IMG/VR virus record: IMGVR_UViG_3300025914_000010
Coordinates: 1 to 64,000 of that record
Length of the DNA: 64,000 nt
Strand: one strand, 5' to 3'
From: a virus
Below the pieces are notes generated by a model. That model was given only the letters and a program-made list of their open reading frames with translations, had not been told where the DNA came from and searched no databases. The position numbers were made by a program, and so were the translations under genes. Below, piece by piece: positions 1 to 64,000 of the stretch (position 1 is its first letter; each line of letters opens with the position of its first letter).

Positions 1-1
1 G

Positions 2-133
2 CGCACAGTCGGCGACGGCAGAGTGTACAGCATTAAACTGCCGCCCCCGCTCTACGACTGGTTGCGCTCGCGACCGACCGAGGAGGTACGCGAGCATCTG
101 ACCCGGTGGATGGTCGAGGCGCATATCGTCTAG
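2..133 (+). CDS. Hypothetical protein, C-terminal end (5' partial)
   Basis: An open frame runs from the window edge to a TAG stop at 131-133 and encodes at least 43 residues. The visible part ends in a basic, amphipathic stretch (RSRPTEEVREHLTRWMVEAH). The start lies outside the window and no family is recognised. It reads toward the leftward operon that ends at 340, so the two are convergent. Confidence 0.45.
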   Translation, partial: RTVGDGRVYSIKLPPPLYDWLRSRPTEEVREHLTRWMVEAHIV

Positions 134-207
134 AGACGTTTCCGAGATGCCAACGCCGATCCGTCTCGACCCGCACCGCCTGCTCGAATAACTAGAGACG
201 TTTCCGA
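130..207. repeat. Pair of 16-bp direct repeats
   Basis: CTAGAGACGTTTCCGA occurs at 130-145 and again at 192-207, 62 bp apart. The first copy overlaps the stop codon of the upstream partial gene. Nothing else in this 206-bp spacer reads as a gene. The role is unknown. Confidence 0.6.
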
Positions 208-263
208 CCGAGCGATCGACCGCCCCGACAACCCGCAGCCGGTCATCGTCCCACGCTAAATCG

Positions 264-300
264 ATGCCTGATTGGTTGCTCATGCGCTCTAATCAGGCAT
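264..300. repeat. 10-bp inverted repeat in the convergent spacer
   Basis: ATGCCTGATT (264-273) and AATCAGGCAT (291-300) form a perfect stem with a 17-nt loop. It lies just past the stop codon of the leftward operon, where a terminator is expected, but no T-run follows on the leftward strand. It may be a factor-dependent terminator or a protein site. Confidence 0.45.
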
Positions 301-339
301 GAGAACAAAAAATCCTGCAACAGACAAGCAGCGGCGCGG

Positions 340-579
340 CTAACCGGCGTCGTCAGCCTCATGTGGGTATTTCAGACAGTACGAGCAATTCGGCAGACAC
401 TCCTTGTCAAAATGAGCGCAGAACTCGGTAAACGCCGCCAGACCAACCTTCAGCCCATCGATCACGTCTGCGGGATTGTCCGCAATGACCGAACTCGTGC
501 GCATCTGCGGGACATGGCCGCGCCATTTGCCGTCATCGGTTTCGGTCAAGATGTACCGCTGCTCACGCTTGTGCCTCAC
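340..579 (-). CDS. HicB-like small protein
   Basis: GTG start at 579 overlaps the upstream stop as GTGA; 79 residues. The N-terminal half (TETDDGKWRGHVPQMRTS) has the strand pattern of HicB-type single-domain proteins, and the C-terminus is Cys-rich (CLPNCSYC). It is a clear paralog of the product at 22518-22730: both share an aromatic strand, DG-W, QMR-S and FCA spaced alike. No HicA toxin partner is adjacent, so this is probably not a toxin-antitoxin unit. It is the last gene of the leftward operon. Confidence 0.65.
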   Translation of the reverse strand: MRHKREQRYILTETDDGKWRGHVPQMRTSSVIADNPADVIDGLKVGLAAFTEFCAHFDKECLPNCSYCLKYPHEADDAG

Positions 580-839
580 GCCTCCACCTCCTCCCCTTCC
601 AACCCCTCCTGCGCCTCCTCAACCACGCCCGCTTGCTCAAACTCGATTGCCTGCAAGAATGAGTCGTACGATCCAATGAGATTCTTGAGCGCGCTGATTT
701 TCTTGAACGTGTCGATAGGCACAGGCTCACCACCATTCAACCTAATCTCAATCGGAGGTATTAGCCATTCGAATGCCCAAACCTCACGTTCACGTGCTTC
801 ACACTCTGCCGCCATACGAGCTTCGTTTAGGCTGTTCAC
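576..839 (-). CDS. Hypothetical phage protein
   Basis: GTG start at 839 overlaps the upstream TGA (GTGA); 87 residues. The protein is acidic at its C-terminus. A central segment with IRLNGG followed by IDTFKKISALK resembles FRLSKEE followed by IDAFRKIAARI in the gene at 6219-6470. The two may therefore be distant paralogs placed on opposite sides of the integrase. Function is unknown. Confidence 0.6.
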   Translation of the reverse strand: MNSLNEARMAAECEAREREVWAFEWLIPPIEIRLNGGEPVPIDTFKKISALKNLIGSYDSFLQAIEFEQAGVVEEAQEGLEGEEVEA

Positions 840-1132
840 GTCTCCAACCCCTCCCGCGCCAGGGCGATCAGCCGCTGTGCCGCTGCGCTGCGACTGTAGT
901 TCAACCGGTCCTTCATGCCGCATGGAAGCACAGCCACCCAGTGCCGCGAGTAGCCCCGAAACGTCGTACGAAGCGTCCCTGAACGGTTAGTGCGCCAAAC
1001 TGCGTTGCTCTCGCTGTGGACCTCACCAACAACAGCACCGTCCACTTCGACCCGATAGGCAGTCGGCTTGCGCTTGTCGTTCGCAGCGTGGTTGTAGGAA
1101 TGCGCTTTGATAGGAATAAACTTCACGCTCAT
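836..1132 (-). CDS. Hypothetical phage protein
   Basis: ATG at 1132 overlaps the upstream TGA as ATGA; 98 residues. The product is rich in Arg and Ser and predicted to be mostly beta strand. It has no recognisable motif. Its position second in the operon behind an HTH protein suggests an accessory or host-takeover role, but this is only context. Confidence 0.6.
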   Translation of the reverse strand: MSVKFIPIKAHSYNHAANDKRKPTAYRVEVDGAVVGEVHSESNAVWRTNRSGTLRTTFRGYSRHWVAVLPCGMKDRLNYSRSAAAQRLIALAREGLET

Positions 1133-1425
1133 GGTGTCGCCTTCCTCCCCTCCCCCTCGCCGGTCCCCGCTCCCCCGTCGTCTCGGGTGGGGGTGGAGGA
1201 ACGGCGGTTCTTGCTGCCCGGTGGGCGCCCGCCCTTGACACGAGGAACGCCTTCTGGTTGCGTCCGCGCCTTGTACGCCGCCAACTCCTGCACGTGGATT
1301 AGCCGACGACCGTACAGACCACGCGCATTCAGTCGCCCCTTCGTGATAGCGATCCTCAATGCGGCCTCAGTCACGCCGAGCGCCGACGCAGCCTCGGGGA
1401 TCGTCATGTAGTCTTCAGGTTCCAT
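1129..1425 (-). CDS. Excisionase-like helix-turn-helix protein
   Basis: The ATG at 1425 is chosen because it falls where transcription should begin from the promoter at 1432-1461; 98 residues. Residues about 5-50 (MTIPEAASALGVTEAALRI) form a MerR/excisionase-type winged HTH, followed by a YGRRLIHVQEL beta wing. The C-terminal 40 residues are basic and low-complexity. It may be the recombination directionality factor for the integrase at 4053 or an operon regulator. The family call is firm, the role inferred. Confidence 0.75.
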   Translation of the reverse strand: MEPEDYMTIPEAASALGVTEAALRIAITKGRLNARGLYGRRLIHVQELAAYKARTQPEGVPRVKGGRPPGSKNRRSSTPTRDDGGAGTGEGEGRKATP

Positions 1426-1431
1426 GCGAGT

Positions 1432-1461
1432 AGTATACCAAAATAATTTATGTTTGTGCAA
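1432..1461 (-). promoter_or_regulatory. Leaderless sigma70-type promoter for the leftward operon
   Basis: On the minus strand TTGCAC (1461-1456) and TATACT (1437-1432) are 18 bp apart. The expected start point, 7 nt past the -10 box, is 1425, exactly the A of the ATG. No ribosome-binding site precedes that ATG, so the mRNA is probably leaderless. Confidence 0.7.
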
Positions 1462-1481
1462 GGTATTTATCAATAAAGCTA

Positions 1482-1510
1482 TTGACAAGGTAAAGTATCT
1501 GTGATACAAT
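1482..1510 (+). promoter_or_regulatory. Consensus sigma70 promoter with embedded operator
   Basis: TTGACA (1482-1487) and TACAAT (1505-1510) are separated by 17 bp, giving a start near 1517. The perfect inverted repeat GTATC-TGT-GATAC (1495-1507) overlaps the -10 region and is a likely repressor site. It drives the rightward genes from 1547, with GAGGAG at 1532-1537 as the ribosome-binding site. Confidence 0.8.
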
Positions 1511-1546
1511 AAGACAACACTGAAACGAACCGAGGAGACAACGACA

Positions 1547-1762
1547 ATGACACTACGAGAATTCTGCACCGCTCACGCCAACGACCGATTTACGATCGAA
1601 GATGACAGCTTGGGGCCAACCCCGCAGGTGACGCCGTACGATGCGGACGATGTTTCAACTTATTGGACGGGAACCGCGCTTCAGTCTGCACTGGTTGAGT
1701 ACGGCGGCGACTTCGCGAAGATGCTTGACGGCGACTTTATCCCTGAAGTCAAGTTCTGCTAG
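1547..1762 (+). CDS. Hypothetical acidic protein
   Basis: ATG with GAGGAG 9 nt upstream; 71 residues. First gene behind a near-consensus promoter, so it is probably strongly expressed under some condition. The sequence is acidic with aromatic residues (YDADDVSTYW) and has no recognised domain. Small acidic early phage proteins often bind host factors, but nothing here proves it. Confidence 0.7.
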   Translation: MTLREFCTAHANDRFTIEDDSLGPTPQVTPYDADDVSTYWTGTALQSALVEYGGDFAKMLDGDFIPEVKFC

Positions 1763-1838
1763 GTGCCCCGCCACCGACGAACCGGGGGCGCGCGCGAGGG
1801 AGACGACGACGACGACGAGGGGAAGGAGACAGCGAGCG

Positions 1839-2060
1839 ATGAAAGATACCGGGTTAGGGAGCATGGCAACAGTTACACGCATTGAAGGATGGGAAGTCAC
1901 ATGCCCGAAGTGCGGAGAGGGTGTTGGAAGTCCGGGTACAGGCGCGTTTATGTGGATCGCACAGGACTTGCTGAACCACGACGGCAAAGTACACTGCTAT
2001 CAATGCGGCTTCGACTCGCGCCTGCCCGCTCGATATATCAAGAAAGCGAAAACGCCATGA
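1839..2060 (+). CDS. Small zinc-ribbon protein
   Basis: ATG at 1839 has AAGGAG at 1823-1828; an in-frame ATG at 1863 is an alternative. 73 residues. CPKC and CYQC pairs about 36 residues apart suggest a single structural zinc ribbon. Possible roles are nucleic-acid or protein binding. A 3' ATGA overlap joins it to the next gene. Confidence 0.65.
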   Translation: MKDTGLGSMATVTRIEGWEVTCPKCGEGVGSPGTGAFMWIAQDLLNHDGKVHCYQCGFDSRLPARYIKKAKTP

Positions 2061-2572
2061 GCAACGACCTGCCCGACAAAATCACACTGGCCGACCTCGG
2101 AGGCATCGACTTCGGCACGCCGCAGGACTGGACCCCCACACCCCACCCCGCGCCGCCGCCGTCGGACGACACGAGCGCACTCAATCGCGAGATTGCGACT
2201 TTGCGCGGCTGGCACGACGCCGTGACGGTAGACCCGGAAGGCAACGAGCACAACATCGTCCGCAACGACGAAACCGATGAAGAGGAGTATGATTGGGATG
2301 CGCTGCCCGACTACGCCTCCGACCCGGCTGCCGCGTTCGAGCTGCTCCAGCACTGTCAAACTATTCGCGGCGTCAGTCGCGGTAAAGTGATGGATAACTG
2401 CGGAGGTATCAAGTTTACGATCTACAATGACACGCGGCAAGTCGTCGAATGGAGTGTTTGGCGCGGCCCGAACGGATACGCTGAGGCCGACACACTCACC
2501 GAAGCCATTGCAAGAGCCTGCCACGCCGCCCTCGCCGCAATCAAAGGAGACCGAGACGATGGAACCAACTAA
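2057..2572 (+). CDS. Phage ABA-sandwich-like protein
   Basis: ATG overlaps the upstream stop (ATGA); 171 residues. The N-terminus is Pro-rich and the middle acidic. The last 60 residues (WSVWRGPNGYAEADTLTEAI then ACHAALAAI) resemble the C-terminal ABA-sandwich domain common in phage accessory proteins. Function is unknown in the family. Confidence 0.6.
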   Translation: MSNDLPDKITLADLGGIDFGTPQDWTPTPHPAPPPSDDTSALNREIATLRGWHDAVTVDPEGNEHNIVRNDETDEEEYDWDALPDYASDPAAAFELLQHCQTIRGVSRGKVMDNCGGIKFTIYNDTRQVVEWSVWRGPNGYAEADTLTEAIARACHAALAAIKGDRDDGTN

Positions 2573-2858
2573 GACGCCCACGGCATTCAGTCCTGGGCCG
2601 TGGGAGATAGACGAATTCCGCGAATCCTACAGCGGCAGACATACAGCGTTTATTGCCCAAGTTGGGGGTCAGCGAGTCGCGCAAGTTCGATACACCGACG
2701 CCACAGCCACAGAACGCAAGGCGAACGCTTATCTAATATCTGAGTCACCTGCCATGTATTCTGCGTTGCTTACGGCGCGCGAGCACCTACTACGCTATTC
2801 CGATAGTACGAACGTGGACTATATCGACAACGTGCTTGCAAAAGCGAGAGGCGAATGA
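2559..2858 (+). CDS. Hypothetical phage protein
   Basis: ATG at 2559 lies inside the previous gene, with AAAGGAGA 9 nt upstream; 99 residues. The pattern FSPGPWEI near the start and KANAYLISESPAMYSALL near residue 65 is common in phage accessory proteins that contain PGPW and AN-LI--AP elements. No activity is known. The 3' end overlaps the next gene by 4 bases. Confidence 0.7.
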   Translation: MEPTKTPTAFSPGPWEIDEFRESYSGRHTAFIAQVGGQRVAQVRYTDATATERKANAYLISESPAMYSALLTAREHLLRYSDSTNVDYIDNVLAKARGE

Positions 2859-3445
2859 TGATGGAACGAACTGACACCCCGCCCCCGACGCAGGGCTACG
2901 GCCACGATGAATTTCTGAACGACCTGCTTGAGAACATACCAGAAGAATGGGACACTGACGAAGCAGCAGAAGCGATTGCCATTGACTACTTGCGACACCT
3001 GGAAAGCGAGGTGAAACGGTTAGGCGGACGGTTCTATCCGTGGGCCGATGACACCCCGGCGCAAGGCGAGCGGGGCGAGGAGCCGATGCACCGGTACGCC
3101 AACCGCGACCCGGCCGCATTGGAACCTTACTACTCATGGCATGTTCAAGCCATGACCGAGGAAGGGCTGCACGCGAAGTCGGCAATAGCGGCTGAGTTAG
3201 CGTTTCGGGATGCCGAGATCACTGCCCTCCGACTAAATTGCAAAGTGCATCAGCGAGCATTCCGAGAACAGCGGGAGGTTGCGCAGGACGCAGGCGAGAA
3301 GTTGTTCCGGGCGCGGGAGGAAGTCGCCGGCCTGCGGGCGCGGCTGGGGGAGGCGGAAGTGGCACTGCGTCAGATGAGAGGGGAGTGTATGGAGCCGTCG
3401 CCGCCGTCAGCCACAGGGCAGGTGGCAGAAGGGAAGCAACCATGA
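2855..3445 (+). CDS. Hypothetical coiled-coil protein
   Basis: ATG overlaps the upstream TGA; 196 residues. The N-terminal third is acidic. Residues about 110-180 are charged with regular hydrophobic spacing and probably form a coiled coil. The C-terminus is Pro/Ser-rich. Function is unknown. Confidence 0.7.
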   Translation: MMMERTDTPPPTQGYGHDEFLNDLLENIPEEWDTDEAAEAIAIDYLRHLESEVKRLGGRFYPWADDTPAQGERGEEPMHRYANRDPAALEPYYSWHVQAMTEEGLHAKSAIAAELAFRDAEITALRLNCKVHQRAFREQREVAQDAGEKLFRAREEVAGLRARLGEAEVALRQMRGECMEPSPPSATGQVAEGKQP

Positions 3446-3693
3446 ACTACTACGCTGAAATGGAACAGAGAATCGACCAATTAACCGGCACGCTCCGCGC
3501 CGTCACCGCCGAGAGGGATGCGCTGCGGGAAGGGATTAAACAGCTTGCCGAAGAGTACGACGGCGAATACGAATTGGCACTATCGGCAGCATGTCGCGAC
3601 CTAATATTTCTGCTCGCCTTAGCAGACCGGGTGCGCGAGCAGGCGGCGGCGGGGCAGGCAGAGGAAGGGGAGGGAGGAGGGAAGGCGACGTGA
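3442..3693 (+). CDS. Hypothetical coiled-coil protein
   Basis: ATGA overlap with the preceding gene; 83 residues. It begins with a heptad-patterned helix (MEQRIDQLTGTLRAVTAERD) and ends in a Glu/Gly-rich tail. It may be a small oligomerising factor. No family is recognised. Confidence 0.65.
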   Translation: MNYYAEMEQRIDQLTGTLRAVTAERDALREGIKQLAEEYDGEYELALSAACRDLIFLLALADRVREQAAAGQAEEGEGGGKAT

Positions 3694-3917
3694 GCGCACG
3701 CATCTTAGACATTGTGACAGAACGCCCGCCCGACGCTGGTGAAACCGTATTCTACGTCTGCTGGATCGACTGCACCGGCAAGCACGGGCAAGCGCGCAGG
3801 CCAAGAAGCTGCCACGCGGCCACGAACGAAGTGCGCGACCTTCAGCGCAAGTACCCGGAGACGCGATACTTTATCATGCGCGAGACGACTCCTGAGCCTC
3901 CTCGCGCAGCCGTCTAG
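3690..3917 (+). CDS. Hypothetical protein
   Basis: GTG start overlapping TGA (GTGA); 75 residues. It contains a possible Cys-rich strand (FYVCWIDCTGKHG) and a basic patch. It converges on the leftward gene at 3874, overlapping it by 44 bp. Function is unknown. Confidence 0.65.
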   Translation: MSARILDIVTERPPDAGETVFYVCWIDCTGKHGQARRPRSCHAATNEVRDLQRKYPETRYFIMRETTPEPPRAAV

Positions 3918-4056
3918 CCTCTTGCTCCCGCTTACCCACAGGAGGCTTCTTCTTCGCCTGCTGCTCCCGTCCTCCTGCGCGAGCGGAGGCCGGGGCGACA
4001 ACCGGGCCGGTGCCGACGTACTTTTTGATGCGTTCGATTTTCTGTTCGAGGGTCAT
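3874..4056 (-). CDS. Small basic protein downstream of integrase
   Basis: ATG at 4056 overlaps the integrase stop (ATGA) and has AGGAGG just upstream inside the integrase gene; 60 residues. It is Lys/Arg/Glu-rich and mostly helical. Being co-translated with the integrase suggests an accessory recombination or regulatory role, unproven. Confidence 0.6.
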   Translation of the reverse strand: MTLEQKIERIKKYVGTGPVVAPASARAGGREQQAKKKPPVGKREQEARRLREEAQESSRA

Positions 4057-5102
4057 CTCGGTATCCTCCTAAACGCTGCCTGACGGTGGGCTGACATGGC
4101 GCGTTGTATGCGTGGATCGATTGGTTGTTGTTTCGGCTCGTGCTCGACTTCCATCGAAGCAATCAGCGCGTGTAATTCCTGCTGATCCATCCCCAAGTAG
4201 TTGTAGGAAGTGGCGGCATCACTGTGGCCGTAGAACGTCTGGATGTGCTTGATCGTACACCCTTTCACCTTCATCAGCGACGTGCCAGCAAACCGCCGGA
4301 ACGCGTGCGCCGAGAGGGGGCCTTTCTGGTCGATGCCCGCGATCCGGCAGAGCGCGACGAGAATTCCTTTCATCCTCTGTTCACTCATCGGGCGCACGAT
4401 CGGGCGCACGATCGGCGCGCCGCCCTGCGAGAACACCGGGACCGCGAACAGCCGCTCGTGCTCGCACGGCCTGTTCTCGATCCACGCCCGAACATGGCGC
4501 ACGGCGTTCGGGTGCAACGGCAGGGACCGGCTCTTACCGCCCTTGCCTTGCCGAACGGTAATCATCGGAAGCTTGTCGGATAGATCCAGGTCGGTTACGT
4601 GGAGCGCGCACACCTCCGCGCGGCGCAGCCCCGTGTACGCCAGGACCGCGAGTACCGCCGTCGCGAGATGCGCGCGGTAGAGCTGGTTGTCGCCGCGCCC
4701 GTCGATTAGGCGCGGGCACGCGTCGAAGAGCGCCTGCACCTCCTCGCGAGTCGCCCACCGCTTGCGCGGTTTCTCCGTCACCTTCACTTTGATCTCACCG
4801 ATCTCCGCGCACTGCTCCAAGCCGATCGCCTTCCGCTCCTTGTACAGCCACTTCGCAAAACTCTGGAACGCGGCGACCGCCGCCGCCCGTGTCCGCTGAG
4901 CACGCCCGGTCCGCTTGCGCAGGGTATCGTACATCCGCACGTAGTCGGCTGTCAGGTCGCCCGGTTCCGGCACGCGGCCGAGCTTCCCCGTCAACCACTT
5001 CACCAGCCCGCGCAGATGCGACACGTACGCGTGCCCGCTCGCACTGCTCCATCCCATCTTGTTGCACTTGTCCGCCCGGAACGCCTCGATCAGTTCGTCC
5101 AT
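4053..5102 (-). CDS. int: Tyrosine recombinase / phage integrase
   Basis: 349 residues, starting at ATG 5102. An N-terminal SAM-like core-binding domain (about 1-105) is followed by the catalytic domain. Visible catalytic residues are Arg in TGLRRAE (about 160), Lys in GKGGKSR (about 190), His and Arg in HAFRR (266-269), His in YGHSD (293) and the nucleophile Tyr in SYNYLG (about 302). All are present, so it should be active. It would insert and excise the phage at attP/attB. The extra basic C-terminal 35 residues are longer than in minimal integrases. attP is probably in the adjoining spacer. Confidence 0.93.
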   Translation of the reverse strand: MDELIEAFRADKCNKMGWSSASGHAYVSHLRGLVKWLTGKLGRVPEPGDLTADYVRMYDTLRKRTGRAQRTRAAAVAAFQSFAKWLYKERKAIGLEQCAEIGEIKVKVTEKPRKRWATREEVQALFDACPRLIDGRGDNQLYRAHLATAVLAVLAYTGLRRAEVCALHVTDLDLSDKLPMITVRQGKGGKSRSLPLHPNAVRHVRAWIENRPCEHERLFAVPVFSQGGAPIVRPIVRPMSEQRMKGILVALCRIAGIDQKGPLSAHAFRRFAGTSLMKVKGCTIKHIQTFYGHSDAATSYNYLGMDQQELHALIASMEVEHEPKQQPIDPRIQRAMSAHRQAAFRRIPR

Positions 5103-5417
5103 TTGCGTGATCTCCTACTGACGATAAGTATACATGCGTCTACAATTATTGCAAGCATAAAACACCAAATTAATAAAAACGCGTAGAAATGCTGTAGGTA
5201 TCTTTACTGTGATTGTGTCTACCAGGGACCGTGAAATTAACGCTGATTATATGTCAGGTGTCTACGTGATTGAAGATTAGTAGAGGAGTTAAAAGCGGGG
5301 CGTCGGGGTTATGAGTGCCGGGATCGGTCGTTAATGTATTTTAAGAATGAATAGCCGGGAACTTACAGGTATATGGCGCACCGAACGAGCAATTAACGTT
5401 TGGCGTTAATGGGGTTG
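5103..5417. other. AT-rich spacer with repeated heptamers, attP candidate
   Basis: No gene is seen in this 315-bp spacer beside the integrase start. The heptamer ATTAACG/CGTTAAT occurs at 5236-5242, 5329-5335, 5392-5398 and 5404-5410; the last two form a 7-bp palindrome with a 5-nt loop. GTGTCTAC occurs at 5215-5222 and 5258-5265. Such clustered repeats beside int are typical of arm-type integrase or excisionase sites. The core site itself cannot be named without the host attB. Confidence 0.5.
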
Positions 5418-5765
5418 TTAAACGGCCAGAAGTTCCGACAGACCGCGCGCATGATCCACAAGCAAACGTTCCGCCACGGCGCGTTTGTCCGGTCCGATCT
5501 GCATTAGGTAACCTTCGATTTGACGCGCCAACCGAACGTCAAGCTTAGTCTCCTCGGTACGCGTAAACACGCGGACTGCCTCCGCCTTGTTACAGCGATA
5601 GGCGTCTACAAGCTTTTCAACCGTAGACCACTCGGTTCCACTCTCACCGTTCTCTATCCGATTTACCTGCTGACGCGACATACCTGCCAGCTTTGCCGCT
5701 GCCTCCTGTGTTAACGGCACGTTGAGGCGCGCCTCTTTCAAGTACGCGCCTATTTTGCTATCCAC
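5418..5765 (-). CDS. XRE-family repressor (CI-like)
   Basis: A GTG at 5765 is preferred because GGAGG lies 8 nt upstream; an ATG at 5771 overlaps that site too closely. 115 residues. The HTH is LTQEAAAKLAGMSRQQVNRI near residue 25. A helical C-terminal half probably dimerises. It is transcribed away from the divergent XRE gene at 5889 across a shared operator, the usual lysogeny-switch layout, and probably keeps lysogeny. No protease domain is seen, so RecA-style self-cleavage is unlikely. Confidence 0.8.
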   Translation of the reverse strand: MDSKIGAYLKEARLNVPLTQEAAAKLAGMSRQQVNRIENGESGTEWSTVEKLVDAYRCNKAEAVRVFTRTEETKLDVRLARQIEGYLMQIGPDKRAVAERLLVDHARGLSELLAV

Positions 5766-5802
5766 AACCATCACCTCCACTCTGTGACAGATTGTCCTAT
5801 AC

Positions 5803-5826
5803 ATGTTACAACATTTAATGTAACAT
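5803..5826. promoter_or_regulatory. Operator palindrome of the lysogeny switch
   Basis: ATGTTAC (5803-5809) and GTAACAT (5820-5826) form a perfect 7-bp inverted repeat with a 10-bp centre. A related half-site pair, TGTAAC with GGTACA, lies in the early promoter at 6161-6178. Both are probable binding sites for the XRE proteins. Confidence 0.6.
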
Positions 5827-5852
5827 TGCAAGAGACACCGCGTAAACTACGG

Positions 5853-5881
5853 TTGACAAATGGTATTTATATCTGTATAAT
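5853..5881 (+). promoter_or_regulatory. Perfect consensus sigma70 promoter, near-leaderless
   Basis: TTGACA (5853-5858), 17-bp spacer, TATAAT (5876-5881). The predicted start is about 5888, one base before the ATG at 5889. The transcript would have essentially no leader and no ribosome-binding site. Confidence 0.85.
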
Positions 5882-5888
5882 TGTTCAC

Positions 5889-6122
5889 ATGAGAACCTCA
5901 ACTTCCAAAAAGTTCATCTACAATGCCGACCCTGTAGCTGCTGAGCGTCGACGGCGCAACATCACACAGGAAACGATAGCCAAGCAAATCGGCTATACGC
6001 GCCAGCAAGTGAACCGTGCGGAAAACGGCGAAAGCGCGTCCTTTGTCCTGCTGCAAAGGCTATGCAAGGCTCTCGATGTTCCCCTATCTGAAGTCATTCC
6101 CGATCTATCTGCGGTTGCTTAA
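5889..6122 (+). CDS. XRE-family regulator (Cro-like)
   Basis: 77 residues; the HTH is ITQETIAKQIGYTRQQVNRA. The ATG lies at the predicted transcription start of a perfect sigma70 promoter, so it is probably translated leaderless. Small size and divergence from the larger repressor suggest a Cro-type lytic regulator, although a repressor role is possible. The recognition helices of the two proteins share RQQVNR, so they may read the same operators. Confidence 0.8.
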   Translation: MRTSTSKKFIYNADPVAAERRRRNITQETIAKQIGYTRQQVNRAENGESASFVLLQRLCKALDVPLSEVIPDLSAVA

Positions 6123-6151
6123 ACTATTTTAGGCTAATTTGTCCTATTTAC

Positions 6152-6180
6152 TTGACATGGTGTAACATTCATGGTACAAT
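6152..6180 (+). promoter_or_regulatory. Early rightward promoter with overlapping operator
   Basis: TTGACA (6152-6157), 17-bp spacer and TACAAT (6175-6180) give a start near 6187. The imperfect palindrome at 6161-6178 resembles the operator at 5803-5826, so this early promoter is probably controlled by the XRE repressor. It serves the long rightward gene run from 6219. Confidence 0.8.
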
Positions 6181-6218
6181 CCTATCAGTTCACACGAATT
6201 GATCGGAGGCGCGACACG

Positions 6219-6470
6219 ATGGATCGACAAGCAATCAAGCAAGCCCTATTCCTGCAGAAAGTGCAAATCGAACTCTTGGAAAATGCTCGGCAGGCGCGAC
6301 AGGCCGCTAGCGACTTTAGTCACGCTGGCTTTGCGTTTACCGGGTTCAGGCTCAGCAAGGAAGAATTCGCGACGATCGACGCGTTCCGTAAGATCGCCGC
6401 ACGGATAGAACAGGAGTGCCAGGAAGCGATCAACAACCCTGCGATCTTGCAGGCAGAGGCGCAATCATGA
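6219..6470 (+). CDS. Hypothetical early protein
   Basis: ATG with GGAGG at 6205-6209; 83 helical residues. First gene of the main early operon. It has a weak resemblance in its IDAFRKIA region to the product at 576-839. Function is unknown. Confidence 0.7.
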   Translation: MDRQAIKQALFLQKVQIELLENARQARQAASDFSHAGFAFTGFRLSKEEFATIDAFRKIAARIEQECQEAINNPAILQAEAQS

Positions 6471-6865
6471 CAACCGCAACCACCGACCGACCGCGAACCA
6501 CGACGCGCGCGGCCAACAAACACGAGAAGGCAGACAGCCTGTACAAATTGGGTTACCGGATCACGCGGGTTCGCAATATGGAGATTTTGATCTCGAACCC
6601 ATCTGGCGCCATCTACCACATCGACTGCACAGCCGGAACGTGCAGCTGCCCCGCATCGGTAGCGTGCTGTCACCTGCTCGGAATTCACGGACTGCTACTC
6701 GATCAGGGCAACGCCCTCGGGTGCCGGGCGCAAGAGATGCTCCGCGCTGGTGGGAACACGGCGGAATGGATGACGCTGGCGGGGCGTGCGAAGCGGATGA
6801 GCGATCGGGCGTTTGATGTGTTGCTGGCGTTGGAAGCGAGAGACAACAAAGGGGCGGATGCTTAG
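6467..6865 (+). CDS. SWIM-type zinc-finger protein
   Basis: ATGA overlap; 132 residues. The segment CSCPASVACCH near residue 58 matches the CxC...CxH pattern of SWIM zinc fingers, which bind DNA or proteins. The C-terminal half is helical. Position two in the early operon suggests a role in early takeover or DNA metabolism. The motif is clear; the function is inferred. Confidence 0.7.
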   Translation: MTTATTDRPRTTTRAANKHEKADSLYKLGYRITRVRNMEILISNPSGAIYHIDCTAGTCSCPASVACCHLLGIHGLLLDQGNALGCRAQEMLRAGGNTAEWMTLAGRAKRMSDRAFDVLLALEARDNKGADA

Positions 6866-7057
6866 AACAACCGCCCCGGCTCCCCGACCAGTGAGCATAG
6901 GTAAGCATTGTACCCGACCACTGGACGCCAGCGACCGCAGAAGATAGTCGCGTCCGCATCGCCTGAGAGAGCGATAGCAAGTCACACAGAATTCAGCGGC
7001 CCGGCTCCCGTCCCGGAACCGAGCCGCACCACCCGAAAGGACCGGGATACCAACATT

Positions 7058-7687
7058 ATGGCAGATCCAATACTCGCATGGCACTTTCGAGACAAAGACG
7101 GCACAACTAGCCGGCTAGCAAAGCCTGAAGAAGTCGGCGTTCGCTATTCCGTCACGCCACCGATCACCTGTTGCCGAAACGGACTGCACGGTTCGATCCG
7201 AGCGATTGACGCTCTCGGACACGCTGCATCGACCACAGCGATTGTCTGCCGGACTTCCCACGAAGGCGAGGTGGATCATCAGTCCGACAAGATCGCGTCC
7301 GAGCATCGAACCGTTCTGTGGCAGGCGGATTGTACGGCGGTTTTCCATGAGTTCGCGTGTCTGTGTGCCGAGCAATCGTTCGAAGTTATCAAAAAGCGCG
7401 GGACGGTTGTCGCGCCTGAAATGCTAGCGTGTGTGGATGCGAAGCGGAAGTGGTTGCGCGGAGAGATCAGTGACTCTGAACTGTATGCCGCCAGCGATGC
7501 CGCCTACGCTGCCGCCCGCGATGCCGCCAGCGATGCCGCCTACGCTGCCGCCTACGCTGCCGCCAGCGATGCCGCCTACGCTGCCGCCCGCGATGCCGCC
7601 CGCGCTGCCGCCCGCGCTGCCCAAAACACTTTGTTGGAAGAAATGCTCAACGCGCTTCAACCGAGAGGAGTACTGACCAATGGCTGA
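7058..7687 (+). CDS. DUF7666-like protein with alanine-rich repeat tail
   Basis: 209 residues from ATG 7058; only a distant AAAGGA precedes it. Residues 1-125 carry the phage pattern of LAWHFR near the start, CCRNGLH near 38, TVLWQAD near 85 and FACLCAE, typical of the DUF7666-type domain of unknown function. Residues about 140-190 are tandem copies of DAAYAAARDAAS, forming a long helix that varies in copy number among phages. A 192-bp spacer with no gene precedes it. Confidence 0.7.
   Translation: MADPILAWHFRDKDGTTSRLAKPEEVGVRYSVTPPITCCRNGLHGSIRAIDALGHAASTTAIVCRTSHEGEVDHQSDKIASEHRTVLWQADCTAVFHEFACLCAEQSFEVIKKRGTVVAPEMLACVDAKRKWLRGEISDSELYAASDAAYAAARDAASDAAYAAAYAAASDAAYAAARDAARAAARAAQNTLLEEMLNALQPRGVLTNG
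7484..7622 (+). repeat. In-frame minisatellite coding Ala-rich helix
   Basis: GATGCCGCC, TACGCTGCC and GCCAGC units recur in blocks of 9-21 bp across the 3' part of the gene at 7058. Unit length is a multiple of 3, so copy number can change without a frameshift. Confidence 0.75.
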
Positions 7688-8084
7688 CCTCTACCCCTGC
7701 CCAGCGCCGTCCTGCCCCGCTTTCCTCGACGCCCTGCCGGACTGCGACGACGACCCCGAAACCCTCGCCGCGGTAGACGCCGGAACGGACGCGGCGTACC
7801 GGCAACTCGGGTTCCACACGGAACTCGTTGCGCAGAACCTCCGGGCCGAGGCGGAGATGCGAAACAACGTCGTCCGGGACCGCGACGGGTCGCCGTGCTA
7901 CTTCGCCCCGCTGCGCCCCGATCCCGGCGAACTGCGGAGGCTGGAACTCGCGGAGGCGGCTGAGGAGGCCGAGAAGGGGCGGCGGAAGCGGCTCGCGGCA
8001 GTTGAGGAGGAGTTGGCGGCGGCGCGGGTACGGGTGGCGATGTTGGAGGGGTTGCTGGCGAGGAAGGAGCGGGCGGCGGCATGA
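7680..8084 (+). CDS. Hypothetical protein
   Basis: ATG overlaps the previous stop region by 8 bp; 134 residues. CPAPSCPAF near the N-terminus could bind a metal. The C-terminal third is a Glu/Ala/Arg helix, probably a coiled coil. Function is unknown. Confidence 0.65.
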   Translation: MADLYPCPAPSCPAFLDALPDCDDDPETLAAVDAGTDAAYRQLGFHTELVAQNLRAEAEMRNNVVRDRDGSPCYFAPLRPDPGELRRLELAEAAEEAEKGRRKRLAAVEEELAAARVRVAMLEGLLARKERAAA

Positions 8085-8347
8085 CACGCGCCCTGCTCGA
8101 CTACCTCGCCGCCTGCCTCGCCGCACGCACGGAACCGGACTACCGCCGCGTCTGCGCTATCACCGGCGTGACTGGCTTAGAGGCCGACCGCCTCGTGCAG
8201 CAGGCGTACGCACATATCGCACGGCAGCAGGTATCGGGCTGGCGGCATGAGCGGAAGTCGCAGGAGACGCGACGGCGGATCGGGGCCGGGGTGCGGCGGG
8301 CGCGGGAGGTCGGGGTGTTGGAGTTTGAGGAAGGGAGGGCTGCGTGA
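8081..8347 (+). CDS. Hypothetical protein with HTH-like start
   Basis: ATGA overlap; 88 residues. The first 50 residues are helical with ITGVTGLEADRLVQQAYAHI, which could be a DNA-binding fold, followed by a very basic tail. No family assignment is possible. Confidence 0.6.
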   Translation: MTRALLDYLAACLAARTEPDYRRVCAITGVTGLEADRLVQQAYAHIARQQVSGWRHERKSQETRRRIGAGVRRAREVGVLEFEEGRAA

Positions 8348-8604
8348 GAGCGTGTTGCAACTGTTATTTCTACCGCTTCAAAGCCAGCCACGACAGCGGA
8401 CCTGCAAACGAAATCGGCTGCTGCGACAGCCCAAAGACGAATGAGCAGATCAGGCCAGCCGGCGTTGCGTACGCGCTCTCACTCCTATCAGGCCACATCC
8501 CGGAAGACGTGTACCTTCGCAACTTGGAATCGCTGAGGCGCGAGATGACCGACTTCCGGGTGCGCGGCGACTTTCGCTGCATCAATTGGCAGAAAAGATC
8601 GTGA
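8344..8604 (+). CDS. Cys-rich hypothetical protein
   Basis: GTG start overlapping TGA; 86 residues. Cysteines at CCNCYF and GCCDS plus a C-terminal Cys suggest zinc or iron-sulfur binding. Function is unknown. Confidence 0.6.
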   Translation: MRACCNCYFYRFKASHDSGPANEIGCCDSPKTNEQIRPAGVAYALSLLSGHIPEDVYLRNLESLRREMTDFRVRGDFRCINWQKRS

Positions 8605-8888
8605 CCATCGAAGCCGCCCACACCTACATTCGCGACTGCACCACGAGCGGGCGACCCGTTGACCTCGAACACGCGGGGAAGTTGAGCGGATTGCGCGGCC
8701 CGTCGCTCCATCGGTTCGTGGTGGACTGCCAGGCGAGCGGACCGGTTCCGAAGTCCGGCGGGAAGCGGCGCAAGATCGCGAGTGCAGAGGACGGTTGGCT
8801 GGCACTCGCGGCGGTGGTCTTGGGTGGTGATTGTGAGGAAGAAGAGGAGGCAGAGGAAGATGGGCAGCCAGACGCGCTATCGGAATGA
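8601..8888 (+). CDS. Hypothetical protein
   Basis: GTG at 8601 overlaps the preceding TGA (GTGA); a TTG at 8586 is a less likely start. 95 residues. A helical N-terminal region contains LSGLRGPSLHRFVVD, followed by an acidic poly-Glu tail. No known domain. Confidence 0.55.
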   Translation: MTIEAAHTYIRDCTTSGRPVDLEHAGKLSGLRGPSLHRFVVDCQASGPVPKSGGKRRKIASAEDGWLALAAVVLGGDCEEEEEAEEDGQPDALSE

Positions 8889-9093
8889 GTACGGCACGAC
8901 AACCGGCTCCTACCACGAGCAGGGAACCACTCAGGACGCGCGGGAAGCCGCCGTAGAACGCCGCAGACGGGCATGGCGGGCGTGCCGGGTCAACGACGCT
9001 ATCAACGCGGTCGTGATCTCTCTCTGCTTCCTGGCGCTCGCTGGAACGCTCGGGTGGGCAGCGGTTTCGATCCTGATGGGGTGCGGGCAATGA
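8860..9093 (+). CDS. Small membrane protein
   Basis: 77 residues. One hydrophobic segment near residues 48-70 (AVVISLCFLALAGTLGWAAV) is preceded by a basic stretch RRRRAW, predicting an inside N-terminus. Its function is unknown. The ATGA overlap at the 3' end leads into the methyltransferase remnant at 9090. Confidence 0.6.
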   Translation: MGSQTRYRNEYGTTTGSYHEQGTTQDAREAAVERRRRAWRACRVNDAINAVVISLCFLALAGTLGWAAVSILMGCGQ

Positions 9094-9128
9094 CACAGCC
9101 TCGGCTGCTGGACTTGTTCTGCGGGGCG
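9090..9128 (+). pseudogene. 5' remnant of a C5 DNA methyltransferase gene
   Basis: ATG at 9090 (ATGA overlap with the upstream gene) opens MTQPRLLDLFCGA, the start and motif I of a cytosine C5 methyltransferase. After 13 codons the sequence changes to AT-rich DNA carrying the homing endonuclease cassette. An intact start with the same peptide pattern but different codons (RRPRLLDLYAGAGG) begins at 9738. The remnant appears to be the old 5' end cut off by insertion of the cassette. Confidence 0.75.
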
Positions 9129-9155
9129 TCAAGTATACAGAATAAGTCAAAAAGG

Positions 9156-9190
9156 TATAATATAAGCAATCAATTGCAGGAGGGCTTATA
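9156..9190 (+). promoter_or_regulatory. HNH cassette promoter and RBS-enclosing hairpin
   Basis: GGTATAAT supplies a -10 box (TATAAT 9156-9161). TATAAGC (9161-9167) pairs with GCTTATA (9184-9190), enclosing AGGAGG (9178-9183) and the first base of the start codon. No good -35 is visible. Confidence 0.65.
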
Positions 9191-9741
9191 TGACCACCGT
9201 TACTTGCCAGCATTGCGGAAAAGTCTTTGAAAGTCAGCGGCGCACTCGGAAGTTTTGTTCTGTCACCTGTGCGAACCGTAGCATTCACGCAGTTGTAAAG
9301 GAGCGCAATTGCCGCCATTGCGGAGCGGCCTTTCCAGTTATCAGTTCAGCGGATGCCAATCGGCAACACTGCTCCAGAGCGTGCGCGAAAAACTACAACG
9401 CTCTGCGAATCCACAAGTGGAAAGAAGAGCGACCTGGGTACATGAAGCCTTACAACGAGACGCGCAAGGCTAAAGACCCTGAGATTAACAAGAGGAGAGC
9501 GCGAGAGCAGCGAGCAGAGATACTGAGGCTTTTAGGCGGGGCTTGTGTGGTTTGTGGTGCAAGCAATCCTAACTGGCTACACGTTGATTACATCCCTACG
9601 CAAAAGGATTTGCGATTCCGACACCCGCGCCACATTAAATTTGTACGTGAACACTTATCCGAATTCCGAATACTTTGCGCCAACCACCATTACGAACTGA
9701 CTTTAACAGGCGCAATCGAAGGAACAGACATTACGCAATGA
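9190..9741 (+). CDS. Free-standing HNH endonuclease, possibly weakened
   Basis: 183 residues. Two N-terminal treble-clef-like fingers (CQHCGKVF...CSVTC and CRHCGAAF...CSRAC) precede a basic linker and an HNH region (CVVCGAS, LHVDYIP, FRILCANHH). The usual first histidine of the HNH motif (DH) is Tyr here, which could impair or change catalysis. It lies between the two 5' ends of a methyltransferase gene. A shared ATGA joins it to the methyltransferase at 9738. Confidence 0.8.
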   Translation: MTTVTCQHCGKVFESQRRTRKFCSVTCANRSIHAVVKERNCRHCGAAFPVISSADANRQHCSRACAKNYNALRIHKWKEERPGYMKPYNETRKAKDPEINKRRAREQRAEILRLLGGACVVCGASNPNWLHVDYIPTQKDLRFRHPRHIKFVREHLSEFRILCANHHYELTLTGAIEGTDITQ

Positions 9742-10529
9742 GACGACCGAGGTTGTTGGATCTTTACGCAGGAGCCGGTGGTGCCTCTATGGGCTATCAC
9801 CGCGCAGGCTTTGAAGTGGTCGGCGTGGACATGCGCCCGCAGCCGCACTTTCCGTTCCAATTCGTGCAAGCTGACGCGCTGCAGTACCTGCGCGAGTACG
9901 GACGATGTTTCGACGTGATCCACGCGTCGCCGCCGTGTCAGACAGACACACGGCTTGCGAAACTGCACCGCGCCAAAGGGCCAGAGTACGACGCTACGCA
10001 CAAGAGTATGACCGCGCCGACGCGCGACCTGCTGATAGCATCCGGCAAGCCGTACATCATCGAAGGCGTTGAAGGTGCGCCTCTGCTGAATGCCCTCACG
10101 CTCTGCGGCACGATGTTCAACCTTCGCACGGACTGCGGAGCCGAACTGCGGCGGCACAGGCTATTCGAGACGAATTGGTTTGACGATCTGCTGTCCGTGC
10201 CGCTCTGTCAACACGGCTCTGACCGAACGATTGGGGTGACCGGGACCGGTCACCCCATGACGGGAGCGCGGCGGTTCAGCAGAAATCGGACTGTGACCGT
10301 TACGGGTCACAGTCCGATGGACGGGCGCAAGAAACGCGTTATTACTATCACTGGCGCAACGCCGCAACAGAACACTGTGCGCAACCTGATTCGCGAGACG
10401 TTTCCGGTGAGCGCGGCACGAACGGCGATGGGCATTGACTGGATGACATCCATGAAAGAATTATCGCAAGCGATACCGCCTGCATACACGCAGTGGATAG
10501 GCGAACGGCTCATGGAGCAACTGAGATGA
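9738..10529 (+). CDS. Cytosine C5 DNA methyltransferase
   Basis: 263 residues. Motif I is DLYAGAGGASMGY (about 7-19), motif IV with the catalytic Cys is SPPCQ (about 69), and motif VI-like IEGVEG follows at about 114. The C-terminus has AMGIDWM and AIPPAY, typical of phage C5 enzymes. The target-recognition part carries VTGTGHPM and VTGHSPM repeats encoded by large inverted repeats. It probably methylates phage DNA against host restriction. It starts inside the end of the HNH gene. Confidence 0.85.
   Translation: MRRPRLLDLYAGAGGASMGYHRAGFEVVGVDMRPQPHFPFQFVQADALQYLREYGRCFDVIHASPPCQTDTRLAKLHRAKGPEYDATHKSMTAPTRDLLIASGKPYIIEGVEGAPLLNALTLCGTMFNLRTDCGAELRRHRLFETNWFDDLLSVPLCQHGSDRTIGVTGTGHPMTGARRFSRNRTVTVTGHSPMDGRKKRVITITGATPQQNTVRNLIRETFPVSAARTAMGIDWMTSMKELSQAIPPAYTQWIGERLMEQLR
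10232..10318. repeat. Two long inverted repeats inside the methyltransferase gene
   Basis: Arms at 10232-10241/10248-10257 (10 bp) and 10285-10298/10305-10318 (14 bp, perfect) each have a 6-bp loop. Both are centred on GTGACC...GGTCAC, and each encodes a VTG-H repeat of the target-recognition region. Confidence 0.8.
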
Positions 10530-10732
10530 AACCAGCGACCCCCGACTTCAACCCCCACCAGTCCCGCACCGTCCCCCACCGCCGCAGCTGGCGCGACCGG
10601 CCGGAAGCGCCGCACGGGAGGCGACGACGGGAAGTGCCTGAAGGGGCGGGCGTGGTGTGCTGGGGATGCTTGATGTTCCTCGGCTGGGCCGCGATCGGCT
10701 TGGGTTTCTTGCTGAAAGGACTGATGAAGTGA
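10526..10732 (+). CDS. Small membrane protein
   Basis: ATGA overlap; 68 residues. A basic Pro/Arg-rich N-terminus is followed by one membrane segment (CLMFLGWAAIGLGFLLKG). Function is unknown; N-in topology is likely. Confidence 0.6.
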   Translation: MKPATPDFNPHQSRTVPHRRSWRDRPEAPHGRRRREVPEGAGVVCWGCLMFLGWAAIGLGFLLKGLMK

Positions 10733-10965
10733 GCGACATTCAGACACGCATCAAAGACAAGCGCGCGGAAATCGTTCAGCAGTACCGGGCAATCAACGAA
10801 GCGAGAGCCGCACTACGTGACACGGAGAGACGCTTGGAGGTCTTAACGGCGCAGATGAGGGCGCTTGCCGAGGAAGAGGCGGAGACGGTCCCGTGTGCGG
10901 TTGTGGACAAGCTGCCGAAAGGGTATCAGGCTCCGGTGTATGTGCCAGCGGGCAAGGCGGCATGA
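10729..10965 (+). CDS. Hypothetical coiled-coil protein
   Basis: GTGA overlap; 78 residues. Residues 1-50 form a strongly heptad-patterned helix, followed by a short extended tail rich in Pro and Val. No known function. Confidence 0.6.
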   Translation: MSDIQTRIKDKRAEIVQQYRAINEARAALRDTERRLEVLTAQMRALAEEEAETVPCAVVDKLPKGYQAPVYVPAGKAA

Positions 10966-11273
10966 GCAAACCCATGATGAAGTGCGGCCACGCGGCCAAC
11001 GCTGTCACTGCTGACGGTAAGCCCTCGTGCGTTATCTGCGCTGGAATTCATCCCGGACACAACATCGTGGATGACGCCCCGCCCGACCTGAGCACCCGAA
11101 CCGCGCGCTGCTTCTACTACGGCATGGTGCCGAGCCGCAACGAGTGCAGTCAATGTCGCGGCAAAGATGCGTGTGGATGTGAGCGACCATCCAACACGGA
11201 TTTGGCTTTCTTCGCTCACAAGCCAGACGCACTGTTCGACGAATTCTACTGCGGGTGCATGTCGTGGGATTGA
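10962..11273 (+). CDS. Cys-rich zinc-binding protein
   Basis: ATGA overlap; 103 residues. Ten cysteines and several His residues (KCGHAAN, CVICAGIHPGH, CSQCRGKDACGC, YCGCMSWD) point to two or more zinc sites. It could bind nucleic acid or protein. No family is recognised. Confidence 0.65.
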   Translation: MSKPMMKCGHAANAVTADGKPSCVICAGIHPGHNIVDDAPPDLSTRTARCFYYGMVPSRNECSQCRGKDACGCERPSNTDLAFFAHKPDALFDEFYCGCMSWD

Positions 11274-11394
11274 CCGGATCAACTCGGAGCCTGACGCGGA
11301 AATCCTGGTCGCGCACCGGCGAGAGACGCACGCCGGGTTGCGAGAGCGGCGCCTGGCGATCAGTGCCGTGCCAGCCGAACAGAGCGCAGCGTGA
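11269..11394 (+). CDS. Possible small protein, non-standard start
   Basis: An open frame from 11269 to 11394 would give about 41 residues and ends in a GTGA overlap with the next gene, like its neighbours. Only ATT, CTG or TTG starts are available after the upstream stop. Coding is suggested by context only. Confidence 0.3.
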   Translation: MDRINSEPDAEILVAHRRETHAGLRERRLAISAVPAEQSAA

Positions 11395-11507
11395 ACCGCT
11401 CTACGTCCGGCAGAGAGCCGCTGGTGAGCGTCCTCGTGTTCCTCGCGGGGCTGGCGCTCGGACTGGCGGCGCACGCGATTATGGCGGCGATTGGGAGGTA
11501 TCCGTGA
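11391..11507 (+). CDS. Very small membrane protein
   Basis: GTG overlapping TGA at both ends of a 38-residue frame. Almost the whole product is one hydrophobic helix (LVSVLVFLAGLALGLAAHAI) after a short polar start. The tight operon overlaps support it. Confidence 0.55.
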   Translation: MNRSTSGREPLVSVLVFLAGLALGLAAHAIMAAIGRYP

Positions 11508-11731
11508 CCGGCATGGAGATCAAGCGCCGATCGAACACCGGCATCCGCTACGTGAATTGGGGCGGATGGTACGACACGCCGGACGGTCGCGGTCTGTGCC
11601 TCGCGCGGTGGATGTCCGGACATCAGAAGCACATCCGCAATCCGCGAGGACGCAGGCGATGCGGTAGTCGGTTGTGGATGAAGCAGAACCGTGAGATGTG
11701 CCCGCGCCTGCGCCGGACCCGCAGGCGGTAG
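11504..11731 (+). CDS. Small basic protein
   Basis: GTGA overlap; 75 residues with about one quarter Arg/Lys. An N-terminal strand-rich part (YVNWGGWYDTPDGRG) precedes an Arg-rich C-terminus, suggesting nucleic-acid binding. It is the last gene before the structured spacer. Confidence 0.6.
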   Translation: MTGMEIKRRSNTGIRYVNWGGWYDTPDGRGLCLARWMSGHQKHIRNPRGRRRCGSRLWMKQNREMCPRLRRTRRR

Positions 11732-11770
11732 AGCAGCCACCGACGCCGGGTTAGTTGTCCCGGCCCCGGC

Positions 11771-12116
11771 TGCACGTTGCGTGAAGCCTACGGAACAAAC
11801 ATAAATCGGCCCACGAGATGGGGCATCCCCGAATAAGTTGCAGGAATAAGGGGAATGCCGTAGGTTTCACGGAGCGTGCATAGGCGGCACGTTCGGCCCC
11901 GCTCCTTACACGAGAAAGCGAGGTGAAGCCATGTGACGGACTTTGATACCGGGACGCGATCGGGGATACGCGAGCGAAGGTGAATATCAGCCGCAGGGGG
12001 TTTCGGGTTCGGTCCCTGCGGACTGGCCCCAATAGCATAAGCGCCGAAAGGTGCGGGCAATGCGCCTGGAAACCAAGAGCCGGGAAGATGTCAGTTCGAG
12101 CCTGACAAGGGGCGTT
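11771..12116 (+). ncRNA. Structured RNA candidate with T-arm-like 3' end
   Basis: The 405-bp gap 11732-12136 holds no gene but several helices. 11771-11793 pairs with 11858-11880 (23 bp, two G-U and one mismatch). Inside it GGCATCCCC (11822-11830) pairs with GGGGAATGCC (11850-11859). CCGCAGGG (11991-11998) pairs with CCCTGCGG (12014-12021). At the 3' end TGTCAG-TTCGAGC-CTGACA (12089-12107) looks like a tRNA T-arm, but no tRNA body fits. It may be a phage noncoding RNA or a long leader of the DUF5131 gene. I do not recognise the class. Confidence 0.5.
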
Positions 12117-12136
12117 GTGTGAGAGAGGAGACGACG

Positions 12137-13138
12137 TTGGCTGAAAACACACTGATAAGCTGGGCCACGCATACGGCGAATTTTTGGACTGGTTGCATTA
12201 AGGTGTCCGACCCCGGACTTTGCACAAACTGCTACGCCGAGACGCTTATCAACCGATTCGGCGGCAACTTCGAGCGCGACAGGCCGATGGTCAAGAAGGT
12301 TTGGAGTGACATCCCGCGCTGGCAGAAACAATCCGAGAAAACCGGCGACCGGCCCCGCGTCTTCGTGATGAGCCTGGGTGATTTCTTCGAGGCCCTGCCT
12401 GAAAACCACAAGGACTACTACGACCTCTACGAAGCGCGGAGGCGTGCTATCGACCTGATGGAGCAGACAACCGGGATAGACTACCTGGTCCTGACGAAGC
12501 GCATCTCCAACGTCCGCAAGATGGTCCCGCGCCACTGGCTGGAGATTTGGCCCTCCCACATCCGCCTCGGCATCAGCGTCGGCACGCAGAAGGACGCCGA
12601 CCGGGACATACCCCGACTGTTGAAGATCGACGCGCCCAACTTCTTGAGCATGGAGCCCTTGCTGGAGAGGGTCGATATCTCATGGGCGCTTGAAAGCCAC
12701 GAGTTAGGCGAACTGCCGCAGGACGAAAACGGGCACGCATCTTCGGTGTACTCGAACGCGATTGACTGGGTAATCACGGGCGGCGAGTCGGGACCGCACG
12801 CGAGGCCGATGCACCCCGATTGGGCAAGGTCTCTGCGCGACCAGTGTCAAGCGGCTGGTGTTGCTTTCCACTTCAAGCAATGGGGCCGCAATCTGCCGGA
12901 AAGTCAATGGGACAGCTTCTCCGCAGACATCAACGCGCAACGATGCGCCCGGAATAGTTACGACCTGAGCGAACGAACCATTCGCAGCGTGCGCGCCCAC
13001 GGCGAACGCTTCTATCCGATGAACAAAAGTGAGACAGGCCATCTCCTCGACGGCGAAGTGTGGCAGCAGTTTCCCGAGGCGCTGACGCCGTCGCTCTTTG
13101 CCGCCACCGCCGCGACCGGGAGCGAGGGAGGGGCGTGA
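12137..13138 (+). CDS. DUF5131 (phage Gp37/Gp68 family) protein
   Basis: TTG at 12137 is chosen for GAGGAG 7 nt upstream; a GTG at 12119 lacks one. 333 residues. The start SWATHTANFWTGC with CTNCYA nearby, DYLVLTKR in the middle and DWVITGGESGPHARPM and FHFKQWG near the end are diagnostic of the phage Gp37/Gp68 family, which resembles radical SAM folds. The biochemical role is unsettled. A truncated relative lies at 15441-15908. A GTGA overlap leads to the Dam methylase. Confidence 0.85.
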   Translation: MAENTLISWATHTANFWTGCIKVSDPGLCTNCYAETLINRFGGNFERDRPMVKKVWSDIPRWQKQSEKTGDRPRVFVMSLGDFFEALPENHKDYYDLYEARRRAIDLMEQTTGIDYLVLTKRISNVRKMVPRHWLEIWPSHIRLGISVGTQKDADRDIPRLLKIDAPNFLSMEPLLERVDISWALESHELGELPQDENGHASSVYSNAIDWVITGGESGPHARPMHPDWARSLRDQCQAAGVAFHFKQWGRNLPESQWDSFSADINAQRCARNSYDLSERTIRSVRAHGERFYPMNKSETGHLLDGEVWQQFPEALTPSLFAATAATGSEGGA

Positions 13139-13962
13139 GCCGCCCTGTCCTACGATACCACGGCGGCAAATGGAAACTCGCTCCGTGGATCATATCGCAC
13201 TTCGGCCCGCACAAGGTCTACACCGAGACGTTCGGCGGCGGTGCGTCCGTCCTGATGCGAAAGGCGCGTTCCTACGCAGAAGTTTACAACGACCTTGACG
13301 GCGAAATTTGCAATCTCTTCTGCGTTCTTCGCCACCGATCGCACGAGCTGACCCGCGCACTCGAATTGACGCCGTTCGCGCGAGATGAATACAAGCGCAG
13401 CTTTGAGATAAGCAAAGACGAACTTGAGCAGGCGCGGCGCACGGTCATTCGCTCCTACATGGGATTCGGCTCGAACTCGTTGAACCGCGACCTCAAGAGC
13501 GGTTTCCGATCGTGCAGCAACCGAAGCGGAACGACGCCCGCACACGATTGGGCGAACTTCCCGAAAGCGATTGCTGAAATAGCCGACCGGCTGAGTGGCG
13601 TCGTGATTGAGAACCAAGACGCGAAGGAAGTCATGGCGGCGCACGACAGCACAGAAACGCTCCACTACGTGGATCCGCCCTACGTTCATTCGACGCGTTC
13701 AGGAGCGATGCACGGCAACCACGGATACGCCCACGAGATGACCGACGCCGAACACGAGGCATTGGCGGCGTTCCTGTGTGGATTGGAAGGCATGGTCGTC
13801 CTAAGCGGCTATCACAGCTCGCTCTATGACCGCCTGTATCGTGACTGGAAACGCACCGACAAATCCGCACTTGGCGACGGAGCGGTAAAGCGCACTGAGG
13901 TTCTATGGTTCAACGACAGGGCAGCGACGGCGATAGCCCAGGGCAACCTATTCGACCCATAG
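13135..13962 (+). CDS. dam: DNA adenine methylase (D12 class, Dam-like)
   Basis: GTG start with GTGA overlap; 275 residues. Motif I region RYHGGKWKLAPWI with FGGGASV (about 38) and the catalytic motif YVDPPY near 180 mark a D12-class N6-adenine methyltransferase. It is full length. Likely role: modification of phage DNA or regulation of phage timing. Confidence 0.9.
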   Translation: MSRPVLRYHGGKWKLAPWIISHFGPHKVYTETFGGGASVLMRKARSYAEVYNDLDGEICNLFCVLRHRSHELTRALELTPFARDEYKRSFEISKDELEQARRTVIRSYMGFGSNSLNRDLKSGFRSCSNRSGTTPAHDWANFPKAIAEIADRLSGVVIENQDAKEVMAAHDSTETLHYVDPPYVHSTRSGAMHGNHGYAHEMTDAEHEALAAFLCGLEGMVVLSGYHSSLYDRLYRDWKRTDKSALGDGAVKRTEVLWFNDRAATAIAQGNLFDP

Positions 13963-13970
13963 CCTCCCTC

Positions 13971-14015
13971 ACCCCGCCGACCCCGACGACCCCGGCGACC
14001 CCGACGACCCCGGCG
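13971..14015. repeat. Five tandem 9-bp repeats
   Basis: ACCCCG followed by CCG, ACG or GCG repeats five times without gaps between the Dam gene and the leftward RHH gene. It does not resemble a terminator on either strand. It may be a slippage product. Confidence 0.75.
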
Positions 14016-14062
14016 GCGGTTGCGGCGAGGGTGGTGGGGACGGGGCGCAGGGAGACGAGCGG

Positions 14063-14266
14063 CTAGTGATTGGCGCTCTCTGATGGGTCGCTCGGGTCAT
14101 GAGGCCAAGGAGCGTTCACGCTGTCGAGATATGCGAGGAGCGCCTTCTGCATGACAAGGCTTTTTGGTTCACGGCTCGACTTGGCATAGAGGTCAAGCCG
14201 CTCAAGAACATCTTCGTCGATACGGATTGTCAGTTGAACTTTGGGTGGAGTTGTGATTTTCGGCAT
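14063..14266 (-). CDS. Ribbon-helix-helix regulator
   Basis: ATG at 14266 with AAAGGAGAG 9 nt upstream; 67 residues. VQLTIRIDEDVLERLDLYA then KSLVMQKALLAYLD is the strand-helix-helix pattern of CopG/Arc repressors. It is the only leftward gene in this rightward stretch and diverges from the annealing-protein gene, so it probably represses that promoter and its own. Confidence 0.75.
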   Translation of the reverse strand: MPKITTPPKVQLTIRIDEDVLERLDLYAKSSREPKSLVMQKALLAYLDSVNAPWPHDPSDPSESANH

Positions 14267-14295
14267 TCGGGTCTCTCCTTTTGAGACAAAAACAG

Positions 14296-14362
14296 ATTAT
14301 ACCATATAACTTAAATAGGTATTTCCTGTCTTGACTTTTCTTGGTATTACCGGGTATTATCC
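14296..14362. promoter_or_regulatory. Divergent promoters with four GGTAT operators
   Basis: Rightward TTGACT (14331-14336), 18-bp spacer, TATTAT (14355-14360). Leftward extended -10 TGGTATAAT (TATAAT at 14301-14296). GGTATT-type sites occur at 14318-14326, 14343-14351 and 14353-14362, and inverted at 14296-14303. They overlap both promoters and are the likely sites for the RHH protein. Confidence 0.65.
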
Positions 14363-14393
14363 GTCATACAGTACGAATTGATTGGAGAAACCA

Positions 14394-15269
14394 ATGAGCA
14401 CAGAAGACCCAATCGCCCAACTGAAGAAGTTGCGCGAACCGTTCCTACCAAACCAAATCAGCAAGTTGCCGAAGGGCAACATCACTCTCGACTATGTGGG
14501 GCATGCAGCTCTAACGGATCGGTTGCTTGACGTGGACCCGCTTTGGTCCTGGGAACCGCTTGCCCTTACGCCCGAAGGTCTGCCGCTGCTCGATAGCGAC
14601 GGCGGTCTGTGGATCAAATTAACAGTCTGTGGAATTACGCGCCTGGGCTACGGGGATGCGGCCGCGAAGTCTGGACCGAATGCAATGAAGGAGCGAATCG
14701 GGGACGCGCTTAGAAACGCTGGCATGAGGTTCGGGATAGCGCTCGACCTGTGGCACAAGGGCGAATTGCACGACAACGCAAATGCCGCGAAGCCCCCTGC
14801 GACGCGCACCGTCGTGCGGAACGGCCAGCGCGTCAATACAACGACCGGCGAAATCCATGACGACGAAGCCGTAAAAGCTGCTGCCGCAAAAGAAGCCGCC
14901 GAGCGTGCGGAAGCCGAGAAAGCCGAAAAGAAGCGGCGGCTCGACGAACTCAATCAAGAGTTATCTTCGCGGTTCAAGAAACTCGGCTACGACGGTGATC
15001 CTCAATATCTCGCCAAGGCGCTTTGCAAGAAGGACAAGCTGGTCGTGGTTGACATCAAGAACGCGATGATGCTCACAGACGAGGCGTGGATACACGCTCT
15101 CACGGAAGGCGGCATTAAGCGCCCGGAAGATATGCCGAAGACCAAGGCAAAGATGGTCGAGGAAGCGCCGCCGCTCGAATTGTCAGGCGACGACGATCCA
15201 TTCGCAGACAAGCCGCCCGTAAGCGCCGATGCTAGCGCGCAAACCTTGGCAGCGATCGCCGGACGTTAG
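14394..15269 (+). CDS. Putative single-strand DNA annealing protein (Rad52/Sak-like)
   Basis: ATG with TTGGAGAAA upstream; 291 residues. Residues about 15-125 match the phage pattern of LPKGNITLDYVGHAALTDRL, WSWEP, LTVCGITRLGYGD, IGDALRNAGMRFGIALDLW, which I associate with Rad52-like phage recombinases. A charged Ala/Glu/Lys linker (about 160-190) and an acidic C-terminus follow. It probably anneals ssDNA in recombination or replication next to the initiation protein at 15923. The assignment is from pattern memory and needs a profile search. Confidence 0.55.
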   Translation: MSTEDPIAQLKKLREPFLPNQISKLPKGNITLDYVGHAALTDRLLDVDPLWSWEPLALTPEGLPLLDSDGGLWIKLTVCGITRLGYGDAAAKSGPNAMKERIGDALRNAGMRFGIALDLWHKGELHDNANAAKPPATRTVVRNGQRVNTTTGEIHDDEAVKAAAAKEAAERAEAEKAEKKRRLDELNQELSSRFKKLGYDGDPQYLAKALCKKDKLVVVDIKNAMMLTDEAWIHALTEGGIKRPEDMPKTKAKMVEEAPPLELSGDDDPFADKPPVSADASAQTLAAIAGR

Positions 15270-15276
15270 ACCATTT

Positions 15277-15303
15277 CAGTATGGCTAGGCCAGAGCCATA
15301 CTG
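15277..15303 (+). repeat. 10-bp inverted repeat
   Basis: CAGTATGGCT (15277-15286) and AGCCATACTG (15294-15303) form a perfect stem just after the annealing-protein stop. No T-run follows; it may stabilise the mRNA end or bind a protein. Confidence 0.5.
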
Positions 15304-15332
15304 TACAGACGGATGCACTCGTGGCATTCCGA

Positions 15333-15389
15333 GGGTGGGTGTTCGAAGCGGCTGGCCCCGCAGAGGACACCCGCCCGTTTTCATTTATT
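15333..15389 (+). terminator. Rho-independent terminator
   Basis: GGGTGGGTGT (15333-15342) pairs with ACACCCGCCC (15367-15376) with one G-U, and an inner GCGG/CCGC stem sits in the loop. GTTTTCATTTATT follows. It ends the annealing-protein transcript. Confidence 0.65.
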
Positions 15390-15399
15390 AGGTGACGAT

Positions 15400-15495
15400 T
15401 TGAACCGCAATCAACCTTCTGAATATCGCTCTTACGCTGAATACCTGCGACACCCAAAGTTCCGTGCTGTGCGGGCAATAGTCATGGGCCGCAAT
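15400..15495 (+). pseudogene. N-terminal remnant of an HNH protein
   Basis: From TTG 15400 the frame encodes YRSYAEYLRHPKFRAVRAIV, the usual N-terminal helix of HNH proteins, but the CxxC and HNH parts never follow. The reading frame continues as unrelated sequence to 15693. It abuts the DUF5131 fragment and looks like a recombination scar. Confidence 0.5.
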
Positions 15496-15908
15496 GGAAC
15501 TTCCTTTTCCTCACGAAATTCCCTGCCCGCTATGAAGAGTTTGCCGGTGAACTGCCAGACAACGCGTGGATCGGAACCACGGTTGACCGTCAGTGGGCCG
15601 TGCAGCGGGCAGAGAAGGCGTTCAAGAAGGTTATGGATGCAGGACACCAGGGCGTGCGCTGGCTGTCCTGCGAGCCGATGTTGGAGCGGTTGACCTTCGA
15701 GTCGCTCGACATGTTCAATTGGGTTGTGGTTGGCGGTGCGAGTCGAAGCACTCAAACACCGGAATTCAAGCCGCCGATCGAGTGGGCGTTCCATCTGTGG
15801 CAGCAGGCTCGCACGGCTAATGCCGCCTTTTACATGAAGACCAATCTTGGCGTGGATCACGGTTGCCGCATTCGAGAATATCCGTGGGAAACAGGCTCAG
15901 ACCTGTAG
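15441..15908 (+). pseudogene. 5'-truncated DUF5131 gene
   Basis: The frame ending at 15908 encodes NFLFLTKFPARYEEF, DNAWIGTTVD, RWLSCEPMLERL, FNWVVVGGAS and AFYMKTNLG, the C-terminal half of a DUF5131 protein. Homology begins abruptly near 15495, and the first usable start is a GTG at 15600, well inside the domain. The Cys-rich N-terminal half is missing. Compare the intact relative at 12137-13138. Confidence 0.65.
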
Positions 15909-15922
15909 CATAAGGACCGGGC

Positions 15923-16906
15923 ATGGCGCGAATCCGTTCTATCAAGCCGGAGTATTGGAGTGACGCAACGATTGCGACATTCGATTACTTCACACGGCTG
16001 TTCTACATCGCTCTTTGGAACTTCGCTGATGACGAAGGCAGAGGCCGCGCATTATGCAAAGAACTTGCGGGGTTCGCGTTTCCGCTAGACGACGACCTGC
16101 CGAACTCGGAAGTCGAGCGGGCGCTTCAAACCATAGCCGCGTCTGGCAGGATTATGCTTTACGAAAGCTCGGGCGTTCGCCATTTTCAGATCATGAAGTG
16201 GGCAGATCATCAGAAGGTAGACCGGGCTTCGAAATCGCGTTTACCTGAGCCGCCAACAGACTATCGTGGAAAGTCTCGCGAGACTATCGTCGATAGTCTC
16301 ACCGAACTATCTTGCAGTTCCGACCCTAGGAGTTTGGAATCTGGAGTTAGGAATTTGGAATCTGGAGGTGGGAGTGAGGAGCGCGTGGACGCGCCCGCTC
16401 ACGCCCCAAGTTTCAATGACATCGAGACAGATTTGATACCGGCAGGAGCAACGCAGATTCCGAGAGGCGATCCTGGGGAACTGATTCGCGCAGCCTCTTC
16501 CCTGCTAGGCCGGGCCACAAATCTGAACTCGAATGAACGGGCCGAATGGCGAAAGCTCGCCTTAGTGCTGCTTGAGCACTACACCGTTGCGCAAATCCTG
16601 GCGGTCTTGAGGGCTGGCATTCTGCGGAAGTCGGAATGCAAGCAAAAGTACCTCTTCAGGTATCTCAAGGACGACGTGCCGGATTTCTACACGACGCCCG
16701 ATGTTGCGTCGGCGCGGCAGGCTCAAAGCGCTGATGACGCTGTACGCGCCGAGCAGGAGGCGCAAGAGCGTGCGGATGCCGAACGGGAGCGAATTGCCAA
16801 ATCCGAGGCCGAACTTGAAGAGCGCCGCAGAAAAGCGAAAGCCGCTGTTGTGCCGCCGCCGCCGCTGGCAGAAAGCGAGAAGCCATGTCTGCTGCAATCG
16901 CTGTAA
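15923..16906 (+). CDS. Replication-initiation-like protein
   Basis: ATG with AAGGA 6 nt upstream; 327 residues. The start RIRSIKPEYWSDATI, RLFYIALWNFADDEGRGR is the winged-helix pattern of phage replisome organisers. A linker with a short tandem repeat (LESGVRNLESGG, about 137-148) leads to a second helical domain (about 185-255), then a Glu/Arg coiled coil. It probably recruits host helicase to the phage origin. The origin may lie in the linker DNA, as in lambda O, but no clear iterons are seen. Confidence 0.7.
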   Translation: MARIRSIKPEYWSDATIATFDYFTRLFYIALWNFADDEGRGRALCKELAGFAFPLDDDLPNSEVERALQTIAASGRIMLYESSGVRHFQIMKWADHQKVDRASKSRLPEPPTDYRGKSRETIVDSLTELSCSSDPRSLESGVRNLESGGGSEERVDAPAHAPSFNDIETDLIPAGATQIPRGDPGELIRAASSLLGRATNLNSNERAEWRKLALVLLEHYTVAQILAVLRAGILRKSECKQKYLFRYLKDDVPDFYTTPDVASARQAQSADDAVRAEQEAQERADAERERIAKSEAELEERRRKAKAAVVPPPPLAESEKPCLLQSL

Positions 16907-17517
16907 AATCCCGATTGCCACGACCGAGGAACTTCGAATCGGACGTACGCGCCGCCGAGAGACTGAAAGAAACCAACCAGCGTATGCCGCCGCGCTTATG
17001 GGCTGCGTGGATCGGAAAATTGGCGGGACTCCAGGTCAATCATCCGTGCTACACGGCAAGCGGGGAATGCGTCGGGTTTGGAACGGACATCGGTGACGAT
17101 CCGAGATTGCGCGTCGTTTCGTACCAGCGACCTTCTGAAATCACCATTGCCATTCACCGTCTGATAGGCACGCCGACCGAGATATGGACGCTAAAAGAAC
17201 TCTCGGATATGGTCATGTGGCTGGACACGCAGGAGCAACGGAATTACTGCTACGAGGCGGTTGGGATGCTGGCAAGGGACGATGAGCACGAACCTCCCGG
17301 CCGCATGGTCATTCAGAAAGTCATCGGGCAGCTCGCTGTCAAGCAGACCATGCTCGACATCAACAGCGAACCGGCCAGACAGCACAGAGAGCAGATTCGC
17401 CAGTCGCCGCTACTCACGGAACCTGCCGAGAAGTTCTCTGCGGCACTTGAGCAATTAGCCAAGAACCCGCCGCACGACATCGTTAACAGCTTCTTCAACG
17501 AAGAGAGCGCTGCGTAA
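16885..17517 (+). CDS. Hypothetical protein, replication neighbour
   Basis: ATG inside the end of the replication gene; 210 residues. Mostly helical, with IHRLIGTPTEIWTLKELSDM in the middle. Phage initiators are often followed by helicase loaders, but no Walker motif is present. Function is unknown. Confidence 0.65.
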   Translation: MSAAIAVKSRLPRPRNFESDVRAAERLKETNQRMPPRLWAAWIGKLAGLQVNHPCYTASGECVGFGTDIGDDPRLRVVSYQRPSEITIAIHRLIGTPTEIWTLKELSDMVMWLDTQEQRNYCYEAVGMLARDDEHEPPGRMVIQKVIGQLAVKQTMLDINSEPARQHREQIRQSPLLTEPAEKFSAALEQLAKNPPHDIVNSFFNEESAA

Positions 17518-17541
17518 ATTCGCATGAAATGAGGAGATGTG

Positions 17542-17811
17542 ATGGCTGACCAAACTTTCGAGGTAAGCGGAACCGTGACAGAGCACTTAACCGCCGAGAA
17601 CGCACCGGATGTGAAGACAGAACGGCAGGCGGCGGCATGGTTCCGAGCAACGCGCGGTAAGTGGCCGGATTGGGTGAACGGCGCTCGCGTCGTCGGATAT
17701 TGCGTGCAGAGCGGGGAATCGGTTTTTGATGACGATCAGTATGACAGCGACTACGAAGATGGCATTCTCATTCTGACCAAAAAGAACCCCGAACACGACG
17801 AGCAGCCGTAA
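17542..17811 (+). CDS. Hypothetical acidic protein
   Basis: ATG at 17542 with GAGGAG upstream (a GTG at 17539 is possible); 89 residues. A run of Asp/Tyr (FDDDQYDSDYED) near residue 63 gives a highly acidic surface, which may mimic DNA. A 100-bp spacer with no gene follows. Confidence 0.65.
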   Translation: MADQTFEVSGTVTEHLTAENAPDVKTERQAAAWFRATRGKWPDWVNGARVVGYCVQSGESVFDDDQYDSDYEDGILILTKKNPEHDEQP

Positions 17812-17910
17812 ACCCACCACCGCCACCCACCCCCAGTGCCGCCGCGAGCGAGGCGGGATGGGATGGGACGGGGGTTGCGAGGCGGGGAAAGGAGAGAGAG
17901 GCGGTGAGGA

Positions 17911-18159
17911 ATGAGTGATCCGTTTACGAGAATTGCAGACTACGCGATCAACGCCGAGAAGCAGATCGCCGCGCTCACGGACGCGCTGGCCGGTATGGTG
18001 CGCCTGTTTTCGTGCGACGACGATGGCGCGGTCTATGCTGTCCATCCAGAGGATATGCAGGCAGTTCGGCTGCTTGCAGACGCAGGCTTGATCGAAATCG
18101 AACGCAACGCCGAGCACGTCGTGGAGGGCTTCTGGAAGGGACCGGCAGATGCCCGCTGA
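17911..18159 (+). CDS. Hypothetical protein
   Basis: ATG with GGTGAGG upstream; 82 residues, helical at the N-terminus. No motif. It overlaps the next gene by 11 bp. Confidence 0.6.
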   Translation: MSDPFTRIADYAINAEKQIAALTDALAGMVRLFSCDDDGAVYAVHPEDMQAVRLLADAGLIEIERNAEHVVEGFWKGPADAR

Positions 18160-18409
18160 TCTCGACGCTTTGCAGATGGCAACCAACCGCGCCCTCAACG
18201 TCGCACGCGACCACGCGGCCCGTCGCTGGCCGGTCAACTGGAACCGCGTCTGCTGCATCGATGCGCGCGAGTGGCGCAACCAGAGCGGGGATACGGGGCT
18301 AACGGTGATCGTCGCTTACGCCGCGCCAGGGTGTGCCGCGCTATCCGAGTTTGTGGCGGGGCAGTTGAAGAATGATTTTGGGGATGTGGAAGTGGTGACG
18401 GAGTGGTGA
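18149..18409 (+). CDS. Hypothetical protein
   Basis: 86 residues, an alpha/beta product with ALNVARDHAARRWP and a LTVIVAYAAPGC strand. No family recognised. Its stop overlaps the next GTG. Confidence 0.6.
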   Translation: MPADLDALQMATNRALNVARDHAARRWPVNWNRVCCIDAREWRNQSGDTGLTVIVAYAAPGCAALSEFVAGQLKNDFGDVEVVTEW

Positions 18410-18813
18410 GCACGATGACAAAAGACGAATTCCTGGCACGCGCCGAAAACGCTTGGAACATGGGGCTGATTACCCCGGAGCGCATGGACCTGATGAACCA
18501 ATGGCTAGAAGTCGTTATGCGGGAAGGTCACAGTCGCGTGGCCGATCAGCGCGGCGGACAGGAGCAGTGGCGGTACGTCAAAGGCTTCTGGGACGGCGAG
18601 ATGCAGCGGCTGAACCGCAGGACCGACGAGACGTTCGGGGCGTCGGGTGCTACCTTCACGCTCGCCAATGACAGCGACGGGTACGCGCTCATCGAACTCG
18701 CCGCCGTGCTGTCTCATCCGTGTCAGGCTTGTGCGGCTTCGCGGAACGCTTGGCACACGAGGCGAGCTTTTTGCAACCACAAGAAGGCGGCAGAACCATG
18801 CCAGTCTACATGA
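18406..18813 (+). CDS. Hypothetical protein
   Basis: GTG at 18406 (GTGA overlap) is chosen; ATG 18415 is the alternative. 135 residues. The C-terminus holds CQACAASRNAWHTRRAFCNH, a possible zinc site. The last bases overlap the repeated leader that starts at 18798. Confidence 0.6.
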   Translation: MSTMTKDEFLARAENAWNMGLITPERMDLMNQWLEVVMREGHSRVADQRGGQEQWRYVKGFWDGEMQRLNRRTDETFGASGATFTLANDSDGYALIELAAVLSHPCQACAASRNAWHTRRAFCNHKKAAEPCQST

Positions 18814-18853
18814 ACGCGCGCGACGCGGCGAAACTGCAAGGAGGCTCGGAAGT
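18798..18853 (+). repeat. 56-bp direct repeat, copy 1
   Basis: Positions 18798-18853 match 19310-19365 with one mismatch. Both begin at an ATG and include GCAAGGAGG. The unit can encode MPVYMNARDAAKLQGG. Confidence 0.9.
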
Positions 18854-18935
18854 AGCCCGGTCCCGGCAGGAATGTGCAGGCAAAACCCGTAGGCGGTTCT
18901 CCGCTTATGATTTTCCAATGAAAACGAGGATTTGA
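18798..18935 (+). CDS. Small protein starting in the repeated leader
   Basis: 45 residues from ATG 18798. The first 16 residues are encoded by the direct repeat and are shared with the frame entering the ASCH gene at 19310. The rest is basic (RSRQECAGKTRRRF). It may be a leader peptide or a remnant created by duplication. Confidence 0.4.
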   Translation: MPVYMNARDAAKLQGGSEVARSRQECAGKTRRRFSAYDFPMKTRI

Positions 18936-18938
18936 AGC

Positions 18939-19103
18939 ATGGCACGAACAGCGATGACAGCAGAGAAGAAGGCTGCGCTCGTGGAAGCGCGAGCGCAGAC
19001 GATTGAGCAGAACGGCGACCTCTACGATATCGCCTGGAAATTTACAAATGGTGAGTGCTACGTGATCCGGCGCGACGGCGCCCCACGCGGAGGGGAGGAA
19101 TGA
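18939..19103 (+). CDS. Small hypothetical protein
   Basis: ATG with GAGGA 9 nt upstream; 54 residues ending in an ATGA overlap. A basic helical start precedes LYDIAWKFTNGECYVIRR. Function is unknown. Confidence 0.6.
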   Translation: MARTAMTAEKKAALVEARAQTIEQNGDLYDIAWKFTNGECYVIRRDGAPRGGEE

Positions 19104-19309
19104 ACGACGGGCCAAAATACAAACTCTTCTTTTGGGATGACGTGCTCGAAAATTACGGCACCGGTGTTATGTTCGCGATTGCCCGCGACCTGCAAGAAGC
19201 GAAGCAACTCATTCTCGCTCACATGCCTTGTGTTCCTGAGCACGAATTCGAGAAGGAATGCCAAATCATCGAAGGACCGTTCGGGTTCGCGATGTACGGG
19301 AGCGATTAG
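19100..19309 (+). CDS. Small hypothetical protein
   Basis: ATGA overlap; GGGAGG upstream; 69 residues. An alpha/beta pattern (KYKLFFWDDVLENYGTGVMF) with no recognised family. It lies within the segment bounded by the two 56-bp repeats. Confidence 0.65.
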   Translation: MNDGPKYKLFFWDDVLENYGTGVMFAIARDLQEAKQLILAHMPCVPEHEFEKECQIIEGPFGFAMYGSD

Positions 19310-19365
19310 ATGCCAGTCTACATGAACGCGCGCGACGCGGCGAAACTGCAAGGAGGCCCGGAAGT
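19310..19365 (+). repeat. 56-bp direct repeat, copy 2
   Basis: Second copy of the 18798-18853 unit. It sits directly before the ASCH gene and supplies AAGGAGG as its ribosome-binding region. The 512 bp from copy to copy could be lost or gained by recombination. Confidence 0.9.
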
Positions 19366-19369
19366 CACG

Positions 19370-19813
19370 ATGAAAGCTATCAGTTTATGGCAACCGTGGG
19401 CGTCCCTGGTTGGACGCGGCAAGATGCATGAAACGCGTTCGTGGCCGACTGCCTACCGAGGCCCTATTGCCATTCACGCAGCGAAGCACTTCACGCAGGA
19501 TGAACGAGACGTTTACTGCAGTGAACCGTTCAGGTCTGCTCTAAAAGAATTTTGGTTTTTCGACCAGGAGTTACCGCGTGGCGCGATTGTCGCTATTGCA
19601 AATTTAGTCGCGTGCAAACCCACGCGCGGGGCAAAAAATGAATTTGGCTCGGGACCGAAATACGCTGATTGGGTCCACATGATTTCAAAGGAAGATCGAG
19701 CGTTCGGCGACTTTACGCCAGGTCGATTCGGATGGCAGTTCGCAGACATTCGGATACTGCCACAGCCTATCCCGTACCGAGGCGCACAGGGATTGTTTGA
19801 AGTGCAACTTTGA
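19370..19813 (+). CDS. ASCH-domain protein
   Basis: 147 residues from ATG 19370; an upstream in-frame ATG at 19310 would add the repeat-coded peptide. MKAISLWQPWASLV at the start, KMHETRSWPT, YRGPIAIHAAK and a C-terminal GRFGWQF mark the ASCH fold, which is implicated in RNA or modified-nucleotide binding. It ends in EVQL, immediately followed by the TTTGAGATCAAA motif of the next cassette. Confidence 0.75.
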   Translation: MKAISLWQPWASLVGRGKMHETRSWPTAYRGPIAIHAAKHFTQDERDVYCSEPFRSALKEFWFFDQELPRGAIVAIANLVACKPTRGAKNEFGSGPKYADWVHMISKEDRAFGDFTPGRFGWQFADIRILPQPIPYRGAQGLFEVQL

Positions 19814-19925
19814 GATCAAAAAGCAGACGAATGGCGAGCAATTCCGGGTATAATTTAGGTGTATGCAGAGGCGGTTTGGCGACCCCTCTGCGTGGACATC
19901 TACCTTCTCGTGAAAGGCGATTATC
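19809..19925 (+). promoter_or_regulatory. Homing cassette leader: motif, promoter and hairpins
   Basis: TTTGAGATCAAA (19809-19820) overlaps the previous stop codon. GGTATAAT follows (TATAAT 19849-19854). The leader forms GCAGAGG (19865-19871) with CCTCTGC (19885-19891), and a short CCTT/AAGG pairing can cover the GAAAGG ribosome-binding site. Confidence 0.6.
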
Positions 19926-20975
19926 ATGCGTAAGTATACCCCTGAAGCCCCGACTCCGTGTTTTGGTTCATTCACTCCTTCGTCTGTTTACACCGAGTTC
20001 CGCAAGGTTCCATACACTCCTGAGCAAGATGAAATTCTGCGCCGCATGTACCTTACCCATTCTCACTTAGAGATCGGGATGCTTATTGGTCGTGTCGAGA
20101 AATCGGTTCGCAATAGGTGTTGGGTGCTGGGACTTCGCAAGCGCAATGGCCCCTGGACAGAAGCGGAATACGAGCAGGTTCGGCAGTGGTACGCAGATCA
20201 CGAAAGCGGCAAAGGTTTCTTTTTAGACGAGCTGAGTAGAATTATGCATCGTAGTAAATGCGATATTTGCGATAAAGCGGCCGCAATGGGGCTGACACGC
20301 AAGAAACGTTTCTACGGGCATAAAGAACCGCGCAAGCCAATGTTTGCAACAGAACCTGAACGTATTGCATTCCGTGCTGCTCAAATGAGACAGTGGTACT
20401 CTCTGAACAAACACCCGCGCGGATATCGCGGACACAAACATTCCGCTGACACCCGCGCCAAGATTTCCGCCCGAAGCATAGCGGCAGCGGCCAAGAAAAC
20501 GCCTGAACAGAGGAGCGAAATCAACATGCGATCTGTCCAAACCAAAATTGCAAAATATGGCACTGCGGGGCCGACCATGCTTTCAAGCAATGCCTACAGC
20601 CGCACCAAAAGCGGAAAGCGTGCCGATCTTGGCGGGCAGTTCTTTCGTTCGCGATGGGAAGCCAATTACGCTCGCTACTTGCGGATGCTGGTTGAAAAAG
20701 GGCAGATCAAGTCATGGGAATTCGAGCCTAAGACATTCGTATTTGTCGGCGTTACTCGCGGCCAACTGACCTACACTCCGGACTTTCGCATCACAGAAAA
20801 TGACGGATCGCAAGTTTGGCACGAAGTCAAAGGATGGATGGACGCCAAGAGCAAAGCCAAGTTGAAGCGGTTCGCTAAGTTCTTCCCCGAAGAAAAACTC
20901 ATTGTAATAGCACAGCCGGAATACAAGGCCATAGCGCAATACGCTCGTCTGATCGAAGGTTGGGAAGATGAATAA
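19926..20975 (+). CDS. Free-standing homing endonuclease, PD-(D/E)XK type
   Basis: 349 residues. Two HTH/SANT-like modules (about 30-75 and 80-135), a NUMOD3-like GYRGHKHSADTRAKISARS (about 160-180) and a C-terminal nuclease. The nuclease has FRSRWEANYARYL, YTPDFRI and WHEVKGWMDAKSK, i.e. E...D...ExK residues of a PD-(D/E)XK enzyme. This architecture suits phage homing endonucleases. It carries its own promoter and overlaps the start of the next gene by 8 bp. Confidence 0.75.
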   Translation: MRKYTPEAPTPCFGSFTPSSVYTEFRKVPYTPEQDEILRRMYLTHSHLEIGMLIGRVEKSVRNRCWVLGLRKRNGPWTEAEYEQVRQWYADHESGKGFFLDELSRIMHRSKCDICDKAAAMGLTRKKRFYGHKEPRKPMFATEPERIAFRAAQMRQWYSLNKHPRGYRGHKHSADTRAKISARSIAAAAKKTPEQRSEINMRSVQTKIAKYGTAGPTMLSSNAYSRTKSGKRADLGGQFFRSRWEANYARYLRMLVEKGQIKSWEFEPKTFVFVGVTRGQLTYTPDFRITENDGSQVWHEVKGWMDAKSKAKLKRFAKFFPEEKLIVIAQPEYKAIAQYARLIEGWEDE

Positions 20976-21108
20976 TGCCCTGGTAGAGATGAAGATACTG
21001 ATCGACGACAGCCGCAAGCACGTCACTGCTTACACTGCGTCGATTGTCGGGCGCGAAGTCGAAAAGGATCGCGCTTGTGTTGTCGTGCTGATTGAGGAGG
21101 ATATATGA
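20968..21108 (+). CDS. Small hypothetical protein
   Basis: ATG inside the end of the homing gene; 46 residues, ending in an ATGA overlap. Strand-rich (YTASIVGREV, ACVVVLIEED). The neighbouring overlap supports it. Confidence 0.5.
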   Translation: MNNALVEMKILIDDSRKHVTAYTASIVGREVEKDRACVVVLIEEDI

Positions 21109-21335
21109 GCAAGTTCATCATCCGCCCCGACAGTCACGGCCACGTAGACGACGTAGTTATCACATGCGACAGTTTTCGCATGGAACGCATGGACAAAGGC
21201 TCGTGGTGCATTGCCGTCTATCGCGGTGAAGAGCGGGTCTGCTTCAGCCTTACGAGCAGCAAGGGGAGCATTCGGGCGATCGTGACGGAGGATGATTTTG
21301 ACTGCGTGGATGATACGCCGAAGAAGGCGAAGTGA
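21105..21335 (+). CDS. Hypothetical protein
   Basis: ATGA overlap with GAGGAGG upstream; 76 residues, predicted beta-rich (FRMERMDKGSWCIAVYRG). No known family. Confidence 0.65.
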   Translation: MSKFIIRPDSHGHVDDVVITCDSFRMERMDKGSWCIAVYRGEERVCFSLTSSKGSIRAIVTEDDFDCVDDTPKKAK

Positions 21336-21454
21336 CCGCCGCTCCCGGCCCACCCCGCCAAGTGACCTGCCACAAGTGCGGCAGGATTGACGTGAACCAC
21401 GAGTGGGACGGGCAGACGGTTGAGGAGGGAGGAACGGGCGATGGCGAAGGTTAG
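21332..21454 (+). CDS. Very small CxxC protein
   Basis: GTGA overlap; 40 residues with CHKCGRID, half of a zinc ribbon. It could dimerise round a metal. Small size limits certainty. Confidence 0.45.
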   Translation: MTAAPGPPRQVTCHKCGRIDVNHEWDGQTVEEGGTGDGEG

Positions 21455-21647
21455 CCCCAAATTCGTAAACTGCTTATCTTGTATCGTCGAAATTATAGAC
21501 GATGCGAACAAACCGCGCAGGATACGGGAATACAAGGTTCGGCGGGAAGCGTTCTTGGCCGACCTGTCCCCGTCCGAACGCCGCGCCGTCGCTAAGATCG
21601 AAGTGGCGATTGCTGAACTGAGCGAGGAAGCAGACGATGGACGCTAA
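21441..21647 (+). CDS. Hypothetical protein
   Basis: ATG with GGAGGGAGG upstream; 68 residues. CLSCIVEIID then a charged helix (SPSERRAVAKIEVAIAELSE). Function is unknown. Confidence 0.6.
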   Translation: MAKVSPKFVNCLSCIVEIIDDANKPRRIREYKVRREAFLADLSPSERRAVAKIEVAIAELSEEADDGR

Positions 21648-21873
21648 AAAAGCGACGGGAGTACGGCTAGTATCCGTGCTGCTGGTCGTCCTGCTCGGGT
21701 TCAACCTTGTCTTAGGGTATCAGTCAGAGCAGCGCCGGATAAACCGGCAACTCATCGCCCTGGCCGCCGGCCAGGACGCTCTCATCAACCAGTGCGACCG
21801 TATCCAGGCGGAACTGCGGAGGCATGAGGCGGTTGCCGGGAAAAAGAGGGCGGCAGAAGATGGCGGACGCTAA
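21637..21873 (+). CDS. Membrane-anchored small protein
   Basis: 78 residues. One N-terminal membrane helix (VRLVSVLLVVLLGFNLVLG, about 9-27) followed by a soluble helix with heptad spacing. Either an uncleaved anchor or a signal peptide. It resembles phage inner-membrane accessory proteins. Confidence 0.6.
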   Translation: MDAKKATGVRLVSVLLVVLLGFNLVLGYQSEQRRINRQLIALAAGQDALINQCDRIQAELRRHEAVAGKKRAAEDGGR

Positions 21874-22534
21874 GAGGGTGCTGAAGTGGCTCAAGAGGGC
21901 CGAAGAGCGACGTTGGTACGGCGATGGTTATGATCGCCCGTGCTGCGGGTTTCATTATCGATTGGGGCAAGATGTGACGCATTCACCCACGTGCGAACTC
22001 GGCGCCTTAATCGCCGAATATGAGCACGAAGCTGCGACTACCGGCTGGCAATCCACCGTCGGCATGTTCACGGGTGACACCGCAATGATGGAGATTTCCG
22101 AGGCGACGCGGAAGGTCCGGGAGGATCATTGGGTAGATGGTTCGGGCGGATGGAGGCCGGGATCGGAGCTGGCGCGACCTCCCGCCGCTGCCGCCGACCG
22201 GGAAGGAGCCGAAGCCGTGAGCAACAAGCCAACATGGTTCCAGAAGCAACTCGACGCCGCCAGCGCACGCGCCGACAAACTGCCCGATTGGGCGAAGAAG
22301 GAGGCGGGGCTGCCGGTAACGGAGCCAATCGACCTCGCCGTTGAGTGCGGGCGGCTACGGAAGGGCATCGACCGGATCGCGCGAAAATGCGAGCACTCAC
22401 ATCATCCTGGCGTCCACGTGACGGGAGCGGAGCTGCGAGCGTTGATTGCCGAGCCGGAAATGCCGGTGGCTGTCCGGGCGGCGATGGAGGCGGAAGCGGA
22501 AGCGAAGGAGGAGGGCGGTGAAACTGAAACCTGA
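21860..22534 (+). CDS. Hypothetical protein
   Basis: ATG at 21860 (AGAAG upstream); 224 residues. The N-terminus has CCGFHYRLGQDVTHSPTCEL, a pattern frequent in phage proteins that probably bind zinc. The rest is helical, acidic at the end. No catalytic motif is seen. Confidence 0.6.
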   Translation: MADAKRVLKWLKRAEERRWYGDGYDRPCCGFHYRLGQDVTHSPTCELGALIAEYEHEAATTGWQSTVGMFTGDTAMMEISEATRKVREDHWVDGSGGWRPGSELARPPAAAADREGAEAVSNKPTWFQKQLDAASARADKLPDWAKKEAGLPVTEPIDLAVECGRLRKGIDRIARKCEHSHHPGVHVTGAELRALIAEPEMPVAVRAAMEAEAEAKEEGGETET

Positions 22535-22730
22535 AAAATATACGCTTGTACCGCTGCCTGATGGCCGATGGAAGTGCCACGAGAACCAGATGCGCAGTTC
22601 ATGGAGCTACGGCGCAACGCCAAACGAAGCGATTGAAAACGCTCGTGTGTGCTTCGAGAATTTCAAAGCATTCTGCGCACGGATGGAAGAATTGTATCCG
22701 AGCCTGAGCGATAAGGCGAGCAACCAATGA
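22518..22730 (+). CDS. HicB-like small protein (paralog of 340-579)
   Basis: GTG start with GGAGG upstream; 70 residues. YTLVPLPDGRWKCHENQMRS and the C-terminal FKAFCARMEELYP align with the protein at 340-579. No HicA partner is beside it. Function is unknown. Confidence 0.65.
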   Translation: MKLKPEKYTLVPLPDGRWKCHENQMRSSWSYGATPNEAIENARVCFENFKAFCARMEELYPSLSDKASNQ

Positions 22731-22828
22731 CCTTCCCCGCGCACCCGCCGCTGCTTCTATGGCCAATGCCGCAGAGACAGGCGAGGCGGGCGGTCCGGGG
22801 GAACTCGGATACGAAGAGGAGGAGAGAG

Positions 22829-23143
22829 ATGAGCAATAATCTGGAAGTCAAAGCAACGCTTGATGGGCCATCAGTAACCGAGGCGATAACGAAGGCGATT
22901 CTCGACAGCGTTCTCGGTCAAGAGATCGAGAAGGAAGTCAAGAGTTATGTCAGCAAGTTGCACAATTCGTACAACAGTCCGCTTGAGTCTACGGTTAAGC
23001 GCATCGTGGATGAAGAGTTGTACAAGGTCATCACAATGGACTACATGGACCAAATCCGAGCCGTCATTCGCGAGAAGGTAGACGAGAAGATGGTCAGTAT
23101 TATCGTAGAAAAAGCGTGGGAATCGTTCGAAAAAAGGTGGTAG
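22829..23143 (+). CDS. Hypothetical protein, last early gene
   Basis: ATG at 22829 is preferred for the AGGAGGAGAG before it; an ATG at 22727 with an ATGA overlap would add 34 residues. 104 residues, helical throughout and highly charged, ending WESFEKRW. It meets the late leftward genes 47 bp later. Confidence 0.6.
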   Translation: MSNNLEVKATLDGPSVTEAITKAILDSVLGQEIEKEVKSYVSKLHNSYNSPLESTVKRIVDEELYKVITMDYMDQIRAVIREKVDEKMVSIIVEKAWESFEKRW

Positions 23144-23190
23144 CGGATTAGGGCACTACCGCGCCGCAATCAAATCCATCTGCCCGTACG

Positions 23191-24771
23191 TCAAGACGCC
23201 TCAACCTCCACCAGCCGCGCATACCCGTCGGTAGCAGTATTTACCACCAGCCGGAACTTGCTGCTCGTAAAGGAGGCAAACGTCACCGTGCGCTTCACGA
23301 GCCGGTTGCCGGTCACGCTTGCAAGCGTCTGCCACTTGCTGCCGTCCCACCCGAGCACATCGAACGCGGTGACCCCGTACAGGCTGAACGTCGTCGCATC
23401 GGTCGGCTCGATCGGCGACGCGAGGTTATCTTGCAGCGTCGTGACGGTGAACTGAGAGAACGCGACAGGCTGTGGGAAGTCGAATTCCACCCACTTCGGA
23501 AACACTCCCTGCTGGCCGTCGTTCCACCCGCCGCCCGGCGCACCTTTGCCCCAGTTCGCCCCCTTGTGATCCCCGTCCACAAGGTTCGAAAGCGGGAACA
23601 TGCCCGACAGGTACGTGCTGGACGCGGACATGGAAGCAGAGGCGAGGGCGTTGCCGGGCAGCGGAGCAGGCCCGACAGTTTGCAGGGCGGGCACAGCCGC
23701 AATCACCTGCGTCTTGAACGCCTCCATCTCAGCCTTGAACGCAAGGAAATCTGCCTGGCTCATATCGTCTCCTATCATCCGACGGAGCGTTCCGTCACCG
23801 ATTCCGGTCGCAAGCGACTGCGAGTATTGCGTATGGGCGCGCTGGACGATCTTTCCGATCGGCGTCTGCTCGTCCCAACCGGACAGCGTTCCGCCGCCCC
23901 ATGCGTTGTACCAGACGAACTGCGAGCCACCGGCGAGCGCCGCCCGCATCAGCGGCCAAACGTCCCACTGCCACGCCCACGAGCAGAACAGCATCAGGGC
24001 GCATGTCTGCACCTTCCCACTCGCGAAGTCGTGCTCGCTCCCGATGTTGTACTCCCCGATCCCGCCGTCGTCTCCGCCGCGGCTAATCCCTCCGTCGAAC
24101 AGTGCCCCTGCGAGGAACGACTTCCCGGCGTTCACCGTGAACCAGTGGTACGCGTCATCGACATTCGTGAAGTCGAGGTTGTCGATCGCGCCGCCGACCA
24201 CATCGGTAAGGTCCGCCGTCAGTTTGTTCGTCAATCCAGCGAACAAGTAGTCGAGGTAGCACACGAGCGCGGCGCGTGGGCTGTAGGAATAGGCTCCGGT
24301 TCGGTAGTCGTGGTTACGATCGAGGTAGGCGTCGATGGCGGCTCCGGGGTCCGGGACAACATTGCTCATATCGTCGAAGTAGACGCGGCTGACCGATCGG
24401 ACGGCGGCTGTCGGCCAGAATCCCCACGCGCCGTTGACGCCCTCGAAGTGATCCGTGGCAGAATTGAAGCCCCAGCCGTCGAGAGTGTCGGTGGCGTAGA
24501 CGCAATCGATCGATCCAGCGCGTTCGATGTGTCCATCCGGGTCCCAGGTGACGGACGGAATAGCGACCTTCCCCCATATCTGAACGTGGTCGGGGGCCAG
24601 CGCGTGAATGCGGGCGGCTACGTCGGTGACGGAGACAGAGGCGTCAAGGGTGATCTGCGTGATAGAATGCCCTTCGTTTCTCGCGTCCTGCGCCCAGCGG
24701 AACAATCGCGTCGAGTTGCGTGCCTGGGTTGCGGTTTCTGTGATGGAGAGAATGTTCAACCCAGTCTCCAC
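23191..24771 (-). CDS. Virion-associated protein with C-terminal F5/8C (discoidin) domain
   Basis: 526 residues, overlapping the endolysin end by 16 bp. Residues about 1-350 look like a large secreted or TIM-barrel-like enzyme domain without motifs I can name (FDDMSNVV, NHDYRTGAYSYS, WYNAWGGG). Residues about 395-526 (SSTYLSGMFPLSNLVDGD, GWNDGQQG, WVEFDFPQPVAFS, VEVEAS) form an F5/8 type C carbohydrate-binding domain. It may bind or degrade host surface glycan. Being the last late gene, it could also act in lysis. Confidence 0.6.
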   Translation of the reverse strand: METGLNILSITETATQARNSTRLFRWAQDARNEGHSITQITLDASVSVTDVAARIHALAPDHVQIWGKVAIPSVTWDPDGHIERAGSIDCVYATDTLDGWGFNSATDHFEGVNGAWGFWPTAAVRSVSRVYFDDMSNVVPDPGAAIDAYLDRNHDYRTGAYSYSPRAALVCYLDYLFAGLTNKLTADLTDVVGGAIDNLDFTNVDDAYHWFTVNAGKSFLAGALFDGGISRGGDDGGIGEYNIGSEHDFASGKVQTCALMLFCSWAWQWDVWPLMRAALAGGSQFVWYNAWGGGTLSGWDEQTPIGKIVQRAHTQYSQSLATGIGDGTLRRMIGDDMSQADFLAFKAEMEAFKTQVIAAVPALQTVGPAPLPGNALASASMSASSTYLSGMFPLSNLVDGDHKGANWGKGAPGGGWNDGQQGVFPKWVEFDFPQPVAFSQFTVTTLQDNLASPIEPTDATTFSLYGVTAFDVLGWDGSKWQTLASVTGNRLVKRTVTFASFTSSKFRLVVNTATDGYARLVEVEAS

Positions 24772-25355
24772 CCGCCGCCGTCACCGTTACTTAGATCACC
24801 GTCCGCCGACATGCCCGCGATTGTCGCCGCCGCAAGCTGCTTCAAATTCCAGTCGAGGTATTTGCGCGACCCACTCCAGCCGCCGCTCTGAGCGAGCCAC
24901 GTCCAAGATACGTACCCTGCGCTCTTAAGCCCCGCACAGACCGCCCCAGAGCCGTAGACGCCCACATTGTAGGTGTCCTTGCCAATCTGCCCGTGACGTT
25001 GCAGGCTATCCCTCACGCCCTTGAAGTAATCGACCACCGTCGCCGCCGGAACGTCGCAATCGACCGCGAAGTAGATCGGTGCGCTGAACGGCTGGCCGAT
25101 GTGCTGCGCGAACGCGAACGCGGCGGCTCCGTCGAGGATGCCTTGCTGGTAGGTGAAGAAGGAGGCATGGTCGCCGGCACTCTCCCAGACGGTCACTACC
25201 GCGAGGAGGGCTTTCGAGAGTGCCTGCACTTCTGCGATCGTCATGTTCTTCCATGCGCTGTGGCTGATGTACCTCGCGACAAAACTATAGCCGAGACTCT
25301 TGATCTCGGCTATGTGGGGCGTGCAATTCTGCGTAGTATCAAGACCTTTGTTTGT
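24756..25355 (-). CDS. Endolysin, DUF1906 glycoside hydrolase-like
   Basis: ATG at 25355 gives 199 residues. GLDTTQNCTPHIAEIKSLGYSF, RYISH, VTVWES, FAQHIGQP, IYFAVDCDV and NVGVYGSGAVC are typical of DUF1906 (Rv2525c-like) TIM-barrel hydrolases used as phage lysins. Asp and Glu residues of the barrel strands are present. No signal peptide, so a holin is needed. Confidence 0.8.
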   Translation of the reverse strand, partial: TNKGLDTTQNCTPHIAEIKSLGYSFVARYISHSAWKNMTIAEVQALSKALLAVVTVWESAGDHASFFTYQQGILDGAAAFAFAQHIGQPFSAPIYFAVDCDVPAATVVDYFKGVRDSLQRHGQIGKDTYNVGVYGSGAVCAGLKSAGYVSWTWLAQSGGWSGSRKYLDWNLKQLAAATIAGMSADGDLSNGDGGGWRLG

Positions 25356-25357
25356 CA

Positions 25358-25456
25358 TCAGTGAGAAATCCCAAGCACCTGCCGCCCCACCAGCCAACAG
25401 AACACGATCATCGCGATGACGGTGAGCAGGGTTACAATCTCTTTCAGGCGGTCCAT
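25358..25456 (-). CDS. Tiny membrane protein, possible holin helper
   Basis: 32 residues, nearly all one membrane helix (IVTLLTVIAMIVFCWLVGRQ). It ends one codon before the endolysin start. No strong ribosome-binding site is visible. Size is small for a holin; position suggests a lysis role. Confidence 0.5.
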   Translation of the reverse strand: MDRLKEIVTLLTVIAMIVFCWLVGRQVLGISH

Positions 25457-25539
25457 AAGGCGGTATCTGTGTGCAGCGTCAGTACAGCGCTCGACACGAA
25501 ATCGAGCGTTATTACGAGAAGTCGGGGGCCAAATAACAG

Positions 25540-25570
25540 AAAAGCCTCGCTCCGATGAGGGAACGAGGCT
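25540..25570 (-). terminator. Rho-independent terminator
   Basis: On the minus strand AGCCTCG and CGAGGCT (25570-25564, 25549-25543) pair around a 14-nt loop and TTTTCTG follows. It separates the gene at 25661 from the lysis genes. Confidence 0.7.
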
Positions 25571-25579
25571 GCTCGGCAA

Positions 25580-25623
25580 GTTACTCGGAAATTACTCGGA
25601 AGTTACTCGGAAGTTACTCGGAA
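25580..25623. repeat. Four tandem 11-bp repeats
   Basis: GTTACTCGGAA repeats at 25580, 25591 (first base A), 25602 and 25613 without gaps. One turn of helix per unit suggests cooperative protein binding on one face. TTTGATCTCTGCGG follows at 25628. Confidence 0.85.
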
Positions 25624-25660
25624 GGTTTTTGATCTCTGCGGGCCGGTCGCTTAATCCGGC

Positions 25661-25984
25661 TCAGACTGCCCGATTTGTCCGCGCCCGGTGGTTGACTAAA
25701 CTCCGGTTCGTCGGGTGCCTGTAAGTATAGGTAGTCACTCCTATACCCTGTCTTCCTGGAGTGAGCGTGTCGATTAAAGGGAGCCAGCCTTCGTTGCCCT
25801 TCCACGCCGCCGCAGAGATCAAACCGGTTTTCACTGCCGAACCATCCCAAGGGCAGGTAAAGGGTTCCTGTTGGCCGCGACTTTCGTCTCGCACCCTCCA
25901 CGTCAGGCATCTTTCAGCGACAGTGAAATCGGTAGAGGCATATAGGGAGCCTAACGCTTCACACGGCATGAAGCCGAGTTTCAT
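25661..25984 (-). CDS. Hypothetical protein, possibly frameshifted
   Basis: 107 residues from ATG 25984, just past the tRNA. CPWDGSAVKTGLISAAAWKG and IDTLTPGRQGIGV look coding. An alternative frame from about 25740 down to 25614 (APDEPEFSQPPGADKSGSLS) also looks coding, so a frameshift near 25740 is possible. No known family. Confidence 0.45.
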   Translation of the reverse strand: MKLGFMPCEALGSLYASTDFTVAERCLTWRVRDESRGQQEPFTCPWDGSAVKTGLISAAAWKGNEGWLPLIDTLTPGRQGIGVTTYTYRHPTNRSLVNHRARTNRAV

Positions 25985-25991
25985 GCCTCTA

Positions 25992-26065
25992 TAATGGCGG
26001 CGCGATTCGAACGCGCACTGTGCAGGGTTTAAGCCTGCTGTCTCCTGCCGTTGGACTACGCCATC
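25992..26065 (-). tRNA. tRNA-Leu (anticodon TAA), short variable loop
   Basis: GATGGCG (26065-26059) pairs with CGCCATT, with one G-U at the end. The D-arm starts GTCCAACGGCAGGAG. The anticodon arm is GCAGG-CTTAAAC-CCTGC, giving anticodon TAA. The variable loop is only ACAGT, and the T-arm is GCGCG-TTCGAAT-CGCGC. CCA is not encoded. Bacterial tRNA-Leu normally has a long variable arm, so identity should be checked. Confidence 0.85.
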
Positions 26066-26070
26066 GAAGC

Positions 26071-26219
26071 GCAGTCACCTCCGACACGGGTAAGGCGAAA
26101 GAGGTGACTGCTTGTGCGAGGTGGTATGGATGGAACTGTAGGTTAAACGCAAATCGTCCGAATCCGACTCGGAAAATCTAGGTCCTAGACAGCCCACCAC
26201 GACTCACATATCTATTATA
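26071..26219 (-). promoter_or_regulatory. tRNA promoter and 5' leader hairpin
   Basis: GGGGTATAAT gives a leftward -10 (TATAAT 26219-26214) with no clear -35. The leader contains palindromes (TCTAGGACCTAGA; TCCGA/TCGGA) and GCAGTCACCTC (26071-26081) pairing with GAGGTGACTGC (26101-26111), six bases before the tRNA. The hairpin may guide RNase processing. Confidence 0.55.
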
Positions 26220-26228
26220 CCCCACCAG

Positions 26229-26441
26229 TCACCTGCTCACCGTCCGCAGTCCGCTTCCCGCCCAACCGCCCAACCGCCCCAGCAACTCCTCCTCGCCCAG
26301 CCGCTCGGCGTCGGCGGCTATCTGGCGGTCCCAGGCGTCCTGATCGGCCTGCAACTCAGCACGCGCTTCGGCGAGTAGATTCGGGTATTCCGGGTCGTCT
26401 TTGTAGCGGCGGCTGACGAGTTTGGCGGCAGGGCAGGTAAT
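26229..26441 (-). pseudogene. 5'-truncated coding fragment
   Basis: A leftward frame of 71 codons reads like protein (KLVSRRYKDDPEYPNLLAEA, DRQIAADAERLGEEELLG) but no ATG, GTG or TTG start lies near its 5' end before an in-frame stop at 26460. It probably is the C-terminal remnant of a gene cut by rearrangement near the homing cassette at 26529. The family is unknown. Confidence 0.45.
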
Positions 26442-26528
26442 GGCTGTTGTGGGTCCGTATCAATCGGCGGCGTCAATAGTGATTATCGATTTCTGTTAAA
26501 TTGACCAGAATGCTTGTCGAGTAGTCTA

Positions 26529-26628
26529 CTAATTTTGATCTCAAATCAGGTATAATTTAGCAGACAAAACAAAAGCCCCCGCGACGGCTGGAACCGTCCG
26601 GGAGCGTGACACCGAAAGGGTAATTTCG
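26529..26628 (+). promoter_or_regulatory. Homing cassette promoter and leader
   Basis: Positions 26529-26556 match 48869-48896 in 26 of 28 bases and include TTTGATCTCAAA and GGTATAAT. The leader has a GACGG/CCGTC hairpin (26578-26602). CGAAA (26613-26617) pairs with TTTCG (26624-26628), holding the GGG of the ribosome-binding site in its loop just before the ATG. Confidence 0.7.
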
Positions 26629-27255
26629 ATGTGTAAGAAGTTTACCTCAACCCAGAACCACAGTCGCACGTGCTTGAATTGTGCCCAACCACTCAAACGC
26701 GGCAGTATAAAATATTGCTCAAAAATCTGCCACGATGCTGCTCAAACAATCAATCCCGTTGTGAATTTCTGGAACCATGTAAGCAAATCCAACATGTGTT
26801 GGATTTGGACAGGTTCATTAACAAGACAAAACGGTTATGGCAATTTTGCGTACCGCACGAACGGAAAACGCACGTATTGCAATGCTCATCGGTATTCTTG
26901 GGAGATACATTTCGGGTGCGTGCCTGCTGGAGTGTGCGTTTTACATAGATGCGATAATCCGCAATGTGTAAATCCTGACCACCTGTTTCTTGGCACGCAT
27001 AGAGATAATTCGCAAGACATGGTTTCTAAAGGACGACAAGCGTTTGGTGACAGGCATGGCTCCCACATTCAACCTGAAACTGTTCAGCGTGGGGAAGATA
27101 ACGGCAACTCCAAACTTACGCCTGAAATTGTACTTGAAATTCGTCGCCTGTATTTGATCGAAAAAGTCAAATCACTGGTGATTGCCAACAAATTCAATAT
27201 CTCCCAAGTTACCGTGACAAATATTGCACATCGCCGATCTTGGCAACATGTTTAG
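26629..27255 (+). CDS. Free-standing HNH homing endonuclease
   Basis: 208 residues. An N-terminal treble-clef finger (CLNCAQPL...CSKIC, about 15-35) precedes an HNH core: CWIWTGS, NAHRYSWEIHFG, VLHRCDNPQCVNPDHLFLGT, all key His and Asn present. A C-terminal HTH (IRRLYLIEK...ISQVTVTNI) probably reads DNA. Rightward, opposite to its neighbours; it ends 4 bp inside the leftward gene at 27252. Confidence 0.85.
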   Translation: MCKKFTSTQNHSRTCLNCAQPLKRGSIKYCSKICHDAAQTINPVVNFWNHVSKSNMCWIWTGSLTRQNGYGNFAYRTNGKRTYCNAHRYSWEIHFGCVPAGVCVLHRCDNPQCVNPDHLFLGTHRDNSQDMVSKGRQAFGDRHGSHIQPETVQRGEDNGNSKLTPEIVLEIRRLYLIEKVKSLVIANKFNISQVTVTNIAHRRSWQHV

Positions 27256-27467
27256 TCTGTATCCGTAACCGGTGGGGGGCTGACAACCTCCGTTTTCGTC
27301 ACACTCTGCACGCTCTGAGGTTGCAGGCTCTCCTGTGGCACGAGCACACCGAGCAATACCAAAAGAAGGTGCTCTATGATCGGCGGTACGGGCTGCTTCG
27401 CTACACCGAGCGCGATTTCCGCAACGACGCAGAGGGCCATGATGATTACGAGCGGGTTGAACTTCAT
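27252..27467 (-). CDS. Two-helix membrane protein, holin-like
   Basis: ATGA overlap; 71 residues. Two hydrophobic segments (about 5-23 and 33-46) with a short turn, then a Pro/Ser/Thr-rich tail. Consistent with a class II holin or anti-holin near the lysin cassette. A second candidate is at 28235. Confidence 0.55.
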   Translation of the reverse strand: MKFNPLVIIMALCVVAEIALGVAKQPVPPIIEHLLLVLLGVLVPQESLQPQSVQSVTKTEVVSPPPVTDTD

Positions 27468-27730
27468 GGCGCGGCCGGCTCCTGCCCGGTTTGCGGAGGG
27501 TCCGGCGTCGTGGTCGGCAGTACCGGCGATTGCGGGACGAGCGGCAGAGGTGCGCCAATTGCCGTAGTGTCTTGTCCGACATCCATTGGCTGATAGTTGC
27601 CGCTTGACGTGTAGGTGATCAGCGGCACGAACAGTCCCGCGAGATCGGAGTACAGTTCTCGCGCTTCGTCGATCGGCAACGTGATCGTCGTGCCGTCGCG
27701 GAGGGTTTTGGTGATGCTGATGTTGCTCAT
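27464..27730 (-). CDS. Hypothetical protein
   Basis: ATG at 27730; 88 residues. An N-terminal strand part (ISITKTLRDGTTITLPIDEA) and a Pro-rich end. It is transcribed away from the leaderless gene at 27745; the two starts are only 14 bp apart. Confidence 0.6.
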   Translation of the reverse strand: MSNISITKTLRDGTTITLPIDEARELYSDLAGLFVPLITYTSSGNYQPMDVGQDTTAIGAPLPLVPQSPVLPTTTPDPPQTGQEPAAP

Positions 27731-27745
27731 GCTATAATCCACCTA
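27730..27745 (+). promoter_or_regulatory. Extended -10 promoter, leaderless
   Basis: TGCTATAAT (TATAAT 27733-27738) is an extended -10 box. Seven bases on is the A of the ATG at 27745. No ribosome-binding site is present, so translation should be leaderless. Confidence 0.65.
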
Positions 27746-27936
27746 TGGAAACAAACTTGGATGGTTGGCTAATCACCGACGCTATCGCCCACCTGCTAAA
27801 ACTCGCAGCCCCGCCTTCAGACTGCCCACAGAAGCCCGTAGAAGCCACGCACAGCGTCGATGCGGACGAGGGTGGGTATTGGGGCTTCTGTGACGTGTGC
27901 GGTCATACGTGGCAGTTTTGCGAGTGTCCTGACTAG
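27745..27936 (+). CDS. Small zinc-binding protein, lone rightward gene
   Basis: 63 residues with CDVCGHTWQFCEC near the end, a zinc-knuckle-like site. It lies alone and rightward in the leftward late block with its own promoter, and so may be expressed from the prophage. Function is unknown. Confidence 0.65.
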   Translation: METNLDGWLITDAIAHLLKLAAPPSDCPQKPVEATHSVDADEGGYWGFCDVCGHTWQFCECPD

Positions 27937-28232
27937 GGCTTGCCGTACTTAGCCTCAGCCGCCTGCATCATCGCTCTGGATTTCTGAAACGGATCTCCGC
28001 CGCCCTCGATGGTCTTCACGACATCCCCGCGTATCACGCCCGCCTCGTCCGCCGCCTCCGAGAGCCACTGCATCGCAATCGCCTTGAGCGTCGCCACTTC
28101 ATCGGGCTTGTCGTGGCCGACCGCGAAGACGAGCATTCGCGCGAAGTCGGCACTGTACTGCAAGCCGCGCTCCACACCCTTTTCTACTCCGGGGACGATG
28201 CCGCCGAGTAGGGAACCGAAATCGAATGCCAT
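27933..28232 (-). CDS. Hypothetical protein
   Basis: ATG at 28232 with AGGGAGG upstream; 99 residues. An N-terminal hydrophobic glycine-rich part (FGSLLGGIVPGVEKGVERG) and a helical body. It follows the holin candidate and may be a lysis or tail accessory. Confidence 0.6.
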   Translation of the reverse strand: MAFDFGSLLGGIVPGVEKGVERGLQYSADFARMLVFAVGHDKPDEVATLKAIAMQWLSEAADEAGVIRGDVVKTIEGGGDPFQKSRAMMQAAEAKYGKP

Positions 28233-28234
28233 TG

Positions 28235-28408
28235 TTAGCCTCCCTTTCCGCCGAACACCGCGTACCCGAGAATACACAAATCAATGACAACCAACATGAA
28301 CGCCCCGTTGTGGTACAGCGGGCGGTTCGCCTCCGGTGCAAAGTTGACGCCGAGTGCTGCTAAAATCAAGAGCAGTGTAGAAACGATAAAGACGACTGTC
28401 AGTAACAT
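28235..28408 (-). CDS. Holin candidate (two membrane helices)
   Basis: ATG at 28408 with AAGGAG 8 nt upstream; 57 residues. Helix one is LLTVVFIVSTLLLILAAL, then a short loop (NFAPEANRPLYHNG), then helix two FMLVVIDLCILGYAVFG, ending GGKGG. This is a class II holin layout. It lies between a coiled-coil membrane protein and the lysis region. Confidence 0.6.
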   Translation of the reverse strand: MLLTVVFIVSTLLLILAALGVNFAPEANRPLYHNGAFMLVVIDLCILGYAVFGGKGG

Positions 28409-28426
28409 CTCGATTACTCCTTCCTC

Positions 28427-28918
28427 CTACCCAATCACATCGCTCTCCGGGTGCAGCAAATTCATCTGCCGCCGCAGGCTCTCGCACTCTCCAGCCAACC
28501 TGCGGTTCTCGTTGCGTAGGTTGGCGAACTCGGTGTCCCGGTCTTTCATCGCGGCGCGCAGGTCGGCGTTCTCGGTCATCAGCCGCGCGTTCTGTTCCTG
28601 TACGGCGACAATCTCCCGCCGCGCCGCCAGCGTCTCGTTGCGCGACGTGTTTAACTCCGATTCGATGCCGCGAAACTTCTGGCTGAATTCTGCTTCCATG
28701 CTGCGCATCGTGTTTTCAACCGTGTCGAACCGCTCAACCGCCTTCAGTTCGCGATCCTGCGCGAGCCGCTTGTCGGTGTCCTTGCTTTCGAGTATCTTGC
28801 TGAGAAGCGAATAGCGGCTTGTCACGAACGCGGCGATGACTGCGCCGGAAACGGTGACGATCGCGAGGAACGCCGCAAAAAACGTGGGGAAGTTCCAGCC
28901 GGGAGTAAAGGTGGGCAT
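28427..28918 (-). CDS. Membrane-anchored coiled-coil protein, spanin-like
   Basis: ATG at 28918; 163 residues. One N-terminal membrane helix (FFAAFLAIVTVSGAVIAAFV, about 12-31), then a long charged coiled coil (about 40-155). This matches inner-membrane spanin subunits, although length exceeds most. It could alternatively be a tail-associated membrane protein. Confidence 0.6.
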   Translation of the reverse strand: MPTFTPGWNFPTFFAAFLAIVTVSGAVIAAFVTSRYSLLSKILESKDTDKRLAQDRELKAVERFDTVENTMRSMEAEFSQKFRGIESELNTSRNETLAARREIVAVQEQNARLMTENADLRAAMKDRDTEFANLRNENRRLAGECESLRRQMNLLHPESDVIG

Positions 28919-29024
28919 AGGCTGTTTTCCTCGTAAGGTCAGGGTGCCATCCATAGCCGTAAATCTCCGTCCTGAGAAATCTAATGGCAGGGATAGATGC
29001 GCCGGGCAGGTGGAAAACTCGTTG

Positions 29025-29366
29025 TCAGTCCTTAATCAGAACGCCGACCGTCGGCGTCTCAGTGTCGTCGTCCCAGTGCGCCTTAAATTTCAGGTAGTAC
29101 CATTGGCCGGAAATCAACCCGAGCGTGGTTGGGTCGAAGTCCTCGAAACTCACGTACCACGTCGTATCAGCCGCCGTCGTGCCCGCCTGATTGACAAACC
29201 CGCCGGTTGCATCCGTGATCGGCGGCGTCCCAGCAGGCGCGTTGCTGCCGTCCACGAGCGAGCAGGTGACGGCGGTGATGGTGGTCGCCTCTCGGAACGT
29301 GATCGTCGCCGCCACGTCTTTGACGCTGCCCTGCCGTCGCGTGATGAGACTGTCTGCTTGGATCAT
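29025..29366 (-). CDS. Putative virion/fibre accessory protein
   Basis: ATGA overlap with the SGNH gene; 113 residues, beta-rich (ATITFREATTITAVTCSLVD, TTWYVSFEDFDP). Resembles small phage structural or fibre-associated proteins. No family is fixed. Confidence 0.55.
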   Translation of the reverse strand: MIQADSLITRRQGSVKDVAATITFREATTITAVTCSLVDGSNAPAGTPPITDATGGFVNQAGTTAADTTWYVSFEDFDPTTLGLISGQWYYLKFKAHWDDDTETPTVGVLIKD

Positions 29367-30700
29367 TCGGCACTCCCGTACACTGGTTCGGCTGGTCCTG
29401 CGCTGTAGACGGCATCGGCGGGGCCGTCGCTGTACTTGGCGGGGTTGTACGGCGGTGTGGCAACCAGCCGAACGTTCTTCCGTAGCAACGCCAGCGCTGC
29501 CGCGCCTGCCGCGTTTAGGTGAACGCCGTCGCCGCTGTTGTACGCGCTCAAAAGATCATCGTTCTGCCCGGTCGATGTTCGGTTCTGTCCAAACGCCGAC
29601 CAGCAGGACACCACTCGCACGTTACTCTTGCCACTCGCCCATGACGCCAGCGCAGTATTCCACGAGCGAACCGCCGCTGCCTGAGTATCGTTGAAGTTGC
29701 TGTCCGGTAGCACCTCATCAATGAAGATCGGATTGACCGTGCCCCACAGCGTCCGGATGCTGTCGAGGTCCGCCTGGATCGCCGCGTTCGATCGTCCGCC
29801 CGCGATGTCATTCACCACGCAGTGTATCCAAAGCTCGGTTGCGCCGCAGGCAACGGAACCGTGCATTCCAGTTCCACTCAGGATCGCAGGGACGCCCGTC
29901 GAGAGTACCCATGCGAGGGTTTGCGACCCATTCGCAAAATCCTGGTAGTTCCACGAGCCGCCGATCAGCGGCTTCATGTTGTAGCCAAGTTCGCAAAGAG
30001 GCGCACCGTCTGAGCCGACGGCCGGACCGGTTCCATCGAAGTAGGAAGTGAATGTTCCTCCGTGACCAACCTCGATCGAATCGCCGGTCATTGCGGCGGT
30101 CGGCTGCGCTCCGAAGAATTCCAGATCGAGCGCAAAATTGGCGACCGTGTTGGGGAAGTTTACATTCGTGCCGCCCGGACTGCCCGCCACCCAGGGTATG
30201 TTGTTCCCCGAGGAGGCAGCGACCGAGATATCTGTAAAGGCAGCCCCGCCGCCATCAATGTCGACCCACACCCCGCACACGTCGCCCACTCGAACGCCGG
30301 TAATTGGCGTCGTAAGCGTGCGAGTCTGATTGCTGCCTGTAATTGGCGTGAAGGCTTCTGAAGCGCCCACGAAGTCGTAATTCGATCCGTTGACACGATA
30401 AACAACGAATTGCATTCCGTTGGTTGTGCCCGCAGTGACGCACCGATACGAGACGGCAGTAATGCTCCCAGCCTGAAGCATCCGATCCGTGACAATCCCG
30501 TCGAGGAAGACTCTCCCTCCGGCTCCGCCCGCCAACTGACTGCTGTTTACGAAATTACCGGAGCCGAAACCGCCCCATGAAGCGTTACTCATAGATGTAT
30601 GTGTTATCCGAATCCTGAGATTTGCTGGTTTGAGACTCGCAGTTGGATGAGCGCAACTAGCAAGAGAAAAAGCGAGCAGTATAGCGAGCACGTATCGCAT
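29363..30700 (-). CDS. SGNH/GDSL hydrolase with lipoprotein signal peptide
   Basis: ATG at 30700 has GGAGGTG 8 nt upstream; a downstream ATG at 30592 has none. 445 residues. The start MRYVLAILLAFSLASC is a lipoprotein signal with lipobox LASC. A beta-sandwich part (about 40-195) is followed by an SGNH domain with GDSIEVG (about 210), NDIAGG (about 295) and DGVHLNAAG (about 395). It may de-esterify host glycan. Secretion and lipid anchoring would be unusual for a tail protein. Confidence 0.7.
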   Translation of the reverse strand: MRYVLAILLAFSLASCAHPTASLKPANLRIRITHTSMSNASWGGFGSGNFVNSSQLAGGAGGRVFLDGIVTDRMLQAGSITAVSYRCVTAGTTNGMQFVVYRVNGSNYDFVGASEAFTPITGSNQTRTLTTPITGVRVGDVCGVWVDIDGGGAAFTDISVAASSGNNIPWVAGSPGGTNVNFPNTVANFALDLEFFGAQPTAAMTGDSIEVGHGGTFTSYFDGTGPAVGSDGAPLCELGYNMKPLIGGSWNYQDFANGSQTLAWVLSTGVPAILSGTGMHGSVACGATELWIHCVVNDIAGGRSNAAIQADLDSIRTLWGTVNPIFIDEVLPDSNFNDTQAAAVRSWNTALASWASGKSNVRVVSCWSAFGQNRTSTGQNDDLLSAYNSGDGVHLNAAGAAALALLRKNVRLVATPPYNPAKYSDGPADAVYSAGPAEPVYGSAE

Positions 30701-30737
30701 GTGTCAACACCTCCGATGAGATGTTCGGCACAATTTA

Positions 30738-30906
30738 TGCCTAGCCCTAATCAACAGGAAGCAGTAGCCCCGCCACCCTCCTCCTCGCCCTCTGGCACGC
30801 CCTCCACCTGCCGGGCGAGGACGCGGTCGCCAACGTCGTCGGGGGCGTGCTGCTGACGGTCGGGTTTGCGTGTTACCGGCCGTGGCGGGGGCCGAGGGGA
30901 TGGTGA
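30738..30906 (+). pseudogene. Possible frameshifted small membrane protein
   Basis: ATG at 30738 opens MPSPNQQEAVAPP. Another frame, open from 30751 to TGA 30904-30906, reads LLLALWHALHLPGED and VVGGVLLTVGFACY. A one-base shift near 30775 would join them into a membrane protein of about 55 residues. It may be a decayed gene. Confidence 0.3.
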
Positions 30907-30911
30907 CAAAC

Positions 30912-30938
30912 AAAAAGAGCCGGGATCGCTCCCAACTC
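30912..30938 (-). terminator. Rho-independent terminator
   Basis: On the minus strand GAGTTGGGA and TCCCGGCTC pair (two G-U) around a GCGA tetraloop, followed by TTTTTG. It ends leftward transcription after the fibre genes. Confidence 0.75.
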
Positions 30939-30993
30939 AAGAAACGCTCAATACTTTCCTGCACAATCACCAGGCGAGCGGTATCTACCCTCT

Positions 30994-31179
30994 ATGCCCA
31001 ACTGCGTGACCGCCATCATCCTGCTGCTCATCGCCGCCGCGCTTATCATCTCCGACCTGCGCGACCGATGGCGTCTGCGCCGGCAGCTCCGGCAGCAGGA
31101 GCGCGAGTGGGCCGAGCAGGATCACCGCGCGCTGGTGAGAGCCAGCGAGGATGAGGACGGCCTGCTGAGGCCCAAGTAG
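30994..31179 (+). CDS. Small rightward membrane protein
   Basis: 61 residues. A membrane helix at 5-20 (VTAIILLLIAAALIISDL) is followed by a charged helix rich in Arg, Gln and Glu. It is convergent with, and ends one base before, the gene at 31180. A weak promoter only. Another lone rightward gene in the late block. Confidence 0.5.
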   Translation: MPNCVTAIILLLIAAALIISDLRDRWRLRRQLRQQEREWAEQDHRALVRASEDEDGLLRPK

Positions 31180-31815
31180 CTATCCCACGCTGCCGTAAGC
31201 CCGTGTCGGCCCGAGCTGCAGCTGCGTCAGCTGCAAGACCGGCGTATTCCCGATCCACGCATCAAAACCGTCCGTCCGGGCCGTATCATCCCTCAATTTG
31301 TCGAACCAGCACACACTGTCCAGCCGGTCCAGGTTGTTGAACAGGTCCACCCACACCGTTCCCGCCACGATAGGGCTGACATTGACGGTGATCGTTACCC
31401 AACCTGCCCCGCTCGCCGCCGTGCCGGTCACATCAGCCCGAATGCCAGCATCCCCATTGGCGCGAACGACCATCGTAGGCCGAGGACTGAGGTTGAGCGG
31501 CTGGTACACGTCCACCGAGAGAGTTCGCGCTCCGGCAGCGAAGGTCCATGCGATCCGGCAGACGCCGCGTAACTGCATCTTCATCGATGGCGCAACGGGA
31601 CTGCCTACCGTTGCGTCCCGCGAGACCACGCAGATCGGTCGTCCGTCGCAGCCTGCCGCACCCCGGAACATGCCCGGAGAAGAGATCGTCGCCCCAGGCT
31701 GCGCATAGGAGTACCTGCCCGTCGCATGTCCGCCCTGGCGGTAAGTCCATGATTGCGAAAGACCCCCAGGATACGCCTGCCCGGAATGTTTTGCGATCGC
31801 GCCTAAATCTGTCAT
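31180..31815 (-). CDS. Putative tail fibre / virion protein
   Basis: 211 residues. Beta-rich with GWVTITVNVSPIVAGTVWVD; YPGGLSQSWTYRQGG near the start. Same operon as the two larger fibre proteins upstream. Probably part of the tail tip or its decoration; similarity to a known family is not evident. Confidence 0.6.
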   Translation of the reverse strand: MTDLGAIAKHSGQAYPGGLSQSWTYRQGGHATGRYSYAQPGATISSPGMFRGAAGCDGRPICVVSRDATVGSPVAPSMKMQLRGVCRIAWTFAAGARTLSVDVYQPLNLSPRPTMVVRANGDAGIRADVTGTAASGAGWVTITVNVSPIVAGTVWVDLFNNLDRLDSVCWFDKLRDDTARTDGFDAWIGNTPVLQLTQLQLGPTRAYGSVG

Positions 31816-31816
31816 C

Positions 31817-33169
31817 TTACGAACTCGTCAGCCAGGTGTTCGAGGTCTCTATGGCCATCCACCCGGGGCTGGAGCTTCCGCCAACGCCGCTGATAACCAT
31901 AAAAGAGCGCGACACCCCGTCCACAACCCCGCTAAAGGTAGTCCCGTCTGGGACCGACGCAACATACGTGAACTGGCTGTGGCAGATCGCCCACACGCCT
32001 CTCAGGTAGGCACGGCGGCCCGCAGTCGGAGGCGTTGTGTTATCGTAGATGCAGAGCTTGCACACGTAAAGGCCGCCGTCGAGATTGTTCGGGTAAACCA
32101 TCGCGCCTGAGAAAGCCGAGCTGTTCATAGCAATGGAGTCTGCGGGCGTTTTGATTACCGGTACAGAGCCTCCTAGGCCCGTATACCCGCGATCCATATA
32201 ATGCCCGGAAGTTGTGGTCGTCATAGTAGTCGCAAGAACACCAAAACAGTCCGTGCTGGAGAGAATGACGGTGCTATTCTCTGTTGTCCGCCCAATAATT
32301 ATGTTGCGGTACGAGTCCCCATTCGCGACCGAGCACGCGTCTCCGAAATGGAAGTTTGTGGCGTTCCCCGCACTGTCACCGGAAAAGATCATGAGCGTGA
32401 ACGTTTTATCGTCCGCGATCACCCTCCAGACCCTCGTTGTGGAGGTCGCAGCGGCGCTCTTGCGCACGATAATGCCCGCGGCAAACTGCGCCGCCGTAGG
32501 ATAGGCCTGCGTGCCCGTCCCGACCGCGCTCATCGTCTCGTAGCCGCGAAGTCGAGCTTCCTGAGTCGTCGCAGCCCCGGGCCCGGTGTCGTCCACGTCC
32601 AGGTATTGCAGGATGCCGCCGCCCTGCTTATACGCCCGCTTGTTGCTCGCGGTGTATGCCTCCAGCCAGCCGAGCACGGTTATCGAAGCAGCCTGCGGGT
32701 TCGTCGTTGGATTGGCTGAAGCCCGCACGCGCACCCAGTATTGCGTCACCGAGTTGACGGCCTTCGTCGCCCAGTCGGAAGGAGCGGTCCAGGTCAAAGT
32801 GCCACTCGCCGTCAACCCAGAAGTTCCATCGGAAACCGTCAGCGTCGTCCAGGCCGAGCCGTTCCAATACTCCCAGACGATGGTTCCGCCCACGCCCAGC
32901 GTGTTCAGATTGATCGTCACCTGCGAGAACTTATTGGTCATGCCAATGTAAGTTCGATCGCCGCTTGCTGGCGTTGGAAACAGCTTGAACTGCGTTCCGC
33001 CGTCGAGCCTGGCTTCCGTTGTGTTGTCCGTGAAGCTGACATCGTCCGCCGTCGAGAAGACAGAGTTAACGACCAGGCACGAGCTGAGCACGTTGATCAG
33101 CGCCCCGGCAAGGCCGGTCATCGATTGAGCGCCGCTGTCGGTCGACTGAAACAGGATGGGTGCTGCCAT
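31817..33169 (-). CDS. Putative tail fibre / baseplate protein
   Basis: 450 residues, Ser/Thr/Gly-rich beta structure. An internal segment (WEYWNGSAWTTLTVSDGT, YWVRVRASANPT) is typical of phage virion sandwich domains. It follows the beta-propeller and fibre genes. Probably a receptor-interaction part. Confidence 0.65.
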   Translation of the reverse strand: MAAPILFQSTDSGAQSMTGLAGALINVLSSCLVVNSVFSTADDVSFTDNTTEARLDGGTQFKLFPTPASGDRTYIGMTNKFSQVTINLNTLGVGGTIVWEYWNGSAWTTLTVSDGTSGLTASGTLTWTAPSDWATKAVNSVTQYWVRVRASANPTTNPQAASITVLGWLEAYTASNKRAYKQGGGILQYLDVDDTGPGAATTQEARLRGYETMSAVGTGTQAYPTAAQFAAGIIVRKSAAATSTTRVWRVIADDKTFTLMIFSGDSAGNATNFHFGDACSVANGDSYRNIIIGRTTENSTVILSSTDCFGVLATTMTTTTSGHYMDRGYTGLGGSVPVIKTPADSIAMNSSAFSGAMVYPNNLDGGLYVCKLCIYDNTTPPTAGRRAYLRGVWAICHSQFTYVASVPDGTTFSGVVDGVSRSFMVISGVGGSSSPGWMAIETSNTWLTSS

Positions 33170-33176
33170 CTCTCTC

Positions 33177-34520
33177 CTAGCTCTTTAGCATATCAAGCTG
33201 TACTTCAACCCGAGTCGCAGCCGCGCAAGCCGGTAGGTTGAACTCGATCCAATCGCCCGCGCTCACGCTCGTCGTCCAGCCTGTCAGCGTGGTGAAAGCG
33301 CCCTTGGTGGAAGCGCTCACGTTCGGCGGCGCGCTCGCGCTGATCTTGTCACCGCTGCCTGGATGCGTTGCTCCACCATCATATTGGCTTTGAGTGCACT
33401 TCCTGATCTCAATCGAGATCGTGTCCGCAGCGTCTGCCCCTACGACCCAACCGGTGATTGTCCCGGCATAATTGCACCGGATAAAAAAGCGCGTCGCCGC
33501 GCACGCAGAACCGCCGCCGTCGAAGACGGCCATAACACAGCCAATCGCCTGATTCGCAGTCGCGCCGCCGAGTGGAAACGATGTGAAATTGATCGCGTCC
33601 GTCCCGATGACCGGCGTATCGGTGGTGCAGCTCCACGCTTTCCCCGCGTTGCTGGTGCCCGAGACCACGAAGATCAGCCGCTTGCTGAACTCGTTGTCAT
33701 ACTGCATGTCCTGAGCGCGGGTCAGCACGAAAGTGTGCGAGCCATCGCCCACCGTGGTCATCACGTACAGGCCGTTTTGTGCCGGAGCCGCCTGGTCTTT
33801 CACCAGGATCCTGCCGCGAATACCCATCGTCACGCCGTCGATCACCAGCGCGCCGTTGCTCGCGGCCGTCAGCGTGGCGCCCACGCCTGAGCTGCCATTG
33901 CTGTAGGTGCAGCTCGGCAGCGCGGCGGTCGTCGCCACTCCCGCGGTGGTAGCCATCAGGCCGGTCGCGTTATTGTTCAGGATCGCGAGCGTCACGGCAT
34001 CCTGCAGGGAGGCCGGGTCCGCCAGGTTCGTCAGCTTGTGCGATCCTAGCGACTGGTCGCCAGTGAACGGCTTCGTGCCGTCCTGGTGAATAAACGCGTC
34101 CGGCAGCGTCGCCAGCAGTTGAGACGGCGACCTGCTCCCCCACACGCCGCTCACGCTCTGGATAACGTTGTTGTGCATCGCGGACAGGCTGCTGATCGTG
34201 TCGAGCGCGCCGCTGTAGTTCGGAGCGTAGTAATCGACGCCGCGAACCGCGATCGAAACCGATGCGACCCCGCCGCTCACATCCTGCCGAAGAATGCCGC
34301 TCGTCAATGCACCCAGGTTGACTTCGTTCGTCAGGCCCGCTTCGGCTTGCGTCGTCACAAACCGCGCCGTCGAAGGTGCGCCGCCTGCTGATCCACCTCC
34401 GCTGCTGGCAGTTTCCCAGTCGGCGTTGAAGTCGGCGGCGTCGATTTTCGTCACGACCTGGCCCGCAAGCCCGCTCGGAGGGAGACCGCCTTGCTTTGGT
34501 GCGACTTTGGTGGTTGACAT
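33177..34520 (-). CDS. Putative tail fibre protein
   Basis: 447 residues. The N-terminus PPSGLAGQVVTKIDAADFNA is typical of tail-attached fibres. HKLTNLADPASLQDAVTLA is a common phage fibre trimerisation pattern. GRILVKDQAAPAQNGLYVM is a repeated fibre module. It probably binds the host surface. Confidence 0.75.
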   Translation of the reverse strand: MSTTKVAPKQGGLPPSGLAGQVVTKIDAADFNADWETASSGGGSAGGAPSTARFVTTQAEAGLTNEVNLGALTSGILRQDVSGGVASVSIAVRGVDYYAPNYSGALDTISSLSAMHNNVIQSVSGVWGSRSPSQLLATLPDAFIHQDGTKPFTGDQSLGSHKLTNLADPASLQDAVTLAILNNNATGLMATTAGVATTAALPSCTYSNGSSGVGATLTAASNGALVIDGVTMGIRGRILVKDQAAPAQNGLYVMTTVGDGSHTFVLTRAQDMQYDNEFSKRLIFVVSGTSNAGKAWSCTTDTPVIGTDAINFTSFPLGGATANQAIGCVMAVFDGGGSACAATRFFIRCNYAGTITGWVVGADAADTISIEIRKCTQSQYDGGATHPGSGDKISASAPPNVSASTKGAFTTLTGWTTSVSAGDWIEFNLPACAAATRVEVQLDMLKS

Positions 34521-34523
34521 CGT

Positions 34524-36293
34524 TTATGAAAGCGCGTGGAGCGCCGTCGTCTCCTCGGGCACGTACACCAGGCTGTCGCCGAGGGTCGGCGTGAGCGGGA
34601 ACAGACTGTCGAACGTCTTGGATTGCAGCGTTCCATCCGAAATCGCAATCCGCAGGAGCGAACTACGCGCAATGAGCACGTAGCCGTCGTTACCGATAAC
34701 CGGAGCCATTGCATGAGCGTTGCCTATCCGCTCACTGGTGTCGGTGTGTGTGTAAATCCAGTTCTCTGCGCCCGTCGCGGCGTCCAGGCAAACGCAGCAA
34801 TCATTGCTGCTCGTGCCGTTAATCGGCACCACAACCACGCCTGCGCCAACGCTCAATCCTTCGCTGAACTCCTGCTGCGCCATGTGCGTCTTGTAGTATT
34901 TCCAGACAAAGGAGCCGGTCGCAGCGTCCAGGCAGACGACGCAGTATCCCGGCGGATTGCTGCTGTCTCCAGCAGTCAGGAAGTAGAGATTGCCCCCTGA
35001 AATCGAAGGCGCGTATATTTCGTTACCAGAGAAGCCACCCGTCCACGACGAGCCGTCAGATGTCCATGTGACTGCTCCCGTCGCCGCATTGTGCTTGATA
35101 ACGGCCTGGTTAGAGCCGTTCATCACGAGATACACAGAACCTGAACTGTAGAGGAACCAGTTAAACTGATAGACGGTTTGCGGCCCATCCCATATCGCGC
35201 CGGGATCGCTGTCCCACGAGTGGTGAACGGTCCCGTTCGAAGCGTTGAGTGCGACGATCCAGCCGTTGCCGGTCGAGTTGTTGCTGATCGCACAATAGAT
35301 AAACCCGTCATCGCCAACACTCGCGGAAAGTGCGAGCACGGAGTCCGGTGATGGATCGTAATTCCAGAGCAAGTTTAGATCAAGATCATAAGCGTCTACC
35401 CCACCGTTGCTCGGGTTGTCCCGCACGATGATGATGGTGTTGCCAACCGTAGTCAGCGGCTGCGGGTTCAGGTTGAAAGACGATAGGTCTAGGATCGCCC
35501 GCTGCGTTCCGTCCGGGTTTATCGTCACCATGTTCAGGTTGTTGTCGAGGATCACCAGCGATCCGTTATCGGTCTGCACGGCGGGCGATCCGAAGCCCGC
35601 GCTCCCGTAAGACCAGCACTCAGTCCCAACGTCCGTCGCTGCGTCTCGGAAACTAGCCAGCGCCGCCGTTCCGCCGAACATAAACCATCCGCCGGTTGTA
35701 TCATCCGTACACCCGCCACCGCCGCCGCCGCCACCCCCGCCAGTTGTCTGCGCCACCGTGAGCCGCCCGTTCTTTTTGTAAGTGACGACCAGCTTGTCAG
35801 TCGCATCAGGCGCAACTACAAAGGTTATTGTCTCGCTCGAAATTGTGTAATCATCGCCGCCTGCCTGCTGCAGCAATCCATTCAGAAACACATGATCGGA
35901 GCCGGTCACCGGCACATACGTGAGCGTGAACACCTTATTCGAACTGTTCTTACTGCCGCTCGGTGCTTCTTTGAATATCCATCCGTCATCGACCGAGACG
36001 ACCTGCCCGGAGTTGCCTCCTCCGATCTGTCCACCGCCGCCGATGAACATGCTGTAGGCGCTGCTGCTCGTGCGCTCAATCGAAACGACATCGTTGAAAC
36101 TCGGCGGCGATTGCGGCGTAAACGGAACGTCGGTCATGTAGACCGGATTGCCGTTATTATCGACCATCCCGACATCGAGGATCGCCGTATTGGTCGTCGC
36201 GTTGACCGAAACGACGCGACCGCTCTGGATAGAACGGTCGCGTCGCGCTCGAAGCCCGTAATCCTCTGTGTTGCGAACTAAGTTTCCCGGCAT
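34524..36293 (-). CDS. Tail protein with PQQ-like beta-propeller
   Basis: 589 residues. Residues 1-195 look like a tail-attachment part (SGRVVSVNATTNTAILDVGM). A run of ten glycines then links to a propeller with repeated blades ending in ALNASNGTVHHSWD, KHNAATGAVTWTSD, CLDAATGSFVWKY and CLDAATGAENWIY, typical PQQ-like repeats. Six to eight blades fit. Propellers are uncommon in phage tails; it may bind glycan. A Cys-Cys pair and other Cys suggest disulfides outside cells. Confidence 0.7.
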   Translation of the reverse strand: MPGNLVRNTEDYGLRARRDRSIQSGRVVSVNATTNTAILDVGMVDNNGNPVYMTDVPFTPQSPPSFNDVVSIERTSSSAYSMFIGGGGQIGGGNSGQVVSVDDGWIFKEAPSGSKNSSNKVFTLTYVPVTGSDHVFLNGLLQQAGGDDYTISSETITFVVAPDATDKLVVTYKKNGRLTVAQTTGGGGGGGGGGCTDDTTGGWFMFGGTAALASFRDAATDVGTECWSYGSAGFGSPAVQTDNGSLVILDNNLNMVTINPDGTQRAILDLSSFNLNPQPLTTVGNTIIIVRDNPSNGGVDAYDLDLNLLWNYDPSPDSVLALSASVGDDGFIYCAISNNSTGNGWIVALNASNGTVHHSWDSDPGAIWDGPQTVYQFNWFLYSSGSVYLVMNGSNQAVIKHNAATGAVTWTSDGSSWTGGFSGNEIYAPSISGGNLYFLTAGDSSNPPGYCVVCLDAATGSFVWKYYKTHMAQQEFSEGLSVGAGVVVVPINGTSSNDCCVCLDAATGAENWIYTHTDTSERIGNAHAMAPVIGNDGYVLIARSSLLRIAISDGTLQSKTFDSLFPLTPTLGDSLVYVPEETTALHALS

Positions 36294-36320
36294 GGCTATA
36301 TATTTTCCTGCCCTATGTCG

Positions 36321-36353
36321 GGTACAATACTCATATCAGCGGAATAGGAGTAT
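36321..36353 (+). promoter_or_regulatory. HTH-HNH module promoter and hairpin
   Basis: GGTACAAT provides a -10 box (TACAAT 36323-36328). ATACTC (36327-36332) pairs with GAGTAT (36348-36353), which includes part of the AGGAG ribosome-binding site. Confidence 0.6.
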
Positions 36354-36355
36354 TT

Positions 36356-36673
36356 ATGCAAATCACAGAGTTCGTAGAGATGCTTTGTCGCGAAATCAAA
36401 AAGATCGGATCGCAGAAAAAAGCCGCTCAGGAGTGGGGCATTTCAACCCAATACCTGAACGACGTTATTCGGTATCGACGCGAGCCGGGCCGCAAGATAC
36501 TCGACGAATTCGGAATGTATAAATCTGTCACCTACGAGATGAAAAATATCTCTGGCGTCGGATTTGCGCATGAAACCTTGCCCGAACACATCAATCAGAA
36601 TTTCGAATATTCGCCAAGCACCGACCTTACACCTTACATCATCCGTGAAGATGCACTGGAGGATGAAGTATGA
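36356..36673 (+). CDS. HTH DNA-binding protein in a mobile module
   Basis: 105 residues. GSQKKAAQEWGISTQYLNDVI (about 18-38) is an XRE-like HTH. The rest is without motif. It overlaps the HNH gene by ATGA, so the two move together. It may regulate the endonuclease. Confidence 0.7.
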   Translation: MQITEFVEMLCREIKKIGSQKKAAQEWGISTQYLNDVIRYRREPGRKILDEFGMYKSVTYEMKNISGVGFAHETLPEHINQNFEYSPSTDLTPYIIREDALEDEV

Positions 36674-37386
36674 ATTCTGCGCAGGAGCAATTGGACTTGT
36701 TCGGGCAAATCCCTGTTACCGAGTTCTGTCACAAATGTAAACGCGACAAACCATTGTCGGATTTTCACAAATGCCGATGGCGTAAACATGGTGTTCATTG
36801 GTGGTGCAAGGAATGCAGACGCACTCACGAAAAGAACTTGTATAGGAAGCCCCCAAAGACTAGCATCAGATGGACACCGCCGCCAACCGACACAGAAAAA
36901 ATGTGTTCTAAATGCCGAGCATGGAAACCGTTTGATGCTTTTCGCCCACGGTCTGATCGTCCTACCAGGATGAACTCAGAGTGCCGTGTGTGCGAAGATG
37001 AATATCGTCTTCGATCTCGTCGTGAGCGGCGGCAAAAAGTAATCGAGCACTACGGCGGCAAATGCGTTTATTGTGAAGAAGACCGTCTGGAGTACCTGGA
37101 AATGGACCATGTAAACAATGACGGCAAATTCCACAGAATGCGCAATAGCGATAAAGGGAATGCAAGTGAAATTTGCGGTTGGCTTATTAAGCATAACTTC
37201 CCAAACAATTTTCAAATTTTGTGTACCAAGTGCAACCTTGCAAAGTCTAGGTTTTCCGGCGAGATGCCACCACTTTTTAAGCAAGTGGGCAGCCTTGCAT
37301 GGAAACAGGCAATCCATTGGCTTGTTAGTCAAATGGGCGGTCGCGATGCTGTTTTGGCAGAAGTTCAAAGTTTGTCTTCTACATAA
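36670..37386 (+). CDS. Free-standing HNH endonuclease
   Basis: 238 residues. Two zinc ribbons (CHKCKRDK...CKEC and CSKCRAWK...CRVC) precede an HNH domain (CVYCEED, LEMDHVNNDGK, FQILCTKCNLAKSR) with key His and Asn kept. It ends overlapping the leftward tail-tip gene by 8 bp. Likely homing enzyme. Confidence 0.82.
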   Translation: MNSAQEQLDLFGQIPVTEFCHKCKRDKPLSDFHKCRWRKHGVHWWCKECRRTHEKNLYRKPPKTSIRWTPPPTDTEKMCSKCRAWKPFDAFRPRSDRPTRMNSECRVCEDEYRLRSRRERRQKVIEHYGGKCVYCEEDRLEYLEMDHVNNDGKFHRMRNSDKGNASEICGWLIKHNFPNNFQILCTKCNLAKSRFSGEMPPLFKQVGSLAWKQAIHWLVSQMGGRDAVLAEVQSLSST

Positions 37387-39871
37387 TAATGCACGAATCG
37401 GCATTTCCGGGTGTCCACTGTCGTGCCCTTGTTCTCATGCTGTTCCATATTCTGAACCATATTCTTAATCCTGAAAGATTAGTCGTCGTTCTTAAAGTGA
37501 AGACAAAATTTAATTGGCCGTCATCAACATTATTCCACTGTTTCGAGGCTAAAATTCTGTCCGGTGCCCACCAATTCCAGATGTCGTCGTGCAGCGGCCA
37601 TGAAGCAACCCTGTTGTCGGGGTTCGTCGGTTCCGAAGCACTCACCGCCGCTCCGACGTAACTCTGCGTGAAGCCGCAGCTCGGCGCGGTCCAGAGACCG
37701 AGGAATTGGTAGGTGTAATACCCTTGCGCGTCGGGACCGGCGGAAATAATGTTGTCAACCGTAAAATCGGTGATCGTGTAACACGTGATGCTCTGGCTGA
37801 AAGAGCCAGGCGTCGCCGTCAGGATTGCGCTCGGCAGCGACTCGTTCCCATCTGCATCCACTGAAGTTACGTACACCCACACCTGCACCCCGGCGGTCAG
37901 CGGGCCGAGGATGGACGCGCCGGATGCCGGGTCTGCGACTTTATAGAACGCAAAACCGCTGTTCTCGCTCGTCGAGGAAAGATAGACATTCACGTGATCG
38001 ACGGTCGGGTCGGTGATGAAATCGAAAAGCGCGGTCAGTTCTGTTGGGTCGCCGCCGACGATATTTAAATCCGTCAGGTTGGGAGCCGTCGCCGCCTGCG
38101 TCACGTACGGGATGAACTCGCCCTTCGCGAGCCACTGCCCGTAGGTGATGCTATGCGTGATCGCTACGAGCGACCACAGTTCCTGTAGCCTCTCTTTACC
38201 AGTCGCACTCGAAGCCCGAGCATAGAGATTGGGGCGCGCAGGTGCTCGGAACCCGAATATCTGCTTGATGCGCGTCTCGAATGTCGGGCGAATTCCGGCG
38301 CTTAAAGTCTCCAGGTTCCACGCGTAATCGCGCAGGAAGTGGTCGGCAACTTTCTCTCGCAGCGGGATCGTGCTCGCAAGCGGGTTGGTGATCCGTGTCG
38401 TCCGTGTGCCGTATCGCGCGACGCTGTTCGGTTCAAATCCTGTAATCGTCCCGGACCCGCTCGCCTTGCTGGTGCCGGTCTGCACGACCACACGATTGCG
38501 CATCTGCTTACCAGTCGCCTGCCGTTCGCAGTCGAACACGTCGTAGCAGCCATCATTGGCAGCGATGCACACGCGATCGGGATAATCCTGGCTGAAGGGC
38601 GGCTCAACCGCCTGCAGCACTCCATTTCCATCAGCATAGAAATTCCAGCCGATAACGCCGAACAACTCCTCGCAGTACCCAAGCATCGAATTCGTCTGGC
38701 CCTGCCAGAGCGGATAACGCAGGCCAGTCAGATTGCTGCCGTTCGCCCATCCGATCTCGGAACTGCTGAACGGCGCATCGTACTCCGATTCCGACTTCCA
38801 GTAAGCGGTGCTCGTCAGCAGCGAATAGACGATATCAGCAAGTTCGATCCCGCCACTGCTCGTCTGCCGGTACGGTGCCGTCAAAAACACGTCGTTGTTG
38901 TCTGCGAGCCGCTTCTTCATATCCACAGCCACGCATCGCACCTTCCCGGTATTCGAGAAGTCGAGCGTGTCGCCGAGGAACCCAGTAAAGATGTTCGCGC
39001 CAAGAGCCTTGTATATCTCGCCTCCATAGACCGCCAACTCGTCTAGCCCTAGCGTCTGCGCACCGGTCGGGATGATCCGAAAGCGAATGTACCGCGCCGA
39101 CGCCCGCAGGTCCGTAAACACCACATCAACTGTCGTGCCTTGCCGACTGTCCCCCCAATCGCCAGGATCAATGCTCACCGATCCGTTGCCACCAACCGGG
39201 CGCGTCGGCCAGGGAGTGTAATCGGTTCCGTTGGTCGAAAGCGCCACGGTCACGGAAGAAGGCAGGCGGAAATCCGTGCCGCTCGACCCTCCTACGTACG
39301 TCGCAAACCGGATCACGCAGTGCTTGATGTCGCTCGCGGCTCCGAGATCAACCGTCAGGTCGATGGGCGTCGCATCTGTGGGCGCGAACTCCACGTATCC
39401 GCTGATACTGTTCGTGATGTTCCCGAGGATACCGTCGGTCAGCACGCTCAACGGCCCCGCGCTCGGGCTGCGGGTGCTCGTGACGCTTAGCCCGACCGCG
39501 AGGTTGGTGTAACAGTTCGTGCCGACACGAGCGACGATCTTGCGCGCTTCATCCAGCAGTGGGTCAAAGTCGCCGTTGGTGTTGAAATTATACGGACTTT
39601 GCTTATTCTTCCGTCCGTAGAACCCGTACTGGTCGGGCAGGGTGAACGAGAGCGTGGACGGCTGCTTGTAAACCTGCGCCAATTCTAAGCCATTATCCGG
39701 CCCCGTGATCGGCTGCTCGGGAAAGAGATGCCACGCCGAATCGCGGCGATACCACAACTCGATCGGGTTTTCCGCATATCGAGAGATGCGGTGCACGCGA
39801 GCAGCCAGCGTTCGTGCGTCGCTGTCGATCTCCTGTATCTGGGTCTCGTACGTCGCAAACGGGTTGCTCAT
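37379..39871 (-). CDS. Tail tip protein with internal F5/8C domain
   Basis: 830 residues, ATGA overlap with the tape measure. The N-terminus resembles distal-tail proteins. Residues about 155-285 (DGILGNITNSISGYVEFAP, IDLTVDLGAASDIKHCVIRF, YIRFRIIPTG) are an F5/8C-like carbohydrate-binding module. The middle (about 330-560) looks like the hub part, and about 600-690 resembles an FN3-type repeat. It probably links tube, baseplate and receptor contact. Confidence 0.72.
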   Translation of the reverse strand: MSNPFATYETQIQEIDSDARTLAARVHRISRYAENPIELWYRRDSAWHLFPEQPITGPDNGLELAQVYKQPSTLSFTLPDQYGFYGRKNKQSPYNFNTNGDFDPLLDEARKIVARVGTNCYTNLAVGLSVTSTRSPSAGPLSVLTDGILGNITNSISGYVEFAPTDATPIDLTVDLGAASDIKHCVIRFATYVGGSSGTDFRLPSSVTVALSTNGTDYTPWPTRPVGGNGSVSIDPGDWGDSRQGTTVDVVFTDLRASARYIRFRIIPTGAQTLGLDELAVYGGEIYKALGANIFTGFLGDTLDFSNTGKVRCVAVDMKKRLADNNDVFLTAPYRQTSSGGIELADIVYSLLTSTAYWKSESEYDAPFSSSEIGWANGSNLTGLRYPLWQGQTNSMLGYCEELFGVIGWNFYADGNGVLQAVEPPFSQDYPDRVCIAANDGCYDVFDCERQATGKQMRNRVVVQTGTSKASGSGTITGFEPNSVARYGTRTTRITNPLASTIPLREKVADHFLRDYAWNLETLSAGIRPTFETRIKQIFGFRAPARPNLYARASSATGKERLQELWSLVAITHSITYGQWLAKGEFIPYVTQAATAPNLTDLNIVGGDPTELTALFDFITDPTVDHVNVYLSSTSENSGFAFYKVADPASGASILGPLTAGVQVWVYVTSVDADGNESLPSAILTATPGSFSQSITCYTITDFTVDNIISAGPDAQGYYTYQFLGLWTAPSCGFTQSYVGAAVSASEPTNPDNRVASWPLHDDIWNWWAPDRILASKQWNNVDDGQLNFVFTLRTTTNLSGLRIWFRIWNSMRTRARQWTPGNADSCIIM

Positions 39872-42800
39872 ACCGGCTGCAGCCCAAAATCACCGCCGTG
39901 GTTGAACAGCGAAGCGGTCCCGAGGCTCGTCTGCTGCGCGATAACGCGCTGCGTCGTCGTCTTCACGCCATCAACGTAGTTGTTAATCTCGAAGATCGGC
40001 GCATTCGTCGGCGGCACGGCAAACCCCACGTTCTGCATCGTCGGCTTGATCCCGTAAGCGGTGTAGTTGTACGCGCCAATGTCAAATGCTGAAGGAGCGT
40101 TGTAGAGACTGGGATTGAGGTCCTGCGGCGTCTGCGTCGGCTTGTTGCTCTGATGGAAAAGACCGCCGATCAGGTCCGCCACGCCGCCAACGGCCGCGCC
40201 GATCAATCCACCGATCGGCCCTCCGAAGCTCGCGCCGATGCTCGCGCCGGTAATCACGCCGCCAAGGAGGTTCCCCGCATTCACGCCCTGCTGCGCCGCC
40301 GTCGCGCCGATGCTGTAGGCCGCGAGCGCTGCACCGCCCGCTTTCTGCAAATCGGTCTGCCCAGCCTTGCGCCCCTTCGAACTCGTGCCCGTGCTGTTGC
40401 CGCCGCCCGTGCCTGCTGCCTGCGCGAAGCCGGCGACCACGCCCGCTGCCACGCTCTGTGCGACTGGCGAATTCGAAATGTTTCCGGTCGGCACGCCGAC
40501 GCCGGTTCCTGTACCTGAGAGCGTTGCGTTTAGCGCGTCGAGGGCGTCGGTGTTCCCCTGGAGGCTCAATATCTGGTTCGTCGTCGTCTGGATAAGGGGA
40601 TCGGTGAACCGTTTGATCTGCGCCTCAAGCGCGGCATCGACGATCTTCCCGCCAATGTCCTGTGCTACCGTCCCGATGTCCCCGCGCCCGTGGAAAAAAT
40701 TCAGGAACGCGCTGTTCACCGTCTCCTTCACGCTCCCGAAGACGTTCTGGTACTTCTGCAGCGCGCTCTCGATCTTGAAGTCACTCAGGTTCTGCTGCGC
40801 CTCCTGCAAGTTCTTCGAAGCCTTGCGGATCTCGCTATTGCCTGTCTCGCTGTACACCCCCTCGTTGATCTTCTTAACGGCGTCGAGGTGCTCCTGCGCT
40901 GTATGGATAAGTTCCTGGTACTTCGCGATCGTATCTTTCGTCGCGGCTCCTTCATCAGCGGCGAACTTTAACCGGTGCAGATGGTTGATCTCCTCGGCCT
41001 TAAGTTGATACGCGTCGGCTTCCGTCTGCACGCGCTTCTGATAGGCTTCCGCCGCAACCTTGTCCTTGAAGTCGATGAGCGCCGCGTTCGCGTCTGCGAG
41101 TTTATTGCGCATCTCCTTGAGTTGATCGACGTTCTCCTGCGTCGGCGATGTGATTTTCGCGAGAGCATCTACGGCCGCCTGAATGATCTCAACCGCCCGC
41201 TGCAGGCGCGAACTCTCGGCTGCGTTCTGGTTCGTGAAGATGTCGTTGCCGCGCGCGCCCCGCTGGAGCGCGTTCAGCCGGTCCTGTACCGCTTCGCCGA
41301 GGCTCTGCCCGTACTGGTTCTGAAGCGCCGCCGGACTGATACCGGTCCCGAAGAAGCCCTGCATGAAAGTCGTCGCCAGTTCCTTCAACGCATCCTTCTG
41401 CGTCGCCCCCGTGCCAGTCAGCCCCGCATTGATCTCCCGCAATTCCCCCGGCCCTGCCGCTGCCCGTTCCGCGAGGTCGGCTGCCTTTGCCGCTGCAATC
41501 GCCTGCGGGCTGAGGACGCCGTGCTGCTTAACGGCGATGTCGTAATCCCGACGCGTCGTCTCGGCGCGCGCCTTCATCATCGCTTCGGAGGCGTCGTGTG
41601 CGTTCTGCCACGCTTCGTTCTCGGCTTTCAGCGCGTCTTCGCGCGCCTTGTCCGCCTTGTCCGCCAACTCAACCTGCGCACCTTCGCGATTCGCGTTCAG
41701 CATCATCCGTGTCGCGTTGTCGTTCTCGGCCTTCGCGATCTGCTTGCGCAGGTTGTCGGTTTTCACCGCCGCCGCGACAATCTCGGGCGACTGGTAGTTC
41801 GGAGCCGCCTTCTCGCTTTCCTGGCCCACAAGGATGTCGAACTGTGCTTTCGCGGTGTTGTACTTGTCCTTCAGCGCGTCCATGTACTGCCGCGCCGCTT
41901 CGTTGGCCGCTCTCTCGGCGTCCTTGTCAGGAGGCGGCGTGTAGCCTCCCTTGACGTGCAGATTGCCCGTGTTTGGGTTTGCGGGTTGAAGTCCGACGGG
42001 AGGCAAACCGAAATGCGCGTTCTGGAGTTGTTGCTGCATAACGCGGGCGTCGCGCTGCATCGCCATCTGAACTTCGTGCAGCGAGATCCCCGCTTCCCTG
42101 GCGTACCGATACTTCACCATCTCGGCTTCGGCGGGCGTCATGCCGTCGGTGACGAGGTTCCAGTTCCATCCCTGGCCGATCGGCCTATTCATATCTTGTG
42201 GCGCTTGAAACGGACCCGAAGCCTGCGATCTGCGAATATTTCCCAGTGACTGTTGAACTGCACCCTGCGTGGTAGTTACGGCCTGCCTGACCGGAGCACC
42301 AGGTGCTAGAGCGCCGCGAGTGAACGCATCTCGTCCCTGCTGAAAGTCACGAACGATGCGCATCGCTTCTAGGATGTGCTGCAGGTCGTCCCCGATGCCA
42401 TGCAGCCAACCACGCAGAGGACTTATATCGATCAGGTTGGATAGATACGAGAAGGCCCCACCCCACACTCGTTTCCACTCCTGTTCAGTGGTCGTCATCG
42501 TCTGACGCAGATTGTCCGTCTCAGATGTCAACCCGTGCGTCGCCTTGGTAGCAGCATCCAATTTCTCCTGGATAACGCGCAGGAACTCGGGGTTAACCGT
42601 GCCGAACAACCGCCAAGCCTGCTGCGTGCCGCTGATCGCCTGCGAGAACTTCTGAGCAGTTGCGACTGGCATTCGGCTCGCGACTTCGTTGAAGTTCTTC
42701 ATCGTCTGGATCAAATCCAGACCGCCGGACGGAGTAAGCCCTGCCTGAAGTGTCGCGCCCTTGTTGCTGATAAGCCCGGTCGCGGGATTGAAATGTTGGA

Positions 42801-43698
42801 TCATCTGCGAGATCAACTGCGCCGACTCCGTGCCGCCCATCCTGCCGCGAACGCCCTCGAATGTTAGCGCGGAGATAGTCGCCGCCACTTGCTCCAGCGG
42901 TACGTGCGCTGCCTCTGCGATAGGGCCGAGATACTTCAATGAATTCGTGATCTCGGAAATCTCAGCCGCCGAGCCTTTCCACATGGACGCCAGCAGTTCG
43001 CCGGATCGCCTCATCTTCTCGCTCTGATCGACATTCTTTCCGAGCTGGTCACCAAATTGGTTGTAAACCTGCAGCATCGCCCGCGTCACGTCGCGCGCAT
43101 CGCTCTCGGTCCCCACCACGAGGTTCATGCTCGTCTGAAGTGCGGAAAACGCTGCCGCGTTGTCCTTAATCTGCGTCTTAAGCTGATAGTAAGCCTCACC
43201 GATGTCCTTGATATCGGCCCCCGTGCGCGCCGCCTCCGCCGCGAAATCAGCCCGAATTCCCGGTGTGCTGCCTGCCGGAGAAACCCGCTGAACCCGCGCC
43301 GCCTGCTTCTCCATCTCCTTCATCGCTTCAAATGCCGCGGTGATCGATCGCGTCACGCCCTCGAACACGAGCGAAACGGCGCGGTACTGCAGCATCCGTG
43401 CGAACAGGTTCCCCATTTGACCGCTCGCGCTATTCGCGGAATTTCCCATGTTCGTGATGCTGGTCGTCGCGCTGTTAATCGACCGGTTGACGTTGTTGGT
43501 CGTGTTGTTGATCGTCACGAACTGCGAGCCAAGCCGGTTCGCCCCCTGCGCGCTCGCCTGCATCGCTGCGTTGAAGTTGACGTAGCTTGCCGTGAGCGAC
43601 TGCAGGCGTCGGTCGTGCGTGCCGAGCGACGTGTTAAGTGCCTGAAGGTCGGAAAGACCGAGCACTTCTACCTGGATTTGACTGCGCCGAGTTGCCAT
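39868..43698 (-). CDS. Tape measure protein
   Basis: 1276 residues, the longest gene, as expected for a siphovirus tape measure. The N-terminal 100 residues are Asn/Ser-rich helices, about 150-330 carries the conserved TP901-type core (DIGEAYYQLKTQIKD, LVVGTESDARDVT, LSALTFEGVRG-like), about 590-1000 is coiled coil, and about 1150-1210 is a Gly/Ala membrane-active stretch (GGVITGASIGASFGGPIGGL). It sets tail length and aids DNA entry. Confidence 0.9.
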   Translation of the reverse strand: MATRRSQIQVEVLGLSDLQALNTSLGTHDRRLQSLTASYVNFNAAMQASAQGANRLGSQFVTINNTTNNVNRSINSATTSITNMGNSANSASGQMGNLFARMLQYRAVSLVFEGVTRSITAAFEAMKEMEKQAARVQRVSPAGSTPGIRADFAAEAARTGADIKDIGEAYYQLKTQIKDNAAAFSALQTSMNLVVGTESDARDVTRAMLQVYNQFGDQLGKNVDQSEKMRRSGELLASMWKGSAAEISEITNSLKYLGPIAEAAHVPLEQVAATISALTFEGVRGRMGGTESAQLISQMIQHFNPATGLISNKGATLQAGLTPSGGLDLIQTMKNFNEVASRMPVATAQKFSQAISGTQQAWRLFGTVNPEFLRVIQEKLDAATKATHGLTSETDNLRQTMTTTEQEWKRVWGGAFSYLSNLIDISPLRGWLHGIGDDLQHILEAMRIVRDFQQGRDAFTRGALAPGAPVRQAVTTTQGAVQQSLGNIRRSQASGPFQAPQDMNRPIGQGWNWNLVTDGMTPAEAEMVKYRYAREAGISLHEVQMAMQRDARVMQQQLQNAHFGLPPVGLQPANPNTGNLHVKGGYTPPPDKDAERAANEAARQYMDALKDKYNTAKAQFDILVGQESEKAAPNYQSPEIVAAAVKTDNLRKQIAKAENDNATRMMLNANREGAQVELADKADKAREDALKAENEAWQNAHDASEAMMKARAETTRRDYDIAVKQHGVLSPQAIAAAKAADLAERAAAGPGELREINAGLTGTGATQKDALKELATTFMQGFFGTGISPAALQNQYGQSLGEAVQDRLNALQRGARGNDIFTNQNAAESSRLQRAVEIIQAAVDALAKITSPTQENVDQLKEMRNKLADANAALIDFKDKVAAEAYQKRVQTEADAYQLKAEEINHLHRLKFAADEGAATKDTIAKYQELIHTAQEHLDAVKKINEGVYSETGNSEIRKASKNLQEAQQNLSDFKIESALQKYQNVFGSVKETVNSAFLNFFHGRGDIGTVAQDIGGKIVDAALEAQIKRFTDPLIQTTTNQILSLQGNTDALDALNATLSGTGTGVGVPTGNISNSPVAQSVAAGVVAGFAQAAGTGGGNSTGTSSKGRKAGQTDLQKAGGAALAAYSIGATAAQQGVNAGNLLGGVITGASIGASFGGPIGGLIGAAVGGVADLIGGLFHQSNKPTQTPQDLNPSLYNAPSAFDIGAYNYTAYGIKPTMQNVGFAVPPTNAPIFEINNYVDGVKTTTQRVIAQQTSLGTASLFNHGGDFGLQPV

Positions 43699-43710
43699 TG
43701 CTGTGAGGTA

Positions 43711-43738
43711 TTATCCTTAACGCTGCATAGGAGGCAGC
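43711..43738 (+). promoter_or_regulatory. Possible promoter and ATAGGAG hairpin
   Basis: GGTATTATCC (43709-43720 region) matches the RHH operator/promoter at 14353. GCTGC (43722-43726) pairs with GCAGC (43734-43738) and holds ATAGGAG in the loop, 6 bases before the ATG at 43744. Confidence 0.5.
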
Positions 43739-43743
43739 CGAAC

Positions 43744-43902
43744 ATGCCGAACGAACCACAACGCCCACCGATGTCGCCCACTGACCAACTCTCAAGCTGC
43801 ATCATGTGGAGTTGCGCCGTGATCGTCGTCATCGGCGGCGTCATCGGGCTTATCTTCGCCGCTATTCTCTTCTCAGGCGCGTGGAAAGTGCTTCATCCCT
43901 AA
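43744..43902 (+). CDS. Small rightward membrane protein
   Basis: 52 residues. A polar Pro-rich start precedes one membrane helix (CAVIVVIGGVIGLIFAAILF). Oriented against the flanking tail genes, with its own hairpin-borne ribosome-binding site. A moron-type gene is likely. Confidence 0.6.
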   Translation: MPNEPQRPPMSPTDQLSSCIMWSCAVIVVIGGVIGLIFAAILFSGAWKVLHP

Positions 43903-44354
43903 AGTGTCATCTCTTGGACGATAATGTCGCATAGCATCTCGTCGAGATGACCTTCGACCATATCCAGCCCTTTTTCGAGAAAGTGCGCGATCTCTTCCCA
44001 GTGTTCGGCGTAGTCGAAGCCGCCGTCGGTCGCCTGCCCGTCTTCGACCTGCACCACGAACCCGTTTCCGTCGGGGATGACCGTAAGCGCGTTGTACATC
44101 TCGCCGCTCAAAATCAGCGGCTGGTCGGGCGATTTCCCTGGGAACCGCCGCAACTCTTTCAGGGATTGCTTGCGCGCCGCGTATTCCGGCGTCAGTCGAT
44201 AGAGGTAGTCCTGCCCAAGATTGTGACGGATAGCATCGAGCAGGTACGTTCCCGCCTCCGACTGGAAGCGCTCGCGGATACGCTGCGTCAGACCGGATCC
44301 CGGCACCGCCTGGAGCGTCGGCAGCGTCAACTTCAACTTCAACTGGTACGGCAT
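43899..44354 (-). CDS. Tail-region structural or accessory protein
   Basis: 151 residues, starting one base before the end of the upstream gene. LSGEMYNALTVIPDGNGFVV resembles phage virion morphogenesis proteins. It lies between chaperones and tape measure. Role inferred from place only. Confidence 0.6.
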   Translation of the reverse strand: MPYQLKLKLTLPTLQAVPGSGLTQRIRERFQSEAGTYLLDAIRHNLGQDYLYRLTPEYAARKQSLKELRRFPGKSPDQPLILSGEMYNALTVIPDGNGFVVQVEDGQATDGGFDYAEHWEEIAHFLEKGLDMVEGHLDEMLCDIIVQEMTL

Positions 44355-44624
44355 CTACCGGCTCGCCTCGACTTCCAGCGCCGCACAGAAACTCTGGTAG
44401 ACGGCGTAGACCGCTGCCGGCCCGTGGTAGGTCGTCACCTTCCCGGTCTTCTTGTGGGTGTACTTCATCGGCAGATTTCGCTCGAACACGACCTCTAGTT
44501 GTCCGCGATAGAGCCGCCCGATGTCGCCGCTCGATTGCTGGATCGCGTTCACCATCCCGAGCCACTGCAGCACGTCCACCGCCCAGTGCGGCAGATCAGG
44601 CTGGTTGATGACGACACCGCTCAT
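44355..44624 (-). CDS. Tail assembly chaperone, frameshift part (T-like)
   Basis: From ATG 44624 it has 89 residues. The same frame is open up to 44771 and reads DPYLARRILG, TSGLSAIYRLGDPLNFR before that ATG, so translation probably enters by -1 frameshift from the gene at 44693-45370. That is the G/GT arrangement of siphophage tail chaperones. No standard slippery heptamer is obvious. Confidence 0.6.
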   Translation of the reverse strand: MSGVVINQPDLPHWAVDVLQWLGMVNAIQQSSGDIGRLYRGQLEVVFERNLPMKYTHKKTGKVTTYHGPAAVYAVYQSFCAALEVEASR

Positions 44625-44692
44625 TCGGAAATTCAGCGGGTCGCCGAGCCGGTAGATCGCACTTAGCCCCGACGTACCGAGGATACGCCGGG

Positions 44693-45370
44693 CTAGGTAG
44701 GGATCTCTTCCTGCTTCACGGTGTCGAGCGTCTTGTAGTAGAACTCGCGCAGCGCCTCCTGAACAGCGTCGTCAGCGTCCTCGTACGCCTCCGCGCTCTT
44801 GAAGTACCGCTGCGTGTGGTCGTCGGGCAGACGCGTCGCGCGGTAGATCGTTTCGCGCTCGCGCCGCTTGATGAACGCCTTGCCCCACTCGTTGGCGTAA
44901 AACGTCTCGCAGCACCGTTCCTGGCGCACGCGGGCGGTTAGGTCGAGGTTCTTCTTGATCTCGGCGCGATACCGTGTCTCGAACGCCTTCTGCCGCTTAT
45001 CGTCCGCCTTCTTACACTCCTCTTCCCACGTAACCACTCTCTTACCGAACTCCTCCGGGCTGTCTTCGCCCTGCGTCGGCTTTTCTGGAATAGGGTATTT
45101 CTCGAACACTTCGCGCCGCATTTCCGGGAACTCGTTCTGTGCAAGGTAGGCTGCTTGATCCTCCTGGCTTTTCGCTTTGATCTCCGCGACCACATCCGCA
45201 TAATCGCTCTGGCCCTTCAGGAACGGCCGCGCCTCTTTCTGTGCGTACCACCGCGCCTTCTCGTCCGCCTCTTCGAAGAGACGAGAGTTCAGCGTGCACA
45301 CCCAGACGCGATCGCCGTTCGGCAAGGTTAGGTCGCCAGCGGTTCTGCGGGGAAATTCTGCATCTGACAT
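44693..45370 (-). CDS. Tail assembly chaperone (G-like)
   Basis: ATG at 45370 with AGGAGGG displayed in a hairpin loop; 225 residues, highly charged helical protein. The start GDLTLPNGDRVWVCTLNSR and place between major tail protein and tape measure fit the chaperone. The C-terminus VKQEEIPT lies where the frameshift would occur. Confidence 0.65.
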   Translation of the reverse strand: MSDAEFPRRTAGDLTLPNGDRVWVCTLNSRLFEEADEKARWYAQKEARPFLKGQSDYADVVAEIKAKSQEDQAAYLAQNEFPEMRREVFEKYPIPEKPTQGEDSPEEFGKRVVTWEEECKKADDKRQKAFETRYRAEIKKNLDLTARVRQERCCETFYANEWGKAFIKRRERETIYRATRLPDDHTQRYFKSAEAYEDADDAVQEALREFYYKTLDTVKQEEIPT

Positions 45371-45378
45371 AAGGTTAA

Positions 45379-45397
45379 GCCGCCCTCCTATTGCGGC
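45379..45397 (-). promoter_or_regulatory. RBS-in-loop hairpin before tail chaperone
   Basis: GCCGC and GCGGC arms hold AATAGGAGG in the loop on the leftward strand. One of several such elements (see 51034, 53777, 54472, 55357, 56634, and 43722 on the other strand). Confidence 0.6.
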
Positions 45398-45404
45398 CAT
45401 TGAC

Positions 45405-45447
45405 CTTGCCGAGACGCAGCGGATAGGAGCCACCGCATCTCGGCAAG
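45405..45447 (-). repeat. Strong 13-bp hairpin after major tail gene
   Basis: Arms 45405-45417 and 45435-45447 pair over 13 bp with one G-U; the loop is 17 nt. No T-run follows. It may protect the abundant major tail mRNA or be an RNase III site. Confidence 0.6.
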
Positions 45448-45451
45448 TAGG

Positions 45452-46675
45452 TTACGCGGTAGATAGCCAGCCTCCCAAGCCTGCCCCATCCTGCGGATAC
45501 TGCCCGGCCAGCGCCGCGTGTGTGAATGCGTTACGCAGCCGTATCTGGCACGAGTAGCCGAGTACCGGGTCTTTCTTGGCCTGGAAGTTGCCGCCGACGG
45601 TCATCGTCTTATCCGCGCGCGTCCGGTCGGCGTCCATGAACTTCAGGTGAGGCAGGTAGAGTTCGTATTCGTAGTAGTAGCCGGTCGATCCGATCTGCGC
45701 GCCCCGGAACAGCATGTTGATGCCGAACTTGCAGTTGGCGAGCGTCCCCTGTATGACCTGGTTGTCGCGGAAGATGATGTCCATCTTCCCGCTCACGCTG
45801 AAGCCGCCCGCGACTGGCACGGAAGCATCGTAGCCGGAGCCGCCAACCATGTTGCGCTCGATGTCGCGAGTCAGTTTCACGCTGAAGCCGGGCAGGAAGT
45901 CGGCGGTGATGGGGTTGTCGTTGAGGGTCACGAAGGCGGAAGAGAAACCGGCGGCGTTGCCGTTGAACATGTTGGCGAAGACAAGCGGCCCGTTCCCACA
46001 GTTCGTCTGCGCGACATCGACGTAGTTGGGTGAAAGGTTGATCTTGACTTGCTTCGTATGGTCGCCGCCGAGTTGTGAGGGTAGCAGCCCTGCCGTGCTG
46101 GTAAAGTCGTAGTCGGTATCGACGCCTCCCGCTGCCGGGTAGCGGTTCGGGATCTGCCGGTGGGCGTAGTAGTTCGCCTCCATCATCAGGATCGCGGTGT
46201 GGTTCAGCGTAATCTCGTTGAAACAGACGCCGGTCGAGAGTTGCCCGTTGGTAGCATCGCCGAAACTCTCTTCCTGCGTAAAGCTCGGCATGTAGTGCGG
46301 GAACTTCGCGTACATCACGTGGTCGTAAACGCCGGACGTAACCGTGCTCTCGACGTCGCGACCGAGGATGCCGAGGAGTGGGTAATAGGCGTTCTCGGGG
46401 TCGAGTTTCCAACTATCCTTGCCGTCGTAGAGTTTGCCGGTGAGAGTGATCCGGTGGACTTCGAAATCGCCATCCTGCTCCGTGCTCGCGACATCTTTCG
46501 TCGGCTTCGTCGGATACCCGCCGCCCGGTTCCACTCCAATAAAGCGCATCGGGTTTGTCGCTGCGATGCCCGCGTTGTAGACGTTCCCGCTCAAGTTGGT
46601 AAGCGGGGCCGATCGAAAAGCGCTCTCGATCGCAAATCCCACCGCGCTTGACCTGCCGCTCTGTGCACCAGACAT
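45452..46675 (-). CDS. Major tail (tube) protein
   Basis: 407 residues; the start has GGAGG upstream. FIGVEPGGGYPTKPTKDVAS and later DGDFEVHRITLTGKL, MLFRGAQIGSTGYYYEYELYL are typical of large tail tube proteins. Its place just before chaperones and tape measure supports this. Longer than most tube subunits, so an added domain is likely. Confidence 0.75.
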   Translation of the reverse strand: MSGAQSGRSSAVGFAIESAFRSAPLTNLSGNVYNAGIAATNPMRFIGVEPGGGYPTKPTKDVASTEQDGDFEVHRITLTGKLYDGKDSWKLDPENAYYPLLGILGRDVESTVTSGVYDHVMYAKFPHYMPSFTQEESFGDATNGQLSTGVCFNEITLNHTAILMMEANYYAHRQIPNRYPAAGGVDTDYDFTSTAGLLPSQLGGDHTKQVKINLSPNYVDVAQTNCGNGPLVFANMFNGNAAGFSSAFVTLNDNPITADFLPGFSVKLTRDIERNMVGGSGYDASVPVAGGFSVSGKMDIIFRDNQVIQGTLANCKFGINMLFRGAQIGSTGYYYEYELYLPHLKFMDADRTRADKTMTVGGNFQAKKDPVLGYSCQIRLRNAFTHAALAGQYPQDGAGLGGWLSTA

Positions 46676-46732
46676 TGTTTTTTGAACCTCCCTGCAAACG
46701 TCGTCCTCCGGCTGCGCCGCAGGAAGTGCAAC

Positions 46733-46762
46733 AAAAAAGGGAACGGCCCGAAGGTCGCTCCC
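46733..46762 (-). terminator. Rho-independent terminator
   Basis: On the minus strand GGGAGCGACC and GGCCGTTCCC pair around TTCG (one mismatch, one G-U), followed by six T. It lies between the genes at 46795 and 45452. Confidence 0.8.
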
Positions 46763-46794
46763 CGTTTACTCACATCACTGGTAAACCGAAAATC

Positions 46795-47355
46795 TTACGC
46801 GTCACACCCGACGAACCACGAATATCTGATCTGGAGAGGCAGTACGCATATCGCTTCCGCCACCTGCTGATTGTTCGCACCCGTCGCCGAGAGCCACACG
46901 CGCTCGCTCAGCGCGCCGCCGCCCGCGTTCCCCGGTATCGTCAGCTCGTACCAGTAGCCGGAAACAACGATCTGCTGGAGCAGGATTTGCTTGATGTTGT
47001 GCCGGAGCTGGTTGCGCTGCTTGCGCGCCGAGAACTTGTCCGCCGCCTGCACCGCGACGATCAGCGGGACCACGAGCACTCGATACTCGACACGCCCGCC
47101 GCTCGTCTGAACGGGGAAGTCGAGGCTGTCAGTCGCCTCCATCGCCCGCGTTCCCACATAAACCGCAGGGCGGTGCTTGCTGCCGTCGTCGTCGTACGGC
47201 TTGTCGAAGAGATTGATGTACCCGGCTGCGGGCGAACCACTCACGTCGGGGCGCAGCACACCCGTCCAGCCCGCGCCATAGGCGTTGCCACCGGCGTAGA
47301 GGCTCGCGTCCGCCTGCAGGATGTCGAGGACCTTGTCGCAAATCTTTTCGATCAC
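46795..47355 (-). CDS. Putative tail completion protein
   Basis: GTG at 47355 overlaps the upstream TGA; 186 residues. IEKICDKVLDILQADASLYA and EYRVLVVPLIVAVQAADKFS resemble tail terminator/completion proteins of siphophages. It precedes the major tail gene, the usual order. Confidence 0.6.
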   Translation of the reverse strand: MIEKICDKVLDILQADASLYAGGNAYGAGWTGVLRPDVSGSPAAGYINLFDKPYDDDGSKHRPAVYVGTRAMEATDSLDFPVQTSGGRVEYRVLVVPLIVAVQAADKFSARKQRNQLRHNIKQILLQQIVVSGYWYELTIPGNAGGGALSERVWLSATGANNQQVAEAICVLPLQIRYSWFVGCDA

Positions 47356-48368
47356 GCTTCCGGCTCCAACCACTCACACGCCGCCGCCTGGAACCCGCTG
47401 AACGTGCAATCCACATTGACGTATGTCAGCCGTTCACCGCGCTGCAGGAACCGTCGGTAGTAGCTGGAGAGGAACTGCGTCGCGAGGTTGCCGACACAAA
47501 GGCACTTCTGCCGCTGGATCACGCTCCAATGCGCAAGGTTATTCGGCGTGGTGATGACGCCTTCGCAGAAATTAGAGATCGTCAGTACTTCCAGATTACT
47601 CTTCGTCTTGCCGATCAGGTTGACGAGCCGAGGCGACTTCGGCAGGAACATGATCGGGTGCAATCCGGTCAGCAGGTACGTGTGCGGCGTCTTATCGATC
47701 AGCCATTCGATCGCGGCCAACCAGTGCGGCCAGTGGTTGTTGACACTCTCGCTCCAATCGGAAATTGGATGCAGGTGGATAAGCGTCTTCGGCTTAATCG
47801 GCAGCACTTTCTGCATCAACTGGCCTGCGGCAGTCGCGTCCTTCTGCGGGATAATGCCGTCATGCCAGAGTTGCGCTGGCAGTCCCGTTCGCGTCTCAAA
47901 CCATTGGCTGTTGATGTGCGTCTGCGTGAAAGCATCAGCCGATGGTAACCCACGATACTGCTCCCACAACATCCCGAGCCATGCCATTGGTTCACTGTCC
48001 GGGCGACTCGTCGCGTACCAGAACTTCTTGTAGAAGTCGCCGTTATCGCTCTTGATGCCGATCACTTCGCCCGTGAACGGCTGGAGCAGCAGCCAATCTA
48101 CGATGTTCAGATCCGGCCCCACGTACAGGATATTGATCTTCTCCTGCCCGGTTGCCGCCATCATCGCCTTCATCACACCCACGCACATGAAAATATCGCC
48201 CCAGTGCCCGAACGCCGTGCACCACTGCATCGGCCTCTCGGGAGCCTTTATCGGCTTCATCAGCGACTCCGCGAGCACCACATCTTCGGTAAGAAATCGA
48301 TTACAACTCGGGCAGATCGGCACGGGCATAGTGAGCAGGCACTGCGGGCAGCTAAAATGAGCAGGCAT
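47352..48368 (-). CDS. Zinc ribbon plus glycosyltransferase-like protein (GT9/heptosyltransferase type)
   Basis: 338 residues. CPQC and CPSC (about 7-22) form a zinc ribbon. The body (about 45-330) has a GT-B look: FGHWGDIFMCVGVMKAMMA, LIHLHPISDWSESVNNHWP, YLLTGLHP, EGVITTPNNLAHW, in line with heptosyltransferase-like GT9 enzymes. It may add a sugar to virion or host surface. It heads the sugar block toward the tail genes. Confidence 0.6.
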   Translation of the reverse strand: MPAHFSCPQCLLTMPVPICPSCNRFLTEDVVLAESLMKPIKAPERPMQWCTAFGHWGDIFMCVGVMKAMMAATGQEKINILYVGPDLNIVDWLLLQPFTGEVIGIKSDNGDFYKKFWYATSRPDSEPMAWLGMLWEQYRGLPSADAFTQTHINSQWFETRTGLPAQLWHDGIIPQKDATAAGQLMQKVLPIKPKTLIHLHPISDWSESVNNHWPHWLAAIEWLIDKTPHTYLLTGLHPIMFLPKSPRLVNLIGKTKSNLEVLTISNFCEGVITTPNNLAHWSVIQRQKCLCVGNLATQFLSSYYRRFLQRGERLTYVNVDCTFSGFQAAACEWLEPEA

Positions 48369-48410
48369 CGTGTCTTGATCGTCTCCTATTCGACTTCAGA
48401 CGCAGGTGAC

Positions 48411-48454
48411 GTAAAGAAGCCCCGCAATCGCGCTAGAAAGCACGTACGGGGCTT
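48411..48454 (-). terminator. Rho-independent terminator
   Basis: AAGCCCCG and CGGGGCTT (48454-48447, 48424-48417) pair on the minus strand and CTTTACG follows. It ends the gene at 48477. Confidence 0.65.
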
Positions 48455-48476
48455 GCAGTCTCGATTAGGCGGGAAT

Positions 48477-48776
48477 TTACGGGCCGGGCGTTGCTGCCGA
48501 TGTCGCAGGCGATGTCCCGGCTTCAATCGCGGCGATCTGCGCTGTCAGGTCGGTGATAGTGGTCGCTGCATCATCGTTCTCGCTCTGCAGCGTGGTGATC
48601 TGCGCATCTTTCCCGGCGTTAGCAGCATCGGCCGCGTCTACGCGGGTTTTGAGGTCGGCGACGGCACTGTCAAGTCTAGTCAACGAATCGGTCAGTTTGC
48701 TCAACTTCTTTCTCGCTTTCTTAAGTCGTCTCTCCTGGTCTTCGATCAGGGAGAGGAGGAGGGGTGTGGTTTTCAT
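48477..48776 (-). CDS. Coiled-coil protein
   Basis: ATG at 48776; 99 residues. Almost a pure heptad coiled coil (LSKLTDSLTRLDSAVADL, LTAQIAAIEAG) with a Thr/Pro-rich end. Similar small proteins stabilise tail or baseplate trimer structures. Flanked by terminators, so it forms a separate unit. Confidence 0.6.
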   Translation of the reverse strand: MKTTPLLLSLIEDQERRLKKARKKLSKLTDSLTRLDSAVADLKTRVDAADAANAGKDAQITTLQSENDDAATTITDLTAQIAAIEAGTSPATSAATPGP

Positions 48777-48796
48777 GCGCTTTATGCTCACGCGAG

Positions 48797-48828
48797 TAAA
48801 AGCCCCGCCGAGTGAACGGTCGAGGCTT
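48797..48828 (-). terminator. Terminator-like hairpin
   Basis: On the minus strand AGCC-TCGA and TCGG-GGGCT pair with a bulge, followed by TTTTA. It lies upstream of the coiled-coil gene. Confidence 0.5.
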
Positions 48829-48868
48829 AGGGTGACGGGACGGCTGGGCGAAACATTTGTAACTATAG

Positions 48869-48962
48869 CTAGTTTTGATCTCAAAGCAGGTATAATAAAA
48901 GGGACAGCAGGCGTTCGCAGCGCCTCTGTCCCGTGATCCGCATCCATCTTGAAAGGAGATGC
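48869..48962 (+). promoter_or_regulatory. Homing cassette promoter and leader
   Basis: The 28-bp block 48869-48896 (with TTTGATCTCAAA and GGTATAAT) is shared with 26529. GGGACAG...CTGTCCC with inner GGCG/CGCC (48901-48932) forms a strong hairpin at the 5' end. GCATC (48940-48944) pairs with GATGC (48958-48962) around the GAAAGGA ribosome-binding site. Confidence 0.75.
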
Positions 48963-48966
48963 AGAT

Positions 48967-49653
48967 ATGCCAAGTTTACCCCGTATTGACCTCGTAGGCC
49001 AACGTTGCGGACGGCTAATTGTCCTCTCGGAAGTGTCTCTCGAAATCAGAAAAGATCGTGCGCAACGTACATTCCTCTGCCGTTGTGATTGTGGAAAAGA
49101 ATGTGTCGTGTGCCACGGCAATCTTCGGAACGGCATGACCAAATCATGCGGTTGTTTGCGCCGTGAGATGGTCACACATCATGGTCACGCCGCTGATGAA
49201 AAACAATCTGCCGAGTACCGTACTTGGCACGGCATCAAGGATAGATGTTCGCGACCTAAGAACAGGAACTACCATCGGTATGGCGGTCGTGGCATTACGA
49301 TGTGCGACAAGTGGAAGAACTCCTTTGAGAACTTCCTTGCGGATATGGGCGAACGGCCTTCCGATCAACATTCGATAGAGCGCAAAGACAATGACGGCAA
49401 CTACGAACCAGATAATTGTATTTGGGCAACCCGCGAAGATCAGGACAATAACAGAAGCGATTGTGTGTTCATCGAATTCGACGGATTGCGAATGACGCTC
49501 TCCCAATGGGGTCGCCACTTAAACATTTCACGCGGGACAATCAATGCACGGCGCCGTAATGGTTGGACGGACGAGCAAATCATCAAAGGCATCTCGCCGC
49601 GCGGTCGGAAGTTGCCGCCGCAAGGGATGAAGAAGCCTCGAAAGTCTAAATAA
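48967..49653 (+). CDS. HNH/AP2-type homing endonuclease
   Basis: 228 residues. N-terminal zinc part (CRCDCGKEC, MTKSCGCLRRE), then YRTWHGIKDRCSRPKNRNYH, RYGGRGITMCDKW and HSIERKDNDGNYEPDNCIWA, a frequent phage HNH/AP2-like architecture. C-terminal HTH (LSQWGRHLNISRGTINARR). Rightward and convergent with the radical SAM gene, ending 8 bp inside it. Confidence 0.8.
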   Translation: MPSLPRIDLVGQRCGRLIVLSEVSLEIRKDRAQRTFLCRCDCGKECVVCHGNLRNGMTKSCGCLRREMVTHHGHAADEKQSAEYRTWHGIKDRCSRPKNRNYHRYGGRGITMCDKWKNSFENFLADMGERPSDQHSIERKDNDGNYEPDNCIWATREDQDNNRSDCVFIEFDGLRMTLSQWGRHLNISRGTINARRRNGWTDEQIIKGISPRGRKLPPQGMKKPRKSK

Positions 49654-50815
49654 AATCCACGTGGTCGGGAGGAGTTGCTGACGGAACCGGGCTAATACTT
49701 CCGTCAGCAACTCCCGCCAGTATTCGGTTCTGTGTTCCGAACAGACAGTTCGGGCATTGACTCACCGGATCATCTATGAGTGTGCGAATTGGCTTTTCGT
49801 AAAGTGACGCTGCGTCGGACCAGTGACATATTCTCCATTGCGGCCCGAAGTCGTGCTGCCCTGGCTCCCGCACTTCAGTGTTCAATGTGACCGCATCACA
49901 AGGATATAAAAACCCGTCCGAGTTCAGGATAGGGTGAAAAACGCCGACTGTGCAAGACGTATGCGGGTTCGGTAATTTTCGCTGAACGAAAACTCTTGAC
50001 GGATCTATCGCGTCGGCAATCTGTTGTAATTCGTCGCACCGTTCGTTCACGAGATGCGGCTGGAGGCAATTTGCAACGAGGCGAAGATAGCGCGGCAAAT
50101 GCTTGTCTACGTACTCGCGAAATTGTTCTGTAAGGCGCGGTAGCCGGTCGCGGCCCATAATAGGCGCTCTGCCGCCACTTCCGCCGTACTGAAGCAGGTC
50201 TTGCGGCGTGCTCACCTTGCCGTGGTTTTTTTCTCCAGGCGCAAAGTACAGATCGTGATAAATGTAGCTGAAGCCGAGTGTGGTTTTGGTCCGGTCAAAG
50301 TCAGGTACGAATACTTCTTCTTCTTTGTGATCGAGGCCGCTCATACTGATACGGCACCAGTCCAGCGAATCCAGGGTTTCAGGTGAAACTGTTGTCCACG
50401 ATGTTCGACCGCAAGGATACTTCTTCATTGGAGCACCGTTCGTGATAACTCCGATTTTCAGTCCGTACCACTTTATGCGAGCAATCAAATCGTTAAAGCC
50501 CATCTTTGTTTCAGGGCATCGATACAAAATTGGATTGCCCCCGCCCGAGATCACAACGGCTTTTAACCCGTATCGCACTAATATTTCGATGAACCCAATC
50601 ATGGCACTCATCGGCAAGATATTGCCCGCTCGTGTTTGCACGCTGCAAAACGCGCACGTATGATTGCAGCGGTCGGTCGGCATCAAATGGCACGTTATGG
50701 CGCGGCCGTATCCATTTACCAGTGTCCGCATTGCCTCCTGATGATGAAACAGCTTCGCGCCCGTAGACGTGAAGCTATTCGTGAGCGTCGCTGGTATTTC
50801 GAGTGTTGCTGTCAT
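49646..50815 (-). CDS. Radical SAM protein, SPASM-like
   Basis: ATG overlaps the upstream TGA; 389 residues. CNHTCAFC (C50, C54, C57) is the CxxxCxxC iron-sulfur motif; VISGGGNPIL is the GGE-like SAM-binding strand. C-terminal cysteines (YPCDAV, SQCPNCLFG) suggest an auxiliary cluster. It probably modifies a sugar or a peptide; genes on both sides act on sugars. Confidence 0.75.
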   Translation of the reverse strand: MTATLEIPATLTNSFTSTGAKLFHHQEAMRTLVNGYGRAITCHLMPTDRCNHTCAFCSVQTRAGNILPMSAMIGFIEILVRYGLKAVVISGGGNPILYRCPETKMGFNDLIARIKWYGLKIGVITNGAPMKKYPCGRTSWTTVSPETLDSLDWCRISMSGLDHKEEEVFVPDFDRTKTTLGFSYIYHDLYFAPGEKNHGKVSTPQDLLQYGGSGGRAPIMGRDRLPRLTEQFREYVDKHLPRYLRLVANCLQPHLVNERCDELQQIADAIDPSRVFVQRKLPNPHTSCTVGVFHPILNSDGFLYPCDAVTLNTEVREPGQHDFGPQWRICHWSDAASLYEKPIRTLIDDPVSQCPNCLFGTQNRILAGVADGSISPVPSATPPDHVDFI

Positions 50816-51024
50816 TCGTAATTCACCACAATCGTTCCGCATGGCAAGTCCAAAACAACTTCGGGTTCTTTCTCAACTTCTCTTTCGTGAGTAAGTGGGT
50901 ACTCATCGCAAAAAGATGCTCCGTAATACTTCCGAATACTGTTGATCGCGAGGCTACGTGCCTCTTCCACGGTTTCGGCTACTCCGATATAGGTGTGGAA
51001 CCCGTACCATTTGAACAGTTTCAT
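50812..51024 (-). CDS. Hypothetical protein
   Basis: 70 residues; ATGA overlap into the radical SAM gene. WYGFHTYIGVAETVEEARSL looks like a small alpha/beta fold. The hairpin-borne ribosome-binding site (51034-51050) is upstream. Confidence 0.6.
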   Translation of the reverse strand: MKLFKWYGFHTYIGVAETVEEARSLAINSIRKYYGASFCDEYPLTHEREVEKEPEVVLDLPCGTIVVNYE

Positions 51025-51033
51025 AAAATCTCC

Positions 51034-51050
51034 GCCGCCTCCTATGCGGC
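51034..51050 (-). promoter_or_regulatory. RBS-in-loop hairpin
   Basis: GCCGC and GCGGC arms enclose ATAGGAG in a 7-nt loop, 9 bases before the ATG at 51024. Confidence 0.65.
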
Positions 51051-51054
51051 AAGT

Positions 51055-51696
51055 TCAGCTTTTGAAAGCCTCCATAATCAGCGAATACTCCGCCCGCCGC
51101 TCGATCTGAGCGACATCGCTTGCGCAGTAGTGCCCCGGACGTGTCGTCTCTTTGAACGGCGCTCTCACAATATCCTGTGGCGCAAAGGAACCCTTTCGCG
51201 GATTTTCACGATTGGCAAGCGTGCACCACAAACTGTCTTCGGTAAACACTTGCCGATGGTCCTGATAAAGAAAGAGCGACCATCCCATCATCGTCTCGTA
51301 ACCGGCATGTCGCAACGGTTCTCCAAACAACCGCTCGCAGTTCTCGCGGTTATCTTCGGGATGAACGCGGCGGTAAAACGAAGCGTCGGGCACGGAGCAT
51401 CGAAGAACTCCTCCTGGCTTCAATATTCGGTAGCACTCGCGAAGCACTTCCTGTAAATCGACCGCATCGAAATGCTCGAAGCAGTGATGCGAGGCAATAC
51501 CATCCACGCTTTCATCCGCCCACGGCCAATCGTGTTTGCGAAGGTCCATGTGGAAATAGTTCTCTTCGCTCGCGATTTTGTTCAGTACCCACTCGTAACC
51601 GTAAGTCTGCTCGTTGAGAACGTCCGCCAAATTGTCAATGTTCAGCCAGGGGCGCTCAGGCCGTACGTCTCCAGCTCCAAGGTTGAGAAACAGCAT
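51055..51696 (-). CDS. SAM-dependent methyltransferase (type 11-like)
   Basis: 213 residues. Motif I FLNLGAGDVRPERPWLNID, DGIASHHCFEHF and LRECYRILKPGGVLRCSVPD are typical class I SAM enzymes acting on small molecules or sugars. Same operon as the next methyltransferase (starts share one base). Confidence 0.75.
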   Translation of the reverse strand: MLFLNLGAGDVRPERPWLNIDNLADVLNEQTYGYEWVLNKIASEENYFHMDLRKHDWPWADESVDGIASHHCFEHFDAVDLQEVLRECYRILKPGGVLRCSVPDASFYRRVHPEDNRENCERLFGEPLRHAGYETMMGWSLFLYQDHRQVFTEDSLWCTLANRENPRKGSFAPQDIVRAPFKETTRPGHYCASDVAQIERRAEYSLIMEAFKS

Positions 51697-52340
51697 CAGC
51701 CGACCACCTGCTTCATCGGTCGCCCACGTCGCCGATTCTCAACCTCTTCGGTAGGAGTATCCCATTTTTCACCAATATCCAGCCCGTCGCACGCCGGTTT
51801 CGGTTCGCGCTTCCTAGCTACGAGCAGTCCGCACTCGCTGTTCTCTTCGAGGAAGTCCCACCCCTCCCACGCCCGCATCTCCTCGCTGAACTTGCGGCTC
51901 CCTTCCCAGCTCACCGTGTCGTGAATGGCGATCAGCGTCGCGCCGAGTTTAACCGCCTTTTCGACATCGTGCTTGCAGACGTCGTAGGTATGGTTGCCGT
52001 CGATGTACGCGAAGTCAACGCGCTCCGGCCACTCGACTTCCTGGCTGCGGCCTTTGATGAGCGTCGCCCAGTCGCGGACACCGCAGAGCGTCAGGTTCGC
52101 TTCCCACTGTTCCTCCTGGTACTCCTCGGTCCAGCAGAACGGATCGACGCAGTAGAGGCGACCTTTGCCCATCAGTTGCAGTGCGCGGGCGATCCATACC
52201 GCAGTCGCGCCGATGTGAGTGCCGACTTCGACCACCGTCTCAGGCTGTAGCCACATTACCAGCGCCCCGATGAAGCGGCTGTGGCGGTATTGATACGGGA
52301 TAGATCCCGCTGACTCTTCGAATGGATGAAGTTGGATCAT
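51696..52340 (-). CDS. Class I SAM-dependent methyltransferase
   Basis: 214 residues; ATGA overlap. TVVEVGTHIGATAVWIARAL (motif I), YCVDPFC, VDFAYIDGNHTYDVCKHDVE and LIAIHDTVSWEG match the methyltransferase-24/cephalosporin hydroxylase group, often linked to sugar O-methylation. Confidence 0.75.
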   Translation of the reverse strand: MIQLHPFEESAGSIPYQYRHSRFIGALVMWLQPETVVEVGTHIGATAVWIARALQLMGKGRLYCVDPFCWTEEYQEEQWEANLTLCGVRDWATLIKGRSQEVEWPERVDFAYIDGNHTYDVCKHDVEKAVKLGATLIAIHDTVSWEGSRKFSEEMRAWEGWDFLEENSECGLLVARKREPKPACDGLDIGEKWDTPTEEVENRRRGRPMKQVVG

Positions 52341-52978
52341 GCCACGTCACCTGGTTCAAGCACGAAAATCTGCGGATGAATAGCCGCGTTTATGACCACG
52401 GTTTCTCCTATTCGATATAAGCCTCGCGCCTCGTGAATATGACCACACGTGACCAGTCTTGGTTGAATCTCTTCGATTCGCCGCCGCAGGTTCGTGTCGC
52501 CTACATGATCGTGCTGCACCTTGTCCCCGGCCATAAAGGGAGGCCCGTGACAAACGAGAATATCCGTATCGCTGGGTACAAGCGCCCATTTCTTCGCAAG
52601 GGCAACAGGATCCAGGTTAAACGCTAGGCAGTCAAACTTCTTAACCCATGGCGCTCCCCAAATCTTCACGCCGTTGAAATCGGTTCCGCTATCACACAAG
52701 TAAGTGGCGTTTTCTTTCCACGCCCAATCAAAAGCATTCGAAAACTTCAGCAACACTGTGTCGTGATTGCCGCCTACGATGACACATTTTTTATACTCAA
52801 GTCCGTGAAGCCACTCGCGGAACTCGCCGCAAAGCCAAGCGTTCCATTTTGCTTCCGTGCCGTCTGAAGCACCTGTCCAGTTGCCTCCAGTTAAGTCCCC
52901 GGACAATATCAGCAGGTCACACGGCGGGACCTCTTCAGGTAGAAAGCCGTGAAGATCAGCAAGAATGGTGATCCTCAT
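52337..52978 (-). CDS. Metallophosphoesterase
   Basis: 213 residues. ADLHG (D8, H10), SGDL, GGNHD, CHGPP and CGHIHEA are the five metal-binding blocks of calcineurin-like phosphoesterases, all kept. It may act on sugar phosphates or nucleotides in the surrounding pathway. Confidence 0.82.
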   Translation of the reverse strand: MRITILADLHGFLPEEVPPCDLLILSGDLTGGNWTGASDGTEAKWNAWLCGEFREWLHGLEYKKCVIVGGNHDTVLLKFSNAFDWAWKENATYLCDSGTDFNGVKIWGAPWVKKFDCLAFNLDPVALAKKWALVPSDTDILVCHGPPFMAGDKVQHDHVGDTNLRRRIEEIQPRLVTCGHIHEARGLYRIGETVVINAAIHPQIFVLEPGDVA

Positions 52979-53769
52979 GCCACGTCACCTGTCGGTTCCA
53001 GCCCGCCCCGAAACTCCATCAGTGTCGGCGGCTTCTGCTTCTCGTGGATGCAGTTGTAGATGGCGATGTCGTGCTGCCTCTGCTCGGGCTCCATTCTCTT
53101 CACCACGAGATGATAGTGATCGAAAAAGACCTCTACGTTATCGTTGGTCGGCTGATACCAGTTCGGCGTTCCGCCGGTTCGGAAATCGACGAGCTGTTCG
53201 TGCATCGCGACATCGGGGCGGTATCCGATATGCTCGCAGTTGCGAAGAATACGAGCCTGCCAGTCGGCAATCATCTGCCAGTTCTGCGACGGGCTTCGGT
53301 GCCCCCACGACTGCCAGTGCCTGCGGCTCGTTACAATCGCGTCGAACTGCGGTTGCATCTGCGACTTGAGCGTGGTGATCTGGTCGTAACTCCCGACCTG
53401 CTCGACGCTTAACTTCATATCCACGAAGTTCGGATAATGTTCTTGCGGATAGAGTTCGTTCCCGCGACAGATTAGCCGCGGAGCCGTCTTATAGATACGC
53501 TCGTCGGCATCTCCAATCCACACCCACTCGGTCGGGCACATCGTCACCATCTCGGTTCGAACGCGGCCGAACCCCTTGTCGATGTCGCCGAACCGAACCT
53601 CCGCGCCGAACTTCTCGGCAATCTCGATCGTCCCGTCCGTGGAGTATTCACCCTGCGGCCCCGTGTGGTAGACCGTGATGTGATCCGCCCATTGAGCCGC
53701 GCTTTCAAGCCAACCTGGGAGTGCATTGCACTCGTTGAACACGTTTGCACACGCTGCTATGCTCGGCAT
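52975..53769 (-). CDS. GT2-type glycosyltransferase
   Basis: 264 residues. ACANVFNECNALPGWLESA, GTIEIAEKFGAEVRF and WIGDADERI (DxD-like) are typical GT-A enzymes. The ribosome-binding site lies in a GCGC hairpin loop (53777-53793). Likely transfers a sugar to a virion or host acceptor. Confidence 0.75.
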   Translation of the reverse strand: MPSIAACANVFNECNALPGWLESAAQWADHITVYHTGPQGEYSTDGTIEIAEKFGAEVRFGDIDKGFGRVRTEMVTMCPTEWVWIGDADERIYKTAPRLICRGNELYPQEHYPNFVDMKLSVEQVGSYDQITTLKSQMQPQFDAIVTSRRHWQSWGHRSPSQNWQMIADWQARILRNCEHIGYRPDVAMHEQLVDFRTGGTPNWYQPTNDNVEVFFDHYHLVVKRMEPEQRQHDIAIYNCIHEKQKPPTLMEFRGGLEPTGDVA

Positions 53770-53776
53770 AATCTCT

Positions 53777-53793
53777 GCGCCCTCCTATTGCGC
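53777..53793 (-). promoter_or_regulatory. RBS-in-loop hairpin
   Basis: GCGC arms hold AATAGGAGG in the loop, upstream of the ATG at 53769. Confidence 0.6.
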
Positions 53794-53805
53794 TTTGATC
53801 TCAAA
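53794..53805. repeat. Isolated TTTGATCTCAAA motif
   Basis: Exact fourth copy of the 12-mer found at homing cassettes 19809, 26534 and 48874. It follows a methyltransferase stop codon with no cassette present; maybe an empty site or old boundary. Confidence 0.6.
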
Positions 53806-54471
53806 CTAAAGTTGTACTTCCCTGCGGCACACTAGAAATCCGTTGCCCTCGTGCCACATTGCATAATTCTGCTTAATCCCCGGCACGAGATGGCACGCGC
53901 CCACACAGAAGCCGGGCCTGGTCAGCGCCTTCGCCCACCAGCCAAGCGTCCGGCGTTGAACGTGGGTCGCATCCTGCTCGTATTCAGGAACGACGTAAGG
54001 CTCGCCGTCTTTAGGACTGAGCGGTACTACGACAAACACCGCTTTACGCGCCTTGCTCATAAGAGTGTCGATCGTGCGCGCGAGTTCTTCATCCGGGATG
54101 TGTTCGAGAACGTCCTTCGCAATCACAAAGTCGAACTTCTTCGCCGACGCCTCGAAGTTGTTGACCCCGGTCGTGCCCGACCGGATCAGCCACACACGGT
54201 TTGCAACCTCCGCATCAGCGTTACTGATCGCCCAATCGCTCACGTCGAAACCGAAGGCGCGGTAACCGAGCTGCTTGAACGCCTTCACGAGATACCCGCG
54301 AGCGCAACCGAAATCACAGATCGTGTCGTCTTCGTCGATCCCGAGGTAATCGGCGATGCGGCGGGCGAACGGGATAGTCAAATCGGGCTTCCAAGAATAA
54401 TTCTCGTAGAGCGACTTCCCGCTCTGCGGCCCGTTGACGTAGTAGTCTTTATCGTAAACGTTGTAATCCAT
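53806..54471 (-). CDS. SAM-dependent methyltransferase
   Basis: ATG at 54471 with AGGAGG in a hairpin loop; 221 residues. ICDFGCARGYLVKAFKQLG (motif I), FGFDVSD, FVIAKDVLEHIPDEEL match class I methyltransferases near glycan clusters. The 3' end GAAGTACAACTT closely matches the ASCH gene's end at 19800. Confidence 0.8.
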   Translation of the reverse strand: MDYNVYDKDYYVNGPQSGKSLYENYSWKPDLTIPFARRIADYLGIDEDDTICDFGCARGYLVKAFKQLGYRAFGFDVSDWAISNADAEVANRVWLIRSGTTGVNNFEASAKKFDFVIAKDVLEHIPDEELARTIDTLMSKARKAVFVVVPLSPKDGEPYVVPEYEQDATHVQRRTLGWWAKALTRPGFCVGACHLVPGIKQNYAMWHEGNGFLVCRREVQL

Positions 54472-54488
54472 TGCCCCTCCTATGGGCA
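54472..54488 (-). promoter_or_regulatory. RBS-in-loop hairpin
   Basis: TGCCC and GGGCA arms hold ATAGGAG in the loop; the ATG at 54471 adjoins the arm. Confidence 0.6.
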
Positions 54489-54491
54489 TAG

Positions 54492-54521
54492 AAAAAGCCG
54501 CTGGACGCTAATCCATCGGCT
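54492..54521 (-). terminator. Rho-independent terminator
   Basis: On the minus strand AGCCGATGGA and TCCAGCGGCT pair (one mismatch) and TTTTT follows, after the SIS-domain gene. Confidence 0.75.
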
Positions 54522-54548
54522 CTGTTGAACTCGCAATTTGTGCTGTCG

Positions 54549-55121
54549 TTACGTCGCCCGCTTGATCCGCTCGACCAGCCCGAGAAACAGCATGTGGAGG
54601 ATGACCATGTGCGCATCCTCCGCCTGCTGCATACTCTCGGTCGGCACGTGAATGCTGATGTCGGCGACCTTTGCAAGCAGACCGCCGTCGAAGCCGGAAA
54701 GACCGATTGTCTTCACGCATTCCATTTGTAAGGCAGTCTGTACGGCGTTCAAGATATTCGCGCTGTTTCCGCTACCAGAGACGGCCACCAGAACCGACCC
54801 GCATTGGCCCCACGTTTCCACCTGTGGGGCGAAGACGTTCGACCACGCGCTATCGTTGGCCCACGCGGAGACGAGGGGCGCAGCGTCACTTAAGCAAATC
54901 GCCTTCAGCGGCTTGCCGGTTTCCAGCCCGACGTTCTTTTGCAGGTCGTTGACGATGTGCGAGCACGATGAGCCGCTGCCGCCATTGCCGCAGAACATCA
55001 CAACTTTGCCGCGCTGCCACGACTGATAAAGTGCATCGACGGCGGCCGAAATCGACGGCAAGTACAGATGCCTCAACAGATCCGAAACGCTTATGGCGTA
55101 CCGAGCGAGAAATTCGTTCAT
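54549..55121 (-). CDS. gmhA: Sedoheptulose-7-phosphate isomerase-like SIS protein
   Basis: 190 residues, the usual length of GmhA. CGNGGSGSSCSHIVNDL and AVSGSGNSANI are the two SIS sugar-phosphate loops of phosphoheptose isomerases. ATGA overlap with the upstream gene. It could supply heptose for the glycosyltransferases nearby or remodel host glycan. Confidence 0.82.
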   Translation of the reverse strand: MNEFLARYAISVSDLLRHLYLPSISAAVDALYQSWQRGKVVMFCGNGGSGSSCSHIVNDLQKNVGLETGKPLKAICLSDAAPLVSAWANDSAWSNVFAPQVETWGQCGSVLVAVSGSGNSANILNAVQTALQMECVKTIGLSGFDGGLLAKVADISIHVPTESMQQAEDAHMVILHMLFLGLVERIKRAT

Positions 55122-55348
55122 GGCTGTGCCGCCTTTAGTTCGGCTATCGCCTCGGCGGTTAAATACTTCTCCAGCACGGCGAACGCATCTTCCCGCGCTC
55201 TCATCATCTCATTGCGCTCGTGCGTCTGGGATGCGAGTCGGGTTGCAAGATGCTCGATTTCCGCGTTTTTAGTTTTGATGTATCGGCCAGAGTGGATGTA
55301 AGTCGAAAACGCTTGCTCAAGCGGAGATACTTTCTCTTCGTCGTCCAT
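55118..55348 (-). CDS. Small helical protein
   Basis: 76 residues, charged coiled-coil-like helix (HLATRLASQTHERNEMM). No known family. Hairpin-borne ribosome-binding site at 55357-55373. Confidence 0.6.
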   Translation of the reverse strand: MDDEEKVSPLEQAFSTYIHSGRYIKTKNAEIEHLATRLASQTHERNEMMRAREDAFAVLEKYLTAEAIAELKAAQP

Positions 55349-55356
55349 GTGCTTTC

Positions 55357-55373
55357 GCCGCCTCCTATACGGC
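55357..55373 (-). promoter_or_regulatory. RBS-in-loop hairpin
   Basis: GCCG and CGGC arms surround TATAGGAGG, 8 bases before the ATG at 55348. Confidence 0.6.
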
Positions 55374-55383
55374 TATTCACTCG

Positions 55384-55725
55384 CTATTCCGTTGTCTGCA
55401 CCACCAGTGCATTGCACTGGATCACCACGTTATCGTTCAGTTCCGGTATGATATTTCTAATCACGCACCGCCAGTCCAAAATCCCTTGCGTGATCTCGTC
55501 CCCGTTCTTCATGGAATAAGGCGAGTTGATCGCATAGTACGGCAGCCGGACCTCAAACGCCGTCAGCGCCCATTCGTTCGTGTTCAGAAACCGCTGGATC
55601 GCGATAATTCCGGCATTCTGCCAGAACCCTTTAATCGTCTCGCCGTTCCCGAGCGTGCTGGGACAGCCTTCGCTTTCGATGATGAACGTGTTCTCGTCGC
55701 GCCGCGCTTCTCCGAGTGCTCCCAT
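55384..55725 (-). CDS. Putative head-tail joining protein
   Basis: 113 residues, beta-rich (WALTAFEVRLPYYAINSPYS). Follows the connector gene, where head-closure or neck proteins usually lie. Assignment by order only. Confidence 0.55.
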   Translation of the reverse strand: MGALGEARRDENTFIIESEGCPSTLGNGETIKGFWQNAGIIAIQRFLNTNEWALTAFEVRLPYYAINSPYSMKNGDEITQGILDWRCVIRNIIPELNDNVVIQCNALVVQTTE

Positions 55726-55729
55726 CGCC

Positions 55730-56392
55730 TTACGCCACCTTGATCCGGCGGTATCGGTTGAGCGCCTTCGTCAAGTTCTGCTGCGTCTGCGCCTGGAGGC
55801 GGGCGAATGCCTGCTGATCGTAGACGCGCTCGTCGGTGCCGATCACCCACGACTTCACGCCGCGAAACTTGCTGAACTCGAAATCTCCGAGCAGACTCAT
55901 GATCGCGATCGACAGGATACCGTCAACAGCAAGTGCGGACAAGCTGGCATACGCCCCGCGCTTACCAGTCACGCTGATGGGGGCCGCCTGACCGGGCAGT
56001 GCGATGTAGAACGAGATGAATGTTCCGTAGTAGCGATCGAACTTCAGGTACTGGATCGGTTTGCCGTTCGTTGCGGCGTTGAGCGGCATCGTCCTGTAAG
56101 CGGTGTTCAGCGTGACCGCGTTTCCATTCACCGCGACGCTCGTGATGCTCACGAAGCCGCCGCGTAGATCCACGATCGGCGATCCATCCGGTTCGAAGTA
56201 GTGGGTGCTGTCCACAGTGTCGGCAAGGAACGGCTTAAACCCGGTCATGTTCTCCCAGGCGTCCACAGCCGCTTCGCACGCGCCGTCAAAATCTATCTGT
56301 GCTTCAGTTGCCGTTGGCGGATCCGAGATAACACCCGCCGAATACAACCGAGCGCCGAGTTGTGTTCCGGTTGGATTAAAAGTCTGGCCCAT
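55730..56392 (-). CDS. Putative head-tail connector (gp6-like)
   Basis: 220 residues. ACEAAVDAWENMTGFKPFL with strand-rich middle (FVSITSVAVNGNAVTL) is the pattern of head-tail adaptors. Placed after the capsid genes as expected. Confidence 0.6.
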   Translation of the reverse strand: MGQTFNPTGTQLGARLYSAGVISDPPTATEAQIDFDGACEAAVDAWENMTGFKPFLADTVDSTHYFEPDGSPIVDLRGGFVSITSVAVNGNAVTLNTAYRTMPLNAATNGKPIQYLKFDRYYGTFISFYIALPGQAAPISVTGKRGAYASLSALAVDGILSIAIMSLLGDFEFSKFRGVKSWVIGTDERVYDQQAFARLQAQTQQNLTKALNRYRRIKVA

Positions 56393-56396
56393 GAGC

Positions 56397-56624
56397 CTAC
56401 TTGTCCTGGTCGGGTCGTATCATCTTGTTAGATTGCGGGCGGACGGCCTTTGCCTCGACAGGCTTTCCGTCTTCGCCGATCTCGCGAACTTCGCAGCCGA
56501 CGTAACTCGTGTGCGCGTCAAGCATGTGGGCGCGAATTCCGTTAGGCGAGTGCGACTGAACCACTTGACCGCAGTTCGTCTTTAGCCAGCCTGTGCCAAG
56601 CCATAGCCCGTAAACCTTGTTCAT
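56397..56624 (-). CDS. Hypothetical protein
   Basis: ATG at 56624; 75 residues, possibly a capsid/connector accessory with a zinc-like CGQ...C...H pattern (NCGQVVQSHSPNGIRAHMLD). A hairpin-borne ribosome-binding site is at 56634-56648. Confidence 0.6.
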   Translation of the reverse strand: MNKVYGLWLGTGWLKTNCGQVVQSHSPNGIRAHMLDAHTSYVGCEVREIGEDGKPVEAKAVRPQSNKMIRPDQDK

Positions 56625-56633
56625 ATCCACCTG

Positions 56634-56648
56634 CCGCCTCCTATGCGG
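56634..56648 (-). promoter_or_regulatory. RBS-in-loop hairpin
   Basis: CCGC and GCGG arms enclose ATAGGAG; upstream of the ATG at 56624. Confidence 0.6.
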
Positions 56649-56700
56649 ACTTACTGCACGGGCAACCGCCAAACTCCCGGTAAGTCGGTCGCCCGCACAT
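56641..56700 (-). CDS. Possible 19-residue Cys-rich microprotein
   Basis: ATG at 56700 opens MCGRPTYREFGGCPC and stops inside the hairpin that carries the next ribosome-binding site. Translation could open that hairpin. No clear ribosome-binding site of its own. Confidence 0.25.
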   Translation of the reverse strand: MCGRPTYREFGGCPCSKSA

Positions 56701-56705
56701 CTTGC

Positions 56706-56921
56706 TTACTGACCGCTGACCTTCGACCACGTAGGACTCGCACTCGTGCCGCTGTTCTCGTAGAGAACCGAGTTGGTCGTATCGATCAACAACGCCCCTT
56801 TGCCTGCGTTCTGGTTGGCGTAAGTGCCGCTGGTGCCGTTGGTCGGCGCTCCGGCGTTGCGCAGCGGAGTGCCGAGGCCGGACCCGGCCCAAGCATTCGT
56901 GCTGCTTGCAATCACTGGCAT
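56706..56921 (-). CDS. Putative head fibre / decoration protein
   Basis: 71 residues, Gly/Ser/Thr-rich. GKGALLIDTTNSVLYENSGT resembles fibre and decoration proteins with a repeated beta pattern. Lies next to the capsid gene apart from the inserted HNH. Confidence 0.55.
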   Translation of the reverse strand: MPVIASSTNAWAGSGLGTPLRNAGAPTNGTSGTYANQNAGKGALLIDTTNSVLYENSGTSASPTWSKVSGQ

Positions 56922-56937
56922 TGGTTGTTACCTCCCG

Positions 56938-56971
56938 TAAAGACAAAGCCTCCGGCCAATAACCGGAGGCT
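56938..56971 (-). terminator. Terminator hairpin
   Basis: AGCCTCCGG and CCGGAGGCT pair (9 bp, 7-nt loop) on the minus strand, then TTTGTCTTTA. It separates the HNH cassette from the decoration gene. Confidence 0.65.
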
Positions 56972-57001
56972 GGTGAGTGATGCTATGCGGTTGTGATCGG
57001 A

Positions 57002-57505
57002 TCATTCGATGCTGGCGAGTTTTCGTTCTAGTTCAAGAATGTGCGCTTTCGCTTCCTTTAGTTCATTCTCGATTTTTGCGCGCTTCTGCTTCAATTCACG
57101 TTGCGTTATTACGTTGTGGTCCGTAGGAGAAACTATCTGGAGATTCTCAATCCGATTATCATCCTTCACGCCGTTGATGTGATGGATGCATTCTTTTCGA
57201 GTAAGAAATCTCCCGATGCTCTGTTCAACCACTACGCGGTGATGAAATTGCCACCCTCGATTAGAACGATTAGGATGATCTGGAGACCACACCATAACGT
57301 AGCCTTCGGGTGTCAATTTCGCAGGTCGTCCATTGAATTCCCAGTCCAGAGGCCGCTTAATATCGTCCATCGCCTCGCACTCTTTGGAACAATAGCGCTG
57401 TTTGTGCTGGCTGGGTTTCAGAACGAGTTCCCTGTCGCAGGTTTCACATCGCTTGATTATTGGCGTTTTGGCACGAAAACGATTAGCACATCTTCGAGCA
57501 GAAAA
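57002..57505 (-). pseudogene. HNH domain of a split homing endonuclease
   Basis: The frame from about 57505 reads ANRFRAKTPIIKRCETC (third finger end), CSKEC and HNH_3 residues QFHHRVVVEQSIGRFL, ECIHHINGVKDDNRIENLQI. The upstream frame (57483-57914) supplies the start and first fingers but stops at 57483. A 1-2 base shift near 57490 separates them. An internal ATG at 57370 could start the nuclease part alone. Confidence 0.65.
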
Positions 57506-57914
57506 TGCCACTACCTTGACCGCTTTTGCTGCGATAAGTAGGTTTGCCGCAATGCTCACATGGGAATTCTTCGCCACGTCGCTTCTTTTTAGGTCGCACC
57601 CACTGTCCCGATGCCACACGGCGTTGCATCGTGTAAGTACCACGACACTTCGCGCCACAGAACCACGGGCGATCGACCCTCACCTGAGATAGATAACGTG
57701 TAACGTCAGTCCCACATTGCGAGCACGGACGTGTTTCTTTTTTTCCTCGGTAGGGATTGTCGCGCCAACCATCGGGCACATTTCCTAACCTGATACGAAG
57801 CATGTTGGCGCAACTGCGACCGCACGTCCAATACCGCCGCTGATACTGTTGAGCTGGTGTGCGAGTTACGGGTTGCCCACAGAACTCGCACGGCTTCGTT
57901 TCTGTGACTAGCAA
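57483..57914 (-). pseudogene. Zinc-finger half of a split homing endonuclease
   Basis: TTG at 57914 has GGAGG 9 nt upstream. Three Cys4 fingers (CEFCGQPV...CGRSC, CSQCGTDV...CGAKC, CEHCGKPT...CSKMC), then TAA at 57485-57483, just before the third finger ends. The 5' region has AGAATA/TATTCT beside the ribosome-binding site, like the other cassettes. Confidence 0.65.
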
Positions 57915-57969
57915 TATGGTATGCCTCCAGAATAGATTTAACTACCATATTCTAGTTACAGAATACAAT

Positions 57970-59235
57970 CTAAAGCCCCGTAATTTTGCAAAAAGCAGTC
58001 TGTCTTTTGATCTCCAGACTTTCGCGCATCTCCCCACGCACTACGAGTAAATTGCTCGTAAAATACGTGCTATGCTGGTTCGCAACGTCGATGCGGATGC
58101 CCATCCTGCGGCTGATGTGGCTGTACATCGTGAAGTCGCCGGTGAGAGCAGTTCCCTGCGTGATCGCCGGGGTGACAACGACCGACTTCCCGAACAGGTT
58201 CTCGCTGCCCGCTTCCTGCGGCGTCCCGAAGATGTAGAGACCGTCGGTCGTGCGCAGGAGCCTGATGTTCTGCCAATCCGTCGGATGCATGATAACCGCG
58301 CTCGGCTCGGCGAACCCGGTGTAGCGCACGAGCGTGAACGCCTTGTAGATCGCGTCCTGTCGGTCGTCGCCGCCCTTGGCCTGGAGTTGGATGTTCGGCG
58401 CGCTCAGGAACCCGAGCATCTGCGGGGAGGTGCCGGTGCCGGTCAGGAGCAGGACTTCTTCCTCAAGACCGAGCATGAGAACGATGTCGCGATTGATGAT
58501 CCCCATCATCGCCGGAACGTCGTCTACCTGCTCTTCCGTGACTGGGATGAACGTCGCGATCTTCTCGACCGTCGCCGACCGCTCCGTCCACGCCAGCGCC
58601 GACTCCGGCTTCGCGCCCCCTTCAGAGACGCTCGCCGCCGCATTCGTGAACGTGGTGTTCTCCATCCACTTCACGACCTGGAGCGTGGTCGGATCGCTCG
58701 GGATTACATCTGCAACCACCAGGCGGCGGTTCGGATAATCGACCACGATGTCAGTTCGGTAGTTCGGGGGAGTGTAGCCCGCGCCGATGCTGATGAGTGT
58801 CTTGAGGTCAACGTCTTCGAGTTCGAAGCTGAAGTGCTTGTTTCCGGTGTTTCGGAACTTGTACTCGTTGCTCTCGGTGACGATCTGGCCCAGGCTCTTG
58901 CCTTGATACTGAGCTGCGATGCGACGTGGCGTTCCCGCCTGATTGATCGGGCCGGTTGGCGGACGCGGTGTCGTGCGATCGACCTGCTTGAGTTCTTCGA
59001 TACGCGCCTCGTTGCTGATGCGCGCTTCTTGAACGCGAGCGTACTTCAGCTCGCTTTCAAAGGTGATTAGCTCTTTCTCGCGATCGTCGATCTCAGTCAG
59101 CAAATTGGCAGGCATGTCGTACATCTGCCTGCCGTCTGCGTCAACCTGATCGGTGCGGTGCTTCTGGAATATCTCCTGTAGTTCTTCTGTCTTTCGAACA
59201 ATGAGCGCCTGAATCTCGGCTACTGATTTAGCCAT
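57970..59235 (-). CDS. Major capsid protein (HK97 fold)
   Basis: 421 residues. The N-terminal 110 residues are a coiled-coil scaffold/delta domain (ALIVRKTEELQEIFQKHR). Then ADVIPSDPTTLQVVKWMENT, FTNAAASVSEGGAKPES, FIPVTEEQVDDVPAMMGIIN and GKSVVVTPAITQG follow the phage HK97-family capsid pattern. Protease is immediately upstream. Confidence 0.9.
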   Translation of the reverse strand: MAKSVAEIQALIVRKTEELQEIFQKHRTDQVDADGRQMYDMPANLLTEIDDREKELITFESELKYARVQEARISNEARIEELKQVDRTTPRPPTGPINQAGTPRRIAAQYQGKSLGQIVTESNEYKFRNTGNKHFSFELEDVDLKTLISIGAGYTPPNYRTDIVVDYPNRRLVVADVIPSDPTTLQVVKWMENTTFTNAAASVSEGGAKPESALAWTERSATVEKIATFIPVTEEQVDDVPAMMGIINRDIVLMLGLEEEVLLLTGTGTSPQMLGFLSAPNIQLQAKGGDDRQDAIYKAFTLVRYTGFAEPSAVIMHPTDWQNIRLLRTTDGLYIFGTPQEAGSENLFGKSVVVTPAITQGTALTGDFTMYSHISRRMGIRIDVANQHSTYFTSNLLVVRGEMRESLEIKRQTAFCKITGL

Positions 59236-59274
59236 TGTGTCGTTTCTCCGGCTCAGGCCAACACCGTATCGCGA

Positions 59275-60456
59275 TTAAACGCGTGCGATGCGTGCCTGAA
59301 AGGTCAGGAAGTTGGCGAAACGAGCCGAAACCAACCGACTGTCTGCCTTCTCCACAACCGGAACCGGGTCCGCAACAACGACAGGAGCCGCCTCGGTAGG
59401 CGGCTCCTGTTTCTCATTCTCTTGCGTTTCTGGCTCTGGCGGGATGGGGGAGGGAGTCGGTGTGTCCGGCTCATCGGGAGGCGTTTCCACCTCCGGGCTT
59501 GCGGCCTCGTCAGCATCCCGCTGGAGTCCTTTGAATAGCAACCCGATCGCAGTCACCGCTTCCGTGCGAGAGAGTCCTGAATCCCTCAGAAACCTCTCGA
59601 AGGCGCGTTTCGTCTGCAAATCGCCTGCCGTATATCGCTTAACCCGCGTAATGTCGGCCATGTCATTAGCCGGTGCTACCACGGGCGAAACTTCATATAA
59701 ATGCACGTTCGTCAAGAGGCGCGCACCGTTGCGCGACATCGCAATGTCTTTCTCGGACGGCTTGTACCCGACGCTCTTCCAGTAGTCGGCGACCTCTTTC
59801 GGCCCATCCAGCATCTCGTCGGAAAGCACCTTATAGCCGATGCTCATCTTCTTGAGCACGCCGTCCTTCAAGAGCACCATGCAGTCTTTGCCGTGCTGCG
59901 TCGGGCTGATCTTCCCCTGCACGAAAAGGCCCTTCGCGTCTTCCTTCGCGGAAGTGACTTTCCCGATCGGGCTATCCCACTGGTGGTTGATGCCCCCCAG
60001 AAAAATCACGTCGGTCGATCCTTCGGCCATCAACTTTTCAATGCTGCGCTTGAATGCCCCGGACGCGACGATCTCCTGCGCCGTATCGATGTTATGGAAC
60101 GCGTTTCCGTAGCCTTCGAACTCCGATCCGTCTCCGCTCGCGCTCTTCAGCTCGAACGGAACCGTCTTGAACGAGAGCACGTTGTCCGCCGACTTCCCCG
60201 GCTTGCTATCATCCGTGTCCTGATCGGTGTCCGGCCCCGTCTCCCAACCTTCCGGCAGAGAAAACCCGCGCCGCTTCGCGATCTCGATGATACGCGCCCT
60301 CACCGCTTGCGGGTCGGCAGCACGACCGTAGAGGTGAGCGGCGGCGAAGACGTGGGCTTGGGTATCGATCGGGAACGTGTGGTTCGGCCCAGCGAACGAG
60401 TCGTCGGGTATCCTCGCGCGTTCCGCCTCGGTTACATATTTAAGTCCGATATTCAT
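59275..60456 (-). CDS. Prohead protease (S78-like) with extra N-terminal domain
   Basis: ATG at 60456 chosen; 393 residues, an ATG at 60492 would add 12. Residues 1-70 (YVTEAERARIPDDSFAGPNH) are a small extra domain. The S78 protease core (about 90-270) has FEGYGNAFHNIDTAQEIVASGAF, INHQWDSPIGKV (catalytic His), LFVQGKIS, KKMSIGYKVL (catalytic Ser). A Pro/Glu-rich tail follows. It matures the capsid. Confidence 0.85.
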   Translation of the reverse strand: MNIGLKYVTEAERARIPDDSFAGPNHTFPIDTQAHVFAAAHLYGRAADPQAVRARIIEIAKRRGFSLPEGWETGPDTDQDTDDSKPGKSADNVLSFKTVPFELKSASGDGSEFEGYGNAFHNIDTAQEIVASGAFKRSIEKLMAEGSTDVIFLGGINHQWDSPIGKVTSAKEDAKGLFVQGKISPTQHGKDCMVLLKDGVLKKMSIGYKVLSDEMLDGPKEVADYWKSVGYKPSEKDIAMSRNGARLLTNVHLYEVSPVVAPANDMADITRVKRYTAGDLQTKRAFERFLRDSGLSRTEAVTAIGLLFKGLQRDADEAASPEVETPPDEPDTPTPSPIPPEPETQENEKQEPPTEAAPVVVADPVPVVEKADSRLVSARFANFLTFQARIARV

Positions 60457-60474
60457 AAAGTTAATCCAGGCATG

Positions 60475-60505
60475 AAAAAGCCCGCGACGCATGGTATCGC
60501 GGGCT
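60475..60505 (-). terminator. Rho-independent terminator
   Basis: On the minus strand AGCCCGCGA and TCGCGGGCT pair (9 bp, 9-nt loop), then TTTTTC. It precedes the protease start. Confidence 0.8.
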
Positions 60506-60531
60506 TGGCAGCAAAGCGAACGGCGGACGCT

Positions 60532-60684
60532 CTACATCGGGCTAGGCTTCGGCACCATCGGCTTCGGGATCGCTCTCGGCTTTGGATGCGGAATGATCGT
60601 CGGGTTCGGCTTGTACGGCACGACTGTAGGCTTCGGGCTTGGCGCGGGCTTCGGCGGCGGCAGAGTTGGTTTAGATCGGGCCAT
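60532..60684 (-). CDS. Small Pro/Lys-rich protein
   Basis: ATG at 60684 with AGGA 8 nt upstream; 50 residues, almost all Pro, Lys and hydrophobic dipeptides (PKPAPSPKPTVVPYKPNPT). Extended, probably a flexible linker or binding peptide. Too short for most searches. Confidence 0.55.
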   Translation of the reverse strand: MARSKPTLPPPKPAPSPKPTVVPYKPNPTIIPHPKPRAIPKPMVPKPSPM

Positions 60685-60689
60685 CGTCG

Positions 60690-60845
60690 TTATCCTTTCG
60701 GCTTCACGCGGGTCGGTTTCGGCTTGTTGACGGTCACAGGAATCGGCTTTACAGGCCGGTTAGGGAACGGAACGACAGTCCGCGTGCGCGGGTTTCGAGG
60801 CGCGTAGCCGTCGCCCTCGGAAATCAGTTTCTTTTCTTCGGCCAT
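60690..60845 (-). CDS. Small Pro/Arg-rich protein
   Basis: ATG at 60845 with GAGGA upstream; 51 residues. An acidic start (MAEEKKLISEGDGY) then VVPFPNRPVKPIPVTVNKPK. It resembles its neighbour at 60532 in composition. Possible capsid-associated peptides. Confidence 0.55.
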   Translation of the reverse strand: MAEEKKLISEGDGYAPRNPRTRTVVPFPNRPVKPIPVTVNKPKPTRVKPKG

Positions 60846-60846
60846 C

Positions 60847-61458
60847 TCAAATCCTCGCGGCGGTCGGTCCGCTCGCACCTCCGACGATTTGCCAGCGACA
60901 GAGACACAATACTCCGCACTCACTCGTCCCGTCTCCTGGGTCAAACGTCACTAAATGCGCGTCGTACGGACCTCCAGCGGCTCTCTGTGGGCACGTTTGG
61001 CAGTGGTTGGTCTCAGGGACGCCTAACACCCAATCGAGTAATGTGCCGACTGGCTGTGCAAGCCGCCAGGCTCCATTTAACGTCCCAAGTAGACGCGTCG
61101 CGTACATCCGCAAGCGACGGATTACTTCTGCCTCACTGTTCGCCCCGCTTACAATGTCGCCAATCAACCCGCTCAGGTAGCGGCTCTGCTCGAACAGCAC
61201 TGTCTGTGCGAACGCCTCATCCGCCGGGTGGATCGGGTCAGTCACGCCCGCCATTCGCCTGCCTAAATGGGCGGCTTGAACATGCGCGCCCGTCAGCGTC
61301 GTTACGAATGCCTGCTGGAGTTGCGTGAGCGAGATGCGCTGGGCAATATATTCCTTGTAGGTGTCGATCAGCGTGTTGGCTGTGTCAGCCTGAAGATGTT
61401 GGAAGAAAAGCAAGAATGCTTCAGAGTCGGTCGTGTCACTTGACGTGCGGCGGTTCAT
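60847..61458 (-). CDS. MuF-like minor head protein
   Basis: 203 residues. A helical body (DTANTLIDTYKEYIAQRI) with C-terminal HCQTCPQRAAGG and ECGVLCLCRW, typical of phage Mu gpF-like head proteins that lie near the portal. It may help DNA injection. Confidence 0.65.
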   Translation of the reverse strand: MNRRTSSDTTDSEAFLLFFQHLQADTANTLIDTYKEYIAQRISLTQLQQAFVTTLTGAHVQAAHLGRRMAGVTDPIHPADEAFAQTVLFEQSRYLSGLIGDIVSGANSEAEVIRRLRMYATRLLGTLNGAWRLAQPVGTLLDWVLGVPETNHCQTCPQRAAGGPYDAHLVTFDPGDGTSECGVLCLCRWQIVGGASGPTAARI

Positions 61459-61464
61459 CGCGCC

Positions 61465-62028
61465 TCATTTGTGTAGAAACGGCTTCAATTCATCCATTGA
61501 TGCCGCCTGCGTCAAATCGCTGTGTTGCCAGTAAACCATTCTCACTCCATCATCGTCCGTTGATTTGTAAAGGAACGGCTTGTCGATCGGACAATAAAAA
61601 AGCCCCGTAGGACATTCCTCCGGGGCTTGCCAACGCTCTACATCTCGCGGCCAAGTGTCTGACTGCACATGCAAAAAGAACAACAGTACACGATGATCTG
61701 AATACTTTTGAACTTTCAGGTAATCCAGATAGTGATTGTGGTTTATGCCTGTTACGAACTTCTTTTCTATGCCGTACCAGCTAAAGCGCGTTTTACGTTT
61801 TGCCTCAACCCACCCATGCCAAAAATACCCGGAAGGCGCGGATGGGTTGAAAACAAACATGTCTGGCGCGACTAATTCTTCACCATCACAGAAGAATTGT
61901 GGTCCCTTATGATCGTCGGTTTCCTTCTCGTACACCGGTAGAACATGGAAACCAATCGACTTCAACCACAGCGCTATGATGCTTTCGCCCATTTTGCCTA
62001 TTAGAAGCTGCCTACGAAAATCCCTCAC
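61465..62028 (-). CDS. PD-(D/E)XK nuclease-like protein
   Basis: GTG at 62028 overlaps TGA; 187 residues. GESIIALWLKSIGFHVLPV, VAPDMFVFNP and GWVEAKRKTRF give a helix-strand-PD...ExK layout of PD-(D/E)XK enzymes such as resolvases. Paired with a methylase next to it, it could be a restriction-like unit or nicking enzyme. Confidence 0.6.
   Translation of the reverse strand: MRDFRRQLLIGKMGESIIALWLKSIGFHVLPVYEKETDDHKGPQFFCDGEELVAPDMFVFNPSAPSGYFWHGWVEAKRKTRFSWYGIEKKFVTGINHNHYLDYLKVQKYSDHRVLLFFLHVQSDTWPRDVERWQAPEECPTGLFYCPIDKPFLYKSTDDDGVRMVYWQHSDLTQAASMDELKPFLHK
61595..61627 (-). terminator. Terminator-like hairpin inside a gene
   Basis: On the minus strand AGCCCCG-AGG and CCT-CGGGGCT pair with a loop, then TTTTTTATT. 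It lies within the coding region of the nuclease gene (around codon 135) and could cause early termination unless ribosomes cover it. Confidence 0.55.
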
Positions 62029-63086
62029 AGTGTCGCCCCCCATCCGTAGACAGAGAACGATTCTAAGAACCAATCACGATCTGGCCCAAGGTAGATAATC
62101 GCCTGCCCCTGCAATGGCGCGGAGAGTTTGCCGCCCGGTTCCCAAAACCGAACGCGGCCCCGCGTGAACACTACGGCGCTGGCAACCTCAACAATCTTGC
62201 AGAACCATGCCGTTTCCGTGGCATTGTTCACGAGCACAATAGCCGAAGTCACATCACCGGCGCGGAAATGCTCAACCAGTTTTGAAGCGAATTGGCCGAT
62301 GAGTTCGCCTGCATACGGCGGGTTCATCCATACCCGGCCTTGCCAACACTGCTTTAATCCGTCTGTCTCAGCATCGAAGAACTGAGCCGCGCCGACAACC
62401 TCATTGGCCGCTGCGCTGGATGCAGGATCGGTGTCGATACCGCCCATGACGGCGATTGCAGAAGTGATGTACTCCTTCGGTGTATACCATTCATTGTTTC
62501 CGGCGTTGTAGGAGACGTGCGCTGTCTTTTCAACTTCGCCCCATTTCGTTGTTTCGGCCCACTGCGCCCGCGCTTCCGGCGAAATGTGACAGTAGGGGCA
62601 ATACGGTAAGTCTGCCGCCCAAATATGTGATGGATTGACTTCGCACCGCTTCAGCCCGTCACTGTCTACATGAAATGACTTCGCGTCAGTATAAGCAGGC
62701 GCACTAAAAAACGCCGGTTCCTCTGTCAGAGGTTCCGGCGTAAATGCTGCCAACTCAATTTTGAGCGGAGGCGGCAATTCTTTTGGCTTGTTGAATATAT
62801 GAACAGCTTCGCGCAGACTAAGATTCGCAACGCGTTGCGAATCTTGCAGTAGTTCGTACCTGCGCTCATAAACGCGCATATAGAGATTGGCCGTCCTATG
62901 GCTTCCCTCAAAATTCTGCGCTACCCATTCAATCCATTTACCGTACTCAACCTTGCCCTTTTGTTCTGTAAGCAATTCCCCCGCACGAATTGCGTGCGGC
63001 AGTCCCGAAAGATATGCTGACTGAACGGCCCGATGTTCCTCATTGATTTCCGCTACAACGTCATACACTAATGCTAATTCGCTCAT
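62025..63086 (-). CDS. Phage DNA N6-adenine methyltransferase (DNMT) with N-terminal DUF3102
   Basis: ATG at 63086; 353 residues. Residues about 1-110 (AVQSAYLSGLPHAIRAGELL, KVEYGKWIEWVAQNF, RTANLYMRVYER) fit DUF3102. A CPYC segment and the PF05869-type DNMT part (EWYTPKEYI, DTDPASSAAANEVV, WMNPPYAGELIGQF, AVVFTRGRVRFW) follow; NPPY is the catalytic motif. It lies on the late strand, unusual for a methylase. Its leader has a switch-like structure. Confidence 0.85.
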   Translation of the reverse strand: MSELALVYDVVAEINEEHRAVQSAYLSGLPHAIRAGELLTEQKGKVEYGKWIEWVAQNFEGSHRTANLYMRVYERRYELLQDSQRVANLSLREAVHIFNKPKELPPPLKIELAAFTPEPLTEEPAFFSAPAYTDAKSFHVDSDGLKRCEVNPSHIWAADLPYCPYCHISPEARAQWAETTKWGEVEKTAHVSYNAGNNEWYTPKEYITSAIAVMGGIDTDPASSAAANEVVGAAQFFDAETDGLKQCWQGRVWMNPPYAGELIGQFASKLVEHFRAGDVTSAIVLVNNATETAWFCKIVEVASAVVFTRGRVRFWEPGGKLSAPLQGQAIIYLGPDRDWFLESFSVYGWGATL

Positions 63087-63090
63087 GTTT

Positions 63091-63184
63091 GCGCCCCTCC
63101 CAGGCGCTTTATCCTCCAAACGACAAAAAGCGCATAGCAAGCGTTTGGAGGAACGCTTTTCGCCCCGTCGGGCTAGCTATGCGC
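63091..63184 (-). promoter_or_regulatory. Candidate RNA switch: three-way junction terminator, antiterminator and RBS hairpin
   Basis: Leftward order: GCGCATAGC (63184-63176) pairs with 63138-63130 and encloses two hairpins (GCCC/GGGC and AAGCGTT/AACGCTT), then TTTTT, i.e. a terminator. CCTCCAAACG in the second hairpin (63151-63142) can instead pair over 10 bases with 63122-63113. Next GCGCC/GGCGC (63107-63091) holds the GGGAGG ribosome-binding site of the methylase in its loop. Confidence 0.6.
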
Positions 63185-63222
63185 AGGCTGGTGAACAGCC
63201 ATTTTCAGTTTTTAGCGAACGC

Positions 63223-63792
63223 TTACTTCTTGAGAATAATCTCCGTCTTCGGCATATTCCTCAGTTCCGCCATCCTGCGCTCTAGCAGCACCGCAACTTC
63301 CGCGAGTTCAGCCGGAATAGGGAATCGTTTCACCTGCTTCTCAAGCGCCGCCTGCACGATCGCGTCACCGACGTTCTTCGCGCTTTCGTCAAAAGTTCTA
63401 CCCGAGAAGAACTTCGCCAACTGCTCGCGAGCATCCGCTGCTGTCGGCAAGGGCTTGGCAAGCGCGTCCATCCCCTTTGCAGTGGGCACTTCGGTTGTAT
63501 CGCCCCAATTCGCTCGCCGCTTCCGCCGAAGAAAGTCCGTCACCTCAGCCATACTGGACTTCGCGCGATAGTATTCCTCGCCAATTTCGGTGATGCTCTT
63601 TTCGGGATGAGCGGCTGCGTAATCGGCAAGCGGTGTCTTAATTGACGCGCTGCGCTCGACCGGCGTCTTATAGACCGCCGCGCCCTCCACATAGCACGCA
63701 ACGCCTGCCATGCCAGTCAATCCGCAGTCGCAGCCGCGCCCGAGCGTGGTTTCACAATTCAGGGCGTGGTCGTGGGTTTCGGGAGTTATCAT
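63223..63792 (-). CDS. Hypothetical protein
   Basis: 189 residues. An N-terminal zinc-like part (CETTLGRGCDCG, ACYVEG) and a helical body (SITEIGEEYYRAKSSMAEV). It overlaps the preceding gene by ATGA. No function recognised; it may be connected with terminase or portal genes beyond the window. Confidence 0.55.
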   Translation of the reverse strand: MITPETHDHALNCETTLGRGCDCGLTGMAGVACYVEGAAVYKTPVERSASIKTPLADYAAAHPEKSITEIGEEYYRAKSSMAEVTDFLRRKRRANWGDTTEVPTAKGMDALAKPLPTAADAREQLAKFFSGRTFDESAKNVGDAIVQAALEKQVKRFPIPAELAEVAVLLERRMAELRNMPKTEIILKK

Positions 63793-63989
63793 GAACGATA
63801 CAAGGCTCCTATACTCGACTGTATCTCTTGCAGCAAATTCGCTTCGTGCGCCTTCCCCGTCCCGTTCCCATTAGTCGCCGCCGCAGGAGCGGGAACTGCC
63901 GCCATCGGCTTCGGTTCAGCGGGCACGGGCGGCTCGGGCAGAAACGACTGCAGGTACTCTTCGACATCCGTCTTCTGCTGGTCGGTCAT
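63789..63989 (-). CDS. Hypothetical protein, 5' end uncertain
   Basis: From ATG 63989 it has 66 residues, with a Pro/Ala-rich linker (PEPPVPAEPKPMAAVPAPAA). The frame stays open upstream to the window edge (YDA before the ATG), so it may be the end of a longer protein. Confidence 0.45.
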   Translation of the reverse strand: MTDQQKTDVEEYLQSFLPEPPVPAEPKPMAAVPAPAAATNGNGTGKAHEANLLQEIQSSIGALYRS

Positions 63990-64000
63990 GGCGTCGTAGC

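Follow-up and report, generated by a model that had tools for sequence, protein, structure and literature searches.

We found that the 136-nt leader of a phage methylase gene belongs to the int-alpA RNA family (Rfam RF02996), and comparison with its relatives indicates that it is probably a cis-acting translational switch for the next gene, in which one loop would choose between a segment just downstream and the Shine-Dalgarno (SD) sequence. An orphan RNA family, filed in Rfam as 'Gene; sRNA', would thereby gain a concrete and testable mechanism, with the loop picking either a decoy or the gene's own ribosome-binding site.

The window analysed here, 64,000 nucleotides in length, covers positions 1 to 64,000 of IMGVR_UViG_3300025914_000010, a viral contig 78,660 bases long. 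The leader (63222-63087) lies on the minus strand, as do all features of the window described below, and occupies exactly the gap between an ORF at 63223-63792 and the methylase ORF at 62025-63086, which starts at position 63086. The first-pass annotation of the window had correctly placed the leader before the methylase gene and had given its length as 137 nt, one more than we measured. Domain matches identified the product of the downstream ORF (353 aa) as a phage DNA adenine methyltransferase (Dam) with a DUF3102 N-terminal region. As the same-strand neighbours of the leader encode a phage prohead protease, a major capsid protein and a terminase-like protein, the RNA and the methylase gene sit inside a block of structural genes. 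In a second virus contig (L004; IMGVR_UViG_3300009545_000268), the leader and the gene start were identical to those in the window over the stretch compared. Elsewhere in the window, the translation of an ORF at 57002-57658 resembled, by eye, an HNH endonuclease with a zinc-finger-like stretch.

The minimum free energy predicted for the leader was -53.9 kcal/mol, against -43.35 +/- 3.57 kcal/mol in dinucleotide shuffles (z = -2.96). The predicted fold comprises a three-way junction, a run of five U residues, an alternative partner for part of the junction and a hairpin with the SD in its loop; it is the fold that the first-pass annotation had read as a three-way junction followed by TTTTT, with a third hairpin presenting the ribosome-binding site. 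P1 is a perfect, GC-rich 9-bp helix between GCGCATAGC (63176-63184) and GCTATGCGC (63130-63138), both strands being assigned from the parse of relatives and the helix shuffle test, and the 5' strand also from P1 covariation. The P2 hairpin GCCC-GACG-GGGC (63162-63173) was assigned from the Rfam match, covariation and junction-base counts, and the junction strand J23, GAAAA (63157-63161), which is conserved along with J12 (UA) and J31 (CU or UU), from junction-base counts. The parse and covariation gave the P3 hairpin GCGTT-CCTCCA-AACGC (63141-63156), the loop of which is the switch strand, hereafter a. Immediately 3' of P1 in this leader is TTTTTG, with the five T residues at 63125-63129.

The P3 loop together with the 3' strand of its stem (UCCUCCAAACG) has a perfect 11-nt complement downstream (CGUUUGGAGGA). 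On the coordinates of the helix search, a (TCCTCCAAACG) spans 63142-63152 and its partner b (CGTTTGGAGGA) spans 63112-63122, the latter also resting on partner swaps in relatives; the perfect 10-base partner and mutually exclusive folds noticed earlier were thus recovered with one more base. The alternative partner of a, b-prime, is the SD itself, GGAGG (63096-63100; helix search and partner swaps). It lies just 5' of the AUG, in the loop of the P5 hairpin GCGCC-UGGGAGG-GGCGC (63091-63107), which was assigned from the fold prediction and its conservation in relatives. Of 300 letter shuffles of the leader, 3% contained a perfect helix at least 9 pairs long and none contained two.

Infernal (cmscan) matched positions 63113-63183 to RF02996 over the full length of the model (1-71) at 50.1 bits, compared with a gathering threshold of 35.8 bits (E = 2e-7 over the window). 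The leader shares with the int-alpA motif the P1-P2-P3 junction and the conserved junction bases (CUA, GAAAA and CU). Many relatives lie between integrase and AlpA genes, whereas the present locus is in a structural-gene block and is flanked by the ORF at 63223-63792 and the Dam methylase gene; the location implied by the family name is no part of the covariance model and is not needed for membership. A further difference is that P5 and the SD, the second partner of the P3 loop, lie 3' of the Rfam model, which ends at segment b. As b is part of the model, its authors may already have been aware that a pairs with b. The RNA family is therefore known, while the competition for the SD and the SD hairpin appear to be undescribed within Rfam and the one open-access library that we searched, in which int-alpA was named without functional data and RF02996 was not named. 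Direct similarity searches of the leader DNA against annotated phages found nothing. We noticed an int-alpA-like stretch in one annotated phage, Pseudomonas phage Phipami28 (L090:6001-6054), with no feature annotated on it.

Relatives were collected with junction-core patterns, whose hits came from phage contigs as well as from Pseudomonas, Nitrosomonas, Methylomonas, Enterobacterales and other genomes, and with an Rfam model search of whole genomes, which gave further loci. A script parsed each locus into P1, P2, P3, loop, downstream segment and start codon. We obtained 157 well-parsed loci, from which a non-redundant set of 90 relatives with less than 80% mutual similarity was drawn, comprising phages, satellites and genomes. 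The family turned up often in the genomes sampled: 76 of 349 from one order and 24 of 295 from another carried it, and 199 of 5,426 E. coli genomes contained similar DNA.

The junction is strongly conserved as a structure. In 46 aligned relatives, 15 of the 16 junction pairs showed changes on both sides, 95.1% of the P1-P3 cells were paired (66% when shuffled), and the covariation score was 0.736 against 0.175; the signal collapsed when the alignment was slid by one column. CUA was found in 89 of the 90 relatives and GAAAA in 60. The terminal loops of P2 fall into discrete classes rather than varying freely (CGACGG in 57 of 90, GUAGCUC in 11, as well as GGCC and CUGAUCC types; e.g., L001, L093, L133 and L161), which suggests a contact or a binding partner.

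The pairing of a with b was tested by swapping partners between relatives rather than by counting columns, as the MAFFT alignment misplaced b. The a:b score was 13.5, compared with 9.75 +/- 0.23 for swapped partners, and the a:SD score was 13.3, compared with 11.07 +/- 0.20 (n = 90 for both); each also exceeded the scores of shuffled loops. Two exclusive partners, each 5 bp or longer, were present in 65 of the 90 relatives (26.9 +/- 3.2 after swapping), or in 50 when only Watson-Crick pairs were counted (8.8 +/- 2.4), and were missing in 25 at the threshold used. The first-pass annotation had staked its switch on the alternative pairings being conserved in relatives, and they were. Because kinship can mimic covariation, we also limited the swaps to nearest relatives: the own partner was better in 70 cases against 13 for b (p = 1e-10) and in 57 against 28 for the SD (p = 0.002). 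On these comparisons, the kinship-controlled excess of a:SD pairing is real, albeit more modest than that of a:b. The Rfam model might itself favour AGGG at b, so the two-partner test was repeated on 28 loci found nearly all by the junction-only pattern, of which 20 had two partners (6.1 +/- 1.8 after swapping).

The anti-SD-like character of loop a accounts for part of its pairing with the SD. Of 16 loops that lack this character, several still match their own SD region (L005, L010, L033, L082, L158 and L159), and about half have no good match to it (e.g., L003, L040, L117 and L207). The flanks of P5 scored 9.8 with their own partners and 7.8 +/- 0.2 with swapped ones, making P5 a third conserved hairpin. 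The end of the second partner lies a median of 6 nt upstream of the start codon, and in 90% of relatives 23-43 nt separate the end of P1 from the start codon. Comparison among relatives thus shows the junction, the pairing of a with b or, alternatively, with the SD, the P5 hairpin and the placement of the RNA at a start codon.

From these features we propose that the three-way junction (P1, P2 and P3 with CUA, GAAAA and CU) would display the P3 loop a. When a pairs with b just downstream, forming a pseudoknot, the SD would be left free for the ribosome, and this is presumably the ON state. When a pairs instead with the SD in the P5 loop, some 6 nt upstream of the start codon, initiation would be blocked. 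How the leader divides between the two states would depend on a signal that acts on either the junction or P5, and whose existence we infer. Control most likely falls on translation rather than on termination, because what is conserved among relatives is competition for the SD. The leader has the conserved structure and the alternative SD pairing expected of a translational riboswitch. In known translational riboswitches with SD-sequestering pseudoknots, such as SAM-II and preQ1-II, a loop of a structured 5' leader pairs with the SD. The int-alpA leader is predicted to resemble them in having a loop able to do so; it differs in having no Rfam match to these families and in the unrelated genes that follow its relatives. 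Hairpins over the SD also control the translation of the free-standing homing endonuclease genes of phage T4, and several int-alpA relatives likewise combine RNA structure at the SD with a downstream HNH or endonuclease VII gene, whereas the conserved three-way junction, the two competing partners and the unrelated genes set int-alpA apart.

Other readings of the leader have to be weighed against this proposal. The first-pass annotation took it for a terminator/antiterminator switch, in which P1 and the U run would terminate transcription and a:b would open P3 and P1 to allow read-through. This member does carry a GC-rich P1 followed by TTTTTG, and its a:b pairing reaches 11 nt, into the P3 stem. 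Nevertheless, only 4 of the 90 relatives had at least five consecutive T residues in the 8 nt following P1, and in most relatives a:b is formed largely by loop bases and can coexist with P1-P3. A scan of the minus strand at 62800-63500, which takes only loops of 3-8 nt and would leave branched terminators undetected, found no terminator-like site. The exclusive pairings and the SD hairpin of that earlier reading therefore stand and conserved termination does not, so that attenuation appears very improbable; the TTTTT of this member is an exception, and termination may occur here, though it is not the conserved feature. S-adenosylmethionine (SAM) or the methylase itself, put forward earlier as the signal, is not favoured either. 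No SAM or SAH riboswitch family matched at gathering threshold over the window, nor at E up to 1 over 63000-63300, and a Dam methylase was encoded downstream in only one of 139 cases.

The Rfam type would instead make the RNA a trans-acting small RNA whose position before a start codon is incidental, and the CU-rich loop a could indeed pair with the SDs of other mRNAs. The positional evidence from the sequences argues for action in cis: the distance to the start codon is tight, P5 and b-prime are tied to that codon's own SD, pairing weakens when partners are swapped even among close relatives, and the scarcity of T runs leaves the relatives with no conserved terminator. We thus consider a free small RNA quite unlikely. 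Slightly less so, although still unlikely, is an element that merely tunes translation, its structure fixing a low or buffered level of the cargo gene product with no sensing. The small conserved core would suit such an element, and so would the unrelated downstream genes, which share no pathway and give no clue to a signal. Two competing partners kept in most members suggest regulated alternation, however, as one hairpin could fix a level. Also speaking against a translational switch, nested folding of this member, a model that leaves pseudoknots out, scored the junction best at -46.0, compared with -42.1 when a:b was forced and -38.4 when a:SD was.

A phage integrase match was found upstream in 35 of 83 relatives, and at many loci P1 starts about 7 nt 3' of the stop codon of the upstream gene. 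AlpA or HTH_17 is often encoded next, AlpA in 28 of 69 relatives. The downstream proteins are hypervariable and mostly unrelated; few of the 139 match Pfam, chiefly HNH/AP2, and no common function was found among them. It is possible, albeit rather doubtful, that the int-alpA junction serves as the sensing part of an as yet undescribed class of RNA that responds to a ligand, as riboswitches do, or to a protein. Phages and satellites would then attach it as a portable module to unrelated cargo genes (for nucleases, methylases and proteins of unknown function), whose expression would be timed by one shared cue, for example induction or infection. Since the RNA precedes hypervariable cargo genes in satellites and endonuclease genes in phages, its signal could reveal the timing of accessory genes.

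A TATAAT-like hexamer was present 3-9 nt 5' of P1 in six of eight tested phage loci (L005, L010, L033, L034, L157 and L159, with L020 and L158 lacking it), against 8% of random windows; the eight, mostly of the nuclease type, were picked after some upstream sequences had been seen, so the test was not blind and its count should be taken as a lead. With the hexamer at this distance, the RNA can be the 5' end of an mRNA. A conserved sigma-70 promoter before all members was not seen, as a hexamer matching at 5 of 6 positions near P1 occurred in 13 of 82 other loci, again against 8% of random windows. Several relatives are followed by an HNH or endonuclease VII gene, as are most of the hexamer-bearing phage loci, which look like a promoter-RNA-nuclease cassette; among the eight, L005, L020 and L158 were without a Pfam nuclease match. 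Finally, many downstream proteins of unknown function (L050, L082, L143, L197, L025 and L152) shared, by eye, a similar N-terminal stretch (FKLKKFLTLEDAAKRLS...LDGHLKLSV).
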